Positions 1 to 64,000 of a DNA stretch of 64,000 nt are shown here, piece after piece; position 1 is the stretch's first letter, and the number at the start of each line of letters is the position of its first letter. The notes beneath the pieces are model-generated. The model searched no databases. It saw only the letters and a list, made by a program, of their open reading frames with translations, and had not been told where the DNA came from. A program made the translations under genes and the position numbers. This DNA comes from Paenibacillus sp. SYP-B4298 (GTDB taxonomy: Bacteria; Bacillota; Bacilli; Paenibacillales; Paenibacillaceae): contig NZ_CP115484.1 in NCBI RefSeq assembly GCF_027627475.1, positions 2,960,001-3,024,000 of the forward strand, written 5' to 3'.

Positions 1-44
1 AAAGGCGGGGCGAGATGCCCTTGAACGGGTGTTCAGACACGTCC
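1..44. mobile_element. Partial MITE-like element (right end), cut by the window edge
   Basis: The first 44 bases match, in reverse complement and with about three mismatches, the outer end of the complete element at 2212-2372. The copy ends in the same terminal sequence (...TTCAGACACGTCC) followed by TA, the expected target-site duplication. Only one end is visible, so its length is unknown. Confidence 0.75.
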
Positions 45-102
45 TAGTTATATGTCTGTCAGCCCGAGGACGCCAAGCGTCATGGCCGCGGGTAGGCTCG
101 GA

Positions 103-417
103 TTAGGATTGCTCAGATTCCTGCAGCGCAATCTCCTCGTAAATCTTCGTTACGCGATCCCACTCCGCATCGTCTTCGATTCCAACCAGGAACGCCTCGT
201 CATTCTCTTCCTCAATGCGGAAAATAATGCCGTCCGACTCTGGATTGTTACGGTCAAGCAGCACCGCATAGACTTGTTCGTCGGATTCGAAGGTGAATAC
301 CATCACCATCTCGCGTTCTACGCCCTCATCGTCGCTTACCAAAAATACATGCTCTTCATGATCATGGTCATGACCGCATCCGCAATCATCACCGTGCTTG
401 TGTTCGTGTTCGCTCAC
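103..417 (-). CDS. DUF1292 family protein with His/Cys-rich N-terminus
   Basis: A 104-residue acidic cytosolic protein. The body, from about residue 22 on, has the DUF1292 (YrzB-like) pattern: a short acidic beta-rich fold with EREMVMVFTFES, YAVLLDRNN and EENDEAFLVGIEDD segments. The first 20 residues are unusually rich in His, Asp and Cys (HKHGDDCGCGHDHDHEEH), which suggests metal binding (inference). I prefer the GTG at 417, preceded by GGGG at a 7-base spacing, over an ATG at 435 with no clear ribosome site. The molecular function of the family is not established. It is followed by a MITE end at the window edge. Confidence 0.8.
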   Translation of the reverse strand: MSEHEHKHGDDCGCGHDHDHEEHVFLVSDDEGVEREMVMVFTFESDEQVYAVLLDRNNPESDGIIFRIEEENDEAFLVGIEDDAEWDRVTKIYEEIALQESEQS

Positions 418-524
418 TGCAATACCCCATTTCACATTTAAATGTCACCCACGTATAGTAACATGTTCAGGAGGGATGGTCAAACATGCAGTCTGACGAG
501 GCATGCCTGTTCGATAACTAGGGA

Positions 525-1097
525 TTACTGGGCGGTAATCGTCTTCTCTGACACCAATGTCCAATCGCTCGTTGCTGTCTGCTTCATATAGAAGCGGACG
601 GAATATTTGCCTGCCGAATCGAAGCTGTAACGGAAATCCTCTGTGCGGAACCAGAAGTTGTCCAATGACTTGTTGACCGTCTGCGACTGAATCAGCTTCT
701 CATCCCCTGACGGGTCAGCTATGACCACCTTTACCGCGTGAATATCGGTCTGCAGGTTGTCAATCTGCGAGAACACACTGAAAGTAACCTTGCCTTGCTT
801 CACATTGCCGAATGTAACTTGCTTCTGATTCTGATCCTGGAACAAAAACATATGTACATTCGGTTTATAAATGGACGCCCGTTTGGCGCTGTCATCCCAG
901 ACAACCAGCGCTTGCAGCGAGCTCGCAATCTCCCGCAGCGGAAGATAGGTGCTCCCCTCTGCCAATAAGCCAGACTCCTTCGATTCAATTCCATTCACAA
1001 ATACTCTTACCTTCTGCGCTGCAGAATCTGCGAAGAGCACTGTCCCGCCCCATAGAGAAAGCGCCAGCGTCAACACAACCAGCTTCTTAAATTTCAT
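525..1097 (-). CDS. Exported copper amine oxidase N-terminal-like domain protein
   Basis: A 190-residue secreted protein. It has a signal peptide (MKFKKLVVLTLALSLWGG, probable cleavage after VLFADS). Residues 27-77 form a copper-amine-oxidase-N-like ('stalk') domain with the characteristic VFVNG, YLPLREIASSL and WDDSAKRASIYKP segments. The C-terminal ~110 residues look like a beta-sandwich, perhaps an extracellular ligand or wall-binding module. Such domains are common on Paenibacillus surface proteins and carry no catalytic function by themselves. The ATG at 1097 has GGAGG 10 bases upstream; longer in-frame starts lack an SD. Function is otherwise unknown. Confidence 0.85.
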   Translation of the reverse strand: MKFKKLVVLTLALSLWGGTVLFADSAAQKVRVFVNGIESKESGLLAEGSTYLPLREIASSLQALVVWDDSAKRASIYKPNVHMFLFQDQNQKQVTFGNVKQGKVTFSVFSQIDNLQTDIHAVKVVIADPSGDEKLIQSQTVNKSLDNFWFRTEDFRYSFDSAGKYSVRFYMKQTATSDWTLVSEKTITAQ

Positions 1098-1291
1098 TAT
1101 GGTCAAACCTCCATCCATTGTTGCACTTGTTAAGTTATACTCTTTGCTTAGAGCAAAGTTGCGGGATAGCGGAACACTTTTTTGCGGCCTTTCTAGTTGC
1201 TTCAGGAAAGAGCGATACGGAAATTTTCTTTCAATTTCGCATAAAAAGTGATAAATTCTATATAACATATCTTGTCAGGAGGCTCTAACGC

Positions 1292-2053
1292 TTGAATATT
1301 CAAATGCTTGGTACGGGGAGTGCTTTTGCCAAAGACTTTTACAACAATAATGCATTGATCTATGCTAGCGGACAAACTCTCATGGTGGATTGCGGCATCA
1401 CTGCTCCTGCTGCCCTGCATGCCCTAGGCAAGCGGCCTGACGAGGTGGATGCGCTGCTGATCACCCATATCCATGGCGACCATGTCGGCGGGCTGGAGGA
1501 ATTCGCCTTTCGGATGAAGTTTCAATATCATAAAAAACCAGTGCTCTACGTGGCAGAATCGCTGCTGGAGCCGCTTTGGGAGAATACGCTCAAGGGCGGG
1601 CTGGCGCAGGAGCCCTGGTACACGTTGGAGGATTATTTCACCTTGCGGCTAATGAAGGAGAATGTCCAGTACACACTCGCTCCTGATCTGTCGTTTGAAA
1701 TTATGCAGACCCCCCATATCCCGCATAAGGCGAGCTATTCGCTCTATATTAACGAGCACCTATTCTATAGCGCCGACATGCGGTTCAATCCGCAGTTGCT
1801 GCACAGGCTAGTCGAAGAACGGGGCTGCGATGCGATCCTTCATGATTGCCAGTTCATCGCGCCTGGCGCTGTCCATGCGTGCCTGGATGAGCTGCTGACC
1901 TTGCCCGCAGAGATGCAGCAGCGCATATGGCTCATGCATTATGCTGATAACCAGCCGGAATTCAAGGGCAAGACCGGAGCTATGCGCTTCATGGAGCAGC
2001 ATCGCGTCTACAGTGAGGCCGAGCTGGCCACATCCAGCACCCAAGCGGGCTAG
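1292..2053 (+). CDS. MBL-fold metallohydrolase (RNase Z-like superfamily)
   Basis: A 253-residue cytosolic metallo-beta-lactamase-fold enzyme. It shows the N-terminal LGTGSAF turn, the metal-binding THIHGDHVGG motif (about residues 58-67), a later H in TPHIPHK, D in FYSADMR and the distal H in LMHYAD, so a dinuclear zinc site appears intact. The order resembles RNase Z/PhnP-like hydrolases, but there is no RNase Z exosite arm and the substrate cannot be assigned. Translation starts at TTG (1292) with a perfect AGGAGG at 1277-1282. The gene stands alone between the divergent exported protein and a strong hairpin. Confidence 0.85.
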   Translation: MNIQMLGTGSAFAKDFYNNNALIYASGQTLMVDCGITAPAALHALGKRPDEVDALLITHIHGDHVGGLEEFAFRMKFQYHKKPVLYVAESLLEPLWENTLKGGLAQEPWYTLEDYFTLRLMKENVQYTLAPDLSFEIMQTPHIPHKASYSLYINEHLFYSADMRFNPQLLHRLVEERGCDAILHDCQFIAPGAVHACLDELLTLPAEMQQRIWLMHYADNQPEFKGKTGAMRFMEQHRVYSEAELATSSTQAG

Positions 2054-2079
2054 ACGCTATGCCCATTTTCAACCATGAC

Positions 2080-2130
2080 CAAACGCCGCACGCTAGTTCT
2101 TCTGATGAAGAAGTCAACGTGCGGCGTTTG
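2080..2130 (+). terminator. Long perfect hairpin after the MBL-fold gene
   Basis: CAAACGCCGCACG (2080-2092) pairs perfectly with CGTGCGGCGTTTG (2118-2130), and the loop contains a second small stem (TTCTTC/GAAGAA). There is no long T-tract, so termination efficiency is uncertain. It sits 27 bases after the stop codon. Confidence 0.6.
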
Positions 2131-2211
2131 CTTGTCTGACTAATGTGCCAGGTTAACTGTCAGCCTGGGCTCTATCGTGTGCAGCGCACCAGGGTGTGTC
2201 TTCAAACTCTA

Positions 2212-2372
2212 GGTCGTGTCTGAACACCCGTTCAAGGGCATCTCTCCCCGCCTTTTCGCCCCATGCTGCGTTGCTTTTTCTTGACGTACCCCCTGTACGC
2301 CTGCGAAAAAGCGCCTTGCCTGGAACGAAAATTCGGCCAGATCTGTTCCGTTCAGAGTGTTCAGACACGCCC
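2212..2372. mobile_element. MITE-like palindromic element, 161 bp, TA target duplication
   Basis: The element has terminal inverted repeats: left GGTCGTGTCTGAACAC, right end reverse-complemented GGGCGTGTCTGAACAC. TA flanks it directly on both sides (2210-2211 and 2373-2374). The interior is a long imperfect palindrome with GCTTTTTC paired to GAAAAAGC. No open frame of useful length runs through it. The TA duplication and short inverted ends are typical of non-autonomous elements moved by IS630/Tc1-mariner-type transposases; no transposase is present here. A second copy begins at the left window edge in the opposite orientation. Confidence 0.75.
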
Positions 2373-2779
2373 TAAAACAGCGGGAGTTGATCCAGATTAT
2401 TAGTCGGGTCTCCATCCGCATCACCGCGGATATAAGTTTCGCCATCTCTACCCTTAAAGCTGTTCACCCCGGCGATCTGCCCTGCCTGCACGGCCTGCAG
2501 CGCCTCCTGATAGTTCATAACACGGCCGTTAGACGTCTGAAAAGCCGTCAGATCGCCATCACCGTTCTTCTGCACAGCTACAAACCGCTCGCGTTGATCG
2601 GTAGTAGAAGGCTGCGCCTGCGGGTGAATACCAAGCTCCTGCTGGTACGGGTTAGCCGTCTGGTTCTGCATTTGCGAATGAGCTTGGTTGGATACACTAC
2701 TGGCACCCTGTTGCTGCATTTGGCTGCCAGCCAGGTTGGCCATGTCTTGCTGCTGATTGGAATTTCCATTTGGATTCAT
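2372..2779 (-). CDS. DUF3892 domain protein, stop codon formed at a MITE junction
   Basis: A 135-residue protein. The first ~58 residues are low-complexity (Q, N, S, A rich). From about residue 64 it matches the DUF3892 pattern: RFVAVQKNGDGDLTAFQTSN, then a YQEALQAVQAGQIAGVNSFKG helix-turn region and a DGDPTNNLDQLP end. The function is unknown; the family is common in Bacilli. The TAG stop consists of the TA target duplication plus the first G of the adjacent MITE, so the insertion sits exactly at, or created, the C-terminus. Confidence 0.8.
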   Translation of the reverse strand: MNPNGNSNQQQDMANLAGSQMQQQGASSVSNQAHSQMQNQTANPYQQELGIHPQAQPSTTDQRERFVAVQKNGDGDLTAFQTSNGRVMNYQEALQAVQAGQIAGVNSFKGRDGETYIRGDADGDPTNNLDQLPLF

Positions 2780-2915
2780 ACTTCATTCTCCTCTACATCC
2801 GTAATGGTTGCATCGAAGTTAGTATGAAGCATTCCCCCATCTATCATACATTGCTGTGCTGTCTTATGCTTGAACATAGCAAACTGTCATAGCATGCAGG
2901 CACGTCATTCCTTGC

Positions 2916-3173
2916 CTAAGGCTGGGTTAGAAGCTGTTGTCCGGGCCGGTATGGATCCATCCTTGGTCGGCTTGGCGACGGCAACGGCTCAATCATGCCC
3001 GAGCTGGAATAGATGTCCTGGCGGACAGAGGGCCCGTATACATCCTCGATAACCACCGCTTGAACCGCTTGCTCCTCCTGCCGAGGTTCCTGAACTCCCA
3101 ACAACAACAGCATCCATATGCTACAGGCCAGCAGCGCCAGTATAGCCATCCATCCTGCTGCCACTCTCCACAT
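2916..3173 (-). CDS. Small membrane-anchored hypothetical protein
   Basis: An 85-residue protein with a single hydrophobic N-terminal segment (about residues 6-27, GWMAILALLACSIWMLLLLG), followed by a polar, proline-rich tail predicted to lie outside the membrane. AAAGGGGGG lies 8 bases upstream of the ATG, which supports expression. I do not recognise a family. The signal-like segment could also be a lipoprotein or secretion signal, but no proper lipobox is seen. The composition of the tail (PLPSPSRPRMDPYRPG) suggests disorder. Confidence 0.55.
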   Translation of the reverse strand: MWRVAAGWMAILALLACSIWMLLLLGVQEPRQEEQAVQAVVIEDVYGPSVRQDIYSSSGMIEPLPSPSRPRMDPYRPGQQLLTQP

Positions 3174-3379
3174 CTGCTGTTCCCCCCTTTAGAATTACAC
3201 GTACACGCCTCGGTTGAGCCTGGACTGCGCAGGCCATCTAAGCAGTATTGCCTGATCCACTCCTCTCCAAACGAATTACAATGGCGAATAATATGCGATT
3301 CCATATTTCAAACTAAGCAAGTCAAGCGAACACCAGACAGATGCGCAGTGATGCGGCTGTGTTAAAGGAGGGATGGGAA

Positions 3380-3565
3380 ATGAGCAAAGCATTTGACAGT
3401 AATTATAATTGTGCGAACGCCTCCGAGGATCTCCAAGAGCTGAAGCATTCGCTGGAACAGCTACAATCACAGGGTGAGCTGACACAAGAGCAGCAGGAGG
3501 AAGCGAATCGGCTGGGCAACCTGATTCATTTTATTACAAACAAATGTGATATTCATAACGGCTAA
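3380..3565 (+). CDS. Small hypothetical helical protein
   Basis: A 61-residue protein read from an ATG with a strong upstream site (AAAGGAGGGATGGGAA). Residues 15-50 are charged and Leu/Gln-rich (DLQELKHSLEQLQSQGELTQ), consistent with a helical hairpin. Two cysteines (11 and 55) flank it. It has no family that I recognise. It is 21 bases upstream of the next small gene, probably co-transcribed. Confidence 0.7.
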   Translation: MSKAFDSNYNCANASEDLQELKHSLEQLQSQGELTQEQQEEANRLGNLIHFITNKCDIHNG

Positions 3566-3586
3566 CTGAAAGAAAGGAGCGGAAAT

Positions 3587-3784
3587 ATGGCTGAGCATAA
3601 TCCATTACCGACCAGGGCAAAGAAGGACAACACTTCCCCTCTGTCTGCCCAGAAGCACAAGAATGCCAACGCCACCGATGAGCGGATGGAAGCACCTCCA
3701 GGAATCGAGCCAGGCTACGACTACATCTGGGGCAGTGATCAGGATGAGCTGGTGCAAAACCATACTGAACGCGATACGAAATAA
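3587..3784 (+). CDS. Small hydrophilic hypothetical protein
   Basis: A 65-residue, highly polar and probably disordered protein (KKDNTSPLSAQKHKNANATDERMEA in two parts), with no membrane segment. GAAAGGAGCGG precedes the ATG at good spacing, and it follows the 61-residue gene closely. Small acidic/basic polar proteins of this type are frequent in spore-formers, but no specific role can be assigned. Confidence 0.6.
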   Translation: MAEHNPLPTRAKKDNTSPLSAQKHKNANATDERMEAPPGIEPGYDYIWGSDQDELVQNHTERDTK

Positions 3785-4010
3785 GCGCCGCACGAAACGG
3801 TAGTCACCGCCACCCACCCTCTGGTTAGGATATTCAGGCTCCCCAACTGCGCCGAGCTGCATAGCGTTTACGCCATGGGGGGCTTGAATGACCATGGGTT
3901 TATCCGGGCACCCATTCATTAATATGCCGTCTTCAACTATACTGCTCGCCTCGCATAAATTTAATAGAAACATATAACGGCACACCGCCCTATTTTTTTG
4001 GCAAAAAGTG

Positions 4011-4039
4011 TTGACTTTCATGTTGGATACTGGTATATT
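4011..4039 (+). promoter_or_regulatory. Sigma-A promoter of tRNA-Val
   Basis: TTGACT (4011-4016), a 17-base spacer and TATATT (4034-4039), placing the start point about ten bases before the tRNA 5' end. Confidence 0.8.
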
Positions 4040-4057
4040 ATTAATTGTCGCTGATAT

Positions 4058-4130
4058 GATCTGTTAGCTCAGCTGGGAGAGCACCATCTTGACAGGGTGG
4101 GGGTCAGTGGTTCGAGCCCACTACAGATCA
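4058..4130 (+). tRNA. tRNA-Val (anticodon GAC)
   Basis: The 73-nt gene folds as a full cloverleaf: acceptor GATCTGT/ACAGATC, D-stem GCTC/GAGC, anticodon stem CCATC/GGTGG with loop TTGACAG (anticodon GAC), T-arm AGTGG-TTCGAGC-CCACT and discriminator A. No CCA is encoded. It has its own promoter and terminator. It borders an integrase remnant and is the likely historical attachment site of an integrated element. Confidence 0.95.
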
Positions 4131-4137
4131 TTACGAA

Positions 4138-4164
4138 GAAACCCTTGTGTAGCAAGGGTTTTTT
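4138..4164 (+). terminator. Rho-independent terminator of tRNA-Val
   Basis: AAACCCTTG, loop TGTAG, CAAGGGTT, then a T-run to 4164, eight bases after the tRNA. Confidence 0.85.
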
Positions 4165-4212
4165 GCTGTTTATGGACGTAAAAATAAGACCTCATGAGGC
4201 CGTGTTTTTTGA

Positions 4213-4272
4213 ATTTGGTGCCGATTTGGTGCCCTTTATTCTACTAAAGCACTATTGGTGCCATTTGGTGCC
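4213..4272. repeat. Four direct repeats ATTTGGTGCC (integrase arm-type sites)
   Basis: ATTTGGTGCC occurs at 4213-4222, 4224-4233 and 4263-4272, with a shortened copy ATTGGTGCC at 4254-4262. They form two close pairs between the tRNA and the 3' end of the integrase remnant, where integrase arm-binding sites normally lie. The assignment is by position and repeat structure. Confidence 0.65.
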
Positions 4273-4602
4273 GCAAAAAACATCTCTCCGAATGCGTCCG
4301 CTGTCTCCTGCTGCATGTGTGGTGTAATGTGAGAATAGCGATCTAGCATCTTCACGCTCGACCAACCCATCCTCTCTGCAATACGCTTATTGTTCTCCCT
4401 CATCTTCAACAGCATGACAACATGCGTATGACGCAAGTCATGGAACCGTATCTTCGGTACTCCTGCCTTCTCGATCAGGCGATAAAACGAACGGTTGATA
4501 TTGCGCGGCGACAACGGGCTACCTAATCGTGTCCACCTCCTGCATACGCAAGCCTAGAATCTCAGAACCAATAGGAATGAATTCTGGAGGCGCGTGAGAT
4601 GT
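4236..4602 (-). pseudogene. Tyrosine recombinase (integrase) C-terminal remnant
   Basis: The last 92 residues carry the catalytic half of a phage-type integrase: FHDLRHTH (His-x-x-Arg box), GWSSVKMLDRYSH with the nucleophile Tyr context, and a short tail. Upstream, in another reading frame, codons for GSEILGLRMQEVD (the region of the first catalytic Arg) run into a TAG near 4516. The two parts are therefore joined by an internal deletion with frame change, and the N-terminal DNA-binding domain is missing. It points toward the tRNA-Val 3' end, the usual layout of a prophage or integrative element. It is not functional as read. Confidence 0.8.
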
Positions 4603-4768
4603 TTAAGCTGCTTGATTATGTAGAATACCGAAACTTCAACGGGCGAAGCAAGCATGTGAGAACAGCGAGCATTTAGTGAAGGATCATTTCGTGGAGATGC
4701 ACGATATGATTGTTGCATTGTCCCGTTACGCTTGCTACCTCATCATTCAGAGCATCGACCACGCGTAA
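4599..4768 (+). pseudogene. Frameshifted small gene, probable prophage remnant
   Basis: An ATG at 4599 with TGGAGG upstream opens 25 codons (MFKLLDYVEYRNFNGRSKHV...) that end at a TAG. The adjacent frame continues without a break as SEHLVKDHFVEMHDMIVALS... to a TAA at 4766-4768. The two segments read as one ~55-residue protein split by a small indel. Its place next to the integrase remnant supports a prophage origin; I do not recognise the family. Confidence 0.4.
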
Positions 4769-4816
4769 CATAGAAGGGGGAACCCCAGAGGTTATTTCTC
4801 GGAGACAATACTAGAA

Positions 4817-4847
4817 AGAGCCGCCATAGTTGCGGCTCTAATTATTC
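4817..4847. terminator. Hairpin terminator at the end of the agr-like operon
   Basis: AGAGCCGC, a 7-base loop and GCGGCTCT with AT-rich flanks. It lies downstream of the LytTR gene on the minus strand and of the prophage remnant on the plus strand, so it may serve both. Confidence 0.65.
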
Positions 4848-4893
4848 ATACCATCTAGGTTGATTAGTAACCTTTCTGAATATTTCCACCTAC

Positions 4894-5265
4894 TTATTGA
4901 ATAATCAGCTCAGGATTAATCAATTTGATCTGTTTGATGATCTGTTTATAGTTCATAAATGCCACTGGACAATTTTTTGATTTGGCTTCAATGACATGTT
5001 CGAAATATAACATCCCTCGTTTTTGGTTCACCAGCATGACCTTATCCATATTGACCACCGTGTTTCTGTCTACCTTCTGAAATCTGAAACCGGAGGCATT
5101 CAGTGCAGCACAAAAATATTTAAGCGATCCCATAGCCAAGTATTCCTCATGCTGCAAATGGAACACCACATGACCGTCATCATGAGAGAAATACAATATA
5201 TCATGTGGACTAATCTGAAAAAAGCCGGAATGACCATCAATATCGCGAGTAAGTGACAAGAGCAT
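4894..5265 (-). CDS. LytTR-family DNA-binding regulator without receiver domain
   Basis: A 123-residue protein that is essentially only a LytTR DNA-binding domain: HDILYFSHDDGHVVFHL in the first strands, LKYFCAALNASGFRFQKVDRN with the conserved F-R-x-R/DRN-like turn, NMDKVMLVNQKRG, then the C-terminal strand. LytTR domains bind direct-repeat promoter sites and are the output of AgrA and LytR. AgrA-type regulators carry an N-terminal phospho-acceptor receiver; here there is none. The ATG at 5265 has CCAGGAGG upstream, and it starts five bases from the agrD-like stop. It is the last gene of the sensor-agrB-agrD-lytTR operon. Confidence 0.85.
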   Translation of the reverse strand: MLLSLTRDIDGHSGFFQISPHDILYFSHDDGHVVFHLQHEEYLAMGSLKYFCAALNASGFRFQKVDRNTVVNMDKVMLVNQKRGMLYFEHVIEAKSKNCPVAFMNYKQIIKQIKLINPELIIQ

Positions 5266-5269
5266 ACAA

Positions 5270-5404
5270 TCACCTCCTGGCTTTAAGTAGTTCTTCCGGT
5301 GTCTCATCCTGGTAGACATATAACCAGCTTGCAGTGGATACGACAAGCACGGCCAATGCTCCTAAAACTGTTGCGATATGATACAGTAATCTTCCTCTTC
5401 TCAA
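5270..5404 (-). CDS. agrD: Cyclic lactone autoinducer prepeptide (AgrD-like)
   Basis: A 44-residue peptide with the AgrD plan: basic, amphipathic N-terminal helix (residues 1-22), a short core STASWLYVY (23-31), and an acidic C-terminal tail (DETPEELLK) of the kind AgrB recognises. There is no cysteine, so the ring would be a lactone through Ser26 (or Ser23), not a thiolactone; this is inference from staphylococcal and enterococcal Ser-type peptides. It starts at TTG (5404) behind GGAGG. That TTG overlaps the agrB stop, so the two are translationally coupled. Confidence 0.85.
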   Translation of the reverse strand: MRRGRLLYHIATVLGALAVLVVSTASWLYVYQDETPEELLKARR

Positions 5405-5925
5405 GTCACTCTCCTCCTTCCCTCGATCAAAGTTAAGCATTGAACAAAAAAGGAAGCAGCGAGTACAGAGGAGTGAAACACCAGATTGCTTGCAATTATA
5501 AGCATCGAGATATATTTTAACAAAGGATAATAGTGATGCGGTATTCTGGTTTGTCTTTCGATTCGAGATGGAGCAAACCAGAGGGCTAATAGAAGAGAAA
5601 GAATCGTCAACACATAAAGGAGTGGCTTGTCCAACTGCACAAAAGCCAGTGTCAGCGCACCCGTCGTTGAAATGATAATGCACAGCAGACCCGATTTCAA
5701 ATGAATCCCTCCCGAGAACTGCCGCAGCAATGCGAAGCCCGCTAATGCAACCGCAGACTCTGCAAACTTGCCTAGAGCTGAAGCAATGACGAGGGTAAGC
5801 AGCGTAGTGAGTACAGCATTCAATAGAAAAGCAATAGAATATTTCAGGACTTCTACACTGCTAGGGTGCTCAGGCACAGATTTTTTGATCTGCGTAGCTA
5901 ATCGGGTCGCAACTGCATTGATCAT
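5401..5925 (-). CDS. agrB: AgrB-family membrane protease / accessory regulator
   Basis: A 174-residue polytopic membrane protein. AgrB proteins remove the C-terminal tail of AgrD and cyclise the peptide. The catalytic pair is visible in RQFSGGIHLKSGLLC: His75 and Cys82, at the spacing of the characterised S. aureus enzyme (His77/Cys84). About four to five hydrophobic segments follow the cytosolic N-terminus. GGAGG precedes the ATG at 5925. The start overlaps the sensor gene stop (ATGA), and its own stop overlaps the agrD start. The C-terminus is basic (EGRRRVT). Confidence 0.92.
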   Translation of the reverse strand: MINAVATRLATQIKKSVPEHPSSVEVLKYSIAFLLNAVLTTLLTLVIASALGKFAESAVALAGFALLRQFSGGIHLKSGLLCIIISTTGALTLAFVQLDKPLLYVLTILSLLLALWFAPSRIERQTRIPHHYYPLLKYISMLIIASNLVFHSSVLAASFFVQCLTLIEGRRRVT

Positions 5926-6560
5926 AGCTTCTCCTCCACTTCCTTTCGCAAGGCATAATAGAGAAATACGGCGAGAGAGAATAAAATAATTACAAAGTTT
6001 GCTTTAATATCCTGAAAATACATCATAATACACAGCACTAAAGCAAAGAGAGTGATTAAAGTCAACACCGCTATTCTCTCCCATTTGAAGCGAAGCTTCT
6101 CGAACTCAAAAGTGAAGCCCAACCCCCGTGAATATATGAACCAACTGCCGCCAAGTGCCAACAGGCTGCTAATGAGCTGCAATTCATACCCCTCTACAGA
6201 ATGGCCTGACACTTTCTCAATCGTAAAGTAGCCAAACGACAAAAGCAATACTGAGGATTGAATGAGGGCATAGCTTATATATCCGGTTACGGTTATAACC
6301 GCAGACCAGAACAATGGTATACGGATCACAGTCTTAAAGAACAACACTGTCAACAACAAATTAATAATCGGTGAAATTTCAACAAGAGCCAGCATGTCCC
6401 TAATTACATAATTTTGAAAGCTTATTAATAAAGACATAATGACTATGCTCCATATATGCTTCGTCACCTTAACCCGAAACAAATATAAAGCAACACTCAA
6501 TACCGCAATTCCTTCAATGGTTGAAAATAATAGAAACCCCGCGACATCCATCCTGGGCAC
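5922..6560 (-). CDS. Seven-segment membrane protein, AgrC-like sensor domain lacking a kinase
   Basis: A 212-residue integral membrane protein with about seven hydrophobic segments (around residues 8-27, 34-54, 60-75, 80-112, 128-146, 164-182 and 187-203). It ends with a charged stub, LRKEVEEKL. Sensor kinases of the AgrC/GHKL type begin exactly like this and then continue into a dimerisation helix and ATPase domain, both absent here. Its place as first gene of the agrB-agrD-lytTR operon suggests peptide sensing or export. The start is a GTG at 6560 or an ATG at 6551; neither has a strong SD. Alternative: an unrelated membrane partner of AgrB. Confidence 0.7.
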   Translation of the reverse strand: MPRMDVAGFLLFSTIEGIAVLSVALYLFRVKVTKHIWSIVIMSLLISFQNYVIRDMLALVEISPIINLLLTVLFFKTVIRIPLFWSAVITVTGYISYALIQSSVLLLSFGYFTIEKVSGHSVEGYELQLISSLLALGGSWFIYSRGLGFTFEFEKLRFKWERIAVLTLITLFALVLCIMMYFQDIKANFVIILFSLAVFLYYALRKEVEEKL

Positions 6561-6841
6561 CGTCTTTCTACATCTAATTCTATCTCTCTACGCACTAGAC
6601 TTTCCCACTGTAGGGCTCAAAGTCCTATATAGATTTTCACATACAACGCCTCTTCTACGCAACCATAATTTACACCAACAACGCCTCCTTCCTCGCAGAA
6701 TACGTTCCCGCGAAAGCTATACAGAAAAATGCAGTTTTTGGCGATTGAAGTCGGAAAAATGTAAAAATTTAGATTAAAGTTCAGAGCTTGTATAGTTTCG
6801 TTTGTTATGATGAAGGCATATTATTGTCTGAGGTGAATGAA

Positions 6842-7210
6842 ATGTACTCCCATATTGATCCCAATACACCGCTGAAGCATTACTTCGACATCATCGAGCC
6901 ATGTCTGACGCTTGACATTAATGAATTACGACGAGTGGCTTATGCTGACGAATATAAGAAGACAATTTCCCTCATGATTGGTTCGCTGCGCAGAAAACGT
7001 TATGTTACGATTGGTCATGTGCTGAATGCAACCTGGGCTGAGCTCGGACAAGTCCGTAATTTCGGAATTAAATGCCAACTGCTGCTATTCAGCTATCTTG
7101 ACCGAATCGTGCACCACCCTGAATGTCTCATCCACCTCGAAGTTGTAGAACGTAACCGGAAAATAACCGCAATCAAGCGCAGACTTCGGGAAATGGGTAT
7201 GATTCAGTAG
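6842..7210 (+). CDS. Small protein with RNA-polymerase alpha-CTD-like helix-hairpin segment
   Basis: A 122-residue protein, read from an ATG at 6842 with GAGGTGA upstream. Residues ~55-85 (VTIGHVLNATWAELGQVRNF, then GIKCQLLLFSYLD) follow the pattern of the alpha C-terminal domain, where a T-x-x-x-L-L-x-x-T-x-x-E-L-x-x-x-R-N-F-G helix-hairpin-helix binds DNA. The N-terminal third is helical and acidic; the C-terminal 30 residues are basic (RNRKITAIKRRLREMG). It is divergent from the agr-like operon, across a 281-base gap. A DNA-binding role is inference. Confidence 0.6.
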   Translation: MYSHIDPNTPLKHYFDIIEPCLTLDINELRRVAYADEYKKTISLMIGSLRRKRYVTIGHVLNATWAELGQVRNFGIKCQLLLFSYLDRIVHHPECLIHLEVVERNRKITAIKRRLREMGMIQ

Positions 7211-7444
7211 CCGATTGCCGTTGTGCGCCCTCTGGTCATCCGCCCCTTTTCCTGGCCGCTCCATGATTCCCCACACCGACCTCTACTGTTCGGCATATCC
7301 TGAAGCAGCAGCGCATTGCCCGAGCTCCACTCCTTCCAGGGGCGTATTCAGCCCTTTCCTTCGCATGTGTCATAAAGGAGATTCCCGGGTAATATAATAC
7401 TATGCAGAACACCCGCGAGCACGAAGGCAGCGCAGAGGAAAGGG

Positions 7445-7585
7445 ATGCAGGAAGGAATGAACAACGAGATGAGAGAGAGCAACCAACCGCAACAGCAGCA
7501 GCAGAATACCGCCGGAAAGGACGAGACTCCGGTAACATTCCGCTCAGTCGATGACATATTGGAATACTATCAACAAAAACGATGA
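7445..7585 (+). CDS. Very small Gln-rich hypothetical protein
   Basis: A 46-residue protein. It starts at ATG 7445 behind GAGGAAAGG; a second in-frame ATG at 7457 also has an SD-like stretch. The middle is glutamine-rich (QPQQQQQN), and the C-terminus TFRSVDDILEYYQQKR looks like a short amphipathic helix. It ends directly before two hairpins, the second a good terminator. I recognise no family. Confidence 0.5.
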   Translation: MQEGMNNEMRESNQPQQQQQNTAGKDETPVTFRSVDDILEYYQQKR

Positions 7586-7610
7586 CGGGAGCCTGCTCCC
7601 GTCAAGGTTG

Positions 7611-7648
7611 GTACCCCCTACCTCTTGAGATGTGGGGGTACTTTTTTG
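7611..7648 (+). terminator. Rho-independent terminator
   Basis: GTACCCCC (7611-7618) pairs with GGGGGTAC (7634-7641), followed by TTTTTT. A smaller hairpin GACGGGAG/CTCCCGTC precedes it directly after the 46-residue gene. Confidence 0.85.
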
Positions 7649-7682
7649 TGTATTGTTCATGCCTGTCTGCTCCAGCAAAGCT

Positions 7683-8402
7683 TCACCTCTTGTCCTCCTG
7701 TGTATGTTGCTGCCTGTACATAATCGTCAGCATACGCCAGAAGTCATAGCTCCCGACAGGCGTATCATAATATGCCGCCAGCCCTTTCGCAGCCTCCTTC
7801 GCCCAGCTTGGCGCTTCCATCGCTTGCAGCTTCTCAAGTCGGCCCGCAGCCGCCTCCAATCGTTTGACCGCTTCCTCCAACTGTGTCAGACGCTCGTCCT
7901 GCTCCTGATCCTTCGCCATCTGCTCCTCCCCCTTCTCTGCCATGGTGTCATACTGCTCTAGGCTGTACTGCACAATCAATCTGACAAGCTTGCTTGCATA
8001 TGCCGAATCGGTAGCATAGCCTGCATCCTGCAGTGCTTGAGCCTGCTCCTTGGGTGTACGACCGCTTCTCACCTGGGCATACCGCGCATTCTGGAGTAGC
8101 AGATCCTGATCTTTATAGAATGCATAGACGCTGTCATAGGCCCGAAAAGCAGCAGTAATCTGTACATTCTGCCCGTTATAGACCTCCCATGTCCCTTGCC
8201 GCACGACTGCACCGCGCCAATACGCATTAGGCATGCCGCTTCCCACCTTGTATCCGCCCAGATTATAAGTTGCGGGAATGGAATTACCGCCAGTCTCCAA
8301 TATATTTTGTGCTAATCGGACAGATGGCAGCAGCGGCGACCCCTCGCGGCGCGCCTGAATCGCCTGCGGAGCCAGTTGTGCAATGAATTGCTCCCGTGTC
8401 AT
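7683..8402 (-). CDS. Glucosaminidase-domain (GH73) cell-wall hydrolase
   Basis: A 239-residue protein. Residues 1-140 form a mannosyl-glycoprotein endo-beta-N-acetylglucosaminidase (GH73) domain: an N-terminal REQFIAQLAPQA helix, SVRLAQNILETGGNS with the catalytic Glu, and later FRAYDSVYAFYKDQ and DAGYATDSAYASKLVRLIVQY. It would cleave GlcNAc-MurNAc bonds in peptidoglycan. Residues ~150-205 are a coiled coil (QDERLTQLEEAVKRLEAAAG). No signal peptide is visible from the ATG at 8402 (SD GGAGGAGGG), so it may be released with phage or spore lysis or by a non-Sec route. Confidence 0.8.
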   Translation of the reverse strand: MTREQFIAQLAPQAIQARREGSPLLPSVRLAQNILETGGNSIPATYNLGGYKVGSGMPNAYWRGAVVRQGTWEVYNGQNVQITAAFRAYDSVYAFYKDQDLLLQNARYAQVRSGRTPKEQAQALQDAGYATDSAYASKLVRLIVQYSLEQYDTMAEKGEEQMAKDQEQDERLTQLEEAVKRLEAAAGRLEKLQAMEAPSWAKEAAKGLAAYYDTPVGSYDFWRMLTIMYRQQHTQEDKR

Positions 8403-8725
8403 GAGCCTCTCCCTCCTCCAGGCTGCGGACGCGACTTGTCCGTGCTTGTATACCATATGCTGGCGGCAGCATTCAGAGGCGGCGCTAGACCCAGGACTTG
8501 CGTGGTTTTTGGTGCGGAATTCCTGAGGGAGGTCGTCTGCAAAAATGAGTCTTTGGCCCTCACTGCGCGAGCGCAACATTATTTTGCCAGTCTGCGTCTA
8601 CACTAATAACTGCAGAGCTCTTGATGCCTTATGCCGGTTTCTTGCTGGCATGCCCGGGGGGCACTTGGATATGCAGCCAGAGCATGCAGAATAATAACAA
8701 CATACATTTTCGAGGTGAGAGACAA
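8403..8725. other. Gene-free divergent intergenic region
   Basis: 323 bases between the diverging GH73 and SLH genes. It must hold promoters for both. I found no convincing -35/-10 pair, repeat or hairpin, and the open stretches here are extensions of the flanking frames without SD sequences. Confidence 0.5.
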
Positions 8726-9691
8726 ATGAAGAAACGTATCCTAATGCTTATGCTGATGTCACTGGTCGCACTGGTCGGGGTTAGCCAATCCGCATGGGCC
8801 TTCAAGGACACTCAGAACCACGACTTCAAGAACGAGATTGAGGGGTTGAAGCAGCGCGGTATTATTAGCGGTGACAAGCACAACCAGTTCAAGCCAGGAG
8901 CGAAGCTGACCAATGCAGAAGCAGTCGTACTTATCGTCAAGGCGTTCGATCTGAACATTAACAACCTGCGTTTTATTAAAGAACCCAAGGTCAGCGATTA
9001 TTATACCAAAGCCAAGGATAACACCTGGTATTCACAGGCCTTCATTATCGCGCAGTATAATCAGTTGGAGCTTCCCCAGGATATTGATCCGTCAGCACGT
9101 ATTACACGGGAACAGTTCGCCCATTACTTATTTAACGGAATACAGCGGACGGGTGAGTACGTCTGGATCGAACCCTATATTCTAATGGATGACGCGAAGA
9201 AAGTTACAGACACCTATATGAATAGCGTCCAGAAGCTGCTCATTATGAATATTGCCAAGCTGGACAACAAGCAACGCTTCCAGCCACAACAGTCTATTTC
9301 TAGAGGTGAAGCAGCAGCCTGGATCTACCGCGCAATCCAATTTGTCGAGTCCCAATCCAGTCAGCAGCCTCAGCAGCCGTCCTACGGTCTTGAACTACAG
9401 CATACAGTCAGCAAAGTGAACGACGATGTGAACAAAGTGACGATTACAGCTACGGTCGGACATCCAGGCTATGGATTGCGTGTCTCATCCATTGATTTTG
9501 CAGGCAAGGAAGCAACCATCACCGTCCAGGTAGTCGAGCCTGATCCAGATAAGATGTATCCTCAAGTCATTACGGATGCTTCAGTATCCACCTATATCGA
9601 TAGCCAATATACGAGCATCAAGCTGGTAGAAGCCGCCACCTCCAGCCCGCATGTGCCCGTAATCTCCAAGGGAAAATACCATGCTGGCTAA
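8726..9691 (+). CDS. SLH-domain exported protein with PrcB-like C-terminus
   Basis: A 321-residue secreted protein. The signal peptide (MKKRILMLMLMSLVALVG...) is cleaved near QSAWA. Residues ~25-220 contain S-layer homology repeats (FKDTQNHDFKNEIEGLKQRG, ITREQFAHYLFNGI, QSISRGEAAAWIYRAI), which anchor proteins to pyruvylated wall polymer. The C-terminal ~90 residues resemble the PrcB_C domain of protease complex subunits: HPGYGLRVSSI, then VVEPDPDKMYPQVITDA. The ATG at 8726 has CGAGGTGAGAG upstream. Likely a surface-anchored regulator or partner of a protease (inference). Confidence 0.85.
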   Translation: MKKRILMLMLMSLVALVGVSQSAWAFKDTQNHDFKNEIEGLKQRGIISGDKHNQFKPGAKLTNAEAVVLIVKAFDLNINNLRFIKEPKVSDYYTKAKDNTWYSQAFIIAQYNQLELPQDIDPSARITREQFAHYLFNGIQRTGEYVWIEPYILMDDAKKVTDTYMNSVQKLLIMNIAKLDNKQRFQPQQSISRGEAAAWIYRAIQFVESQSSQQPQQPSYGLELQHTVSKVNDDVNKVTITATVGHPGYGLRVSSIDFAGKEATITVQVVEPDPDKMYPQVITDASVSTYIDSQYTSIKLVEAATSSPHVPVISKGKYHAG

Positions 9692-9713
9692 AGACGCACA
9701 CGATAGCCGTACC

Positions 9714-9741
9714 GAGCGATCCTCTATGGATCGCTTTTTTT
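9714..9741 (+). terminator. Rho-independent terminator of the SLH gene
   Basis: AGCGATCC, loop TCTAT, GGATCGCT and a run of T. Confidence 0.9.
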
Positions 9742-9821
9742 GCTCAGATATGAAACCACTCGGTATATTGGCGCGTACTAATACATAACTACCATATGAA
9801 CCATAAGGAGGAACATCTACC

Positions 9822-10493
9822 ATGTCTATATTTAAACGACTGCGTGATTTAACCCTATCCAATGTGTATGCTCTGATCGAGAAGGCCGAGGACCCGGTCA
9901 AGCTGACAGATCAATATATTCGCGACATGCAAGAAGATCTGGAGGATGCTGAGAAGGCCGTAGCTTCCCAGATTGCACTGGAGAAGAAATTCAAGCTGCT
10001 GTATGAGGATCAAGCGGCACTTGTGGAGAAGCGCAATGAGCAAGCTCATCTGGCTGCACAAGCGCAGAACATCGATCTTGCCCGCCGCGCGCTGGAGGAG
10101 AAGAAGGCTGCCGAGCAGAAGATGAATGAATATAAGGCCAGCTTCGACCAGAACAAGGCCTCTGCTGATCAGCTCCGCGCCAAGCTTGAGGAGATGCGCA
10201 AGCAACTGCAGGAGATGAGGAATAAGCGTGATACGCTTGTTGCACGCTATAATGCCGCCAAGGCTCAACAGGAGATCAACAAGGCGGTGTCCGGCTTCAA
10301 CGCCGATTCGGCCGCGTCGGGCTTAAAGCGTATGGAGGAGAAGATGCTCCAGATGGAGGCTCAGGCGGAGGCCGGCAATGTCATGAACACCAGGGAGCGC
10401 TCGCTGGACGAAGAGTTTGCCGCGCTGGGCAAGGATAAGGCGGTGGAGGATGAATTGGCAGCCTTGATGAAGCAATACGAGAAGAACGTATAG
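9822..10493 (+). CDS. pspA: PspA/IM30 family membrane-stress protein
   Basis: A 223-residue, almost wholly coiled-coil protein of the PspA/IM30/LiaH family. It starts with the conserved MSIFKRLRDLTLSNVYALIE amphipathic helix that binds stressed membranes. It continues with the family pattern EDPVKLTDQYIRDMQEDLED and long charged helices (LARRALEEKKAAEQKMNEYK) that oligomerise into rings or rods. It protects membrane integrity under envelope stress; in Bacillus the LiaH paralogue is induced by cell-wall antibiotics. AAGGAGG lies upstream of the ATG. It is monocistronic here, with its own terminator and no adjacent liaIGFSR genes. Confidence 0.92.
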   Translation: MSIFKRLRDLTLSNVYALIEKAEDPVKLTDQYIRDMQEDLEDAEKAVASQIALEKKFKLLYEDQAALVEKRNEQAHLAAQAQNIDLARRALEEKKAAEQKMNEYKASFDQNKASADQLRAKLEEMRKQLQEMRNKRDTLVARYNAAKAQQEINKAVSGFNADSAASGLKRMEEKMLQMEAQAEAGNVMNTRERSLDEEFAALGKDKAVEDELAALMKQYEKNV

Positions 10494-10539
10494 TCTTGCA
10501 TCCCTTGAGTCTCGATTGTGACAATCGTGTAATAAAATT

Positions 10540-10585
10540 AAAGCGTCGGCAGGCAGCCCATGGAGGCTGCTCGCCGGCGCTTTTG
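10540..10585 (+). terminator. Rho-independent terminator of pspA
   Basis: AAGCGTCGGC (10541-10550), an inner stem GGCAGCC/GGCTGC, then GCCGGCGCTTTT. Confidence 0.88.
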
Positions 10586-10634
10586 TCTTGTGCGTCGTTC
10601 TATGTACGGGGAGGTTTGAGGAAATTCCCTACAA

Positions 10635-11093
10635 CTACAGATGCAGATCCTGAGATAGTCGAATCATATCCCTGCACTGTATTCCGTTCTCATGGATTTC
10701 TTCGGAGTAATGTCTAAGGAAGAAATCCACATCGACGCCAACTATTCTAAAGCCGCATTTTTGGTACAGGGCTAACTGTCCTACGCTCGAGTTTCCTGTC
10801 CCTATTTCAATCGTTTTGTAGCCTTTCGATCTAGCGGCCTCAATGGCATGTAGAACTAGTTTTTTTCCTATGCCCTTGCCGTGCATGCTCTCTGTTACCG
10901 CGACGTTAACCAGTTCTACCGTCTCAGGTCTTGTAGGCAAAAGCACATAAACCCCAACGATTTCATTGTCCATCTCGGATACGTAACATTCTCCTCTAGT
11001 TAAGTAATCCTGAACTAGCTCTTGAGAGGGATCAGCCAACAGCAACAGATGCATAGGGCAGGTCTCTTCACCATTTAATTTTCTAATCTTCAT
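10635..11093 (-). CDS. GNAT-family N-acetyltransferase
   Basis: A 152-residue acetyltransferase. The acetyl-CoA pyrophosphate-binding motif is present (MHGKGIGKKLVLHAIEAARS, about residues 72-91), preceded by the VELVNVAVTE strand and followed by YKTIEIGTGNSSVGQLALYQ and KCGFRIVGVD, a classic GNAT C-terminal half. The substrate cannot be predicted. The ATG at 11093 has GGAGGAGACGG upstream; a longer in-frame start has no SD. It is close to ung on the same strand but 93 bases apart. Confidence 0.9.
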   Translation of the reverse strand: MKIRKLNGEETCPMHLLLLADPSQELVQDYLTRGECYVSEMDNEIVGVYVLLPTRPETVELVNVAVTESMHGKGIGKKLVLHAIEAARSKGYKTIEIGTGNSSVGQLALYQKCGFRIVGVDVDFFLRHYSEEIHENGIQCRDMIRLSQDLHL

Positions 11094-11186
11094 AACCGTC
11101 TCCTCCATTGCATAATGTGACATCAGAATAACTGTTCACTTCGGTCTCTGACTGCATGGACGCAAACTCACGATGGTAAGTCGACA

Positions 11187-11858
11187 CTAGTCAATCTGCC
11201 ATTCTATAGGCTGACCGCCGATCGACTGCAAGAATTCATTCGTCCGCGAGAACGGGCGGCTGCCAAAAAATCCACGGTGCGCAGCGAATGGACTCGGATG
11301 CGCTGAAGCGATCACGCAATGTCGATTGCGGTCGATATAGGCTGCCTTATCCTGGGCATGCTTGCCCCATAGGATGAACACCAGCGGGCGTTCCCGCTGA
11401 TTCAGCAGCTCGATGATCCGGTCAGTGAACCGCTCCCACCCTTTTCCCTGATGGGAATTCGCATTGCCTGCCTGAACGGTCAGCACGCTGTTGAGCATCA
11501 GGACGCCCTGCTCGGCCCATTTGACCAATGATCCATGATCGGGAATCGGACAGCCGAGATCGTTATGCAATTCCTTGTATATATTTTGCAGTGATGGCGG
11601 GATGCGTACTCCCTTCTGCACCGAGAAGCTGAGCCCATGCGCCTGCCCTGGGCCGTGGTAGGGGTCTTGCCCGATAATAACCACCTTCGTATTCTCATAG
11701 GAAGTATGATGCAGTGCATTAAATATATCATGCATGTCCGGGTAAACCTTCTTGGTCTTGTACTCCTGCGCCAGATAGCGGCGAAGCTCCTGGTAATACT
11801 CCTGCTCCAGCTCGGACTGCAGCCAATCCGCCCAGTCGTTTCTGAAGATGATTGCCAT
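11187..11858 (-). CDS. ung: Uracil-DNA glycosylase (family 1)
   Basis: A 223-residue base-excision repair enzyme that removes uracil from DNA. All family-1 motifs are present: [18 protein letters not shown] (catalytic Asp and water-activating loop, about residues 63-80), LLNSVLTV (uracil-binding), and [14 protein letters not shown] (minor-groove-reading loop). Length is normal for the family. The start is ATG 11858 with GGGAGG upstream. Confidence 0.97.
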
Positions 11859-12013
11859 ACAAAAAACGCCTCCCAACAAGTGTAAGCCGCTGACGCCGTC
11901 TGAGCACGGCATCCTCTCGTTCATGTCGATATATAAGCTCGTCCTAGCTACATAGCGCTTATATAGTCATAACGGTGCCGAATCGGTCTTTGGCAGCCTG
12001 TCTGCTATAGTGA

Positions 12014-12030
12014 GTGATGACGATTATCAC
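12014..12030. promoter_or_regulatory. Fur/PerR-like inverted repeat
   Basis: TGATGACGATTATCA (12015-12029) matches the 7-1-7 Fur-family consensus TGATAATnATTATCA at 12 of 14 fixed positions, and the outer bases extend the symmetry (GTGAT...ATCAC). It sits between ung and the small zinc-cluster gene. Which gene it would control, and whether Fur, PerR or Zur binds, cannot be told. Confidence 0.4.
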
Positions 12031-12111
12031 TGCCCAAAATAATGAAAAATAGCAGAACTAGTTTAATTATAAATGATGACGCTTTAGGCAACAATAAAGC
12101 TAGAGGACTTA

Positions 12112-12140
12112 TTGACACATAAGCTGAAAAAAGTTATGCT
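12112..12140 (+). promoter_or_regulatory. Sigma-A promoter of the zinc-cluster gene
   Basis: TTGACA (12112-12117), a 17-base spacer and TATGCT (12135-12140), 41 bases before the start codon. Confidence 0.75.
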
Positions 12141-12181
12141 TACTAAGCAATTTGTTAATCCAATGGAATAGGTGGGACAAC

Positions 12182-12442
12182 ATGGCCTTTAAACCGGTTA
12201 TTAAAGAAATCGTCGCTTCGGATCGCAATGAAGAAAATGGCTTGCATCAATTCGTCGTCACCCTGACGAACCAGGCGAAATGCCGCTTGTTTTTCAGCAA
12301 AAATCCGGAATGGAAAATTATCGGCGTGAACCGTCTGCTTAATATGCCTTGCCCGATTTGCCGTAAGGACTATTATTGCAATTGCATGAGCAATTACGCC
12401 GCAGACTTTGAACAGCAGATTTTGGAGCAGAAGCACCTCTAA
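12182..12442 (+). CDS. Small CPxC/YYCxC cysteine-cluster protein
   Basis: An 86-residue cytosolic protein. The N-terminal half is a beta-rich segment (FKPVIKEIVASDRNEENGLH, then FVVTLTNQAKCRLFFSK). The C-terminal half carries a four-cysteine cluster, CPICRKDYYCNC, which should bind zinc. I do not recognise a named family. AGGTGGG precedes the ATG at 12182. It has its own promoter and terminator and lies 150 bases from a Fur-like repeat, which fits a metal-related role but does not prove it. Confidence 0.75.
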   Translation: MAFKPVIKEIVASDRNEENGLHQFVVTLTNQAKCRLFFSKNPEWKIIGVNRLLNMPCPICRKDYYCNCMSNYAADFEQQILEQKHL

Positions 12443-12452
12443 CGATAAAAAT

Positions 12453-12478
12453 GGAGGCCGCCCTGGCTTCTTTTTTTA
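12453..12478 (+). terminator. Rho-independent terminator
   Basis: GGAGGCC, loop, GGCTTC followed by TTTTTTT; a short stem but a good U-tract, directly after the small cysteine-cluster gene. Confidence 0.65.
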
Positions 12479-12659
12479 TTTTTAGGGCTCTTTTTGCATT
12501 GGCAAGCTGTCCCTACATACGAAAGAACGCCCTGCCTGCATAGGACGTTCTCACAGTCGACTACATGGTTGCACCCCACCCCATCGCACTTGCGATAAGG
12601 CTCCTTACTTAAACAACGCGAAACATTCACGCTGATCTATGTAGCCTGACTTCCAATAC

Positions 12660-14414
12660 CTATACCTTCACCTTGCCCACTGCCTCCGTCATCTCCCTCG
12701 TCTGTTGCTGCAATCGTTCGGACAGCTCTGCGATCTTGCGGAACATCCCCGACTGCTCTCCCGTCAGTCGGTAGATCTCATCCGATCGGTCAGAGACCTC
12801 AGCGGAGATACCCGAGATGGTCTGTACCGCCGATTCCGTCTCCTCAGCACCCGCTGTTATCTCCTCTGCGGCAGCCGATACTTCCTGAATACTGCCAGTT
12901 ACGAGCTGGAAGGCATCGAGCACATGCGTGAACGTGGCTTCTGCTTCCCTTGTGAGTTCAACTCCTTCACCCACCTCTAGAACGGCCGTCCTCATCTGAA
13001 CACCGATCTGCGCAGCTTCCTGCTCGATACCGAGCAGCAGACTGGACATCGCTTGCACAGAAGCTGCTGAAGCCTCCGCGAGCTTGCGCACCTCTGCCGC
13101 GACCACTGCAAAGCCTCTTCCATGCTCACCGGCCTGAGCCGCCTCGATCGAGGCATTCAGTGCCAGCAGCTTCGTCTGTGCTGCAAAATCTCTTACCGTA
13201 TCCAGCACCCCGCCAATTTCCGATGAATAGCCATTCAATATCTGTACCCTTGTCGACACCTCCGCTGCTGAAGATGAGATGCTGCTGATCTGCTCCTTCA
13301 TCCTTGTCATGCTCTGCTGCCCGCTCTGCGCCTTCGACAGCGCCTCAGCCGCCGCATCCGAAACAGCCGTCGACGATTCGGAGATGTCTGCGATCCCCTT
13401 GGCAATCTCCTCGATTGCTTTGGCACTGTCCCCCGCGCCTTGCTTTTGAGCGTGTGCGCCTTGCCGAATCTGCTCTACCGAGGTGTCTACGATGCTGTTC
13501 ATATCCATCAACGCAGCGGCATCACGGCGGAACTGCTCTGTCGACTCCGTCAACACCACTGTTGTGGACGCAACGCCAGCGACCATGTCGCTGACTATTT
13601 TATTCAGATTGTCCGACATATGCAGCATCGCAGCATACGTGCTTCCAATCTCGTCCTCGCCTCGCAATGGGTACGCTCTCAATATCCGTCCCGCCTCAGC
13701 CAGTTCACCGCCAGCCATCTTATTAACGCTCGCCTTGAGCGGATAGAGCGGGCGAAGTCCTCGCACGATAACCCATAATACCGCCGCAATGCCGAGGATA
13801 GTTATCCCCGCCAACAGGACGTATAGCGGCGCACTCGCACGCAGCAGGTCGGCCTCGATCTGCCCGATCACTTGAACAGATGCATCGATGCCGATCACGC
13901 CGACCAAGGCTCCGCCGCTATCCATGATGGGAGCATAGGAGGACATATACTGTCCGTATTCCTGATTATCAATAATACTTGAGCTTGCGCTCCTCCCCTG
14001 CAGTAATTCCTTGACCGCCTCCGGCGGAATGTCGGTGACCTCATCTATGTCCGAGGCCTTGTCCGGGTCCTTCATGCCATCTACAACAATAAGCGGTCTA
14101 TCCTGATCGTCGATTCGCACAAAATACACATACATCGCACCGATGCGTTCACGAAACTCATCCAGCTCATCCCTGATTGCGGTAAAGCGCGCATCCTTCT
14201 TCGGCTGCCGGGCGAATTCAGCATAGACTGTCGTATCCAGACGCTTCACATAGCTCTCTGCGATCCGAATATTATAGCTTGCGATGGCCTCCTGAGCGGC
14301 CTGTTTCATATTGGATAGCTGCAGCAGCAGACCGATTGCCGCGATTACCACCATCGCTAATGTAACGGTCGCCGCAATTCGCATCACCAAGCGCTTTCTG
14401 AAAAAACCAATCAT
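12660..14414 (-). CDS. Methyl-accepting chemotaxis protein
   Basis: A 584-residue transmembrane chemoreceptor. Membrane segment 1 is at residues ~11-29. A periplasm-side Cache-type sensor occupies ~30-190 (includes [19 protein letters not shown] and [12 protein letters not shown]). Segment 2 is at ~196-216, followed by HAMP (~217-275). The cytoplasmic signalling hairpin has the conserved tip [19 protein letters not shown] and [18 protein letters not shown]. It would signal through CheA/CheW. There is no CheR-tethering pentapeptide at the C-terminus. The ATG at 14414 has GAAGAGG upstream. No other chemotaxis genes are nearby, so the ligand is unknown. Confidence 0.94.
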
Positions 14415-14613
14415 CTAAGGACCTCTTCCTCTCGCATCAGCCAAGGTGCACCGACATTTCTATCACTTTATCTGCAACCGGAGCTCTGCATGATTCAATT
14501 ACGAAAATAGTAATTGAAATTGTCGGATTTTGCAATATATTATTATATTCGCCGCATTTGAATACCATATTCGCTTCTCAAATCCTCTGGGGTAATGAAC
14601 CGAATATACATTA

Positions 14614-15936
14614 TTAACTCAACACCTCTTCCGTATGAAGCGCACCTGATTCCTCGCAATTCAATTGTAGTATCGATTCCAATATTTCTTGTGAGCGCAT
14701 AGCCAGAACGCTAAGTAAAGAATCAGAGATGCCGTGGGTAAGCTGGGACATCCCCTGAACATAGATTCTAGGATTAAAGGATGAGGTCATTTGCAATCTG
14801 TAATCACGGCTGATAGAGAACATATCATTAGATCTATTGATGTATGAAGCAATAGGATCGAGAAATGCTGGAAGTTTAGTCCGTTCATAGCCGGTGGCCA
14901 GCACGATTACATCAAGTTCTAATTCGGAGACCTCACCTGTCATTACATGACTGAGCCCCAGCTTATACCTGTTATTGACTTCCTCCATCTCATCTACTTC
15001 GCTATAGTTATGTATGTGAATTCTTTCCTCACCGCACACTCGACTGGCGTAAAGTTTCTCATACAAACTTTCCAGCAAATCCATTTCTACCGCTGCATAG
15101 TTCGTCTGCCAGTAATCGCGGAGCAATAGTCTGCGTTTGTTGTCATTTTGCATGTTATACATAAAATCCGTCGCGGAAGGAAAAAACACTTCGTTTACAA
15201 ATGGACTATTATCTGCTGGCTTGTATGCCGATTTACGAAAAATCGAATGAACCTGAGCCAAAGGGTAGTTCTCACTTAGGTAATGAATAATTTCGACTGC
15301 ACTTTGTCCTGAACCAACCACACCGAATCGCAGATGGGCTTGTTTGTCTGAGCAGTGTGTCTTGAGGCCCGTTAAAAATTCAGAGGAATGAAACAACCTG
15401 CCACCTCGAAACTTGCGGAATACATCGGGAACAGCGGGTATTCCACCAACTGCAACAACCAAACGATCCGCCAATCTTCGGAACCGCTCTCCATTCGCAC
15501 TTGTCCCTGTTACTTCAACCTGTTCAACAATCCCGTCTAGGCCCCTTATCGGGGAAACGCTTTCAACGGTGCTCGACATCTGAAACAGATGGGCTGGCAA
15601 GTTTTGGTGAACCCAATTTAAATAGTCCATAAACTCTCGGCGGCTAGCGTTGAATGTACCCCTGTTAATAAAATAATCAAGTCTTCCCTGGCTTTTTAGA
15701 TAATTAATAAAAGTAAAGAAGCTTGTCGGATTTCGCAGAGTAACCAAATCTTTCAAAAAAGAAATTTGAAGTCTCGAGCCTTCTAACAGCATGTCGGAAT
15801 GCCATCGAACGGCATCATTTTTCTCAATAAAAATCCATTCATCACTTTCGCGCTCATGCTGAGATTCTGTTAATGCTATTGCTAAAGCCAAGTTAGAAGG
15901 CCCCAGTCCAATACATACGATCCGCTTCTGATCCAA
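14614..15936 (-). CDS. SidA/IucD/PvdA-family lysine or ornithine N-monooxygenase
   Basis: A 440-residue flavin monooxygenase that hydroxylates the side-chain amine of lysine or ornithine, the first step of hydroxamate siderophore synthesis. The FAD site is at the N-terminus (CIGLGPSNLALAIAL), and the family motif WHSDMLLEGSRLQISFLKDL with TLRNPTSFFTFINYL follows. An NADPH site GVVGSGQSAVEI lies near residue 205, and the C-terminal ATGY motif (LATGYERT) is present. It begins at TTG 15936 with GGGGG seven bases upstream. No siderophore synthetase, transporter or clear Fur box is adjacent, so it is an orphan here. Confidence 0.9.
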   Translation of the reverse strand: MDQKRIVCIGLGPSNLALAIALTESQHERESDEWIFIEKNDAVRWHSDMLLEGSRLQISFLKDLVTLRNPTSFFTFINYLKSQGRLDYFINRGTFNASRREFMDYLNWVHQNLPAHLFQMSSTVESVSPIRGLDGIVEQVEVTGTSANGERFRRLADRLVVAVGGIPAVPDVFRKFRGGRLFHSSEFLTGLKTHCSDKQAHLRFGVVGSGQSAVEIIHYLSENYPLAQVHSIFRKSAYKPADNSPFVNEVFFPSATDFMYNMQNDNKRRLLLRDYWQTNYAAVEMDLLESLYEKLYASRVCGEERIHIHNYSEVDEMEEVNNRYKLGLSHVMTGEVSELELDVIVLATGYERTKLPAFLDPIASYINRSNDMFSISRDYRLQMTSSFNPRIYVQGMSQLTHGISDSLLSVLAMRSQEILESILQLNCEESGALHTEEVLS

Positions 15937-16291
15937 ATTTTTACCCCCAACAAAAGTTATTTATCTCGCCTGCGAAGTGCCAAAATCATTTCAACAGTAC
16001 ATGCAGCTAAGGTTTGAAGCCCAACTGGTTGTTAGCTTGACGAAAATAGTAAAACACCACTTCATGCACTTCGGCATAAAGTTCGAAAGTTGAGTTATTT
16101 ATAGAATTTATTTCATATATTAATTATAACTTCATTATTATATTATATAAATACTAAAATGTATATATTTTACTTGTAAAAGCAACAGCGTACCTCAATG
16201 GATTCGATCCTAAATTTCGTCCCCAATCCGCCCCCAAAGGTAAAAATGACGCTCAATCTTCTTAAATATGGCGAATCGAAAACTACTCCAT
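15937..16291. other. AT-rich gene-free region upstream of the N-monooxygenase
   Basis: About 355 bases with no credible gene. 16095-16190 is strongly AT-rich with several TATAAT-like hexamers on the minus strand (TATATAATATAATAA region), suitable for the monooxygenase promoter. I could not single out one promoter or a Fur box. Confidence 0.5.
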
Positions 16292-16322
16292 AAAAAAAAA
16301 TCCCTTACCGTAGCAAGGGATT
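16292..16322 (-). terminator. Terminator of the fMet-Ile-Leu tRNA operon
   Basis: On the minus strand, AATCCCTTGC, loop, GTAAGGGATT followed by eight T, directly after tRNA-Leu. Confidence 0.9.
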
Positions 16323-16338
16323 AGACTCTTCAAAGATA

Positions 16339-16424
16339 TGCCGAGGACCGGGATCGAACCGGTACGGTAGTCACCTACCGCAGGATTTTAAGTCCTGTGC
16401 GTCTGCCAATTCCGCCACCCCGGC
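16339..16424 (-). tRNA. tRNA-Leu (anticodon TAA)
   Basis: An 86-nt class II tRNA with a long variable arm (GGTAGGTGACTACC). Acceptor GCCGGGG/CCTCGGC, discriminator A, anticodon stem CAGGA/TCCTG with loop CTTAAAA. The sequence is almost the same as the Bacillus type. CCA is not encoded. Confidence 0.96.
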
Positions 16425-16550
16425 AGGGATGTAATGTGAATGCCTTCAATCATGATGTGCCGTATGAAGGTCGATTCCTCTGACCTTCTCTTGCACACTA
16501 TAAATCTATCATTCGTAGCCACCGTGTCTCATGGACATGAAAATAAAAGG

Positions 16551-16624
16551 TGGGCCCTGAGGGACTCGAACCCCCGACCAATCGGTTATGAGCCGACCGC
16601 TCTAACCAACTGAGCTAAGGGCCC
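16551..16624 (-). tRNA. tRNA with CAT anticodon, probably tRNA-Ile2 (lysidine type)
   Basis: A 74-nt cloverleaf with acceptor GGGCCCT/AGGGCCC and anticodon loop CTCATAA. The GGCTCATAACC anticodon arm resembles Firmicute tRNA-Ile2, whose C34 is changed to lysidine to read AUA, rather than elongator Met (GGTTCATACCC). The identity is inference from the arm sequence. CCA is not encoded. Confidence 0.8.
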
Positions 16625-16654
16625 TTAATGCGGTGACCGCATGGATTGTAAGTT

Positions 16655-16731
16655 TGGTTGCGGGGGCAGGATTTGAACCTGCGGCCTTCGGGTTATGAGC
16701 CCGACGAGCTACCGAGCTGCTCCACCCCGCG
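16655..16731 (-). tRNA. Initiator tRNA-fMet (anticodon CAT)
   Basis: A 77-nt gene including an encoded CCA. Initiator features: mismatched C1-A72 at the acceptor end, and three G-C pairs in the anticodon stem (CGGGCTCATAACCCG). It is the first gene of the three-tRNA operon. Confidence 0.95.
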
Positions 16732-16769
16732 TCATTCACTACATGCCACCATTAATGGCGACAAGATAA

Positions 16770-16799
16770 AATATACCATATTTCAAACGGTTTCGTCAA
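16770..16799 (-). promoter_or_regulatory. Sigma-A promoter of the tRNA operon
   Basis: On the minus strand TTGACG, an 18-base spacer and TATATT, about 40 bases before tRNA-fMet. Confidence 0.75.
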
Positions 16800-16842
16800 G
16801 CTACATCTAAAATTTTTATGCCTTAACCTTTAAACCTTAAAC

Positions 16843-17007
16843 TTAGACCTTAAAGCGTACACCATACCTTCCCCTTCTGGAACGGAACACCTCCGCCTCG
16901 CTGGGGCTATTATAGCCGTAGACCCACCAGTCATCCTCCATCCGCTTCACCAGGCAACCGGCCTGGAATTTGGTCTCATACAATCTTACCCAATAAATCC
17001 ACTTCAT
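16843..17007 (-). CDS. Small aromatic-rich hypothetical protein
   Basis: A 54-residue basic protein (MKWIYWVRLYETKFQAGCLV and so on) rich in Trp, Tyr and Arg, with no membrane segment. AGGAGG lies 7 bases upstream of the ATG at 17007, a strong start; longer in-frame starts have none. I do not recognise the family. It reads toward the tRNA operon promoter. Confidence 0.6.
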   Translation of the reverse strand: MKWIYWVRLYETKFQAGCLVKRMEDDWWVYGYNSPSEAEVFRSRRGRYGVRFKV

Positions 17008-17220
17008 ATGCTGGCCTCCTAATACAGACATGAGATGGGGTGTCTTACTGCTAGCATGCCCAGATTTTTGCTGGTTCATGATTCCGTTCACTGCTTCCGC
17101 CGACCGCCGTCATGCTGTATGCTGTGTCACCAAATATGAGAGCTGCACGCAGTTCATAATCGATTACGCCATAAGCACCACAATGCAGGCCTAACGTTCA
17201 AGCGCTGAGCCCCACAACCC

Positions 17221-17269
17221 AACATAAGCCGCCGACCCGTTCATTCATGAGCGGACGGCGGCCTATGTT
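17221..17269 (-). terminator. Hairpin at the end of the ABC export operon
   Basis: AACATAAGCCGCCG (17221-17234) pairs with CGGCGGCCTATGTT (17256-17269), one mismatch. It lies directly after the last gene. There is no T-tract, so it may stabilise the transcript end rather than act alone as a terminator. Confidence 0.6.
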
Positions 17270-17271
17270 GC

Positions 17272-18726
17272 TTACTTGGGTGCGATGATCCCCAGATCGT
17301 CAAATTCAAAGGGACCCTCGGGATGCTCCTTGATCTGCTTCAAGCTAATATTGCCGCGCCATTCCCATTCGGCTAGCGCCTCAGGCACGGTCATGCGTCC
17401 CTCCAGCACGTTACGGAACAGCTTCAAGCCCGGCAAATAGATCACATCATAATAATACGGAAAGCTCGTGCTCAACTCGCGAATGTCTGGTGGTACCGGG
17501 CGCAGACGATAGTACGCATCAAGGTTGTACCCGGCGCCAGCCGCGGCGGAGGCATATTCGGCTCTTGCTGGCAGCTCGCTGCCGCTACGCGCCATCGTGC
17601 GTGCCCACCCCGGCCCATTGATCAACTCTACCAGACGCCAGGCATCCTCAGGGTTCGAAGCTCTCGTGTTGATTCCCATCAGCATGCCCAGCTCCATACC
17701 AGCGCCTACACCTGGCACACTAGGCGATTCAGGCACGGGCATCACATCCCATTGCGGAACTCGGAATCCACTACCCTCCAGTTGCCGCTGCGCCTCCGCC
17801 AGCTCATTGGCATAACTGAAATTGGCTAGTAACATAGCAGCGCGGCCGCCAATGAACAGGTCGTCTGCATAGGGATGCTCCTCCCCCTCATCCGAGGAGG
17901 GTTGGAAATCACGTGACGTGGGCGAGATCCGATCGATATAGAGACCCGCAATCTCTGTCCATAGCTGCTTCCAGGAATCGGTATTGACCAGCATGCGCTC
18001 CCGCCCCTCATCCACCAGCCGGAGCTGCTCCTGCTCGGACAGAAGCATCGCATCTCGAAAGCCGTTGCCCGTAAATCGGTTGAATAGCAGCCCGAAAACC
18101 TGCGGCATCCGCTCCGAATCAGCTATACGGCGCGCTAGCTGAAATACGGTGTCCCAGGTCACCCCCTCCTGCGGCAGCTCGATTCCTTTCTCCATCAGCA
18201 GCTCCTTATTATAGAACAGGCCGGACGCAGTAAATGTAGGGGTCAAAGCATAGATTTTTCCCTCTCCCATCTCTTTGATTCCCCCCATCACACCCAGCGC
18301 ATAGGTACTCAGATCGAGGCGGGATTTAGCAATGAAGGAATCCAGCTCCATCAGCCGATGATCACGAATGAGGGCATAGATCTGAGGTGACTCGGCAAAT
18401 ACAACATCCACAGGAGCAGCACCGCTCATGAGCGTTCCCAGGGCTGATGCCTCATTGACCGGCGGCTCTCCCGTCCGACGATCCCGCCCCCATTCATCCA
18501 GTGCAGGTACCAGCTCAACTTCAACATGGCTGTACATCATCTCGAATGCATCCGTATAGCGCTGTCGGAACAGCTCCTCTGATTCACTGCCCCCATGCAT
18601 GATGCCCACTCGCAGCACATGCCGCTCCGGCTGCAGGTCAGGCTTGCTCTCACTACAGCCAGCCAACGCTGCGGTCAGCAGTGCAGCAGCAAGCAGGCCG
18701 ACAGCTCCCTTTATTCTATGTGGCAT
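17272..18726 (-). CDS. Extracellular solute-binding lipoprotein (family 1), copy 2
   Basis: A 484-residue lipoprotein with signal LLAAALLTAALAGC, lipid-anchored at the Cys of the AGCS lipobox. The rest has the two-lobe family 1 substrate-binding fold: VLRVGIMHGGSESEELFRQR in the first strand, FAESPQIYALI, KIYALTPTFTASGLFYNKEL and the late NPEDAWRLVELING motif. It is a clear paralogue of the preceding gene, sharing KIYALTPTFT, FYNKELL and YYYDVIYLPG. The start is ATG 18726 with AAAGGGGGA upstream; an upstream in-frame extension lacks an SD. It is the last gene of an operon whose transporter is MacB-like rather than an importer. Confidence 0.9.
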   Translation of the reverse strand: MPHRIKGAVGLLAAALLTAALAGCSESKPDLQPERHVLRVGIMHGGSESEELFRQRYTDAFEMMYSHVEVELVPALDEWGRDRRTGEPPVNEASALGTLMSGAAPVDVVFAESPQIYALIRDHRLMELDSFIAKSRLDLSTYALGVMGGIKEMGEGKIYALTPTFTASGLFYNKELLMEKGIELPQEGVTWDTVFQLARRIADSERMPQVFGLLFNRFTGNGFRDAMLLSEQEQLRLVDEGRERMLVNTDSWKQLWTEIAGLYIDRISPTSRDFQPSSDEGEEHPYADDLFIGGRAAMLLANFSYANELAEAQRQLEGSGFRVPQWDVMPVPESPSVPGVGAGMELGMLMGINTRASNPEDAWRLVELINGPGWARTMARSGSELPARAEYASAAAGAGYNLDAYYRLRPVPPDIRELSTSFPYYYDVIYLPGLKLFRNVLEGRMTVPEALAEWEWRGNISLKQIKEHPEGPFEFDDLGIIAPK

Positions 18727-18766
18727 TTCATCCCCCTTTCCCCTGATCCCTGCTTGCGATCTTATA

Positions 18767-18818
18767 GGAACACCCCGTTCCACGGCCAGCATACAGCCAA
18801 CCGAAGAACGGGGTGTCC
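18767..18818 (-). promoter_or_regulatory. Intercistronic hairpin between the two binding-protein genes
   Basis: GGACACCCCGTTC and GAACGGGGTGTTCC form a near-perfect 13-bp stem in the minus-strand transcript, in the 116-base gap between the paralogues. There is no T-tract. It may lower readthrough or stabilise the upstream message. Confidence 0.55.
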
Positions 18819-18842
18819 TTGCATGAACATGAATAGCGTCTC

Positions 18843-20336
18843 TTAGTAGATGTCCCGAATAATGCCGCCATCCGCTGAATAATCGACCAGCGGCTGCTTC
18901 GGATTCTCCTTCATCTTCTTCAGATTGGCATTGCCCTTCGTCTCCCATTCAGCCAACGCTTCCTTGACCGTCTTCTTCTCTGACAGCACCTCCTGGAACA
19001 ATTGTTGCCCTGGAGTAAAGACTGCGTCGTAGTAGTAAGGGTACTTGCTGTACAGGCTGGAGCTGTTGGTGCTTTGCGGCGGTGTCGGCTTCATCGTATA
19101 GAAGGCCTCAATATTATACGTCATCCCATCCAGCGGCTTCAGGAACTCCTTGCGGGCAACCATCTCATAGGTGCTGCGGGATTTGATATTTGCCCATTCC
19201 TTGCTGTTCATAAACTTGATGAATTTCCAGGCGTCATCCGGATTCTGCGCCTTGTTGTTCACGCCCATCAGCGTGCTCAGTGAAATATCGCTGCCAATGC
19301 CTGGCGCTTCTGGATGCTCAGGGACTGTAACCACATCCCATTCCGGGAACTGGAATCCTTCTTCCATCTGATCCTTGGCGCTTCTCAAATCATTCAGGTA
19401 ATAGGAGTTAGAAATCATCATCGCTACGCGACCTTGTATGAACAGATCATCCATATAAGGAACATAGCGTCCATCCTCAGGCTGATTCTCGTTGTAAATT
19501 GCATAAATATCCTCGTTGGTTGGGGTAATCTTTTCCTTGTAAAGATCGATGACTGTATTCCAGATCTTCTCCCAGCCTTCGTTATTCACGAGCATCGTAT
19601 CCATGTTATCATCATACATCTTCAGTTGGAGCGGCGCAGCCAGCGACTGCGTATTAGAGAATCCATCACTATAACGGTTCAGCAACAGACCGTATTGCTT
19701 CTTCTCATCCTGAGGCTTCGTCAGACGGCGAGCCAGGTCGATAACCTCGCTCCACTGCATGCCATTACGCGGCACCTCAACTCCAGCTTCATCAAACAAC
19801 TTCTTGTTGTAGAACAATGCAGAGGAGGTGAAGGTAGGCGTCAGCGCATAGATTTTGTTGTCGCCGCTCAAGCTCTTGATGCCCTCAATCACAGTCGGCA
19901 CATAAGCATCAATGTCGAATTTGTCCTGCTGAATGAGCGGGTCCAGATCCTTCATGTTATTCTCCTGAATGAGTCGAGCCATAACATCCGGGGAGTCAGC
20001 TATGACAACATCCACCGGATTGTCTCCGGTAATCAGCTTCAGGAACTCCTCGTATGGATCAGGCTGCTCCTCCTGCTCGTCGGTTCCCCTGTTATACATC
20101 TTATTGTAATCCGTAGCGTATTCAATCTTAAGTTCTATATCTCCGTTCAGCACCTCGAACGTATCTGTATATTGCTGGCGGAAGTAGGATTCATTATCCT
20201 TGCTGCCGTACATAACTCCAATTCGGAGCACTCTCTTCTCGGTGCTGGTCTCCCCGCTTCCTTTGGTGCATGCTGCCAGCATAGAGGCTGTCAGTACAAA
20301 ACACATCCCCGTTACAATCGTTTTACGCCACTTCAT
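18843..20336 (-). CDS. Extracellular solute-binding lipoprotein (family 1), copy 1
   Basis: A 497-residue lipoprotein. The signal MKWRKTIVTGMCFVLTASML leads to the lipobox LAAC. The family 1 solute-binding features are as in its neighbour: VLRIGVMYGSKDNESYFRQQ, VDVVIADSPDVMARL, NKIYALTPTFTSSALFYNKK, and DDAWKFIKFMNSKEW near the C-terminus. Such proteins normally deliver sugars or peptides to ABC importers. The ATG overlaps the stop of the preceding ATPase (ATGA), and GAGGGGG lies upstream, so it is translated with the export ATPase. No importer permease is present, so a sensing or accessory role is possible (inference). Confidence 0.92.
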   Translation of the reverse strand: MKWRKTIVTGMCFVLTASMLAACTKGSGETSTEKRVLRIGVMYGSKDNESYFRQQYTDTFEVLNGDIELKIEYATDYNKMYNRGTDEQEEQPDPYEEFLKLITGDNPVDVVIADSPDVMARLIQENNMKDLDPLIQQDKFDIDAYVPTVIEGIKSLSGDNKIYALTPTFTSSALFYNKKLFDEAGVEVPRNGMQWSEVIDLARRLTKPQDEKKQYGLLLNRYSDGFSNTQSLAAPLQLKMYDDNMDTMLVNNEGWEKIWNTVIDLYKEKITPTNEDIYAIYNENQPEDGRYVPYMDDLFIQGRVAMMISNSYYLNDLRSAKDQMEEGFQFPEWDVVTVPEHPEAPGIGSDISLSTLMGVNNKAQNPDDAWKFIKFMNSKEWANIKSRSTYEMVARKEFLKPLDGMTYNIEAFYTMKPTPPQSTNSSSLYSKYPYYYDAVFTPGQQLFQEVLSEKKTVKEALAEWETKGNANLKKMKENPKQPLVDYSADGGIIRDIY

Positions 20337-21220
20337 TTTGTTTCCCCCTCTAATGGTTTCGGTGCGGATATAATGATCTTCTCACCGTCAAATTCTAGCG
20401 ACGCCTTGTCTGTAATATCGAGCGCCTGCAAATAATCCTTCGGAATCTGCATCCTGCCGACCCGGTCGACAACAACATACTCCTCATGCACCTGCTGCAG
20501 CGCACCCATGCCGTGTGCATCGGCAGCATGGTCCAGGTTCGGATTACGCTTGATGAACTCTGTGCTCGTCAGACCGTCGCGGATAGCAACCACCCGGTCT
20601 ACCTTGCCAGCCAGCGACAGGTCATGCGTCACGATTACGATTGTAATGCCAAGCTCGGAGTTGAACTTGCGAAAAATGTCCATAATCATATCGGAGGTGC
20701 GGCTATCGACTGAGCCTGTCGGCTCATCAGCCAACAGCAGCTCCGGCTTGTTAGCCAGAGAGATCGCAATGGCTACGCGCTGCTGCTCCCCACCGGAGAG
20801 CTGATGCAGCTTGTTCTTCATCCGCTCCTTGAGCCCGACCCACTCCAGCAGTTGCTTGGCATAGGGCCGATCGAGCTTGCCGGCAAGAATCATCGGCATC
20901 TCCACATTTTCCAGCGCAGTCAGATACGGCAGCAGGTTGCGGGCATTGTTCTGCCAGATGAAGCCGACGGTATCGCGCTTGTAGTGAACCAGATTGTCGT
21001 CGGTGATCTTGAGCAGATCCCACTTGCCGACGCGAACGGAACCGGCCGAGGGGCGGTCAAGCCCCCCCAGCGTATTAAGCAACGTTGATTTGCCGCTGCC
21101 GCTGTTGCCGATAATTGCCATCATCTCGCCCTTGCGAACGGACAGATTCAAGCCCTGGAGCGCGACTACCTCGAGATCATCGGACTTGTAGATTTTAACT
21201 AGGCCTTCACATTCGATCAC
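20333..21220 (-). CDS. ABC transporter ATPase with C-terminal AbrB-like domain
   Basis: A 295-residue protein. Residues 1-225 are a LolD/MacB-type ATPase: Walker A GNSGSGKST, Q-loop FIWQNNARN, signature LSGGEQQR, Walker B LLLADEPT, H-loop VTHD. Residues ~248-290 (YVVVDRVGRMQIPKDYLQAL, then DITDKASLEFDGEKIIIS) match the swapped-hairpin AbrB/SpoVT fold, in which V-D-x-x-G-R-x-x-I-P is diagnostic. An AbrB module on a transport ATPase is unusual; it may serve dimerisation or DNA binding. It starts at GTG 21220 with GAGGAG upstream and follows the permease by four bases. Confidence 0.88.
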   Translation of the reverse strand: MIECEGLVKIYKSDDLEVVALQGLNLSVRKGEMMAIIGNSGSGKSTLLNTLGGLDRPSAGSVRVGKWDLLKITDDNLVHYKRDTVGFIWQNNARNLLPYLTALENVEMPMILAGKLDRPYAKQLLEWVGLKERMKNKLHQLSGGEQQRVAIAISLANKPELLLADEPTGSVDSRTSDMIMDIFRKFNSELGITIVIVTHDLSLAGKVDRVVAIRDGLTSTEFIKRNPNLDHAADAHGMGALQQVHEEYVVVDRVGRMQIPKDYLQALDITDKASLEFDGEKIIISAPKPLEGETK

Positions 21221-21224
21221 GCGC

Positions 21225-24116
21225 TTACCGCTCCTCTCCCATTTTCACTGCCTGGTGGACACGCAGTCTGCGGATATGCAGGAACAGCATGGTCGCCCCG
21301 GTCAGCATCATAAAGGCTACAATATAATAAATCTGCATTGTATCCCTCATATCGAATACAATTCGGAACGGCGGCACTGAGGTCGCCACATTATCCGCCG
21401 TCTGCAGGAAGGGCAGGAACAGCACGCTGGCGATACGTCCGATCAAGATGCCCAAACCGATCGACAAGCCGGCTGTGAATACCTGCTCCAGCAGCAGCAT
21501 CCCGGTCAGTTGCCGCTTGGATAACCCCATCGCGCGCAGGACGCCGAATTGCACGACCCGACCTGACAGATTGAAGAACCAGTATAGGACATAGCCAGCC
21601 AGTGAGACGATAACGGACACCAGGAAGCCAAGACTCAGGATGCCGAACACCCCGCCGCGTGTCGGATGCTTCGCCTGGGTAGCCAGCTCGATGCGAACAT
21701 CTTCGACAGATGCCAGTTCAACTCCTTTATCCAGCAAAATCTTAACGATCGGCGTTGTCTTCGCGCCGTCCTCCATCTTGAGCCATACCTTGTATGGCGT
21801 CATCGGCACCTGATCATAGATATAATCCAGATTCGCAATGATGAATGGCGTCTTATCCGGGTACTGACTCGGCCAGTACGGCAAAATACCGACAACCACG
21901 AATTCGATCACGCCATCCGACATTCCTGCCGATACAACATCCCCTTCCTTGAGCTGGAACTTCTTGGCGACACTAGAAGGGATAATTGCTGCATGCTCAT
22001 ACATTCCAAGCAGGTTCAAATATCGGTACGGATGCGCGGGGAACAGGTCATTGCGGAACCAGCCGACCTTGGCGAAGTCGACATTATCGATCCCCATTAC
22101 ATTACCCTGCCCGATCGAGCGGCCCGACACGACAATATTGGCTTTGGCATTGAGCACTCTCGCTGCCGCCTCTACCCCCGGCAATGTGCGATACACCTCA
22201 AATGGCGGTTCAGTATATAGCATCTTGGCTGGCGCTGGCTTATTGTTGCCTCCGCCGCCATTACCGCCCCCACCGCCTCCGCTATTTCCACCGCCGCCTC
22301 CAGAGCCTCCGCCAGGACTATTGGGATTGTTGCTTGGCGCCTTCTTCGGAATCTCCGGTGTTGCAGGCCATACCGATTCAATGACAACATCGGTTCCATA
22401 TTGATATTGCACGCGCTCCGTTGAGTTTAAATCGATCGTCCGCGCTGCTGATGCATTGTACACCCCTAAGCCCAGCGTCAGAATGAGCAGGATCATAAGC
22501 GGATAGTAAGCTTTGGACGAACGAGATAACTGAGCCAGCGTCAGATAGAGCGGCACCGGCAGAAACTTCTTCCCAAGCCAGTTGAACAGCTTGAGCAGCC
22601 ATGGAAATACCCTCAGGAAGAACAGTCCCATCGCAAAGATCGCCAAGGCCGGCACAAAGAACAGAAATGGCTGAACATTCAGTTGATCCGTGGTCATCCC
22701 CGTCTGGAATGAAATCATCTGCCGCTCATTGAACAGATACCAGCCATAGCCGGCAACTCCCATCAGCAGCACATCCAGGAACCAGCGCTGCCATCCAGGA
22801 GCACGGTCGGAGCGCGCAAGCTGCTGCTTGTAGTTGACGATGGAGGAACGGGCATAGATGATAGCTGGAATAACCGTTGCCAGAATCGCCAGCAGCACTG
22901 CGGAGCCACCTGCTATCCAGGCCTCCGTAGAGAACCCTACAGGAATCGACTTGCGATCCACAAACGTCAGAAATCCGTTCGCTGAGCCGATGCTCTTCGC
23001 CATAAACCAGCCGAGCATAGGCCCCGCAGCCATCGCGACCGCTCCCAGCATCAGCCCCTCCAGCAGATAGATCCATATAATCTGCCGTGTACCCGCGCCG
23101 CGGCTTCGCAGTACAGCGATGTCGCTACGCTGCTTGTCGAGCGATTGGCGGGCATTCATGGCGATGAAGTAGAAGACCATCGCCAGCATCGGTATAGCTA
23201 GCGTGAACAGCATCGTCTGCAGTTGCAGGCTTTGCCGCTTGAAATCGGACAAGATGGTCGCGAAGGAAATTTCGACCTTCGTGTTTTTGAGCATCTGGTA
23301 CAGCTCAATATTGAGACGCTCCAATGTGCTCGTCAGTGGAGACAGTTGGCTGGTCTGAATCTCGCGCAGATCAAATGCATAATACCAGCTAGCCGTGTGA
23401 AGCGGCGCTTTGTATTTGGTCAACACGCCTTCGCGGAATGCCTTCTCGCCGAGCTGCAGGACATTCATCTGCCCTTCCAGCCCTTGGTACCAATACGGAT
23501 CAGTATCATCCTTAGGTGCGAAGGCGCCCACAATTTTGACGCGCAGCTTCTGCCCGCTAACGGGGTACAAAATCACATCCCCGACATGGAGGTCGTTACG
23601 ATACATCCCTTCCTCTAAGATGACCGCCTCCAGAATGCCGCCTGCGTCGACTGCATCCTTGCTCACCCAGCGCCCCTGTGCGAGATCAGCCTTATCCTCC
23701 AGCCCATTGCTCGTAACAAGCGACATCTGACGCTTGCGGCTTGCATCTACCTTGCTCGGGTCCTCAGGCGTCACATCGCTGCCGCGAACGGCCAGCATTC
23801 CAACGTAGGTCTGATAAGGAAAATTGATCTGCTTTGGAATCTGTTCTTTTATGTACGTCTGAACGGTGTCCAGCGAAGCCAGATCAGTGGCCTCTCCTCC
23901 AGACGCCTGATACCTCATCAGTAACGAGCCGGCCGGAAGCCCTGTACTATTCTCCTTTAGCGAGGTAGCCACAACACGCTTCAGGGCGCCATCGGCATAC
24001 ATCGGAATGCTCGTGGCGAAGGCGACCGCAAGTATTAGACCCGCCAACGTGCTGATCGTCAGCCAGCGTGTGTTCCACATCTTGCGGAACAAAAATCGAA
24101 ATAGCGGCACTCCCAT
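21225..24116 (-). CDS. FtsX/MacB-type ABC transporter permease, large
   Basis: A 963-residue membrane protein with a duplicated FtsX layout. Membrane segment 1 (~17-37) is followed by a long extracellular domain. A first FtsX bundle (~300-450) has MLFTLAIPMLAMVFYFIAMN and SDIAVLRSRGAGTRQI. Central membrane helices (~455-560) precede a Gly/Asn/Pro-rich linker (~600-650, repeated GGGGG). A second extracellular domain follows, then a last FtsX bundle with FGVLRAMGLSKRQLTGMLLL. MacB-like permeases use mechanotransmission to drive export or extracellular reactions and do not transport through a classic pore. It sits between the HlyD adaptor and the second ATPase. Confidence 0.92.
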   Translation of the reverse strand: MGVPLFRFLFRKMWNTRWLTISTLAGLILAVAFATSIPMYADGALKRVVATSLKENSTGLPAGSLLMRYQASGGEATDLASLDTVQTYIKEQIPKQINFPYQTYVGMLAVRGSDVTPEDPSKVDASRKRQMSLVTSNGLEDKADLAQGRWVSKDAVDAGGILEAVILEEGMYRNDLHVGDVILYPVSGQKLRVKIVGAFAPKDDTDPYWYQGLEGQMNVLQLGEKAFREGVLTKYKAPLHTASWYYAFDLREIQTSQLSPLTSTLERLNIELYQMLKNTKVEISFATILSDFKRQSLQLQTMLFTLAIPMLAMVFYFIAMNARQSLDKQRSDIAVLRSRGAGTRQIIWIYLLEGLMLGAVAMAAGPMLGWFMAKSIGSANGFLTFVDRKSIPVGFSTEAWIAGGSAVLLAILATVIPAIIYARSSIVNYKQQLARSDRAPGWQRWFLDVLLMGVAGYGWYLFNERQMISFQTGMTTDQLNVQPFLFFVPALAIFAMGLFFLRVFPWLLKLFNWLGKKFLPVPLYLTLAQLSRSSKAYYPLMILLILTLGLGVYNASAARTIDLNSTERVQYQYGTDVVIESVWPATPEIPKKAPSNNPNSPGGGSGGGGGNSGGGGGGNGGGGNNKPAPAKMLYTEPPFEVYRTLPGVEAAARVLNAKANIVVSGRSIGQGNVMGIDNVDFAKVGWFRNDLFPAHPYRYLNLLGMYEHAAIIPSSVAKKFQLKEGDVVSAGMSDGVIEFVVVGILPYWPSQYPDKTPFIIANLDYIYDQVPMTPYKVWLKMEDGAKTTPIVKILLDKGVELASVEDVRIELATQAKHPTRGGVFGILSLGFLVSVIVSLAGYVLYWFFNLSGRVVQFGVLRAMGLSKRQLTGMLLLEQVFTAGLSIGLGILIGRIASVLFLPFLQTADNVATSVPPFRIVFDMRDTMQIYYIVAFMMLTGATMLFLHIRRLRVHQAVKMGEER

Positions 24117-24119
24117 AGT

Positions 24120-25184
24120 TTATTTACCTACAACTTTCTGCCCCGGCTTCAACCCTTCCAGAATTTCAATCTCTGTGGGTGTTTGCTGCCCAACGGCGAC
24201 ATCGACCTCTCGTTTGCCGTCCTTATCGACCACCTGCACATACGTCCGCGACCCGATCGTTCGCAACGCGGAAGGCGGGATGACGATCGCATTTTCCTTG
24301 CGGTTCGTAATAATACTGATCGATAATGGCGTACCGCGGTTCAATCCCTCCGGCATTTTATCCAGCTCGACGATCAAGAAGTTCTCAGGCTTCTCCGAAT
24401 TGTTGTTCGGATTGCCCGAGTTATTGTTGCCTTCCTCCTGCTTCATCGGGAATTGCTTGACTTTCCCCTGATGCTTGCCGGCATTGTTGATGTCCACCTC
24501 GACCGGCATGCCAATGGCCACTTGCGTCAGCTTATCCTTCGACACATTAGCAGCAACGACCAGGTTCGACGTGTCCGCAATGACCGCTATCGGATCATAG
24601 GATTTGATCGTGTCGCCCTTTTTTACATTGACCGAGATAACCGTTCCCGCAAACGGCGCAGTCAGCACCGCCTTGGCAATGTCGGCCTCCTTGTCCAGGA
24701 TCGTCTGCCGTGCCTGTTCAAATACGATGCTCGCTTCCTCGAACTCGATCTCGGTGATCTCGTCACGCTTGCGCAGCGTCTCCTTCATCTGAATCTCTTG
24801 TGAACGGAACTTCAGCTTATCTGAGCGCAGCTCCTTCACCATCGACTCGACGTCCAGCTCAGCAATGACTTGACCGGCCTTGACATTGTCTCCAGGCTTG
24901 ACACTGATGCTCTTGAGCTTCTTGCCGTCGAGCGTGAAGGACAGTGTCTCCTCCTGCACGGACAGCAGCTTGCCGCTGCCTGTTACGGATGATACCAGGT
25001 TTTTGGTCGTCACTGTATATTCCGGCTTCTTGGAGATCTGCGGCGGGTTAATAACCGGCAGCACCTCCTCCTCTTCCTCAGCAGGCAACAGGGAGCAGCC
25101 GCTGGTTACTGCAAGCGACGCGCCAAGCAGCACGATCAGCGCCCGCTTCATCCATCTGGAACGCGCGGATGGCTTAATGTTCAT
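24120..25184 (-). CDS. HlyD/MacA-type periplasmic adaptor lipoprotein
   Basis: A 354-residue membrane-fusion protein. The N-terminal hydrophobic segment (LIVLLGASLAVT) ends in the lipobox SGC, followed by an acidic EEEEE stretch. The barrel-sandwich lipoyl halves are visible (VKPGDNVKAGQVIAELD and LTAPFAGTVISVNVKKGD), with an intervening coiled-coil hairpin and a C-terminal domain ending LKPGQKVVGK. In MacA-like systems it links ATPase-permease to substrate. The start is ambiguous: ATG 25184 has no clear SD, and translation is probably coupled to the upstream ATPase, whose stop lies 20 bases away. Confidence 0.88.
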   Translation of the reverse strand: MNIKPSARSRWMKRALIVLLGASLAVTSGCSLLPAEEEEEVLPVINPPQISKKPEYTVTTKNLVSSVTGSGKLLSVQEETLSFTLDGKKLKSISVKPGDNVKAGQVIAELDVESMVKELRSDKLKFRSQEIQMKETLRKRDEITEIEFEEASIVFEQARQTILDKEADIAKAVLTAPFAGTVISVNVKKGDTIKSYDPIAVIADTSNLVVAANVSKDKLTQVAIGMPVEVDINNAGKHQGKVKQFPMKQEEGNNNSGNPNNNSEKPENFLIVELDKMPEGLNRGTPLSISIITNRKENAIVIPPSALRTIGSRTYVQVVDKDGKREVDVAVGQQTPTEIEILEGLKPGQKVVGK

Positions 25185-25203
25185 ATCAGGTTCATTATTA
25201 TAG

Positions 25204-26121
25204 TTAGACGAATCTTCCGTCCACCATCTCATAGACATGGTCAGCAACCTCCAAAATCGTAGGATCATGCGTTGTCATACAAATCGAAACGCCTTCGGTC
25301 TCAATAATATTGCGAAATACGCTCATCACTTGCGCCGACATATTGGAATCCAGCTCCGCCGTCGGCTCGTCAGCCAATATCAGTCGCGGTCTATGGGCAA
25401 TCGCCTTGGCAATCGCCACACGCTGCTGCTCGCCCCCGGACAGCTCGAACGGACGATGGTGCATCCGCTTGGCCAAGCCGACCAGCTCCATCACCTCGGT
25501 TACCCGCGGCTTCCATTGCGCCTTCGGCACCTTGGCCATTCGCAGCGACAGCTCGACATTCTCATAAGCGGACAGCAGCGGCATCAGCGCGAACGCCTGG
25601 AAGATAAAGCCCATATCCTGCCTACGCACCACCGTCCGCTTGTTGTCGCTCAGCTTATGAAAGGGCATACCGTTAAACCAGATTTCCCCTTTTGTCGGCT
25701 GATCCAGACCACCCAGCATATTCAGCAGCGTCGTCTTTCCTGAGCCTGACCGGCCGCGAAGCATAACCAACTGCTGGTGCTGCACCTGCATATGTATCTC
25801 CTTCAAAACATGTAACGGCTTCCCGCCCACCTGAAACGTGCGAACGACTTCCTTAACCTCCATCAGCGGCCCCTCCGGCACAGGCCGTGGCGCCACGAAA
25901 GCCTTGCTGCCCTCCTCAGGCTGCTGCTTCAGGCTGGCTTGCTTCTTGAGAGTTGGGGTTTTCTTCTGATTGAGCGATTCGGGAGACGTATCCTGCCCTG
26001 GCTCAGCAGTTGCAGCGACTTCGGAAGCCAAGTCTGCTTCGCCCTCACGGATCGCACCCTGTCCCTCCTTGTCGGCAACAGCCGTTGCGACGCCTTGCTT
26101 GCCTTTTCTCCACCATTTCAT
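25204..26121 (-). CDS. ABC transporter ATPase (MacB/LolD type) with long N-terminal extension
   Basis: A 305-residue protein. Residues 87-305 are a complete ATPase: Walker A GRSGSGKTT, Q-loop FIFQAFALMPLLSA, signature LSGGEQQR, Walker B LILADEPT, H-loop TTHD. The first 86 residues are charged and low-complexity (Lys, Glu, Gln, Ala), unlike family members. An internal ATG at 25863 has GGAGGGG at 8-base spacing, better than the site before 26121, so the shorter form (starting MEVKEVVRTF) may be the main or a second product. It is the first gene of the export operon. Confidence 0.88.
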   Translation of the reverse strand: MKWWRKGKQGVATAVADKEGQGAIREGEADLASEVAATAEPGQDTSPESLNQKKTPTLKKQASLKQQPEEGSKAFVAPRPVPEGPLMEVKEVVRTFQVGGKPLHVLKEIHMQVQHQQLVMLRGRSGSGKTTLLNMLGGLDQPTKGEIWFNGMPFHKLSDNKRTVVRRQDMGFIFQAFALMPLLSAYENVELSLRMAKVPKAQWKPRVTEVMELVGLAKRMHHRPFELSGGEQQRVAIAKAIAHRPRLILADEPTAELDSNMSAQVMSVFRNIIETEGVSICMTTHDPTILEVADHVYEMVDGRFV

Positions 26122-26357
26122 TGTGAACTCATTGACCTCCCTTCCTATTCCAAGCGCAGGCGGGTATCTCTATACCGCCGGCCTCTACTTCTGCCATCTT
26201 AGACTTGCTGGTGCTCTGATGATTCGGATCGACAACTGCCAAGCATTAGAATCATTAGAGTTTTTTCATGTACTCAAATATAGACGGCGTACTCCGACAA
26301 AAAGTTACGTTATTTGGATGTAAAAATTATAAAGATTACCTTAAGAAATCAATAGAT

Positions 26358-26398
26358 CAAAAAAAGCGCAGCCCTAACAAATCTGTCAGGCCGCGCCT
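26358..26398 (-). terminator. Terminator of the pyr operon
   Basis: On the minus strand, GGCGCGGCCTGA and TAGGGCTGCGC form an imperfect stem, followed by seven T, ten bases after pyrE. Confidence 0.85.
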
Positions 26399-26408
26399 TG
26401 AAGTCATA

Positions 26409-27056
26409 TTATATGCCGAATGATTGTGGGTCCTCACGCCATGACTGCAGCAGCGCCACCTCGTTAGCCTGAATATAGCCCAGCTCCAACGCTGCCTCGA
26501 CGAGCGCCGTGTAATTGGATAGTGTCGTCAGCGGAATGCCCGCCTCGCGGAAGCCTTCCTCTGCACGGGACAACTGATAGGTGAAGATCGCCAGCACGCC
26601 CCGCACCTCGCCGCCCGCATCCTTCACAGCCAGCGCAGCCTTGATCGAGCTGCCTCCAGTTGAGATCAGATCCTCGATGACGACAACCTTTTGTCCTGCC
26701 TCCAGCTTGCCCTCGATTTGATTCTGCTTGCCGTGCCCCTTCGCCTTGTCGCGAATATAGATCATCGGCAGACCCAGCTTCTGCGCCACCCACGCCGCAT
26801 GCGGGATACCTGCCGTAGCCGTACCGGCAATGACCTGCGCATCCGGGTACTGCTGCTTGATCAGCGAGGCGAAGCCCTCTGCCACCAGCTCGCGAATGGC
26901 CGGATAGGACATCGTCAGCCGATTGTCACAGTAGATTGGAGACTTGATGCCGGACGTCCAAGTGAAGGGCTCATTAGGCCGTAGCGCCACCGCCTTGATG
27001 TCCAGCAGACTTTTGGCGATTTCCTTAGGCAGCTCTGCAATTGCAATTGTACTCAT
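26409..27056 (-). CDS. pyrE: Orotate phosphoribosyltransferase
   Basis: A 215-residue enzyme converting orotate and PRPP to OMP, step five of UMP synthesis. The PRPP-binding signature [17 protein letters not shown] (around residue 123) and the flexible-loop region [17 protein letters not shown] are intact. The N-terminal [16 protein letters not shown] segment is typical of bacterial PyrE. The ATG overlaps the pyrF stop by four bases, and GAGGAG lies upstream. It is the last gene of the pyr operon. Confidence 0.97.
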
Positions 27057-27799
27057 TGGATCAGCTCCTCTATAATTTGTTCGAATGCCGCTCGCGGCTC
27101 TGCCGCCGCTGTAATCGGCCTTCCAATCACCATGTAATCGGTTCCGGCGTCGAGCGCCTGCCGCGGGGTCATGATCCTGCTCTGGTCACCCAGCTCCGCC
27201 CCGGCAGGCCGGATGCCTGGCGTAACCGTCTTGAATGCGGCGCCGCATGCCTGCTTGATTAGCTGCGTCTCCTGCGGCGATGCCACAACACCATCCAGGC
27301 CAGCCTGCTGTGTCAGCCTAGCATAGCGCTCCACGGCCTGCTCGACGGCTCCTTGAATGCCGATCTCCGTGTTCATTACCTGCTGCGATGTGCTGGTCAA
27401 CTGCGTGACCGCGATAATGAGCGGGCGGGAGCTGCTGCTCGTGCCAGACAACGCCTGCGCCACCCCTTCTGCAGCCGCCTCCATCATCTTGACGCCGCCT
27501 GCCGCATGCACATTGAACATATCGACGCCCAGCCTGGCGATGCTGCCCGCTCCCCCCTTGACCGTGTTCGGGATGTCATGCATCTTCAAATCCAGAAACA
27601 CACGATAGCCACGAGCCTTGAGATTGTCGATAAATGCCGGGCCTGCAGCATAATACAACTGCATGCCCACTTTAATATAGCACGGGATGCCTTCCAGTTG
27701 CTTCAGCAGCCCTTCCGCATGGGACGCCTCTGGATAATCGAGTGCCACCATAATTCGCCCTGCCGCTTCGTCGCGCGTTACACGCTGATGTTCCGCCAT
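27053..27799 (-). CDS. pyrF: Orotidine 5'-phosphate decarboxylase
   Basis: A 248-residue TIM-barrel enzyme that decarboxylates OMP to UMP. The catalytic Asp-x-Lys-x-x-Asp set is in [15 protein letters not shown]; the phosphate-binding C-terminal part has TPGIRPAG and [17 protein letters not shown] precedes the ATG. In this operon it directly follows carB, whereas in B. subtilis pyrK and pyrD lie between them; a strong hairpin occupies the gap. Confidence 0.97.
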
Positions 27800-27832
27800 A
27801 TGCGATCCCCTCCATCATGATTACATAGCAGG

Positions 27833-27892
27833 GCGGCCTGCCAGCCGTCCTGCTCCGGGTGCACGCCCCGGAGCAGACAGCCGAGAGGCCGC
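27833..27892 (-). promoter_or_regulatory. Nested hairpin between carB and pyrF
   Basis: An outer stem GCGGCCT/AGGCCGC (27833-27839 and 27886-27892) encloses a ten-pair inner stem CTGCTCCGGG/CCCGGAGCAG (27850-27859 and 27867-27876). No T-tract follows, so it is more likely a transcript-stability or processing element than a terminator. Confidence 0.55.
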
Positions 27893-27902
27893 TCCCATTC
27901 CA

Positions 27903-30900
27903 TTACTTCTGCAGCACCGGCATTGCACGGGACGAGAAGTTGATTGTCTCCAGCATATTCAGCAGCGCACGCACGGTATCCAGCGATGTCATACATACAA
28001 CACCGTTCTCGACCGCTTCGCGGCGAATACGGAACCCATCACGCTCTGGCAGCTTGCCCTTGGTCAGCGTATTGACCACAAAATGCGCCTGGCCGCCGCG
28101 AATCAGATCGAGGATGTTCGGCGTGCCCTCGCTCAGCTTGTTGACGCGAGTGACGCGCATGCCGGCTTCCTCCAGCGCCTTCGCCGTGCCGCCTGTAGCG
28201 ATAATGTTATAGCCCAACTGGTAGAAGCCCTGCAGCAGCTCGATCGCTTCTTCCTTGTCCTTGTCCGCAACGGTAGCGATGATGCCGCCTGTAGTCGGAA
28301 TTTTCATACCGGCGCCGATCAGCCCTTTGTACAGAGCTTTCGCATACTGTACATCACGGCCCATAACCTCGCCTGTCGACTTCATCTCCGGTGTAAGTGT
28401 AGGGTCTACCCGGCGCAGCTTCGCGAAGGAGAATACCGGCACCTTGACCGATACATACTCGTCTTCCTGCCACAGCCCGTCCACATAGCCCAGGTCAGCC
28501 AGCTTCGTTCCCAGGATCGCCTTGGTCGCCAGGTTCGCCATCGGAATGTTCGTTACCTTGCTCAGGAACGGAACCGTGCGCGAGGAACGCGGGTTAACCT
28601 CGATGACGTACACCTGCTCCTGATGGATGACGAACTGGATATTGACCAGACCGACAACCTTCAGCGCTTTGGCAATGTTAATCGTAATGTCCACGATCTG
28701 ATCCTTAATCTCCTGGGACAGCGATTGTGGCGGATAGACCGCAATCGAGTCGCCGGAGTGAACGCCTGCACGCTCGACATGCTCCATGATGCCCGGGATC
28801 AGCACCGTCTCGCCGTCGCAGATCGCGTCGACTTCCGCTTCCTTACCAAGCATGTAACGGTCAATCAGCACCGGATGCTCAGGGTTGATCTTCACCGCTT
28901 GCTCCATGTAGCTCAGCAATTCCTGGTCGGAGTAGACAATCTCCATTGCACGACCGCCCAGAACGTAGGACGGGCGCACCAGCACCGGGTAGCCAAGTCC
29001 GCTTGCCGTCTCGACCGCTTCGGAGACCGAGATGACCGTCTTGCCCTCAGGCTGAGCGATGCTCAGACTGCGCAGCAGCGCCTCGAACTTCTTGCGATCC
29101 TCAGCCGTGTCGATAGACTCCAGGCTGGAGCCCAGAATGTTCACACCTGCGCGGCTCAACGGTGCTGCAAGGTTAATTGCAGTCTGTCCGCCGAATTGCA
29201 CGATAACCCCAATCGGCTTCTCCTGCTCGATGACGTTCATGACATCCTCGAAGAACAGCGGCTCAAAATACAACCGGTCAGAGGTATTGAAGTCCGTGGA
29301 GACAGTCTCCGGGTTGTTATTGATGATGACAGCTTCATAGCCTGCATTCTGGATCGCCCATACGGCATGCACAGTCGAATAGTCGAACTCGATGCCCTGA
29401 CCGATGCGGATCGGCCCGGAGCCAAGCACGAGCACCTTCTCCTTGCTCGTCTCAATCACTTCGTTCTCAGTCTCATAGGTCGAGTAGTAGTAAGGCGTAG
29501 TCGCCTCGAACTCCGCCGCACATGTATCGACCATTTTGTATACCGGGCGCATATTTTGCTCCTGACGGTATACACGCACATCCGCCTCAGAGGTATAAGC
29601 CGCACCTGGCTGTCCTTCCTGACGCAGCTCGGCAATCGCGCGGTCAGTGAAGCCTTTGCGTTTGGCCTGATGCAGCAGCTCCGGTGTCAGCGCTTCGCGG
29701 CGCAGCTCGTCTTCGAAGCGAACGATCCCTTCGATCTTGTCCAGGAACCACCAGTCGATGCTGGTCAGATCCTGAATCTGCTGCAGGCTCCAGCGGCGGC
29801 GGAACGCTTCTGCCACCAGGAACATCCGCTCATCATCCGGCTTTTGCAGGCGGGTAGACAGCACGGCATCATCCAGCTCCACCGCTTCCTTCAGATGCAG
29901 GCGATGCGCACCAATCTCCAGCGAGCGAACCGCCTTATGAATCGATTCCTCGAAGGTGCGGCCGATCGCCATCACCTCACCGGTCGCTTTCATCTGAGTT
30001 CCCAGCTTGCGGTTGGCCGAGGTGAACTTGTCGAACGGCCAGCGTGGAATCTTCGAGACGATATAGTCCAGTGTAGGCTCGAAGCAAGCATAGGTTTGTC
30101 CGGTCACCGGGTTGACAATCTCGTCCAGCGTATAGCCGATTGCAATCTTCGCCGCCATCTTCGCAATCGGATAGCCGGTTGCCTTGGACGCCAGCGCCGA
30201 CGAGCGGCTAACGCGCGGATTGACTTCAATGACATAATATTGGTAGCTTTGCGGGTCCAAAGCGAATTGTACGTTACAGCCGCCCTCGATGTTCAACGCG
30301 CGGATGATCTTCAGCGATGCGGAGCGCAGCATCTGATATTCACGATCCGACAGCGTCTGGCTCGGCGCAACTACGATGCTGTCGCCGGTATGGACGCCAA
30401 CCGGGTCAAAGTTCTCCATGTTGCACACGACGATACAGTTGTCTGCCGCGTCGCGCATGACTTCATATTCGACTTCCTTCATACCGGCAATGCTCTTCTC
30501 GATCAGACATTGGCCGATCGGGCTGTAGCGAATACCGGATGCGACGATCTCCACCAGCTCTTCCTCACTGGAGCAGATGCCGCCGCCTGTACCACCCAGC
30601 GTGTACGCCGGACGAACGATGATCGGATATCCGATCTCATTCGCGAAGTCGACCGCCTCTTCTACTGTCGTTACAATGACGCTCTCTGGAACGGGCTGCT
30701 CCAGCTCGCGCATCAGGTCACGGAACAGGTCGCGGTCCTCCGCTTTTTCGATTGCTGTCAGTTGCGTGCCGAGCAGCTTCACGTTCTCCCGCTCCAGCAC
30801 GCCTGCGCGCGCCAGCTCGACCGCCATGTTCAGACCCGTCTGACCGCCCAGCGTCGGCAGCAGCCCATCCGGGCGCTCCTGACGAATAATCTGGGAGACG

Positions 30901-31118
30901 AAATCCAATGTGATCGGCTCGATGTACACTTTGTCAGCCATGTTCGTGTCTGTCATAATAGTGGCCGGGTTGCTGTTGATCAGTACAACCTCCATGCCCT
31001 CTTCCTTCAAAGCTTGGCAGGCTTGGGTTCCGGCATAGTCAAATTCTGCTGCCTGGCCGATGACGATCGGTCCGGAGCCGATGACGAGAATTTTTTTGAG
31101 TTCATTATTTTTGGGCAT
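27903..31118 (-). CDS. carB: Carbamoyl-phosphate synthase large subunit
   Basis: A 1071-residue enzyme that makes carbamoyl phosphate from bicarbonate, ATP and glutamine-derived ammonia. It contains two homologous ATP-grasp halves: [20 protein letters not shown] at the start and [20 protein letters not shown] near residue 555. [13 protein letters not shown] and [13 protein letters not shown] mark the ATP sites, and [20 protein letters not shown] and [20 protein letters not shown] the metal-binding Glu/Asn regions. The C-terminal ~130 residues are an MGS-like allosteric domain. AAGGAG precedes the ATG, and the start overlaps the carA end. It serves pyrimidine synthesis here; arginine supply is possible. 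Confidence 0.98.
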
Positions 31119-32253
31119 ATTGAAGTTCTCCTTTCAGCGTCTCCGACAGCTCCGCCTGGCGCGGCTTCTTAGGGTTGTTGAGCTTATGCTCACGAATCAT
31201 GTCGAGGAACTCGTCAAACAAGTAGCTGGAGTCATACGGTCCTGGAGCCGCCTCCGGGTGATACTGCACGGTAAAGGCAGGGTGCACCTTGTGCTTCAAC
31301 CCTTCAATCGTGCGGTCATTGTTATTGATATGAGTAACGGACAGCTCCGTGCCTGCGATTGAGTCATCGAGCACCGTGTAGCCGTGATTTTGCGATGTAA
31401 TGAAGCAACGGTTGCCTGCCAGCTCCTTCACAGGGTGGTTGCCGCCGCGATGGCCGAATTTCAGCTTGGTCGTGTCGGCGCCACAGGCGAGTGCGAACAA
31501 CTGATGTCCCAGGCAGATGCCGAAGATCGGATATTCGCCCAGCAGTTGCTTGATCGTCTCGACAGCATGCGGTACATCCTTAGGGTCCCCAGGGCCATTC
31601 GACAACTGGATGCCATCCGGATTCAGACGGCGAATCTGCTCAGCCGTCGTATCATGCGGCACAACGACCACATCACAGCCGCGCTTGGTCAGCTCGCGCA
31701 GGATGCCGCTCTTCGCGCCGAAGTCCATCAGCACGATCCGCTCCTTGTCGCCAGGGCTGGAGAACACATGCTTCGTCGATGTCCGGGCCACCTGATCGCG
31801 CATAAGCGGCGAGGCATTCAGCCGCTCCTTCAGCTCATCGACGCTCTGACTGCCTGTTGTGAGGATGCCCTTCATTGTGCCGTAGTGGCGCAAGATACGA
31901 GTCAGCATGCGGGTGTCAATATCGCTGATGCCCGGAATGCCATATTCCTTCAGCAGTTGATCCAGCGAATACTGAGCGCGCCAGTTGCTCGGCACCGGCT
32001 CATGGCGGCGCACGACAAAGCCGTGAATGTAAGGGCGAACAGCCTCGAAGTCATCGCGGTTAATGCCATAGTTCCCAATGAGTGGGTAGGTCATCGTCAC
32101 GATCTGCCCGCAGTAGGATGGATCCGACAGAACCTCCTGATAGCCTGTAATACCTGTATTAAATACAACCTCGCCGGTTGTTTCCGCCTCTGCACCAAAG
32201 GATTGGCCCGTAAACAAGGTTCCGTCCTCTAACAACAATCTTGCTTGCACCAC
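31105..32253 (-). CDS. carA: Carbamoyl-phosphate synthase small subunit
   Basis: A 382-residue glutamine amidotransferase subunit. The class I GATase domain has the nucleophile Cys in [16 protein letters not shown] and the catalytic His/Glu in [11 protein letters not shown]. The N-terminal CPS small domain starts with [19 protein letters not shown]. It hydrolyses glutamine and passes ammonia to CarB. Its end overlaps the carB start by 14 bases, consistent with equimolar translation. Confidence 0.97.
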
Positions 32254-32315
32254 ATATCACTCTCCTAGTTAGCGTAACTTCACGTTCCGTATATCTTTCA
32301 TTCTCGCTGACCGAC

Positions 32316-33593
32316 TTATTCGGACCAGACGACAGCTCCATCGACTACAGTCATAACAGGCCAGCCTTGCAGCTTCCAGCCGCCGAACGGCGTATTTTTG
32401 CCTTTGGACACAAAGCTCTGCGGGTCCACCTCACGCTCTCCATCCAGATCGATGATAGTCAGATCGGCAGGCGCTCCTGCCTCCAGACGTCCCGACTCCA
32501 GACCGAATACGCGCGCCGGGTCTTCGGTCATCCGTTGCAGCAGAAAGCCGAGCGTCCACTTGCCTGTGCGAACAAACTTGGTGTATAGCAGCGGGAAAGC
32601 TGTCTCGAAGCCAGTAATCCCGAATGGCGCAAGCTGCATCCCCTTTGCCTTCTCCTCTGCGCTATGCGGCGCATGGTCGGTGACGACCATATCGAGCGTG
32701 CCATCCTCCAGCCCCTCAATGACGGCCTGTACATCACGCGGGGAGCGCAGCGGCGGATTCATCTTCCAGTTCGCGTCCAGCCCCGGAATATCCTCATCCG
32801 ACAAGATCAGGTGATGCGGGCACACTTCAGCAGTTACCTTAACTCCAATCTGCTTCGCCAGACGGATCAGCCGTACCGATTGCTCGGTGCTGACATGGCA
32901 CACATGATAATGAACCCCTGTTGCCTCAGCAAGCAGCACATCGCGACCGACATGAATGGCCTCCGATTCGTTCGGGATGCCCTTCAGCCCATGCTCGCGG
33001 GCGAACTTGCCATCCGTCACCGCTGCGCCAACCACGAGCGAATCATCCTCGCAGTGAGCGATGATCGGCATGCCCAGCGACTTCGCCAGCGCCATCGCAT
33101 CCTTCATCATCTGCGCGTTCTGTACGCCCACGCCGTCATCCGTGAAGCCGATCGCGCCCGCTTCCTTCAAGGCAGCGAAGTCCGTCAGCTCGCGGCCCAG
33201 CTCATTCTTCGTAATGGCCGCATACGGCAGCACCTTGACCGCGCCCTTGGCTTGCGCTTTATCCAGAATGTAGCGGATGGTCTCCGGCGTATCCGTTACC
33301 GGCCTTGTATTCGGCATGCAGGCAATCGTTGTGAAGCCGCCCTTGGCTGCTGCCAGCGTGCCGGTCTCAATATCCTCTTTATATTCAAAGCCCGGATCGC
33401 GCAGGTGAACATGCATATCGATGAGTCCAGCCGATACTAGCTTTCCTGCAGCATCGATTACCTCGGCGCTCCCTGTATCGGGAAGCTCAGTGGCCAGCTC
33501 GGCAATTCGCTTATTCTCCATGCGGATGTGGCGGGTTTCCAGTTCATTCGTTTCCTTGTTCCATACTTTTCCATTCACAATCCATAAAGACAT
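32316..33593 (-). CDS. pyrC: Dihydroorotase (type I)
   Basis: A 425-residue amidohydrolase that cyclises carbamoyl aspartate to dihydroorotate. The zinc ligands are seen in DMHVHLRDPG (His-x-His), and later His in IIAHCEDDSL and HYHVCHVSTEQSV; the catalytic Asp is in VVTDHAPHSAEEK. Type I dihydroorotases of this length associate with aspartate carbamoyltransferase in some bacteria. I chose ATG 33593 (MSLWIVNGKVW) because GAGGGG is then about 11 bases away; the ATG at 33602 lies almost on top of that site. Confidence 0.96.
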   Translation of the reverse strand: MSLWIVNGKVWNKETNELETRHIRMENKRIAELATELPDTGSAEVIDAAGKLVSAGLIDMHVHLRDPGFEYKEDIETGTLAAAKGGFTTIACMPNTRPVTDTPETIRYILDKAQAKGAVKVLPYAAITKNELGRELTDFAALKEAGAIGFTDDGVGVQNAQMMKDAMALAKSLGMPIIAHCEDDSLVVGAAVTDGKFAREHGLKGIPNESEAIHVGRDVLLAEATGVHYHVCHVSTEQSVRLIRLAKQIGVKVTAEVCPHHLILSDEDIPGLDANWKMNPPLRSPRDVQAVIEGLEDGTLDMVVTDHAPHSAEEKAKGMQLAPFGITGFETAFPLLYTKFVRTGKWTLGFLLQRMTEDPARVFGLESGRLEAGAPADLTIIDLDGEREVDPQSFVSKGKNTPFGGWKLQGWPVMTVVDGAVVWSE

Positions 33594-33614
33594 CGCAGCC
33601 ATTTCCCCTCTCTA

Positions 33615-35313
<1,699 letters not shown>

Positions 35314-35346
35314 GCATTTAAAGGTACAACTATTCGATTAGAAAGA

Positions 35347-35375
35347 ATTATCCCACGTTCGACATAAGATGTCAA
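35347..35375 (-). promoter_or_regulatory. Sigma-A promoter of the pyr operon
   Basis: On the minus strand TTGACA (35370-35375), a 17-base spacer and GATAAT (35347-35352). Transcription would begin near 35340, just before the PyrR loop. Confidence 0.88.
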
Positions 35376-35444
35376 GAGCACCCGCCCGATTTCCCCCTAT
35401 GGACTCATAGACCCATAGACACAATACAGAGCCCTGAACGTGAA

Positions 35445-35529
35445 CACCCCGCCAGACAAGCGGATACGGCTGCCGCCGTCCTTGACGGCTAAGCTTCGTT
35501 TCGCGCGTCCCCTCTCGTCTGGCGGGGTG
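35445..35529. repeat. 85-bp inverted-repeat structure between pyr promoter and dapL
   Basis: CACCCCGCCAGAC (35445-35457) pairs perfectly with GTCTGGCGGGGTG (35517-35529). The 59-base interior contains further short stems (GACGGC/GCCGTC region). It follows the dapL stop by about 20 bases on the minus strand but has no T-tract. It could be a transcript-end structure or a dispersed palindromic repeat. Confidence 0.6.
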
Positions 35530-35547
35530 AGTTCGAATCATAAGAAA

Positions 35548-36783
35548 TTACAAGCTTAACTTGCGAATGCGGTCAACCGCCCTCTCCGTATTCTCGCGGC
35601 TGCCGAACGCCGTCAGACGGAAATAGCCCTGCCCGCTCTGACCGAAGCCTACACCTGGCGTTCCGACAATATGCGCCTCAGACAGCAGCTTGTCAAAAAA
35701 CGACCAGGAGTCCATTCCCTGCGGCGTTCTGAGCCAGATGTACGGCGCATTGACACCTCCGAACACCTCTAGCCCGATCGATTGCAGCCCTTCACGGATG
35801 ATAGCCGCATTGGTCATGTAATAATCGACGAGCTCAGCGATCTGCTGCTTGCCTTCCTCTGAATAGATGGCTGCGGCGCCGCGCTGGGTGACATAGGAGA
35901 CACCGTTAAATTTCGTAGTATGCCGGCGATTCCACAGATCGTTCACCAGCAGCGTATTGCCGTTCTCGTCCAGCGCCTTCAGCTCACGCGGCACCACGGT
36001 ATACGCGCAGCGAACGCCGGTGAAGCCTGCCGTTTTGGAGAAGCTGCGGAACTCAATCGCCACCTCGCGCGCGCCCTCGATCTCGTAGATGCTGTGCGGC
36101 ACATCCTCCTCGCGGATGAACGCTTCATAAGCCGAGTCATACAGGATGATGCTGTTATTCGCTCTGGCATACTCTACCCACTGCTTCAGCTCTTCCTTCG
36201 TCAGCGTCATGCCGGTCGGATTGTTCGGATAGCATAGATAGATCAGATCTGCTCTGCGCGCAGGCAGGCTTGGCTTGAACTCGTTCTCGGCGCTGCATGG
36301 CAGGTAGACGATATTCTCATATTGGTTCGTCTCCTTATTGAACTTGCCCGAGCGACCCGCCATGACATTGGTATCCACATAGACAGGATAGACGGGGTCC
36401 TGAACAGCGACGATCGAATCCTGACTGAAGATTTCCTGAATGTTGCCTACATCGCATTTGGAGCCGTCGCTCACAAACACTTCATTGGGCTGAATGTCAA
36501 TTCCACGGGATTTGTAGTCGCCTTCGATGATGGCATTAATGAGGAAGTCATAGCCTTGCTCCGGGCCGTAGCCGCGGAATGAGCCTGGCTGTGTCAGCTC
36601 GTCTACCGCCTCATGCATCGCGTTGACCACGGCCTGTGGCAGACCCAGGGTCACATCGCCGATGCCCAGACTAATAATCTGCGCCTCAGGATTTTCTTGC
36701 ATAAATTTCGTTCTGCGTTTAGCTATTTCGGAGAACAAGTAGCTTCCCTGCAGCTCTGTATAATAATGATTTATTTTCGCCAT
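35548..36783 (-). CDS. dapL: LL-diaminopimelate aminotransferase
   Basis: A 411-residue PLP aminotransferase that converts tetrahydrodipicolinate directly to LL-DAP, bypassing acylated intermediates. The class I/II fold shows [13 protein letters not shown], the YCYPNNPTG-like [20 protein letters not shown], and the PLP lysine in [18 protein letters not shown]. The GSKCDVGN segment is typical of DapL. It provides lysine and meso-DAP for the wall made by the mur genes downstream. The start is ATG 36783 (MAKINHYY), with AGAAGGGTG upstream. Confidence 0.96.
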
Positions 36784-36901
36784 CGTTATCACCCTTCTCG
36801 ATCAATCTGAACTCTCTATAGAATATCCTTTTTCGAGGGGTTAAATTAATGAACGATTTAGCGAAAAGTTTGTACTATTCGACGCTCCCGGCAATTAAAC
36901 C

Positions 36902-37846
36902 TTACAACGTGCGTAAGACATGAAGCTCATGAGCCATATCGTCAGGGATGGGACGCTCAAATTCCATATATTGGCCGGTACGCGGATGAGTGAAGCCGAG
37001 CACCGCTGCGTGCAGCGCCTGTCCTTTGAGAGCGATCGTCTTGCTTCGCCCATACACAGGATCACCTGCGAGCGGATGACCGATATATTTCATATGTACA
37101 CGTATCTGATGCGTTCTGCCTGTCTCCAACTGCAGCTCCATCAACGTGTAGCCCGTCAGCCGCTCCAGCACAATAAAATGGGTGATGGCCTCCTTGCTCC
37201 CTCGACTGGTGACGGTGAATAGCTTGCGATCATGGGGATCGCGTCCAATCGGGGCATCCACGGTTCCTTGATCATGAGAGACATTGCCATGAACGAGCGC
37301 CACATATTTGCGTGTCACCGTGTGTGCCTTCAACTGCTCGGCAAGCGAATGGTGAGCAGCGTCATTCTTGGCCGCCATCAGCAGCCCCGAGGTGTCCTTA
37401 TCGATCCGGTGGACAATGCCCGGACGCAGCTCGCCATTAATCCCTGACAGGTCGCGGCAATGATGCATAAGAGCGTTCACCACCGTGCCTGATGCATGTC
37501 CAGGGGCCGGATGAACGACCATGCCGCGCGGCTTGTTGATGACGATGACATCGCTATCCTCATAGACCACCTCAAGCTCGATCGCCTCCGGTATGATTTC
37601 GACCGGCACCGCCTCAGGAATGACGAGCTGCACCTGATCGCCTGCAGCCAGCTTCACATTGGGCTTCACAGCACGCCTATTTACGGTTACATGCCCCTGC
37701 TTAATCCATTCCTGCACCTGGGTTCGAGAGACCTCCTCGCCGGCGCGCTCTGCGACATACTTGTCCAGCCGCTCGCCTGCATCCTCCTGCTCGGCTACCC
37801 ATTCCTGCACGTCATTCTCATCATTGTATCGATTGCTCGTTTCCAT
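36902..37846 (-). CDS. RluD-family 23S rRNA pseudouridine synthase (YlyB-like)
   Basis: A 314-residue enzyme isomerising uridines in rRNA. Residues 20-80 form an S4 RNA-binding domain (AGERLDKYVAERAGEEVSRT). The catalytic domain has the conserved Asp in GIVHRIDKDTSGLLMAAK and the RTHQIRVHMKYIGHPLAGDP motif. In Bacilli the homologue ylyB also follows lspA. Its start overlaps the lspA end by 26 bases. Target positions cannot be told from the sequence. Confidence 0.94.
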   Translation of the reverse strand: METSNRYNDENDVQEWVAEQEDAGERLDKYVAERAGEEVSRTQVQEWIKQGHVTVNRRAVKPNVKLAAGDQVQLVIPEAVPVEIIPEAIELEVVYEDSDVIVINKPRGMVVHPAPGHASGTVVNALMHHCRDLSGINGELRPGIVHRIDKDTSGLLMAAKNDAAHHSLAEQLKAHTVTRKYVALVHGNVSHDQGTVDAPIGRDPHDRKLFTVTSRGSKEAITHFIVLERLTGYTLMELQLETGRTHQIRVHMKYIGHPLAGDPVYGRSKTIALKGQALHAAVLGFTHPRTGQYMEFERPIPDDMAHELHVLRTL

Positions 37847-38339
37847 TGTTCCCTTCCTTCTCCCTCTTGCTTTCTTCCCTCATCGTCAAGATCGTGTCGA
37901 GCAAGATCAGCCCTACCCCGATTACGATGCCCATGTCCGCAACATTAAAGATCGGGAACATGTAGCTACCAAAATTGAATTGCAAAAAATCGACCACCTC
38001 GCCATACAGCGCGCGATCAAGAAAGTTGCCTACCGCTCCTCCAAGCACGAGCCCAAGCGCAACAAGCAGCAGCGGCTTGCCCGACCTGCGGTTCATGTAC
38101 ATATAGACGATAATCCCGAGTACGACCGCGCAAGTGATAATAAGGAAGAACGTTCTTTGCCCTTGCAAGATTCCAAAGGCGGCTCCTTTGTTCCGATGGG
38201 AAGTAATCAGAAAGAAATCACCAATGACGCTGATTTTATCCCCTAATTGCATCTGAGTGGCGATAGCCTTCTTCGTTACATAATCAACAATGAACACCGC
38301 TAACGCAATCAAATAATACACATATAGCTTTCTCATCAT
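37821..38339 (-). CDS. lspA: Signal peptidase II (prolipoprotein signal peptidase)
   Basis: A 172-residue membrane aspartyl protease that cleaves signal peptides of lipid-modified prolipoproteins, such as the binding proteins in this window. It has four hydrophobic segments. The catalytic aspartates lie in GNFLDRALYGEVVDFLQF and FPIFNVADMGI; NKGAAFGILQG is conserved too. The C-terminus is charged (EESKREKEGN). GGAGGGG precedes two adjacent ATG codons, 38339 and 38336; either may be used. Confidence 0.96.
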   Translation of the reverse strand: MMRKLYVYYLIALAVFIVDYVTKKAIATQMQLGDKISVIGDFFLITSHRNKGAAFGILQGQRTFFLIITCAVVLGIIVYMYMNRRSGKPLLLVALGLVLGGAVGNFLDRALYGEVVDFLQFNFGSYMFPIFNVADMGIVIGVGLILLDTILTMREESKREKEGNNGNEQSIQ

Positions 38340-38670
38340 TTCCCCTCCGGCATAGCGATTCCCCCAAAATGATCAAGTCATTGCAGCCAAGGCCGCGTTA
38401 TGACCTGCCATATCGAGCCAATAGTCATTGCGAACATTGTAACACAACTTCGCTGTTCATCACCAGCAGGCTCCAAGCTGCGGCTATCGACGTGTATGGC
38501 GTCATAAGCTCAGCTCACGCTGCTGAATCTTGCTCACCTTGCAGCGCCGCTTTGCAGTCAGCTTGCAAGCAGCAATATAAGGATGGAACAACCTTCGTTA
38601 TAATCATGCGATTTGGCGAACACTACAGACAGTCTTCATCATCTGTATTACGAAGGAGTTGACTATCCCG
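38340..38670. other. Intergenic region between lspA and yteA-like gene
   Basis: 331 bases without a credible gene. A TATAAT at 38599-38604 could be the -10 of the plus-strand yteA-like gene, but I see no good -35. No repeat or strong hairpin was found. Confidence 0.45.
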
Positions 38671-39396
38671 ATGCGCATCATAACGACACAGCAATGCGAG
38701 GCATTACGCCAGTTGCTCCTGCACGATAAGCAGGAGCTGGAGAGCCGCCTGCTTACGAATGAACACTATGGACTGTCCGAGTCGTTGAAGGATTCAACCG
38801 GAGAGCTATCCCCGATTGACAACCATCCGGCTGACGTCGCCACCGAGATGTATGAACGGGGCAAGGATATTGCCCTGCATGAACAAGACGAGCTGCATCT
38901 GGAGCGAATCGAGGCAGCGCTGCAAGCGATGGACGAGGGGCGCTATGGCACCTGCATCACCTGCGGCGAGCCGATCCCTTATGAACGTCTGGAGGCGCTC
39001 CCCGACACTCTGTACTGCACCGAGCATGCGCCGCGGCAGTTCGTCTCTGATGCTCGCCCGGTGGAGGAGCAGTATCTGGCTCCCCCATTCGGCCGCTCCA
39101 GCATGGACGAGCGAGACGACTACAATGGCTTCGACGGCGAAGATGCCTGGCAGATTGTCGAGCAATGGGGCAATTCCGACTCCCCTGCAATGGCGGAGCA
39201 CCCAAGCGGCGATTATGATCAGCTCGGCATTGAGGCCGATGAGAACGACGGCTTCGTCGAGCCGCTGGAGAGCTTCCTTGCCAATGACATTACAGGCAAT
39301 CATAAAGCGTTCTATCGCAATCATCACTACCGCGACTATTGTGATGCTGGAGAAGGCGATGTCACGCTGGAGTTTGCCAGCGAGGATGACTTCTGA
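38671..39396 (+). CDS. yteA: TraR/DksA-type zinc finger protein (YteA-like)
   Basis: A 241-residue protein. The N-terminal ~110 residues form a coiled-coil hairpin followed by a zinc finger: CITCGEPIPYERLEALPDTL, then YCTEH, that is CxxC plus CxxH, as in YteA proteins. The coiled coil carries DVATEMYERGKDIALHEQDE, close to the DksA pattern. DksA-fold proteins may enter the RNA polymerase secondary channel; the role of YteA is uncertain. The C-terminal half is acidic and tyrosine-rich with no known domain. AAGGAG lies 12 bases before the ATG at 38671. It is the only plus-strand gene between the pyr and ile blocks. Confidence 0.88.
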   Translation: MRIITTQQCEALRQLLLHDKQELESRLLTNEHYGLSESLKDSTGELSPIDNHPADVATEMYERGKDIALHEQDELHLERIEAALQAMDEGRYGTCITCGEPIPYERLEALPDTLYCTEHAPRQFVSDARPVEEQYLAPPFGRSSMDERDDYNGFDGEDAWQIVEQWGNSDSPAMAEHPSGDYDQLGIEADENDGFVEPLESFLANDITGNHKAFYRNHHYRDYCDAGEGDVTLEFASEDDF

Positions 39397-39412
39397 TCCG
39401 TGCACGGACAAC

Positions 39413-39470
39413 AAGGCTCCCGCCAAGCTACGCTCTAACAAGCGTTGCAGCCGCGGGAGCCTTATTTATC
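39413..39470. terminator. Bidirectional terminator between yteA and ileS
   Basis: AAGGCTCCCGC (39413-39423) pairs with GCGGGAGCCTT (39453-39463), with AT-rich flanks. The two genes converge on it. Confidence 0.8.
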
Positions 39471-39474
39471 AATG

Positions 39475-42400
39475 CTACTCGATCGCGATGCCGATCATGC
39501 GGTCGCCGGCCTGCGCCTGTTCCATCCCAGCAGCTTCGCCATAAGCGATCGATGTAACAAGCACATTGTCGCGCAGCACATGCTCGAAGGCTTGTGCCGC
39601 TGCCAGCAGCTCATCATCCAACTTCAATGTGAGCGCGACGCGCTTCTCGATCGGCAGATCGAGCTTTTTGCGTGTATCCTGCACCGCACGGATAATCTCG
39701 CGCACCCAGCCCTCCTGCACGAGCTCCGGCGTAATATCCGTATTCAGCGCTACCGTCATCTGATAACCGGACGCGGAGGCGAAGCCGGACTTGGCTTGCT
39801 TCTCCACCAGCAGCTCGTCAACGCCAATCTGCAGCGCCTCTCCCTCTGCCGTCGTGAAGCTGAAGGAGCCGGTACGGACGATTGCCGAGGTTTCACTCGC
39901 GCTTAGCCCTTTCAGATAGCTCTGGATCGGCCCAACCTGCTTGCCATACTTCTTGCCTGCCAGCTTCAAGTTCAGCTTGAGTACGAAGTCAACGAACCCA
40001 TTGTCATCATTTTGCACCGTAATCGCCTTGACATTGATCTCATCCTTAATGATCTCCTCATACTCCTCCAGAAGGAAGGCACGGTCAAGCGACACGATGA
40101 GCTCGGAGAGCGGCTGTCTCGTCTTGACTCCCGTCTCGTTGCGCACATTGCGCGCCAGCTCAACGATCTGCTGAGCGGTCTCCATGTCACGCTCCAGCGC
40201 TTCATCAATTGCCGCCTCGTCGGCTGACGGATAATCTGCCAGATGGACGCTTGCGCCTCCGCCCAGATTCATATAGATCTCATCGGCAATCAGCGGCGTA
40301 TATGGCGCCATCAGCCTGGAGAGCGTCAGCAGCACCTCACGCAGCGTCTGATAGGCGTGAACCTTGTCTTCGCCCAGGCCGCTGCCCCAGAAGCGGTCGC
40401 GGGAACGGCGGATATACCAGTTGCTCAGCTCATCGACGAATACCTCGATGGCCTTGGCTGAATTAAGGAAATCATTGGCCTCCAGCCCCTTGCTTACCTG
40501 CTTGATGAGCGTATTCAGTCGGGAGAGAATCCAGCGGTCTAGCTTCGCTGTCGAGCGTACTGGCGCATGCTGCGACGGATCGAAGCCGTCGATCGAAGCA
40601 TACAGCACATAGAATGCATGGGTATTGACCAGCGTATCGATTACCTTCGATTTGGCTTCGCCGACGATGCCGCGCGAGAACCGCTTGCTGCTCCACGGCG
40701 CACTGTCAGCCAGCAGCGCCCAGCGGAAGGCATCGGTGCCGTACTCATTAATGATCTCCCACGGATCGATAACGTTGCCCTTCGACTTCGACATCTTCTG
40801 GCCATTCTCATCCAGAATATGACCGGTCGAGATGACTGCCTTATACGGCGCCTTGCCGTTATACAGCGTCGATACAGCCAGCAGACTATAGAACCAGCCG
40901 CGCGTCTGGTCAATCCCTTCACAGATCATATCCGCCGGGTATTGCTGCTCGAACGTTTCCTTATTCTCGAATGGATAATGATGCTGAGCGAACGGCATCG
41001 AGCCGCTGTCAAACCAGACATCGATCACCTCGGAGGTTCGATTCATTACGCCGCCCTCGCAGTGCGGGCAGTGCAATTGAACATCATCCACATACGGCTT
41101 ATGCAGCTCCAGATCAGCGGTAACCTGGCCGATGGCACGGCTGCGCATATCCTCTGCGCTATGCGGAGCGTATTCCCCCTTGCAATCCGTACATACCCAG
41201 ACGTTAAGCGGCGTGCCCCAATAGCGGTTACGGCTGATATTCCAGTCCACAAGATCCTCCAGGAACTTGCCGAAGCGGCCATCCTTAATATGCGGCGGAT
41301 ACCATTCCACGGTATTGTTATTGGCGATCAGTTGATCCTTCACCGCCGTCGTCTCGATGAACCAGCTCTCCATCGCATAGTAGATCAGCGGCGACTTGCA
41401 ACGCCAGCAGAACGGATAGCTATGCTCGTAGCGCTCCTTGCTGAACAGCAGCTTGCGCTCGCTCAGCATCTTCACAATGTCAATATCGAGCTGCCCGTCC
41501 TTGACAAACCTTCCCGCAAAATCAGTCACAGCCTCGGTATACTTGCCTGCGCTATCGACAACACTAAGCATCCCAATCTTATGCTGGCGAGCCGCCTTGT
41601 AGTCATCGTCACCGTGCGCAGGCGCGATGTGGACGATCCCTGTACCGCTCGAATCGGTGACAAAATCAGCGCTGATGACGACATGTCCGCCCTCGACAGT
41701 CGCATACTGGAATGGAGGCTCGTAAGCCAGCCCAGCGAGCTCAGCGCCCTTGAGCGAGCCGATGACCTCATACCCCTCCTTCATCACGCTCTCAACCAGA
41801 TTCTCCGCTACAATGTATGTCTCCCCGTCCTTGCGCACCTCGTTGTATACCAGCTCAGGATGGACAGCCAGCGCCACGTTGGCCGGCAGCGTCCATGGGG
41901 TTGTCGTCCATGCCAGAATCGAAGCGTCCCGATCCTTCAGTCGGAATTTCACCGTCGCGCTCAGATCCTTGACATCCTCATAGCCCTGTGCCACCTCATG
42001 TGAGCTAAGCGTGGTCTGACAGCACGGACAGTACGGGCTGACCCGATGACCGCGGTAGAGCCGTCCCTCGCCATGCAGCTTGGAGAGAATATGCCAGATG
42101 CTCTCGATATAATGGTTGTCGAGTGTGATGTAAGGGTTCTCCATGTCTGTCCAGTAACCGATGGCCTCGGTCAGCTCGCGCCATTGCTTCTCATACTCGA
42201 ACACGCTCGCCTTGCATTGCTTCACAAACTTCTCGACGCCGTATTTCTCAATCTCCTGCTTGCCGGAGATACCTAGCTGCTTCTCAACGCCTAGCTCTAC
42301 CGGCAAGCCATGTGTATCCCAGCCCGCCTTACGAACAACCCGATAGCCCGACATCGTCTTGTAGCGACCGATAAAGTCCTTGATGACACGACCGAGCACA

Positions 42401-42570
42401 TGGCCGATATGCGGCGCGCCATTGGCAGTCGGCGGCCCATCATAGAACACAAAGTTCGGGCGACCTGCGCGGTTTTCGATCGATTTGCGAAAGGTATCCT
42501 CTCGTTTCCATTGCTCCAGCACCTTCAGCTCGCGGCTGCGCGCTTTTTCCTTGACATCTACACGATTCAT
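39475..42570 (-). CDS. ileS: Isoleucyl-tRNA synthetase (long, type 2-like)
   Basis: A 1031-residue class I synthetase. The HIGH box is in PPTANGAPHIGHVLGRVIKD, KMSKS in DENGQKMSKSKGNVIDPWEI; the CP1 editing domain has WTTTPWTLPANVALAVHP. Length and the WDTHGLPVELGVEKQLGI region fit the eukaryote-like type 2 enzymes, and the C-terminus has no Cys cluster as type 1 enzymes do. Type 2 enzymes are generally less sensitive to mupirocin (known for the class; not shown here). Expression is set by the T-box upstream. Confidence 0.95.
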   Translation of the reverse strand: MNRVDVKEKARSRELKVLEQWKREDTFRKSIENRAGRPNFVFYDGPPTANGAPHIGHVLGRVIKDFIGRYKTMSGYRVVRKAGWDTHGLPVELGVEKQLGISGKQEIEKYGVEKFVKQCKASVFEYEKQWRELTEAIGYWTDMENPYITLDNHYIESIWHILSKLHGEGRLYRGHRVSPYCPCCQTTLSSHEVAQGYEDVKDLSATVKFRLKDRDASILAWTTTPWTLPANVALAVHPELVYNEVRKDGETYIVAENLVESVMKEGYEVIGSLKGAELAGLAYEPPFQYATVEGGHVVISADFVTDSSGTGIVHIAPAHGDDDYKAARQHKIGMLSVVDSAGKYTEAVTDFAGRFVKDGQLDIDIVKMLSERKLLFSKERYEHSYPFCWRCKSPLIYYAMESWFIETTAVKDQLIANNNTVEWYPPHIKDGRFGKFLEDLVDWNISRNRYWGTPLNVWVCTDCKGEYAPHSAEDMRSRAIGQVTADLELHKPYVDDVQLHCPHCEGGVMNRTSEVIDVWFDSGSMPFAQHHYPFENKETFEQQYPADMICEGIDQTRGWFYSLLAVSTLYNGKAPYKAVISTGHILDENGQKMSKSKGNVIDPWEIINEYGTDAFRWALLADSAPWSSKRFSRGIVGEAKSKVIDTLVNTHAFYVLYASIDGFDPSQHAPVRSTAKLDRWILSRLNTLIKQVSKGLEANDFLNSAKAIEVFVDELSNWYIRRSRDRFWGSGLGEDKVHAYQTLREVLLTLSRLMAPYTPLIADEIYMNLGGGASVHLADYPSADEAAIDEALERDMETAQQIVELARNVRNETGVKTRQPLSELIVSLDRAFLLEEYEEIIKDEINVKAITVQNDDNGFVDFVLKLNLKLAGKKYGKQVGPIQSYLKGLSASETSAIVRTGSFSFTTAEGEALQIGVDELLVEKQAKSGFASASGYQMTVALNTDITPELVQEGWVREIIRAVQDTRKKLDLPIEKRVALTLKLDDELLAAAQAFEHVLRDNVLVTSIAYGEAAGMEQAQAGDRMIGIAIE

Positions 42571-42631
42571 TAGCGTTCTACTCCCTTAACTTAGGTTGAG
42601 GAGCCGACCAATCTATAGCCCCCTTGAAAAC

Positions 42632-42880
42632 AAAAAAAGCCACATCCCAAAAGGGACGAGGCCTGCTCGCGTTACCACCCTGTTTCCGATTCCGCTTGCT
42701 TGCGGATCGGCACCTTCATCATGGACAATCATCCATGTTCCCTGTAACGGGGGATACCGGCAGTGCTTACTACCTTGCAGGTTCGGCACAGCTTCTCGGA
42801 GAGGATCTTCCGCGGCGGCTTGATCATCGGCTCTCAGCGTGTACCGACTCTCTGGAGATCAATTCAGCAGCATACTTGTT
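42632..42880 (-). promoter_or_regulatory. T-box riboswitch (isoleucine) upstream of ileS
   Basis: In the minus-strand leader, the T-box core AGGGTGGTAACGCG lies at 42668-42681. It is followed by the terminator GCCTCGTCCC-TTTT-GGGATGTGGC with seven T (42632-42663). Stem I has the GCTGAGAGCCG element, and a CTCTC/GAGAG lower helix places an ATC (Ile) specifier at 42804-42806 in GAAGATCCTCTCC. Uncharged tRNA-Ile would pair with the T-box and allow readthrough. Confidence 0.9.
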
Positions 42881-42914
42881 CTCGTCATAGAAATTGAAGC
42901 TTATTATTATATTA

Positions 42915-42943
42915 TTTATACTCTGACAGCGATCAATTGTCAA
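42915..42943 (-). promoter_or_regulatory. Sigma-A promoter of the ileS T-box transcript
   Basis: On the minus strand TTGACA (42938-42943), a 17-base spacer and TATAAA (42915-42920), just inside the divIVA 3' flank. Confidence 0.85.
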
Positions 42944-42956
42944 CCCGCCCTAGCCT

Positions 42957-43451
42957 TTATTCCGCTGTGTTGGCTGCCGCCTCGCGATGGCTAGACTCCA
43001 GCGCATCCCAGCTCTCCTGACCTAGCAGATCAAGCTGCGCCTCGACAAGTGTGCGAAACCGGGCACGGTAGATGGACGCCTGCTTCTTCAGCTCCTCCAC
43101 CTCGAGCGCTACCTTGCGTGACTTGGCCAGCGAATCGTTAATGATTCGGTCGGCATTTTTCTCCGCTTCTTTAAGGATTAGCTGCGCTTCCTTCTTCGCA
43201 TTATGCTTGACCTCATCCGCTGCTTCCTGGGCAACGATAATCGTCTTGGAGAGCGTCTCCTCAATCGTGGCAAAATGGTTCAGCTTCTCCTGAAGCGATA
43301 GCACCTGGTTTTGCAGCTCCTTGTTCTCGCGGATGACCGTCTCATAATCCTTGATCACCTGATCCAGAAACTCATTCACTTCATCTTCATCGTATCCGCG
43401 CAGTCTGCGCCCAAATTCTTTATTATGTATGTCCAATGGCGTCAACGGCAT
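42957..43451 (-). CDS. divIVA: Cell division / polar scaffold protein DivIVA
   Basis: A 164-residue coiled-coil protein. The N-terminal membrane-binding domain is typical (MPLTPLDIHNKEFGRRLRGY, then DEDEVNEFLDQVIKDYE). Two coiled-coil stretches follow (~30-65 and ~75-150). It recognises negatively curved membrane at septa and poles and recruits partners such as MinJ and the sporulation chromosome-anchoring machinery. GAGGTGCG precedes the ATG. It is the last gene of the ylm cluster, as in other Bacilli. Confidence 0.95.
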   Translation of the reverse strand: MPLTPLDIHNKEFGRRLRGYDEDEVNEFLDQVIKDYETVIRENKELQNQVLSLQEKLNHFATIEETLSKTIIVAQEAADEVKHNAKKEAQLILKEAEKNADRIINDSLAKSRKVALEVEELKKQASIYRARFRTLVEAQLDLLGQESWDALESSHREAAANTAE

Positions 43452-43544
43452 TGGCGCACCTCCTAATGAAATGACGATTGACCTGCTACTGTACGTGCTG
43501 TACGGTTTGAATTCGCCACCCTCGGGCCAAATTCCTGCACGGCA

Positions 43545-44327
43545 TTAAATAAATTTGCCCGCTCGCACCCGAATCCGGCCTTTCTTCGTTATTCCGTCCA
43601 CCTCCAGCAGCTTGAACCGCCCCAGACCTTGTATCGACACCACATCGCCAGCTTTGAGCTGCTGCGAGGGGTCTTCCGTCTGCTTCCAGTTCACACGGCA
43701 GCGCCCCGCGCGGATCGGATCGACGATCTTCGCCCGACTTATCCGGTACACATCGCTGCAGATGCCATCCAGTCGCATCGAGGCGACCGTGAAGCTCATC
43801 TCCTCCAGTTGCTGCTGTGCCGTGCGCAGCCTCTCCAGCGGCAACAGCTCGGTGAGCACCTGCACACGATGTACCTGTCTTAGGTGCACATCCATATAGT
43901 CGGCAATCTCCTGCGCCACGAGCGCATGACAGCCATCCTCATGAACATGAATATCCCCAATTCGGTCGCGTTTCATACCCAATCCAAGTATCGCGCCCAT
44001 ATAATCGCCATGATCCAGCTCGGCCAGCGTTCGGTCAACAGAAGAGACCGACAGCACGACGATTGCTGCCGGTTCATGCTCCAGCGGGAGATAATCCGGC
44101 GCTATAATCGCCCTGCGCCGCTCCGCCTCAGGATACCCGCCATCCAGCCTCAGCGCCACATCCGCATGACGGTTCACCAGCGTGCTCAGGATGTGCGCCT
44201 GCCGCGGATCGAGAAAATCCGTCCGCTTCAGCTCATGGTACCTCCCCGCCTGCTGGGTCCACTCCCAGGCACGATCTACGAATGCGCGTTCATCAGGGTG
44301 AAAATGCTCATAAAACTCCGGTCTCAT
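43545..44327 (-). CDS. ylmH: YlmH-family S4-domain RNA-binding protein
   Basis: A 260-residue protein. The N-terminal ~90 residues are the YlmH-specific domain (HPDERAFVDRAWEWTQQAGR). The middle domain holds GDYMGAILGLGMKRDRIGDI. Residues ~185-245 are an S4 domain (TVASMRLDGICSDVYRISRA) ending GRFKLLEVDGITKKGRIRV. YlmH proteins bind ribosomal RNA, and some act on stalled 50S subunits. The gene sits between ylmG and divIVA, and mutants in relatives show division effects. Its start overlaps the ylmG stop. Confidence 0.93.
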   Translation of the reverse strand: MRPEFYEHFHPDERAFVDRAWEWTQQAGRYHELKRTDFLDPRQAHILSTLVNRHADVALRLDGGYPEAERRRAIIAPDYLPLEHEPAAIVVLSVSSVDRTLAELDHGDYMGAILGLGMKRDRIGDIHVHEDGCHALVAQEIADYMDVHLRQVHRVQVLTELLPLERLRTAQQQLEEMSFTVASMRLDGICSDVYRISRAKIVDPIRAGRCRVNWKQTEDPSQQLKAGDVVSIQGLGRFKLLEVDGITKKGRIRVRAGKFI

Positions 44328-44590
44328 AGGCCAGGAGCGATAAACCGGATGACAGCAATCAGCCCCATTGCTACGAAGCGAAGCGCGAAGATCGCCACGA
44401 TCGGGGATATATCCAGCATTCCACCAATAGGCGGAATGAATCGTCTGAAGATCGACAGATATGGCTCAACCAGCTTACCCAGAAATTGACCGATGAAGCT
44501 TTCACGGACATTCGGGAGCCAGGAGAGCAAGACATAACCAATAATCATAAATGTGTAGATCGAATGCAGTGTATCAATTAAATTTTCCAC
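44324..44590 (-). CDS. ylmG: YggT-family membrane protein (YlmG)
   Basis: An 88-residue protein with two hydrophobic segments (~8-27 and ~60-85), joined by the family loop ESFIGQFLGKLVEPYLSIFR and RFIPPIGGMLDISPIVA. YggT/YlmG proteins are small membrane proteins encoded in division clusters; a role in membrane or FtsZ-ring support is suggested in chloroplasts and bacteria but not settled. It starts at GTG 44590 with AGGTGA upstream. Confidence 0.92.
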   Translation of the reverse strand: MENLIDTLHSIYTFMIIGYVLLSWLPNVRESFIGQFLGKLVEPYLSIFRRFIPPIGGMLDISPIVAIFALRFVAMGLIAVIRFIAPGL

Positions 44591-44619
44591 GTAAATAAGG
44601 TCACCTCATTTTAATGTAG

Positions 44620-45063
44620 TCAATGGTCATCTGCCAGAATCTCCGAAATGGTGCCCTGAATTTCAACGGATTCCGGGGTACACAGAAAGATGTTCGACCC
44701 CAGCTTGGAGATGCTTCCGTTGATCGCATATACGGTTCCGCTGAGGAAATCCAATATGCGCAATGCCTGATCTGTTCTGACTCGCTGCAGATTGACAACG
44801 ACCGGACGACGTGAGCGCAGATGCTCGGCAATCTCTTGAGCTTCATCATAGGATCTGGGCTCGTTCAGGACCACACGGACATTCTTTTGGCTATGGATGC
44901 TAACCACGTTATTCGTCCTGCCATTATTTTTACGTGCTTCGAACGGACTGGTTTCAGCATCTTGATGATCTTGACCGCCAGACTTGTCCGGATGATGCTC
45001 GACGATTTCTTCGACCTCATCCTGCAAGCCCAAAAAGCTCATAAACCGATTCATGACGCCCAT
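44620..45063 (-). CDS. sepF: Cell division protein SepF
   Basis: A 147-residue protein that anchors and bundles FtsZ polymers at the membrane. The N-terminal amphipathic helix ([14 protein letters not shown]) binds membrane. The linker is acidic. The C-terminal SepF domain has [20 protein letters not shown] and [20 protein letters not shown] with the [14 protein letters not shown] end. The ATG at 45063 (MGVM...) has GAGGAGG at proper spacing, whereas the ATG two codons earlier touches the SD. Confidence 0.95.
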
Positions 45064-45065
45064 GC

Positions 45066-45791
45066 TCATTCCTCCTCTTTACCTACCAAAATTGTCCCCA
45101 ATCGCAGCCAGTTCGCCCCTTCTTCCACAGCCACCTCAAAATCATTGGACATGCCCATCGACAGCCCGTTCACCGGCGTTTCTGTCGCCGCCTCCCGATT
45201 CAGCTCGTCTCTAAGCTGCCTTAGTCCTCGAAATACAGGCCGCGTCTCTTCGGGTTCCGCCTCAAAAGGAGCCATGGTCATTAAGCCTTCAATTTTAATA
45301 TGGGTAAAGCGGGACAGCTCCTTCACGAACGGCAGCAGCTCCTCGGGCGCCAGGCCATGCTTGGAATCCTCACCGGATACATTCACCTGCAAGAAGCATG
45401 GCACAACAATCCCCAGCTCTGCCGCCTTCCTCTCGATAGCTTGCGCCAATGACAGCCGATCCAGCGAATGAACGTAGGCGAATCGCCCGACGACCTCCTT
45501 CGCCTTGTTGGTCTGCAAGGAGCCTATAAAATGCCATACGGCTTGTCCGGCTGTAGCACTCGTGTCGCCGCCACTAGCCGTCTGCCTTGCGGCATACCAC
45601 TTGTCCTGCGCGTTCTGCCAGCGATTCTCCCCGACGTGCACGAGCCCGGAGCGGATCACCTCTAGTGTAGAAGCAACAGATACATATTTCGTTACAGCAA
45701 TGATATTTATATCTTCTCTGGAGCGGCCACTGCGCGCACAAGCTTGCTGCAGTCGCTGCTCTACATGAGCAATTCGTTGTTCCAGCGTCAA
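45066..45791 (-). CDS. yggS: PLP homeostasis protein (YggS/YlmE family)
   Basis: A 241-residue PLP-binding TIM-barrel protein without a known catalytic reaction. The PLP lysine is in [48 protein letters not shown] and [20 protein letters not shown] are the family signature (MSxD). It buffers PLP and affects amino-acid pools. It starts at TTG 45791, overlapping the pgeF stop, with AGAGGTGA upstream. Confidence 0.94.
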
Positions 45792-46654
45792 GAGAAGACG
45801 TCACCTCTTTCCATACCGATCCAGCTTGCCATACGCCCTGTTCCCCCCTGCTCCATACGGTGGGAGAAGAACAAGTCAGTCCGGCAGCCAGTACACATCT
45901 GTGATAATTCGATGCTGGTCGGCAAAATTCCTGCTTTTATCATAATCTGTCGGTTAATTTCTTTCAAGTTGATCCTAGCTCTACCCTGTTCGGAGGGCAC
46001 GAGTGTATCCTCCGCAAGCGTGGCTCCGTCTGTCCGCAGCTCCTGCAGCAGAGGCTCCACCTTGCTGATCACCGCTTCGTCTACCTCATAGCAGCATGCT
46101 CCGATCGCCGGGCCGATCGCCGCCACAAGCTCCGACGGACGCGAGCCGAAGTGCTGCCTCATCGCCTCCACTGTAAGTCTGGCAATCTCCTGAACGGTTC
46201 CCCTCCAGCCTGCGTGAGCCAGTCCGACCACACGCCGCACCGGGTCATAGAAGTAGAGCGGCACGCAGTCGGCATATAACGAGGCCAGCAATATATCCGG
46301 CTCATTCGTAATCAGCGCATCCGCATCTGCTACCGCATCCTCCCGCACGGCTCGCCCTCGACCGCGTTCCCCGGCCGTCACCACATGGACGGCTGCCCCG
46401 TGCACCTGTTCGGCGCATGTCCACGCCTCGGGCTGCCATCCCAGCGCTTTGGATACTGCCTCACGGTTGCGTACAACATCGCTTGGTTCATCCCCTACGT
46501 GCAGCCCCATATTAAGCGTGCTCCACGGCGCGCCGCTATATCCTCCCGCCCGCCCGGTGAAGCCTGCAGTCAGACCCTTATATCTCCCCATCCAGGCAGA
46601 CAAATAAAACAGCGAAGGCTCCTCCGCTGCCCGATTCCATTCAAATGGCTCCAT
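45788..46654 (-). CDS. pgeF: PgeF/YlmD-family multicopper-oxidase-like purine nucleoside phosphorylase
   Basis: A 288-residue protein of the YfiH/LACC1 family. These enzymes cleave purine nucleosides, and some act as editing enzymes for peptidoglycan precursors (PgeF in E. coli removes UDP-MurNAc-L-Ser). The zinc ligands occur in CAEQVHGAAVHVV, LYADCVPLYF and GLAHAGWRGTVQE. The start ATG 46654 has a strong purine-rich site (AGGGGGTGGGGAA); the upstream extension has none. It is followed directly by yggS, overlapping by four bases. Confidence 0.92.
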   Translation of the reverse strand: MEPFEWNRAAEEPSLFYLSAWMGRYKGLTAGFTGRAGGYSGAPWSTLNMGLHVGDEPSDVVRNREAVSKALGWQPEAWTCAEQVHGAAVHVVTAGERGRGRAVREDAVADADALITNEPDILLASLYADCVPLYFYDPVRRVVGLAHAGWRGTVQEIARLTVEAMRQHFGSRPSELVAAIGPAIGACCYEVDEAVISKVEPLLQELRTDGATLAEDTLVPSEQGRARINLKEINRQIMIKAGILPTSIELSQMCTGCRTDLFFSHRMEQGGTGRMASWIGMERGDVFS

Positions 46655-46820
46655 TTCCCCACCCCCTGCCCAGCTCCCGATCAATATTCTATTTATTCTA
46701 CCACATATTGCCCCCAATTTTCACCTCTAGCCCACAGGCTGCTCAACTGCTGGGCGCAATCGAAATCGTCTCTCGCCAGAACTAGCGATATGAGGCCGAA
46801 TAACAGATGCTTGCAGCCGC

Positions 46821-47093
46821 TTATCTCAAGTGCTCATTATCATCGGAGGTCCGGTAGGTGCGCGATTCCTCGATCAGCACCAGCACGACATCAGCACCGA
46901 TCTTAACAATATTGCGCCAGGGAATAACGATCTCGGTACCACTCCCCAGCCAGCCAAACTTCTTGTAGTGCGGCACCACGATCGCCTCAATTCTGCCCTC
47001 GCGCAGATCCAACTCCAGGTCGCTGACCATGCCTATTTTTTTGCCATCGACAATATTGATGACATCCTTCATCTGAAACGCCGAAATTTTCAA
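46821..47093 (-). CDS. ylmC: YlmC/YmxH-family PRC-barrel sporulation protein
   Basis: A 90-residue protein that is one PRC-barrel: ISAFQMKDVINIVDGKKIGM, DLELDLREGRIEAIVVPHYK and GTEIVIPWRNIVKIGADVVL. In B. subtilis ylmC and the paralogue ymxH are expressed during sporulation; the molecular role is unknown. It lies between sigG and pgeF. Confidence 0.9.
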   Translation of the reverse strand: MKISAFQMKDVINIVDGKKIGMVSDLELDLREGRIEAIVVPHYKKFGWLGSGTEIVIPWRNIVKIGADVVLVLIEESRTYRTSDDNEHLR

Positions 47094-47178
47094 GTCGCCT
47101 CACCACTTTTCCGCCCTGTATTGTGCTCCCTTACTATACATATGTGCAGCGATGGGACGACATGTTATCTCCTCCATT

Positions 47179-47205
47179 GAAAAAACCGGCTAGGCCGGTT
47201 TTTAA
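47179..47205 (-). terminator. Terminator after sigG
   Basis: AAAAACCGGCC and GGCCGGTTTTTT-like arms around a two-base loop; on the minus strand a T-run follows. It lies 75 bases after sigG. Confidence 0.8.
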
Positions 47206-47279
47206 ATAGCATTCCTATGTGCACTGTTAGCGGGCCCGTGCGAGCAATCGCCCATCCATGCTCATGACTTGGACAGTGC

Positions 47280-48065
47280 TCAGACCTGCTTCACATGCTT
47301 TTGCATTTGTTGAATTGCTGATTTTTCCAATCTGGATACCTGGGCTTGTGAGATGCCAATCTCGTCTGCAACCTCCATTTGCGTTTTTCCTTGGAAAAAG
47401 CGCATCGATAAGATCATTTTCTCCCGATCGTTCAGTTTATGCATCGCTTCACGCAGGGCGATCTCCTCAATCCAGGTAATATCCTTGTTCCTGTCGTCGC
47501 TGATCTGATCCATTACATAGATCGGATCGCCGCCATCATGATAGATGGGCTCGAATAGCGACACCGGGTCCTGAATCGCATCCAGCGCGAACACCACGTC
47601 CTCCTTCGGCACATTGAGCGCCTCGGATATTTCAAATATGGTGGGCTCCCTGGAGTTCTTGTTGGTCAGACTGTCGCGCACCTGGAGTGCCTTGTACGCA
47701 ATATCCCTCAAGCTTCTGGAGACGCGAATCGGATTGTTGTCCCGCAGATAGCGGCGAATCTCTCCGATGATCATCGGCACCGCATAGGTTGAAAACTTCA
47801 CATTCTGGCTCAGGTCAAAATTGTCAATGGCCTTCATAAGTCCGATACAGCCAACCTGGAACAAATCATCTACAAATTCGCCACGATTGTTGAACCGCTG
47901 TATGACGCTAAGCACAAGACGCAGATTGCCATTCACTAATTTCTCTCTGGCTGCCCGTTCGTTGCGGGTTTGCAATGCCGTGAACAGCTCTCTCATCTCA
48001 GCATTGGTCAGGACAGGCAGTTTCGCGGTATCCACTCCACAGATCTCAACTTTGTTTCGGGTCAA
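47280..48065 (-). CDS. sigG: RNA polymerase sporulation sigma factor SigG
   Basis: A 261-residue late forespore sigma factor. The N-terminus TRNKVEICGVDTAKLPVLTN is nearly the same as B. subtilis sigma-G. Region 2 (LVLSVIQRFNNRGEFVDDLF, then QVGCIGLMKAIDNFDL, KFSTYAVPMIIGEIRRYLRD) and region 4 (GKTQMEVADEIGISQAQVSR) are complete. It starts at TTG 48065, eight bases after GGGAGG. It directs late forespore genes such as ssp genes. Its own promoter carries a sigma-F-like -10 in the short gap after sigE. Confidence 0.97.
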   Translation of the reverse strand: MTRNKVEICGVDTAKLPVLTNAEMRELFTALQTRNERAAREKLVNGNLRLVLSVIQRFNNRGEFVDDLFQVGCIGLMKAIDNFDLSQNVKFSTYAVPMIIGEIRRYLRDNNPIRVSRSLRDIAYKALQVRDSLTNKNSREPTIFEISEALNVPKEDVVFALDAIQDPVSLFEPIYHDGGDPIYVMDQISDDRNKDITWIEEIALREAMHKLNDREKMILSMRFFQGKTQMEVADEIGISQAQVSRLEKSAIQQMQKHVKQV

Positions 48066-48098
48066 CGTGATTACCTCCCAAGGAGAAACATTAATGTA

Positions 48099-48127
48099 CA
48101 TTATCCCCTTGGCACCCTTTTTTATTC
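48099..48127 (-). promoter_or_regulatory. Putative sigma-F promoter of sigG
   Basis: On the minus strand GGGGATAATG (48099-48108) fits the sigma-F -10 consensus GGnnAnAHTR at every fixed position. GAATA (48123-48127) is a partial -35 at 14-base spacing. In B. subtilis sigG is transcribed by sigma-F. Confidence 0.55.
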
Positions 48128-48128
48128 C

Positions 48129-48851
48129 TCACACCATCTTGTTAAATTCTTTGCGCAGTCGCTTTATGATCCGTTTCTCCAGCCGGGAAATGTACGATTG
48201 AGAGATGCCAAGCAGGTCCGCCACATCCTTCTGTGTCTTCTCCTCGCCGTCAGACAGCCCGAAGCGCAGCTCCATAATCATGCGCTCCCGCTCGCTCAGC
48301 TTATCCAGCGCCTTGTGCAGCAGCTTGCGGTCAACCTGTTCCTCGATATTGCGGTAGATCGTGTCATTTTCGGTTCCCAGCACATCCGACAGCAACAGCT
48401 CATTGCCATCCCAATCGATATTCAGCGGCTCGTCAAACGAGACCTCGGTACGAATCTTATTGTTACGGCGCAAGTACATCAGAATTTCGTTCTCGATGCA
48501 GCGTGATGCATAGGTGGCCAGCTTGATCTTTTTCTCCGGATCGAACGTATTGACCGCTTTGATGAGACCGATCGCTCCAATCGATACGAGGTCCTCGATA
48601 TTGATGCCGGTATTTTCAAATTTGCGGGCAATGTAAACGACGAGGCGCAGGTTGCGCTCGATCAGCATCGCACGGATCGCTGTATCGCCGGTGGACAGCT
48701 TGGCGAGCAGATACTCCTCTTCCTCGCGCGTCAGCGGCGGAGGCAGCGCCTCGCTTCCTCCGATGTAATAGATTTCTTCACTTTTTAATCCGAATAAAAA
48801 CATAAACCGATAATAATATAGCTGCAGGACCAATCTCCACTTCACGACCAT
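48129..48851 (-). CDS. sigE: RNA polymerase sporulation sigma factor SigE (pro-form)
   Basis: A 240-residue mother-cell sigma factor made as inactive pro-sigma-E. The hydrophobic, amphipathic pro-sequence ([20 protein letters not shown]) precedes the conserved cleavage region [13 protein letters not shown] and is removed by SpoIIGA. Region 2 ([40 protein letters not shown]) and region 4 ([20 protein letters not shown]) are intact. The ATG at 48851 has GGGAGGG upstream, 23 bases after the spoIIGA stop. Confidence 0.97.
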
Positions 48852-48874
48852 CTTGGCAATTCCCTCCCTGTCTG

Positions 48875-49825
48875 TCATACTTCCTGGGACCCGATCTCCA
48901 ATGATTGTTCAACTAATGATGGATGGATAATTGCCCGATAGGCACCATCTGAAGCCAGCGTTCCGCCATCCAGACCAACCAGCACCTTGCGACATTCATA
49001 ATTCCGTCCCTCCTGCTCGATACGAACATAATCGGGCTTGAGCGCCAGCATGAACGAGGTACCCCGGTTCACCCCACGGTACGGGATGAGCCGCAGCCGA
49101 TCTTGCCATACCCATTCCTCTTCTCCAATGCCCGCGACCAGCTTGTCAACTTCGGCCTCTCTAATTCGCGCCAGCCAGGACGGGGGCAGATGATCCTCCC
49201 ATAGTGAAGCCTCCATAACCATAACCGGTGTGCGGGTGAGCGGATCATATAGATGATTGCCTGTATCAATCAGGCCTGTACAGCGCTTCTCCTGTCCCCC
49301 AATGGCAACCTGTACCTCCGCCACATGCTGCAGCAACTGCTCCTTGCGTCTGCGTCCATTGAGCACCCCCTTATACAGCAGCAGCGCTGCCGCAAACGTA
49401 ATCGCCAAAAACAATACACCCATCTTCATCACATGCCCTTGCCCGCCTGTCCTCATCAGCCAGATGCCATTCCATAGCTCGCCATGGCTTTGCAGCAAGT
49501 AGTAGACACCCATCATGCCCCCTGCCGCGGCAAAGCTCACTCCGTAAAAGGCTGCAACGTGGTGAACAAAGCTCTGCAGGCTGGAGAAGCCGAAGGCGAT
49601 CCACACCATGAGCAGCGATAAGCCGAGCTTGGCGCCCAAGGTGAATAACGGAGCCAATGCGGGAACAAACATCATCCCTACATACGCAGCGCCAACGGTG
49701 GCCGAAGCGAGGAGCCGCTTCCAGCTAAAGGGAATGCCGCGTACCCACGCTGTCATAGCCAGTACAGCCGCATCCAGCACAAAATTCAGCATCAAGACGA
49801 GATCAACATACACAACCAGCTCCAC
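48875..49825 (-). CDS. spoIIGA: Sporulation sigma-E factor-processing peptidase SpoIIGA
   Basis: A 316-residue membrane aspartic protease. The N-terminal half has five to six membrane segments ([20 protein letters not shown] at the start). The C-terminal half is a pepsin-like domain with the catalytic Asp in [15 protein letters not shown]. It dimerises in the mother-cell septal membrane, receives the SpoIIR signal from the forespore and cleaves pro-sigma-E, encoded next. It starts at GTG 49825 with AGGGAG upstream. Confidence 0.95.
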
Positions 49826-50030
49826 TCAACTCCCTGTTGCCTGCCGTTTGCGCTACAGCCCTGGCAAGTGCCTTAACCTGGATGATCTAGCCGCCCGCCA
49901 GAGCTATTGCTGCGAGTCGTTGCAGATACCTGTCACTTGGATAGCAGAATGCGTGAGCGTCTGGCATGAGAGCAGGTTCTGTCTGCAGACTCTACATCGC
50001 TTACCGACCTCCAGGGGTTGGCTTTAACCA

Positions 50031-50064
50031 AGTATATTAAAATCTTATTTCAATGTCTGTCTAA
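50031..50064 (-). promoter_or_regulatory. Putative Spo0A-activated spoIIG promoter
   Basis: On the minus strand TTAGAC (50059-50064), a 22-base spacer and TATACT (50031-50036). The over-long 22-base spacer is a known trait of the B. subtilis spoIIG promoter, which needs Spo0A. A Spo0A-box-like TTTGTCGCAAA lies just upstream, around 50087-50097. The rest of the 49826-50152 gap shows no gene. Confidence 0.4.
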
Positions 50065-50103
50065 ACATGCCGTCATGAGTCCTCTTTTTTTGTCGCAAAA
50101 TTA

Positions 50104-50132
50104 GAAAAAGCCCCCAACCGTAGTTGGAGGCT
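50104..50132 (-). terminator. Terminator of ftsZ
   Basis: On the minus strand GCCTCCAAC, loop TACG, GTTGGGGGC and five T, twenty bases after the ftsZ stop. Confidence 0.88.
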
Positions 50133-50152
50133 CGCAGCTTACGAATATTCGA

Positions 50153-51271
50153 TTAACGATCAGAACGAGGGCGATTGCGCAGGAATGCCGGGATGTCCAA
50201 CTGATCGCTGCCCGGAGGCGTACCGAACGGCTTCAGGTTAGGTGCTGACTGGCTGCTCGCACGCGTATCCGCCGCTTCAGCCGGCTGACCCGGATTGCGG
50301 CGCAGCGGGGTTGGCCCCTTATGCTCGAAGCCTGTCGCAATAACCGTCACCTTTATATCATCCTTCATATCTTCTTCGATCATCGCACCAAAGATCATGT
50401 TCACCTCTGGATCGGATGCCGCTATAACGATTTCTGCTGCCTCGTTCACCTCATAGAGCGAGAGATTCGAGCCGCCAGTTATATTCATGATTACGCCCCG
50501 TGCACCATCGATCGACGTTTCCAGCAGTGGACTCATAATGGCCTTGCGCGCAGCCTCGGCGGCCCGGTTCTCACCGGCTGCTATGCCGATTCCCATCAGG
50601 GCGGAGCCACGCTCCGTCATAATCGTCTTCACATCCGCGAAGTCGAGGTTGATCAGGCCGGGTACGGCGATCAGATCGGAGATACCCTGTACCGCCTGAC
50701 GCAGCACATTGTCAGCCGCCTTGAACGCTTCCAGCATCGGGGTTTTCTTGTCCACAATCTCCAGCAAACGATCATTCGGAATGACGATCAGCGTGTCCAC
50801 TTTTTCCTTGAGCGCCTCAATGCCCAGCTCAGCCTGACTGGAGCGTTTGCGTCCCTCGAAGGTAAACGGCCGAGTTACAACCCCTACCGTCAGCGCGCCG
50901 CACTCGCGAGCAATCTCAGCGATTACCGGCGCCGCCCCGGTGCCCGTGCCGCCACCCATACCGGCTGTCACAAATACCATATCTGCACCCTTGAGCGTAT
51001 TGGCAATCAGATCACGAGACTCCTCTGCCGCTTTCTTGCCGACCTCTGGATTGGCTCCCGCACCCAGACCGCGCGTCAGCTTGTCCCCAATCTGCAGCTT
51101 ATGCTCTGACATAGCCAGATGAAGCGCCTGCGCATCCGTGTTGACCGTTATAAATTCAACACCCTTCACACCGCTCTCGATCATCCGGTTAACAGCGTTG
51201 CTGCCGCCTCCGCCTACCCCGATAACCTTGATCTGCGCCAACTGCTCCATATCGAAATCGAATTCCAACAT
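50153..51271 (-). CDS. ftsZ: Cell division GTPase FtsZ
   Basis: A 372-residue tubulin homologue that forms the Z ring. The GTP-binding elements are complete: [14 protein letters not shown] near the start, [14 protein letters not shown] (G-box, ~residues 105-118) and the T7 loop [11 protein letters not shown]. After residue 315 comes a variable linker. The conserved C-terminal peptide DIPAFLRNR binds FtsA and SepF, followed by a basic tail. GGGGGATAATTGAA precedes the ATG. It is co-transcribed with ftsA, 16 bases upstream. Confidence 0.98.
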
Positions 51272-51287
51272 TTCAATTATCCCCCGA

Positions 51288-52529
51288 TCAAATGAATTCG
51301 CTAAACATATTTTTCAACCGCTCAATAAGGCCGGGTTTGGAGGGCGCAGTGGAACTCGCTTTCCGGCCGATGGATTTCTTGGATGTGCTTGCTGGGCGGC
51401 TTCTCATATATTTAGAAACGTATTGTATCATCCCCACCCCGCTCGTATATGCGGGGTCGCGCACGCCGATGTAATCAGGCACCGCGATCCGAACAGAGGA
51501 CTGCAGCTCAAGCTGAGCCAGTTGGAGAACGCCAGGCATCGATACCGCGCCGCCCGTCAGAACATAACCCCCTACCTTGTCCCCAAATCCGAGACGCTTG
51601 ACCTCTTGCATGGCCAGGTGGAACACTTCCTGCATCCGTGGCTCAATAATATTGGCCAGATCCACCTGTGAGAATTCCTTCTCAACATTGCTGCCCATAC
51701 GCATGACCTTGAAGCGCTGATCATCAGCCGCGTCGTCAATCATCGCGCAGCCAAACTTGAGCTTGATCTTCTCCGCCTGCTCCGTCTGAGTGCGCAAGCC
51801 ATACGAAATATCATTGGTGACATACTCACCGCCGATTGGAAGCGTAGAAGTCGCAGCCAGGTTGCCTTGCTCGAATACAGCTACCGTGCAAGAGCCTGCA
51901 CCAACATCGACCAGCACCGTTCCCATCGTCTTCTCATCCTTCGTCAAGCACATCTGGCCGGACGCCAGCGACATGAGAATGACGCCAGAGATGCGGAGCT
52001 CCGCCTTCTCTACACAGCGAATCAAGTTATGTATGGCTGTCTTGGCGCCGGTAATGACCGTCGCCTCCACCTCAAGCCGAACACCGATCATCCCTCGCGG
52101 GTCGGATATGCCATCCAGCCCATCGACTAAAAATTGCTTCGGAACAAGACCGATGATCTCGCGCTCCGGCGGCAGCGCAACTACCTTGGCTGCCTGAAGC
52201 ACCCGTTCAATATCATCTTCTCCGATTTCCCTGTCCTCATTGGATACCGCGACGACACCATGGTTCGTCTGCAATCCGATATGATTTCCCTGAATACCGA
52301 CATACACATCCGTTATTTGAATGCCAACCATGCGTTCCGCATGATCTACAGCATTACGGATGGATTGCACGGTTTGGTCAATATCAACAATTGCTCCCTT
52401 GCGAATACCCTCCGAGTCGGCAGATCCAACTCCAATAATATTAATGGCTCCATTGTTCACTTCACCAATAATAGCACGAACCTTGGATGTACCGATGTCC
52501 AAACTGACGATAATGTCGTTGCTGCTCAA
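51288..52529 (-). CDS. ftsA: Cell division protein FtsA
   Basis: A 413-residue actin-like ATPase that links FtsZ to the membrane. N-terminal phosphate loop [23 protein letters not shown]2-type 1C domain region ~85-160 ([20 protein letters not shown]); second phosphate loop [20 protein letters not shown]; adenosine motif [14 protein letters not shown]. The C-terminal amphipathic helix [15 protein letters not shown] is the membrane anchor. It starts at TTG 52529 with GGAGGT eight bases upstream; an upstream TTG at 52550 has no SD. The sigma-H-type promoter lies about 55 bases before it. Confidence 0.96.
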
Positions 52530-52587
52530 CCCGTGGCACCTCCGTTTCAACAGAAAAAGTTAGGTTGGGACTAACACACTGTTCTAC

Positions 52588-52616
52588 TTATTCAACGTAC
52601 TTTATAGTATCCCTCT
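52588..52616 (-). promoter_or_regulatory. Sigma-H-type promoter of ftsA-ftsZ
   Basis: On the minus strand AGAGGGATA (52608-52616) matches the sigma-H -35 RnAGGAWWW at all but one position. After an 11-base spacer, GTTGAATAA (52588-52596) matches the -10 RnnGAATWW exactly. A sigma-A-like TTGTAG/TATAAA pair with a short spacer overlaps it. B. subtilis ftsAZ also has a sigma-H promoter, used at sporulation onset. Confidence 0.65.
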
Positions 52617-52822
52617 TTTTTCTACAACATTTTTCACCCAGAAAGACCTGCCAATTTACGGAAGCATCCGCAGCGGCAGGCTGGAAGAAGGAGAATAAGG
52701 TTCATTCTGTGCTGTACGTGTACACTGAAAGCTGCGCTGCAGCTAGAAGGATAGCCCTTGCCTTAAATATAACATGAAATCCCATAAATAAAATTCTACC
52801 ATTGTTTGTAGCTATTGAAAAG

Positions 52823-53596
52823 CTATTCACCCTTCTCTTTTTCATTAGAATCTTCACTTTCTCCAAAACCCGATTCATAGCTAGCATACGTGTCGGCTAG
52901 CAGCATCGTCACTCGCCCCGGCGGCTGGCGCTCAATAACAGCATTTAATTGCGGCGCTTTTTCCTTGAGCAGCGAGATTGCCGTAATGATCTCAAACTGT
53001 GTTCGGGTGTAGATTTTGATCCGGTCGGGGTAGGAAGCCGATGGAATCGGGATGATCTCGGAGAAGTCCCCGATGGTCGCTGGCGGCAGCTCGCCAAGCA
53101 CCTTGGTCAGCTTCACCTTGTTCGGATCGTTCTCCGTCCACTTGGACAGCACCGGCTTGTCCACCACGAAGTCTCTGCCCTGCATCGCCAGCGTAGTTCC
53201 GTTGGAGAGCAAGGCCGTGATCTGTCCCGAGGCCGACAGCTCGTACCCTACAGACGGATACTCCTCGACCTGGATATGCACCTCACCCGGAAAGCTCTTC
53301 GTCACCGTCGCCTTCGCTACCGAACTAAGCTGCTCAATCCGTTCCTCGATCGTCGAAGAGGAGGTACCGAAGAACGCATCTCCGATGACAATGCCCGCAG
53401 CCTCCTCGACCTCGGAAACGCCAATGTATTGCTGGCCCGCAATCGTAATCGTGGAGATTTTGCTGATAGAGGAATTGAAGAACAGCACGGTCAACAAGAT
53501 GGCAAACAGCAAAAATAATACAATGAGCAGCTTGCGGTTGCTCTTCCTTCCCGGCCCCGGCTCCTTCAGCACCGGCATGAATTGCGTTTTCTCCAT
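52823..53596 (-). CDS. ftsQ: Cell division protein FtsQ/DivIB
   Basis: A 257-residue bitopic membrane protein of the divisome. Short cytosolic N-terminus (MEKTQFMPVLKEPGPGRKSN), membrane segment ~24-44 (LLIVLFLLFAILLTVLFFNS), then the POTRA domain ISTITIAGQQYIGVSEVEEA and the FtsQ beta domain ending near residue 230, with an acidic tail. It forms a complex with FtsL and DivIC and regulates septal wall synthesis. ATG 53596 has AAGGGGG upstream. Confidence 0.93.
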   Translation of the reverse strand: MEKTQFMPVLKEPGPGRKSNRKLLIVLFLLFAILLTVLFFNSSISKISTITIAGQQYIGVSEVEEAAGIVIGDAFFGTSSSTIEERIEQLSSVAKATVTKSFPGEVHIQVEEYPSVGYELSASGQITALLSNGTTLAMQGRDFVVDKPVLSKWTENDPNKVKLTKVLGELPPATIGDFSEIIPIPSASYPDRIKIYTRTQFEIITAISLLKEKAPQLNAVIERQPPGRVTMLLADTYASYESGFGESEDSNEKEKGE

Positions 53597-53719
53597 AACG
53601 TTCCCCCTTCTGGCGGAAATGTACACATGAATAGGACAGATGAAGGGCTGCGACTGTTGCCCCTGTACCCTATTCACCTCCTCCGCTTTAAATAAAGCAG
53701 ATCGTCATAAAAAGCTTGT

Positions 53720-53765
53720 TCGCCTAATAATTTAAAATATCCGGTCCCTCTAGGGGAGGAACCGG
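53720..53765 (-). terminator. Weak hairpin terminator after murA
   Basis: On the minus strand CCGGTTCC, loop, GGGACCGG followed by ATATTTTAAATTATT, about 20 bases after the murA stop. The tract is A/T mixed, so partial readthrough to ftsQ is likely. Confidence 0.45.
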
Positions 53766-53786
53766 CTGTGTCCTCGCAGGTGAAGC

Positions 53787-55070
53787 TTAACCGGAAATCA
53801 CTTGGTTGTTGGATATGGCGGCATAACGGCTAATACGCGCGCCCAGTTGGAGGAACATCTCTTCAATTCGGTCGTATCCGCGGTCAATATGATGCACCTG
53901 CTCGACGACAGTGGTGCCCTTGGCAGCAAGCCCTGCAATGACGAGCGCTGCTCCTGCCCGCAGATCCGTCGCCTCCACAGTGGCTCCGTGAAGCCGGCGA
54001 ACGCCGCGAATAATCGCTGCATTATAATCAACCCGAATATCTGCCCCCATCCTGATCAGCTCATCGACATGCTTGAAGCGACCCTCAAAGACCGTCTCCT
54101 TCATGACGCTGATGCCGTCGGACAGCGCAAGCAGCACCATCACCTGGGATTGCAGGTCGGTCGGGAACGAAGGATACGGCGCGGTTACAATTCTCTCCAC
54201 TGCGCGGGGTCTACCCGAACATCCAACCTTTATTATATCATCCTCGATTGCAACTTGAACACCTGCACGCCGCAGCACATGGATGAGCGAGGTCAAGTGG
54301 CCGGGGTTTGCGTTTTGCAGCGTCACCTCTCCCCCGGTAACGGCCGCAGCCACCATGAGGGTGCCCGTTACGATCCGGTCAGGGATAATCCTATAGCGGC
54401 ATGGCGCTAGCGCCTTGACCCCTTCGATCGTAATAGTGTCCCCTCCCGCCCCTGCAACCTTTGCCCCCATCGCATTTAGAAAGTGCTGCAGGTCCTCAAT
54501 CTCCGGCTCGCGCGCCGCATTCTTAATCGACGTCACACCCTCGGCAAGAACAGCCGCCATCATCAGATTTTCAGTTGCGCCTACGCTGGGGAAATCCAGT
54601 GTAATGGTTGTTCCGCGCAGGCCGTCCGTCCGGCATACCATCCGGTTGCCGAATTCTTCGATGTCCGCACCAAGCGCCTTGAGCCCCCGGATGTGGATGT
54701 CGATTTTTCGTTCGCCGATCGCACAGCCTCCTGGCTGATACAGATGCACCTCACCGAAGCGGGCAAGCAGCGGCCCCATCAGGAAGATCGAGGAACGCAT
54801 CTGACGCATCAGCTCCTCAGGGATATGGACGGAATGCATCGCGGATGTATCCAGCACCACCGTCTGTCCATTATGCTCGGCTCGGCAGCCGAGCCCGCGC
54901 AAAATGTCTAGCATTACCTCGATGTCCCGCAGCTTGGGTACATCGTCGATGATGACGATGCCCTCAGCCAGCATGCTGGCAGCTAAAATCGGCAATGCGG
55001 CATTTTTTGCTCCTTGGATAACAATGGTTCCTGAGAGTGGTTTCCCGCCTTCAATCACCAATTTGTCCAA
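53787..55070 (-). CDS. murA: UDP-N-acetylglucosamine 1-carboxyvinyltransferase
   Basis: A 427-residue enzyme that transfers enolpyruvate to UDP-GlcNAc, the first committed step of peptidoglycan synthesis and the target of fosfomycin. The fosfomycin-reactive Cys lies in YQPGGCAIGERKIDIHIRGL. The start MDKLVIEGGKPLSGTIVIQG and RPRAVERIVTAPYPSFPTDL are conserved. It has the inside-out alpha/beta barrel length expected. B. subtilis has murB between murG and divIB; here murA is in that place, next to a murB remnant. Confidence 0.97.
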   Translation of the reverse strand: MDKLVIEGGKPLSGTIVIQGAKNAALPILAASMLAEGIVIIDDVPKLRDIEVMLDILRGLGCRAEHNGQTVVLDTSAMHSVHIPEELMRQMRSSIFLMGPLLARFGEVHLYQPGGCAIGERKIDIHIRGLKALGADIEEFGNRMVCRTDGLRGTTITLDFPSVGATENLMMAAVLAEGVTSIKNAAREPEIEDLQHFLNAMGAKVAGAGGDTITIEGVKALAPCRYRIIPDRIVTGTLMVAAAVTGGEVTLQNANPGHLTSLIHVLRRAGVQVAIEDDIIKVGCSGRPRAVERIVTAPYPSFPTDLQSQVMVLLALSDGISVMKETVFEGRFKHVDELIRMGADIRVDYNAAIIRGVRRLHGATVEATDLRAGAALVIAGLAAKGTTVVEQVHHIDRGYDRIEEMFLQLGARISRYAAISNNQVISG

Positions 55071-55147
55071 TGTATCACCTCCGATTTACCGCTCACCCAC
55101 CGCCAATACTTCGGGTACCAAGTCAATTCCACGATGTTCCTTGACTT

Positions 55148-55495
55148 TTATTGAATATTGGCTATGAGGGATAGAACGTCTTCAGCTGTCACTTGCCCGG
55201 TGTCTACAATGAAATTGGCATGTTGCCCGGTTACCTCCGCCACGCCGCAGCCGAGTCGCTGCGACAGGGTCGCTTCAATCAGCCACGCGGCTCTCCGGAT
55301 TGCGAAATCTGCTGCCCGTTCCCTGTTTCCGATACAATCCCAGCTGATTTGAATTGATGTGGTCATTCCGATCCGTGTGCGCTTGCCTTCCGTGCAGGCG
55401 GCTCGCCTGCAATGCCCGCTATCGTATCTTGCGAATTTCAGCTTGGCAAGCCCGCCCCGAAGATGCTCCTTCACGGATGGAACACTGCTACACAA
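55148..55495 (-). pseudogene. murB C-terminal remnant
   Basis: The reading frame (up to 115 codons) ends with about 47 residues that align with the C-terminus of UDP-N-acetylenolpyruvoylglucosamine reductase: AAWLIEATLSQRLGCGVAEV, then TGQHANFIVDTGQVTAEDVL and SLIANIQ. This is the MurB pattern A-x-LIE-x-x-GLKG-x-x-x-GGA-x-VS-x-x-HANFIVN-x-G-x-ATA-x-DV-x-x-LI. The FAD domain and the active-site Ser region (PSAGSVFKNP) are missing, so no reductase activity is possible. It lies where murB normally is, after murG. A weak SD precedes an ATG at 55363, so a short peptide may still be made. Confidence 0.65.
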
Positions 55496-55588
55496 TCGCT
55501 AGCGCCTAGGGAAGCGGCTACGATTATACGCTATCTTATGCCCCCTGCAAGGGGAGTGTGACAAAGGCCCATACGACAAAGCAGCAGC

Positions 55589-56695
55589 TTATCGCTGCCT
55601 TTGCTGGGCAAGCCGTTGCAGCTCGTTAATAATCAAGGAGGCCGATTCAGGCTTGCCTAGCGTCAGCGCCGCCTGCTTCATAGCAGCCAGTCGCTCCGGG
55701 CTCGTCATGATAGCGCGAATGTCGCCTAGCAGCCTCTCCCCGCTCAGCTCCTTCTCCAGCACCATCTCCGCCGCTCCTGCAACCGCGAGGCCGCGCGCAT
55801 TATGCTCCTGATGATTGTTCGTCACGTTCGGAGAAGGAATCAGTATAGACGGAATGCCAAGCGCAGTCAGCTCGGCAAGCGTCGAGGCGCCAGAGCGGCT
55901 GACCACCAGCGAGGAGGCAGCAAGCACCTGAGCCATGTTATGCAGATAGGGCAGCACCACCAGATTCGCCGGTACTGCCCGGCTCTTGAGCTGCTGCTGA
56001 ATCGTCTCGTAATAGCTCTCGCCCGTCACGAAGACGAAATGGACATCTGCTAGCGTCCCGAGCGCAGGCAGCATATCCACTACCGCTTCATTAAGCGCCC
56101 TCGCTCCCCGGCTGCCGCCGAAGATCAACACAATCCGACCGCCAGGACGTATACCGAGCGAGGCATAACCCGCCGCACGATCCGCCTGCAACACCTGGGT
56201 CGCACACGGGTTGCCAGTGAACAGCACATGCTTGCCGGTAAAATGCGAGGCCGAATCCTCAAAGCTGACCGCAACGGTCTTCGCATAGCGGCTCAGAAAT
56301 TGATTCGTCAGACCCGGAATCACATTCTGCTCATGAATGAGCGTCGGAATGCCAAGCCTCGCAGCCGCGTACACGACCGGCCCGCATACATACCCGCCAG
56401 TACCTACCACGACATCAGGCTTGAAGCGCCGCAGCAGCTCCTTGGATCGGCTGGTCGCCTTCAGGAAACGAAGCACGGTCTTTACATTTTCCAGGGACAG
56501 CTTACGCTTGAATCCCGTAATTTCAACCGCTTCAAACGGAATATTAGCCGCCGGAACAATTCGCGACTCCAGTCCTTTAGTTGTACCTATATATAGTAGA
56601 GAAGTCCCAGGAATGTCCTGCAATGCCTGCTTTCCGACCGCTAGTGCGGGATAGATATGCCCACCCGTACCGCCGCCAGTCAATACGATTCGCAT
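55589..56695 (-). CDS. murG: Lipid II synthase MurG (GlcNAc transferase)
   Basis: A 368-residue GT28-family glycosyltransferase that adds GlcNAc to lipid I, giving lipid II, at the inner membrane face. The G-loops are present: VLTGGGTGGHIYPALAVGKQ at the start and LIFGGSRGARALNEAV near residue 190. The UDP-binding region has VSRSGASTLAELTALGIPSI and LIPSPNVTNNHQEHNARGLA. GAGGTGACG precedes the ATG, seven bases after the spoVE stop. Confidence 0.97.
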   Translation of the reverse strand: MRIVLTGGGTGGHIYPALAVGKQALQDIPGTSLLYIGTTKGLESRIVPAANIPFEAVEITGFKRKLSLENVKTVLRFLKATSRSKELLRRFKPDVVVGTGGYVCGPVVYAAARLGIPTLIHEQNVIPGLTNQFLSRYAKTVAVSFEDSASHFTGKHVLFTGNPCATQVLQADRAAGYASLGIRPGGRIVLIFGGSRGARALNEAVVDMLPALGTLADVHFVFVTGESYYETIQQQLKSRAVPANLVVLPYLHNMAQVLAASSLVVSRSGASTLAELTALGIPSILIPSPNVTNNHQEHNARGLAVAGAAEMVLEKELSGERLLGDIRAIMTSPERLAAMKQAALTLGKPESASLIINELQRLAQQRQR

Positions 56696-56701
56696 GAAGC
56701 G

Positions 56702-57799
56702 TCACCTCGAATAACGGGATATATTGAGTAAAATGCCCAGCCCCGTCAGCAGCAGCGTCAATGATGAGCCGCCATAGCTGACAAGCGGAAGCGTAATTCC
56801 GGTCACCGGAAACATGCCGATAACGACACCGATATTAATCAGCACCTGGACAGCGATAATGCCTGTAATGCCTACTGCCAGCAAGCTGCCAAACGAATCC
56901 GGCGCAGTAATGGCCGCCCTCATGCCTCGCCAGACGAGCACAAGAAACAGCAGGATGATCGTCATGCCGCCGATGAAGCCCAGCTCCTCCGCCAAAATTG
57001 AAAAGATAAAGTCGGTCTGCGGCTCCGGCAAATAATTGTATTTCTGCCTGCTCATCCCCAACCCTAGACCAACCAGCCCGCCCGGTCCAATCGCATACAG
57101 CGACTGGATCGACTGATAACCTGCCCCGAGCGGGTCGGCCCACGGATCAAGGAAAGCTGTAATGCGCTGCAATCGGTAAGGAGCAGCCAGCACCAGACCG
57201 ACCATCCCTGCGAGACCGAGCAGCGCCAGCGAACCCAGATGGGCGATGCGTGCACCGGCGGTATAGATGACCAGCAGCGATGCCCCCACCATCACGGTCC
57301 CCGTACCCAGATCGGGCTGAAGCATGATGAGGCCAAAGGCAGCTCCCATAATCGAGAGCGGCGGCAGCAGCCCCTTCATGAAGGTCGTCATCTGTCCTTG
57401 TCTGTCCGCCAGCAGCTTGGCTAGGAAAATAACCATCGCCAGTTTCATAAATTCCGACGGCTGGATGCCGAAGGAGCTGATCCCGAGCCAGCTACGCGCA
57501 CCGCCGCGCACGACACCGATACCCGGAATCAGCACGAGTACAAGCAGCGCGAAGCAGAGCAGCAGCCCTGGCTTGGAAACCTTCTTCCACACCCAGTAAT
57601 CGGTATTCATCGTCACAAACATCGCCCCGACGCCAAGCAGCGCGAACAAAAGCTGGCGCTTCAAATAATAATACGAGTCGCCAAACTCATTAAAGCTGAG
57701 CACAGCGCTCGCGCTGTACACCATAATCAGGCCAATCGTCAGAATAAGTAAGATAGACACAATAAGCCATATATCCGGGGCAGATCGTGATTTGGCCAT
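56702..57799 (-). CDS. spoVE: SEDS-family glycosyltransferase, SpoVE/FtsW type
   Basis: A 365-residue membrane protein with about ten segments. SEDS proteins polymerise lipid II into glycan strands with a partner class B PBP. Conserved features are GARSWLGISSFGIQPSEFMK, LQPDLGTGTVMVGASLL and, at the end, GITLPLVSYGGSSLTLLLTG. In B. subtilis the gene between murD and murG is spoVE, which works with SpoVD in spore cortex synthesis; a FtsW role in vegetative division cannot be excluded from sequence. Confidence 0.93.
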   Translation of the reverse strand: MAKSRSAPDIWLIVSILLILTIGLIMVYSASAVLSFNEFGDSYYYLKRQLLFALLGVGAMFVTMNTDYWVWKKVSKPGLLLCFALLVLVLIPGIGVVRGGARSWLGISSFGIQPSEFMKLAMVIFLAKLLADRQGQMTTFMKGLLPPLSIMGAAFGLIMLQPDLGTGTVMVGASLLVIYTAGARIAHLGSLALLGLAGMVGLVLAAPYRLQRITAFLDPWADPLGAGYQSIQSLYAIGPGGLVGLGLGMSRQKYNYLPEPQTDFIFSILAEELGFIGGMTIILLFLVLVWRGMRAAITAPDSFGSLLAVGITGIIAVQVLINIGVVIGMFPVTGITLPLVSYGGSSLTLLLTGLGILLNISRYSR

Positions 57800-57845
57800 A
57801 CTCGCAACACCCTTTGCATGAGGAAGTAGGGACTAGCCCCCCTAC

Positions 57846-59273
57846 TTACAAGGTATGCGCCGAATCTTTAAAAATGCGCCCGCGCTGTTCATACGACGTG
57901 AACATGTCCCAGCTTGCGCATGCCGGCGAGAGCAAGACGATGTCTCCCGGCTCTGCCAGCGCCGTCGCATGACGAACGGCAGCCCGCAGTGTATCTTCGG
58001 CTACCTCCTCAGGTTCGACGACAATGACGCGCTCTAAACCTGCCAGCTCGGCAACATGCGCCAGCTTGCCCCGCGTCTCTCCGAGCGTCACGAGTCCCTT
58101 CAGGCGATGCTGGAAGAGCGGCAGCAGCTCCATGTAGTCAGAGCCGCGATCCAGCCCGCCCGCGATGAGAATCATCTCTCCCTGCAGGGAACGCACCGAC
58201 ATGATCGTCGCAGTCGGATTGGTCGCCTTGGAATCGTTATAGTAGGCGATGCCGCCTCGTTCCGTGACCAGCTCCAGCCGGTGCTCCACGCCGCGAAACG
58301 CTCGCAGCGGCGCCTCAAGTTGCTCCGGCGCAGCGCCCGCAGCAATCGCCGCGGCAGCCGCAGCCATCGCATTGGCGGCATTGTGCCGACCAGGTATGCC
58401 CAGCTCCGCGCAGGCAATAAGCCGGTGCCGCTGTCCCAAGCGGTCACGGTATACAAGCTCGCGCTCTGCGCCGTCCTCCTCCTCTAGTGAGACTGGATAC
58501 GGAGGCTCCACATAGACTCCTTGCTCCAGTTGCTGTGTGAGCGAGAAGGGCAGCAGCTTCGCCGCCATGCCTTCTGCCAGCGTGCGGCAGATGGCATCAT
58601 CCCAATTCAGCACAGCGGTATCCTCTGCTGTCATATTAGCGAACAGCTTCGCCTTGGAGGCCACATAATCGTCCATGTCGCCATGGTAATCCAGATGCGT
58701 CTGTGCCAGATTGAGCAGCACGCCAACCTTCGGGCGGAAGGCGCTCGTGCCCTTGAGCTGAAAGCTGCTCAGCTCCGCAACGATCCATTGGCTGGCCTCC
58801 GCTCTCGTAGCCGCCTCACAGAGCGGTGTCCCGATATTGCCTGCGACGATCGGCGACAGACCCGCAGCCTGCAGCAGCTCGCCCAGCAGGGTTGTCGTCG
58901 TCGTCTTGCCATTGGAGCCGGTAATGCCGATGATCGGCGCCGGAGACAAGGCATAGGCAATCTCCACCTCAGTGACAACCTCAACGCCCAGCGCCAGCGC
59001 CTGGCGCACTGGCGGCGCGCTATACGGGATGCCAGGGTTCTTGACCAGCAGCGCCGTGCGCTCCGTAATAAGATCGTCCGGGTGGCCGCCGCAGATGACG
59101 GCAATGCCTGCCTGCTCAAGCTCCTCGGCCTCCGGGCTTTGCTCCCGCGGCTTCCGGTCGTTGACGACCACATCCGCACCGAGCGCATGGAACACCTTGG
59201 CGGCGCTGACGCCGCTCTTGGCCAGGCCGAGCACAACAACTCGCTGTCCTTGATATGAATTCGGATGGTTCAT
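57846..59273 (-). CDS. murD: UDP-MurNAc-L-alanine:D-glutamate ligase
   Basis: A 475-residue Mur ligase that adds D-Glu to UDP-MurNAc-L-Ala. N-terminal Rossmann domain (RVVVLGLAKSGVSAAKVFHA); ATP P-loop [20 protein letters not shown]; the middle-domain LNLAQTHLDYHGDMDDYVAS; and the C-terminal FRGVEHRLELVTERGGIAYY with YNDSKATNPTATIMSVRSL. All Mur ligase invariant residues appear intact. ATG 59273 is about 12 bases after AAGGGG. Confidence 0.96.
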   Translation of the reverse strand: MNHPNSYQGQRVVVLGLAKSGVSAAKVFHALGADVVVNDRKPREQSPEAEELEQAGIAVICGGHPDDLITERTALLVKNPGIPYSAPPVRQALALGVEVVTEVEIAYALSPAPIIGITGSNGKTTTTTLLGELLQAAGLSPIVAGNIGTPLCEAATRAEASQWIVAELSSFQLKGTSAFRPKVGVLLNLAQTHLDYHGDMDDYVASKAKLFANMTAEDTAVLNWDDAICRTLAEGMAAKLLPFSLTQQLEQGVYVEPPYPVSLEEEDGAERELVYRDRLGQRHRLIACAELGIPGRHNAANAMAAAAAAIAAGAAPEQLEAPLRAFRGVEHRLELVTERGGIAYYNDSKATNPTATIMSVRSLQGEMILIAGGLDRGSDYMELLPLFQHRLKGLVTLGETRGKLAHVAELAGLERVIVVEPEEVAEDTLRAAVRHATALAEPGDIVLLSPACASWDMFTSYEQRGRIFKDSAHTL

Positions 59274-59372
59274 ACTGATTCGCAACCCCTTACCTGATAG
59301 AACCCGGCACGGGCGTGGAATGCCCTGCCGGGTCTCGTCTTGTTATATTCAGCACTTGATGGGGAGGCTGAC

Positions 59373-60332
59373 CTATAGCCGATGCAGCACCAGCCCGAGC
59401 GCCGCCAATAGCAGCCCGACGAACCAGAACGTGGTGACTACCCGCCATTCTGACCAGCCGGACAGCTCAAAGTGATGATGAATCGGACTCATCTTGAAGA
59501 TCCGTTTTTTGCGCAGCTTGAACGAGCCAACCTGCAAAATAACCGATAGCATCTCCACCACGAACACTCCGCCGATAACAATCAGCAGCAGCTCCGTCTT
59601 GGTCAGAATCGCTACTGCGGCCAGGCCGCCCCCAATGCCCAGCGAGCCGGTGTCCCCCATGAAGACTTTGGCCGGATGAGCGTTGAAGATGAGGAAGCCG
59701 AGCACAGCACCGATCATCGCTGCGGAAAAAACAGCCGATTCATGCTCTGTCACATTCATCGCGATCAGCGTAAATGCGCCAAAGGCGATTGCGCTTGTCC
59801 CGGACAGCAGTCCATCCACCCCATCAGTAAAGTTCACAGAATTGCTTGTAGCAAACATAATAATAACAACCAGCGCATAATAGAACCACCCCAGCTCCAG
59901 GCTGACATCCGTGCCGGGAAGGAGCAGCGCTGTGCTGTGATTCATCGAGTATAATAGCACACATACGATGATGGAGAACAGCAGTTGCCCCGCCAGCTTC
60001 TGCCGAGCCGTCAGGCCGAGCGAGCGCTTCAGCGCGATTTTGATATAATCGTCGAGAAACCCGACCAGCCCGAATCCGAGCGAGGCCACCAGCAGCACCC
60101 AGAATTCCGTAGTCTTGTCAGCGAATCGCAGGAAGGAAAGCGTGAGAGCCAGCATGATGATGATGCCGCCCATCGTTGGCGTTCCCTTCTTCTTCAAGTG
60201 GCTCTGCGGGCCATCCGTGCGAATCTCTTGTCCGAACTTCAGCCGTCGAAGGAGCGGAATGAACAAAGGCCCGAGAATAACCGCTAGCAGAAATGAAACG
60301 CCCATTGCCATAAATATGACCTTCATGTCCAT
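59373..60332 (-). CDS. mraY: Phospho-MurNAc-pentapeptide translocase
   Basis: A 319-residue enzyme with ten membrane segments that attaches phospho-MurNAc-pentapeptide to undecaprenyl phosphate (lipid I). The catalytic aspartates are in [14 protein letters not shown] and [17 protein letters not shown]; the loop [20 protein letters not shown] and the late [19 protein letters not shown] triple-His loop are exact. GGGGGGTGAGG precedes the ATG, four bases after the murF stop. Confidence 0.97.
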
Positions 60333-60336
60333 GTCC

Positions 60337-61758
60337 TCACCCCCCTAAGCCTTGTTCCAATGCATGAACAATATCTTCCATACGCATCCCGCGCGAGCCC
60401 TTCACGAGCACTAGATCCTCTGGAGCCAGCTCCCGAAGCAGTGCAGACGCCAGCTCGGCCTTGGATTCGTAATGCCGCACGCTGCCCGCAGCAAGCTGCT
60501 CGGCAGCACCCTCGGCTGTATAGCGGGACAGCGGGCCACATGCATAGACGACATCTGCCTTGCCAGCATTGATGTAGCGCCCGATCTCCCGGTGCAGCTC
60601 CGCCTCCTCGGGACCTAGGTCCAGCATGTCACCGAGCACAAGCCGTTTGGCAGCATAGCCCTGCAACTGCTCGACAAGATCGAGCGCCGCACGGACAGCA
60701 GTCGGGTTCGCGTTATACGCATCGTTGAGCACGACGGCTCCATTGTATGCCTTCACCGCCTCGATGCGCATTCCCGTGATTTTCATTGATGCCAGCGCAC
60801 TGGCGATCGCCTCAACAGGCACGCCAAGCCGCAAGCCGCAAGCGACTGCAGCCGCGGCATTGGTCACATTATGCCGACCAGGAGCCGGTATACGCAGCTC
60901 AATCAGACGAAGCGAGCGTTCAGAGCCGGAACCATGCAGATCGAATACCGAGCCTTCCAGCGTCACTCGAATGCGGTCAGCTACCCAATCATTCTGCTCG
61001 CCGATGCCGAAGGAGACCGCCTCCAAGCTCTGCTCCTGCGCCAGCTTGGCAATGCCGGAGCGCAATAGCGGCTCATCGCCGTTATAGATCAACAGCCCGC
61101 CAGACGCCAGACCGCTGGCAATCTCCAGCTTCGCTGTAGCGATCCCCTCCCGCGAGCCAAGCTGCAGCAGATGAGCATCGCCAATGTTCGTGATGATCGC
61201 CATATCTGGCTGTGCAATCTGTGAGAGCAGCTCGATCTCTCCGAAGCCGCTCATCCCCATCTCCAGCACGGCGGCCTCGGTATCTGGCGCCATCTCTAAT
61301 ATCGTCAGCGGCAGGCCGATATGATTGTTCAGATTGCCTGCCGTCTTGTGTACACGGTAAGAGGCAGCGAGCACCGCGGCAACCATATCCTTGGTTGTCG
61401 TCTTGCCGTTGCTGCCCGTGATGCCGATCACCTTGACCGGGAGCTCTCTACGGTAGGCTGCTGCCAGTTGCTGCAGCGCGACGAGCGTATCGTCCACCGG
61501 AACGAGAGGCCAATCACCAAGCTCAGGCGGGACGGGCACGCCGGACTGCCACAAGGCGCCTGTTGCTCCCTTTTCCATCGCCTGCAGCGCGTAATGATGA
61601 CCGTCAAAATTATCGCCCATTAGCGGCACGAACATCATGCCGGGCTGGATGCGGCGTGAGTCGGTGCTCACACCCGTGAAGACGGCGGAGGCCGCCTCAG
61701 TGCTAAGAGCGGCGGCGGAGATGATCCGGGCCAGCTCTCCAAATGTTTTTTTAATCAC
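60337..61758 (-). CDS. murF: UDP-MurNAc-tripeptide:D-Ala-D-Ala ligase
   Basis: A 473-residue Mur ligase that completes the pentapeptide precursor. P-loop [20 protein letters not shown]; middle domain [41 protein letters not shown]-terminal [20 protein letters not shown] and [19 protein letters not shown]. It starts at GTG 61758 with AAGGAG upstream, overlapping the murE stop. Confidence 0.96.
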
Positions 61759-63242
61759 AATCCGATACTCCTTATCGCTTCTTTAGCCACTTGCCTGTCA
61801 TCGAAGGCTATCGTATTCTTGCCGATGATCTGATAGGTTTCATGACCTTTCCCCGCAATCAATACTACATCGTCAGGGCTTGCCATTTCAACAGCTTTTT
61901 CAATCGCGCGCTTCCGATCGGCAATCAGCGTGTACCGATCCCTGTCAACACCGTCCTCCTGCAGCCCGTACTCAATGTCACGGAGGATGCTCTCCGGCTC
62001 CTCTGTACGAGGATTATCAGACGTTACGATGACTTTATCGGCATAGCGGGCGGCGATCTTGCCCATCAGCGGACGCTTCGTCTTGTCGCGGTCTCCGCCG
62101 CAGCCAAAGACACAGATAATATTGCGGGTAGCGAATTCCTTGACCGAGCGCAGCACATTCTCCAGCCCATCCGGTGTATGCGCATAGTCGACAATCACCG
62201 CGAACTTCTGTCCGGCATCGACTGCCTCCACCCGCCCCGGCACACCCGGGATGCGTTCCAGACTCTGCTTCAACTGCTCGATGGCGATGCCCTCAATCAA
62301 TCCTGCCGTAATCGCTGCCAGCGCGTTATATACATTGAACTTGCCCACCATCTGCAGCGTAATGTCTGCATCTCCGCGGAAGGTCTGCACATGGAACGTG
62401 GTGCCTTGAGCCGTAATCCGAATCTGAGATGCTCGCACATCTGCCTCCGCATCCACGCCATAAGTGACGACCTCAGCAGCAGTCTGCCTCGCAAGCAGCC
62501 GGCTGGCCGGATCATCGCTGTTCAGCACCGCATAGGAACGCTCCAATGCGCCGGCAGCGTAGGTATTGCCCAGCCGCGAGAACAGCAGCCCCTTGGCTGC
62601 CAGATAATTGTCCATCGTACCGTGATAGTCCAGATGATCCTGGGTCAGATTGGTGAAGATGGCGGTACGGTAACGACATCCCTTCACCCGACCTTGCTCG
62701 AGCGCATGAGAGGACACCTCCATGACGCAGTAGTCCACGCCTGCAAGAGTCATGTCATGCAGAGATTGCTGAAGCTGCAGCGCCTCCGGTGTTGTCCCTG
62801 ACATCGGATGCACCTGCCCCGCATAACGCATCTCGATCGTCCCGATTACGCCCGGCACATGCTTGGCATCAGCGAGTATCTGCTCAATCAGATAGGTTGT
62901 GGTCGTCTTGCCATTCGTACCGGTGACCCCGATCAGACGAAGCTGCTGTGACGGCTGACCATAATAAGCATCCGCCAGCACCGCCAGCGCGTGGCGGCTG
63001 TCCTTGACGATTAGCTGCGGCACCGCGAGCGGCAGCAGCCGCTCTGCGACAAGCGCCGCCGCACCGCGTTCTACCGCTTGTGCGGCGTAATCATGTCCAT
63101 CTACCGTATGACCCGGCAGACAGATAAACAGGTTGCCGGGAGCCGCCTTCCTGGAATCGATCTCGATGCCGTTGATCGAGAGTGAGCCGTCCCCGTGTAC
63201 ACGCGAGGTCAGCAGATATGCAGCCAGCTCATCGAGTTTCAT
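61755..63242 (-). CDS. murE: UDP-MurNAc-tripeptide synthetase (meso-DAP type)
   Basis: A 495-residue Mur ligase that adds the third residue of the stem peptide. P-loop GVTGTNGKTTTTYLIEQILA; DHLDYHGTMDNYLAAKGLLF; and the substrate motif SDNPRTEEP. The DNPR box is the mark of enzymes adding meso-diaminopimelate (lysine enzymes have D(D/N)P(N/A)), so the wall is DAP-type, in keeping with dapL in this window. Start ATG 63242 with AGGAGG upstream. Confidence 0.97.
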   Translation of the reverse strand: MKLDELAAYLLTSRVHGDGSLSINGIEIDSRKAAPGNLFICLPGHTVDGHDYAAQAVERGAAALVAERLLPLAVPQLIVKDSRHALAVLADAYYGQPSQQLRLIGVTGTNGKTTTTYLIEQILADAKHVPGVIGTIEMRYAGQVHPMSGTTPEALQLQQSLHDMTLAGVDYCVMEVSSHALEQGRVKGCRYRTAIFTNLTQDHLDYHGTMDNYLAAKGLLFSRLGNTYAAGALERSYAVLNSDDPASRLLARQTAAEVVTYGVDAEADVRASQIRITAQGTTFHVQTFRGDADITLQMVGKFNVYNALAAITAGLIEGIAIEQLKQSLERIPGVPGRVEAVDAGQKFAVIVDYAHTPDGLENVLRSVKEFATRNIICVFGCGGDRDKTKRPLMGKIAARYADKVIVTSDNPRTEEPESILRDIEYGLQEDGVDRDRYTLIADRKRAIEKAVEMASPDDVVLIAGKGHETYQIIGKNTIAFDDRQVAKEAIRSIGL

Positions 63243-63278
63243 TGCCCGTCCTCCTAGTCGTTGATAGTATCAGTATAG

Positions 63279-64000
63279 TCAATGCTCGTGGCTTTCATCA
63301 GCCAGATCGGCTTCACTAGCAAGATAGACGCGAATCGTTGAGCCGCGTTCGACGCGCTCGCCAGCGGCAGGCGCTTGACGAATGACGACATTGCCGCTGC
63401 CTGCCGAGGACAAATTGAAATTCATATTCAGATCCTCATATAGCTCGGATACTGTCTTGCCGATCAGATCCGGCACAGTTACGATCGGCGTGTCGCCATA
63501 GTTATATTTGCGTTCGATCTGGTCACTGCGCCGCGGGACATCCAGTGCCGCCAGCGCGTCCGTCATCATGTTGCGAACGATCGGCGCTGCGACCAGACCG
63601 CCGAACTGGATGCCTTGCGGGTTATCGACCGCAACATAGATTACAATCTGCGGATCATCCGCGGGCGCGAAGCCGACAAACGAGACGATATGCTCGCTGG
63701 CCGAATAACGGCCGTTAATGACCTTCTGCGCGGTTCCCGTCTTGCCGCCTACCCGGTAGCCATCGATAAAGGCATTGCGTCCGGTCCCCTTGGCAACCAC
63801 GCTCTCCAGCGCCTCGCGAACCTGCCTCGAGGTCTCCTCGGAGATGACCTGACGCACCAGCTCCGGCTTGATCTCCTCGACCACCTCGCCGGTTTCAGGA
63901 CTAATCCACGCCTTGGCCACATGCGGCTTATACAGATAGCCGCCGTTGATGGCTGCCGAGACCGCGGTAATCTGCTGGATCGGCGTCACCGAGACGCCCT
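63279..64000 (-). CDS. spoVD: Class B penicillin-binding protein, SpoVD type (C-terminal part)
   Basis: Only the last ~240 residues are inside the window; the gene continues beyond 64000. The transpeptidase domain includes the KTG triad element in YRVGGKTGTAQKVINGRYSA and the following VGFAPADDPQIVIYVAVDNP. The last ~65 residues form one PASTA domain (VTVPDLIGKTVSELYEDLNM). B. subtilis SpoVD likewise carries a single PASTA domain and precedes murE, whereas PbpB carries two. It would cross-link cortex peptidoglycan with the SEDS partner SpoVE. Confidence 0.9.
   Translation of the reverse strand, partial: GVSVTPIQQITAVSAAINGGYLYKPHVAKAWISPETGEVVEEIKPELVRQVISEETSRQVREALESVVAKGTGRNAFIDGYRVGGKTGTAQKVINGRYSASEHIVSFVGFAPADDPQIVIYVAVDNPQGIQFGGLVAAPIVRNMMTDALAALDVPRRSDQIERKYNYGDTPIVTVPDLIGKTVSELYEDLNMNFNLSSAGSGNVVIRQAPAAGERVERGSTIRVYLASEADLADESHEH

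Follow-up and report, generated by a model that had tools for sequence, protein, structure and literature searches.

A kinase-free agr operon in Paenibacillus, a candidate for peptide quorum sensing without a phosphorelay

Introduction

How could an Agr operon signal if it encodes neither a histidine kinase nor a receiver? Agr is the textbook peptide two-component system. The window studied here, a stretch of 64,000 nucleotides from Paenibacillus sp. SYP-B4298, carries on its minus strand a four-gene operon (6560-4894) in the order sensor, AgrB, AgrD, LytTR, from which both components are missing. We examined how the four genes are built, how widely their layout is kept, where the sensor comes from and which signalling route best accounts for the operon.

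Results

Genes and layout of the operon

The sensor and AgrB genes overlap at an ATGA, the AgrB and AgrD genes at a TTGA, and a gap of 4 bp separates AgrD from LytTR (Table 1). A sequence-only reading of the locus had claimed four overlapping or near-touching genes, and their positions and overlaps are all as it gave them. The GTG start of the sensor at 6560 yields 212 aa; an in-frame ATG at 6551, yielding 209 aa, aligns with the start of most relatives' sensors.

Table 1. Features of the agr operon and its flanks in the window.
Feature	Position	Strand	Details
Two 20-bp direct repeats, upstream of the sensor gene	6687-6668 and 6652-6633 (within 6633..6687)	-	17/20 identical, 35 bp apart
Seven-helix membrane sensor, AgrC-type input domain without DHp or ATPase domain	5922..6560	-	212 aa
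AgrB membrane peptidase	5401..5925	-	174 aa, His75 and Cys82; Pfam PF04647 AgrB E 6.5e-19
AgrD precursor	5270..5404	-	44 aa, TTG start at 5404; NCBIfam TIGR04223 quorum_AgrD E 2.1e-9
Lone LytTR DNA-binding protein	4894..5265	-	123 aa, ATG start at 5265; Pfam PF04397 LytTR E 1e-12
Tyrosine integrase C-terminal fragment, downstream of the operon	4236..4553	-	Pfam Phage_integrase E 1.9e-10 for 4236-4514
tRNA-Val(gac)	4057..4131	+	ARAGORN

The remaining gene assignments of that reading stand as well. Counting of residues places the conserved histidine and cysteine of AgrB where it had put them, and the Pfam match agrees. AgrD is free of cysteine, as stated; it has Ser at ring position -10 (counted from the proline of P-x-E-L) and the P-x-E-L tail, and its product is predicted to be a five-residue Ser lactone, SWLYV. 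The only Pfam match in the last protein, LytTR, spans residues 15-112 of 123, which leaves no space for the receiver that it had been said to lack. An AlphaFold model of this protein (pLDDT 95.8) resembles the LytTR domain of S. aureus AgrA (Foldseek E 2.8e-6, probability 1.00).

For the sensor, AlphaFold gives seven membrane-length helices (24-row alignment; pLDDT 92.7, pTM 0.89) at residues 6-27, 32-56, 60-77, 83-107, 121-144, 159-182 and 185-211, with a short extra one at 114-119. The last helix ends one residue short of the stop and the next gene is AgrB, which bears out the claim of a seven-segment membrane protein without the catalytic part of a kinase. Loops 28-31, 78-82 and 145-158 hold 2, 1 and 3 Lys or Arg residues, and loops 57-59, 108-120 and 183-184 hold 0, 1 and 0; a predicted topology with the N-terminus outside and the C-terminus inside would fit these charges. 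Neither Pfam nor NCBIfam matches the sensor up to E 1. A search with its fold against the PDB and viral structures returned nothing below E 0.001, and the fold is therefore uninformative about any solved AgrC.

Conservation in the genome, genus and family

AgrB is found at four places in the genome of Paenibacillus sp. SYP-B4298 (6.26 Mb, one contig), each time in the same four-gene order. Their sensors measure 212, 221, 231 and 217 aa and each comes with a lone LytTR; four of the six LytTR places in the genome lie inside these operons. In seven genomes of the genus, all 24 sensor places are short, with LytTR at 23 and a full-length AgrB frame at 20. Two copies are damaged: L010 retains AgrB fragments, and L015 only a LytTR remnant. 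Another three (L016, L017 and L025) keep sensor, AgrD and LytTR, with no AgrB found in the stretch.

The sequence-only reading had set a kinase in relatives, together with a frameshift here, as its refuting test: none of the 24 genus sensors continues into a kinase. Its call for the same order in Paenibacillaceae relatives is answered by three paralogues and by recurrence across the family. As for a sensor end at about 212 residues, every genus sensor is short and the lengths vary from 206 to 235 aa. We considered kinase fusion in two long open frames among the matches listed (G021 and G133, 426 and 324 codons) and rejected it, because the additional codons precede the sensor start. The conserved layout in genome, genus and family likewise rules out a fresh truncation or frameshift. 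With that layout at all four AgrB loci, in relatives and throughout the census below, the view of the four genes as one functional unit is upheld; by comparison of sequences, the operon is a conserved unit.

At the level of the family, sensor profile A1 matches at least 123 of 197 genomes, and profile A5, made for divergent sensors, matches 123 of the 197. The AgrB model gave 77 rows in 59 family genomes, which we sorted by position and by reading the stretches. Sixty-eight adjoin a short sensor, a few of these copies being broken (for instance L010 and the second pair of L101); five adjoin a full kinase, three are orphans, and one is spurious (L120, below the cut-off). The five with a kinase are the canonical agr loci of the family (L092-L096; kinase of 441-455 aa in 5/5). 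Pfam was run on one of them, L094, and identifies there a GHKL kinase together with a receiver-LytTR protein; the stretch of L093 yielded no regulator. Kinase and receiver are jointly absent from short-sensor loci, and the canonical loci of the family have the kinase in five of five and the receiver in the one checked.

Two arrangements in the family deserve mention on their own. Three genomes each hold an orphan AgrB and a separate sensor unit devoid of AgrB (L104/L121 in G059, L109/L122 in G007, L110/L123 in G025), as if, to judge from their sequences, these operons had been split. At L102, a full GHKL kinase gene (4299-5648; 449 aa, Pfam HATPase_c E 7.3e-18) diverges from a kinase-free agr operon; the N-terminus of this kinase does not match the sensor profile.

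The census drawn from all loci collected comprises 181 distinct sensor-like sequences: 162 short ones with no adjacent kinase, 11 flagged for a kinase (including the pseudokinase-like L237 and L242), five more long ones (L236, L238-L241), the split L070, the cut end L074 and the partial frame L103. Short means stopping fewer than 25 residues past the sensor profile, a weak filter that fails in only 7 of 170 unflagged rows (five pseudokinase-like, L103 and L074), the passing rows stopping 0-23 residues past the profile; L070 was also subtracted to reach 162. Directly downstream of 140 of the 162 short sensors lies an AgrB frame, overlapping in 129 cases. The His-Cys pattern is present in 135 of these 140 frames and a variant with His and Cys in 4; the last is the L010 fragment.

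A LytTR gene follows on the same strand in 126 of the 162. In 124 of them the LytTR match begins after about 60 residues at most, too few for a receiver; we judged by length because our own receiver profile missed receivers visible to Pfam (L242). The other two are L067, an over-long frame, and L227, a true exception. In the latter locus (2866-3627, family f159) a short sensor is followed by a 253 aa LytTR protein with a receiver-like half. No LytTR was found downstream of the remaining 36 short sensors, some of whose stretches are cut or copies decayed.

Origin of the sensor

Searched against 398 genomes of the phylum, the sensor profile found 13 places outside the family: four full kinases (445-456 aa, in three genomes), eight split systems and L077, a short sensor gene with the kinase absent from its stretch. 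In the split systems (L070-L073, L075, L078, L080, L081) a sensor gene of about 165 aa is followed by a GHKL kinase gene and then by AgrB. An hhalign comparison of the sensor with Agr-linked kinase input domains gave a probability of 98.4 (E 1e-14, 147 columns), the target being 12 rows (input domains of the full and split kinases plus the short L077, with L081 omitted) that the sensor profile itself had found and that are hence not an independent draw. At the sequence level, the sensor and the input domain that full and split Agr-linked kinases carry in other Bacillota are homologues. Against canonical AgrC of its own family, the sensor profile gave no detectable match (probability 3.4).

In 398 genomes of the class, eight sensor places have frames of at least 412 codons. 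Pfam shows one of these, L243, to be an ordinary kinase, and it is a weak match. The other seven (L236-L242; 406-450 aa; families f149, f167 and f187) join the sensor to a kinase-sized tail, and their alignment lacks the phospho-accepting His, the N box and the G box. Up to E 1, Pfam detects an ATPase domain in none of them, and L237 and L242 still reach our own kinase profile. These seven relatives from other Bacilli look like pseudokinases, as far as alignment can tell. Four of them (L237, L239, L241, L242) adjoin LytTR proteins of 240-245 aa, with the receiver confirmed by Pfam in both neighbours tested (L237 and L242). Beside neither L236 nor L240 did we find a LytTR gene; L238 is cut.

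A tree of 111 sensor rows, with the short sensors thinned to 93, separates 92 of those 93, across a branch supported at 99/92, from all full, split and pseudo forms together with L077. Read as an unrooted tree, whose inner order several long branches blur, this division fits a single kinase loss ancestral to the short-sensor clade.

Ring residues of AgrD

Of the 181 sensors, 147 could be paired with an AgrD tail, two of these tails being weak matches (L197, L255), and loci with twin sensors count twice in this tally (L125, L127, L211). Seventy-eight tails have Ser and 18 have Cys at -10; 44 have Lys at -9 with no Ser or Cys at -10. The seven others comprise two with Cys at -11, three with Ser at -9 and two that look spurious. 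L101 combines Ser at -10 with Lys at -9. Restricting the count to kinase-free sensors (141 AgrD rows for 162) leaves 73 Ser, 44 Lys, 17 Cys and 7 other, so that every Lys-type row is a kinase-free row.

Lys-type precursors occur both in the four phages treated below and in chromosomes, at loci L125-L128, L100, L106-L108, L111, L114, L027, L030, L060, L063, L068 and L083, among others. They share little beyond the Lys, the tail and the residue at -5, which is Gly in 26, His in 15, Tyr in 2 and Asn in 1. The known AgrD-derived ring is a 16-membered thiolactone, according to the text available from PMC4979651. Because Lys stands one residue nearer and has a longer side chain, a ring closed through it would also count 16 atoms (7+9), provided that the AgrB cleavage site is unchanged. 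A natural lactam autoinducing peptide is thus a fair guess for the Lys-type products, made from their sequences. In one open-access library we recognised no paper describing a natural lactam autoinducer.

Phages and mobile-element context

The Brevibacillus phages Davies, Abouo and Emery and the Paenibacillus phage Harrison carry one or more sensors, AgrB, AgrD and a gene of 118-122 aa, with an integrase or recombinase within about 2 kb. The small gene is annotated as hypothetical or otherwise, yet it matches LytTR: by our own profile in all four (E 2e-16 to 7e-10, with 18 sequences searched), and by Pfam above the cut-off in Abouo and Harrison and below it in Davies, the three covered by that scan. 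A fifth phage, Paisley, gave an AgrB match only. Two tandem sensor genes precede AgrB in Emery (L127, 2607-5018) and Davies (L125, 3268-5683), and a single one in Abouo and Harrison.

For Davies, Emery and Abouo, PMC3901668 already reports, in the portion available, AgrB, AgrD and membrane proteins that are maybe AgrC homologues without the ATPase domain. These cassettes resemble the window operon in having sensor(s), AgrB, AgrD and a lone LytTR. The neighbouring LytTR gene and the chromosomal family go unmentioned in that portion, and both are added by the present analysis.

Next to the window operon lie a tRNA-Val gene and an integrase fragment, for which reason the operon may have come on an element; the tRNA is a possible old integration site. 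The opposite flank holds a 140-aa frame with no family match above the cut-off. A general tie to mobile elements was considered and rejected: four integrase queries gave a match within the stretch collected in only 12 of 174 loci, the window and the four phages included. By eye, the sensor gene of L009, L017, L038 and L041 is closely preceded, on its own strand, by the end of a small frame of helix-turn-helix or excisionase type, and that of L028 by a primase-like one.

Comparison with known systems

The window operon shares with canonical Agr (agrBDCA of Staphylococcus and relatives; here L092-L096) AgrB, an AgrD with the conserved tail and encoding in one operon, as well as a multi-helix input domain and an AgrA-type LytTR DNA-binding domain. 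It differs in having neither histidine kinase domain nor receiver and in its order, sensor-B-D-LytTR. The AgrD ring position, which is Cys in all five canonical loci, is Ser, Lys or Cys in most kinase-free ones. Measured against the hallmarks of canonical Agr, the AgrB His and Cys and the AgrD ring residue and P-x-E-L are present; the DHp and ATPase domains of AgrC and the receiver of AgrA are not. Split AgrC of other Bacillota likewise has a short AgrC-type sensor as a gene of its own in an agr locus, but there the kinase gene follows the sensor directly, whereas in the window AgrB comes next.

A second parallel is the LRS (HdrRM, BrsRM), in which, according to the text available from PMC6193735, a membrane protein inhibits a LytTR regulator independently of phosphate. 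Here too a LytTR regulator without receiver is encoded beside a multi-helix membrane protein without kinase. The LRS filter of that paper, as far as its available text goes, takes a membrane protein of DUF3021 or DUF2154 type; the window protein is instead an AgrC-type input domain and matches neither. The LRS regulator gene precedes the membrane gene, whereas in the window the sensor gene is first and LytTR last, and the window operon also encodes a peptide signal and its processing enzyme. LRS promoters are described in the same text as having a pair of 9-bp direct repeats, spaced by 12 bp, ahead of the -35 (PMC6193735); such repeats show no excess upstream of kinase-free agr operons, and the window has instead its 20-bp pair spaced by 35 bp. 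By analogy, the kinase-free operon would work like an LRS joined to Agr peptide chemistry, a full member of neither.

We recognised no paper describing the kinase-free family in one open-access library. The available text of a review of two-component quorum sensing (PMC8895600) does not mention Paenibacillus, and that of PMC10938842 reports a Paenibacillus genome with two AgrB clusters and leaves kinase and LytTR unmentioned. This kinase-free branch of Agr signalling is real and conserved and, as far as that library shows, apparently undescribed.

How the sensor may act on LytTR

We consider it probable, with some reserve, that the operon is a phosphorelay-free Agr quorum-sensing system, in which the state of the sensor controls the lone LytTR directly and no phosphate is transferred. 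AgrB would process AgrD by cleavage and cyclisation, giving a small ring peptide that is secreted and that in this operon is probably a Ser lactone. The seven-helix protein, an AgrC-type input domain alone, would bind this ring, and its state would act on LytTR by contact, in place of kinase and receiver. Most likely the sensor holds LytTR at the membrane, or otherwise inhibits it, until the peptide binds, inhibition of the regulator by LRS membrane proteins being the precedent; once released, LytTR would act on its promoters.

The sequence-only reading had left direct contact and an unlinked kinase side by side. Of the two, direct contact appears the better option, since the LytTR protein has no receiver to phosphorylate. 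That the sensor partners a GHKL kinase in trans, as split AgrC does in other Bacillota, might be expected from the separate sensor and kinase genes at 8 of the 13 non-family places in the phylum and from the 15 HATPase_c_5-like places elsewhere in this genome. The split systems, however, keep their kinase gene adjacent, whereas here an AgrB frame comes next in 140 of 162; the sensor ends at the membrane with no DHp helix to pair with a kinase, and in 124 of 126 LytTR proteins a phosphate-accepting receiver would not fit. Lacking a receiver, the system has no known acceptor for phosphate, and a kinase in trans alone therefore does not explain it. We regard this reading as improbable. Simple decay, with kinase and receiver lost by chance from a drifting operon, is more improbable by far: the integrase fragment beside the window operon and broken copies such as the L010 AgrB fragments and the LytTR remnant of L015 would suit it, but this genome has intact four-gene copies at 4/4 loci, the His-Cys pattern persists in 135 of 140 AgrB frames with four more in variant form, and conservation extends across genera and phages.

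More weight, if still that of a minority view, goes to a receptor that reaches LytTR indirectly, through a third protein, proteolysis or LytTR stability, or that works in AgrD export or self-immunity, with LytTR responding to a different cue. The missing LRS promoter hallmark and the 36 of 162 short sensors for which no LytTR was found downstream speak for it. Against it stand the kinship of the sensor with kinase input domains, the units that keep sensor, AgrD and LytTR without AgrB, and a sensor-LytTR link stronger than the AgrB-LytTR link. All three genes are present at 115 loci, of which 87 are non-redundant. Over these 87, the distances between sensors correlate with those between LytTR proteins at r 0.77; the partial r is 0.55 for sensor-LytTR given AgrB and 0.22 for AgrB-LytTR given sensor, the former being larger in 200 of 200 subsamples. 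Such values are what a working sensor-LytTR pair would be expected to give, with shared descent not fully removed from them.

Direct control of LytTR by the sensor can be set in a wider account, which we see as evenly balanced between right and wrong: an Agr ring peptide would be read by a kinase-less AgrC-type receptor that directly switches a receiver-less AgrA (LytTR), the arrangement having arisen by a single kinase loss, spread in Paenibacillaceae and Brevibacillus-like relatives, become phage-borne near integrases and perhaps come to inform lysogeny. If true, it would be a further mode of peptide quorum sensing in Gram-positive bacteria, and a large clade that retains peptide, peptidase, receptor and DNA-binding domain with no phosphate relay would show that the membrane part of an AgrC-type receptor can signal by itself. 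It would also make testable which signals reach LytTR-only regulators and by what means an AgrC-type receptor relays its state through the membrane. The four genes form a compact circuit that could be moved between laboratory hosts. The cassette in integrase-bearing phages suggests peptide talk between phages, or between phage and host, other than arbitrium.

Promoter regions

The identity of the two direct repeats upstream of the window sensor was reached in none of 1000 dinucleotide shuffles, and the repeats are a candidate regulator site, proposed from their sequence. A genome search with the pattern built from the two copies gave, apart from these copies themselves, ten matches at 3 mismatches, no more than the control with the reversed pattern. 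As a family rule the direct repeat was rejected: 4 of 82 upstream regions reach p 0.05 or less, which is the chance rate, the window being among the four. LRS-type repeats with at most 1, 2 and 3 mismatches occur in 0, 4 and 30 of 163 upstream regions, no excess over mononucleotide-shuffle means of 0.2, 5.8 and 42.6. The interval 4500-7000 has 6 sigma-70-like promoters against 6.1 expected.

Upstream of L018, L013 and L022 we noticed by eye AACC-N4-GGTT-like sites around a -10-like box, and a divergent gene for an XRE-type repressor adjoins the paralogue L002. This clade looks repressor-controlled.
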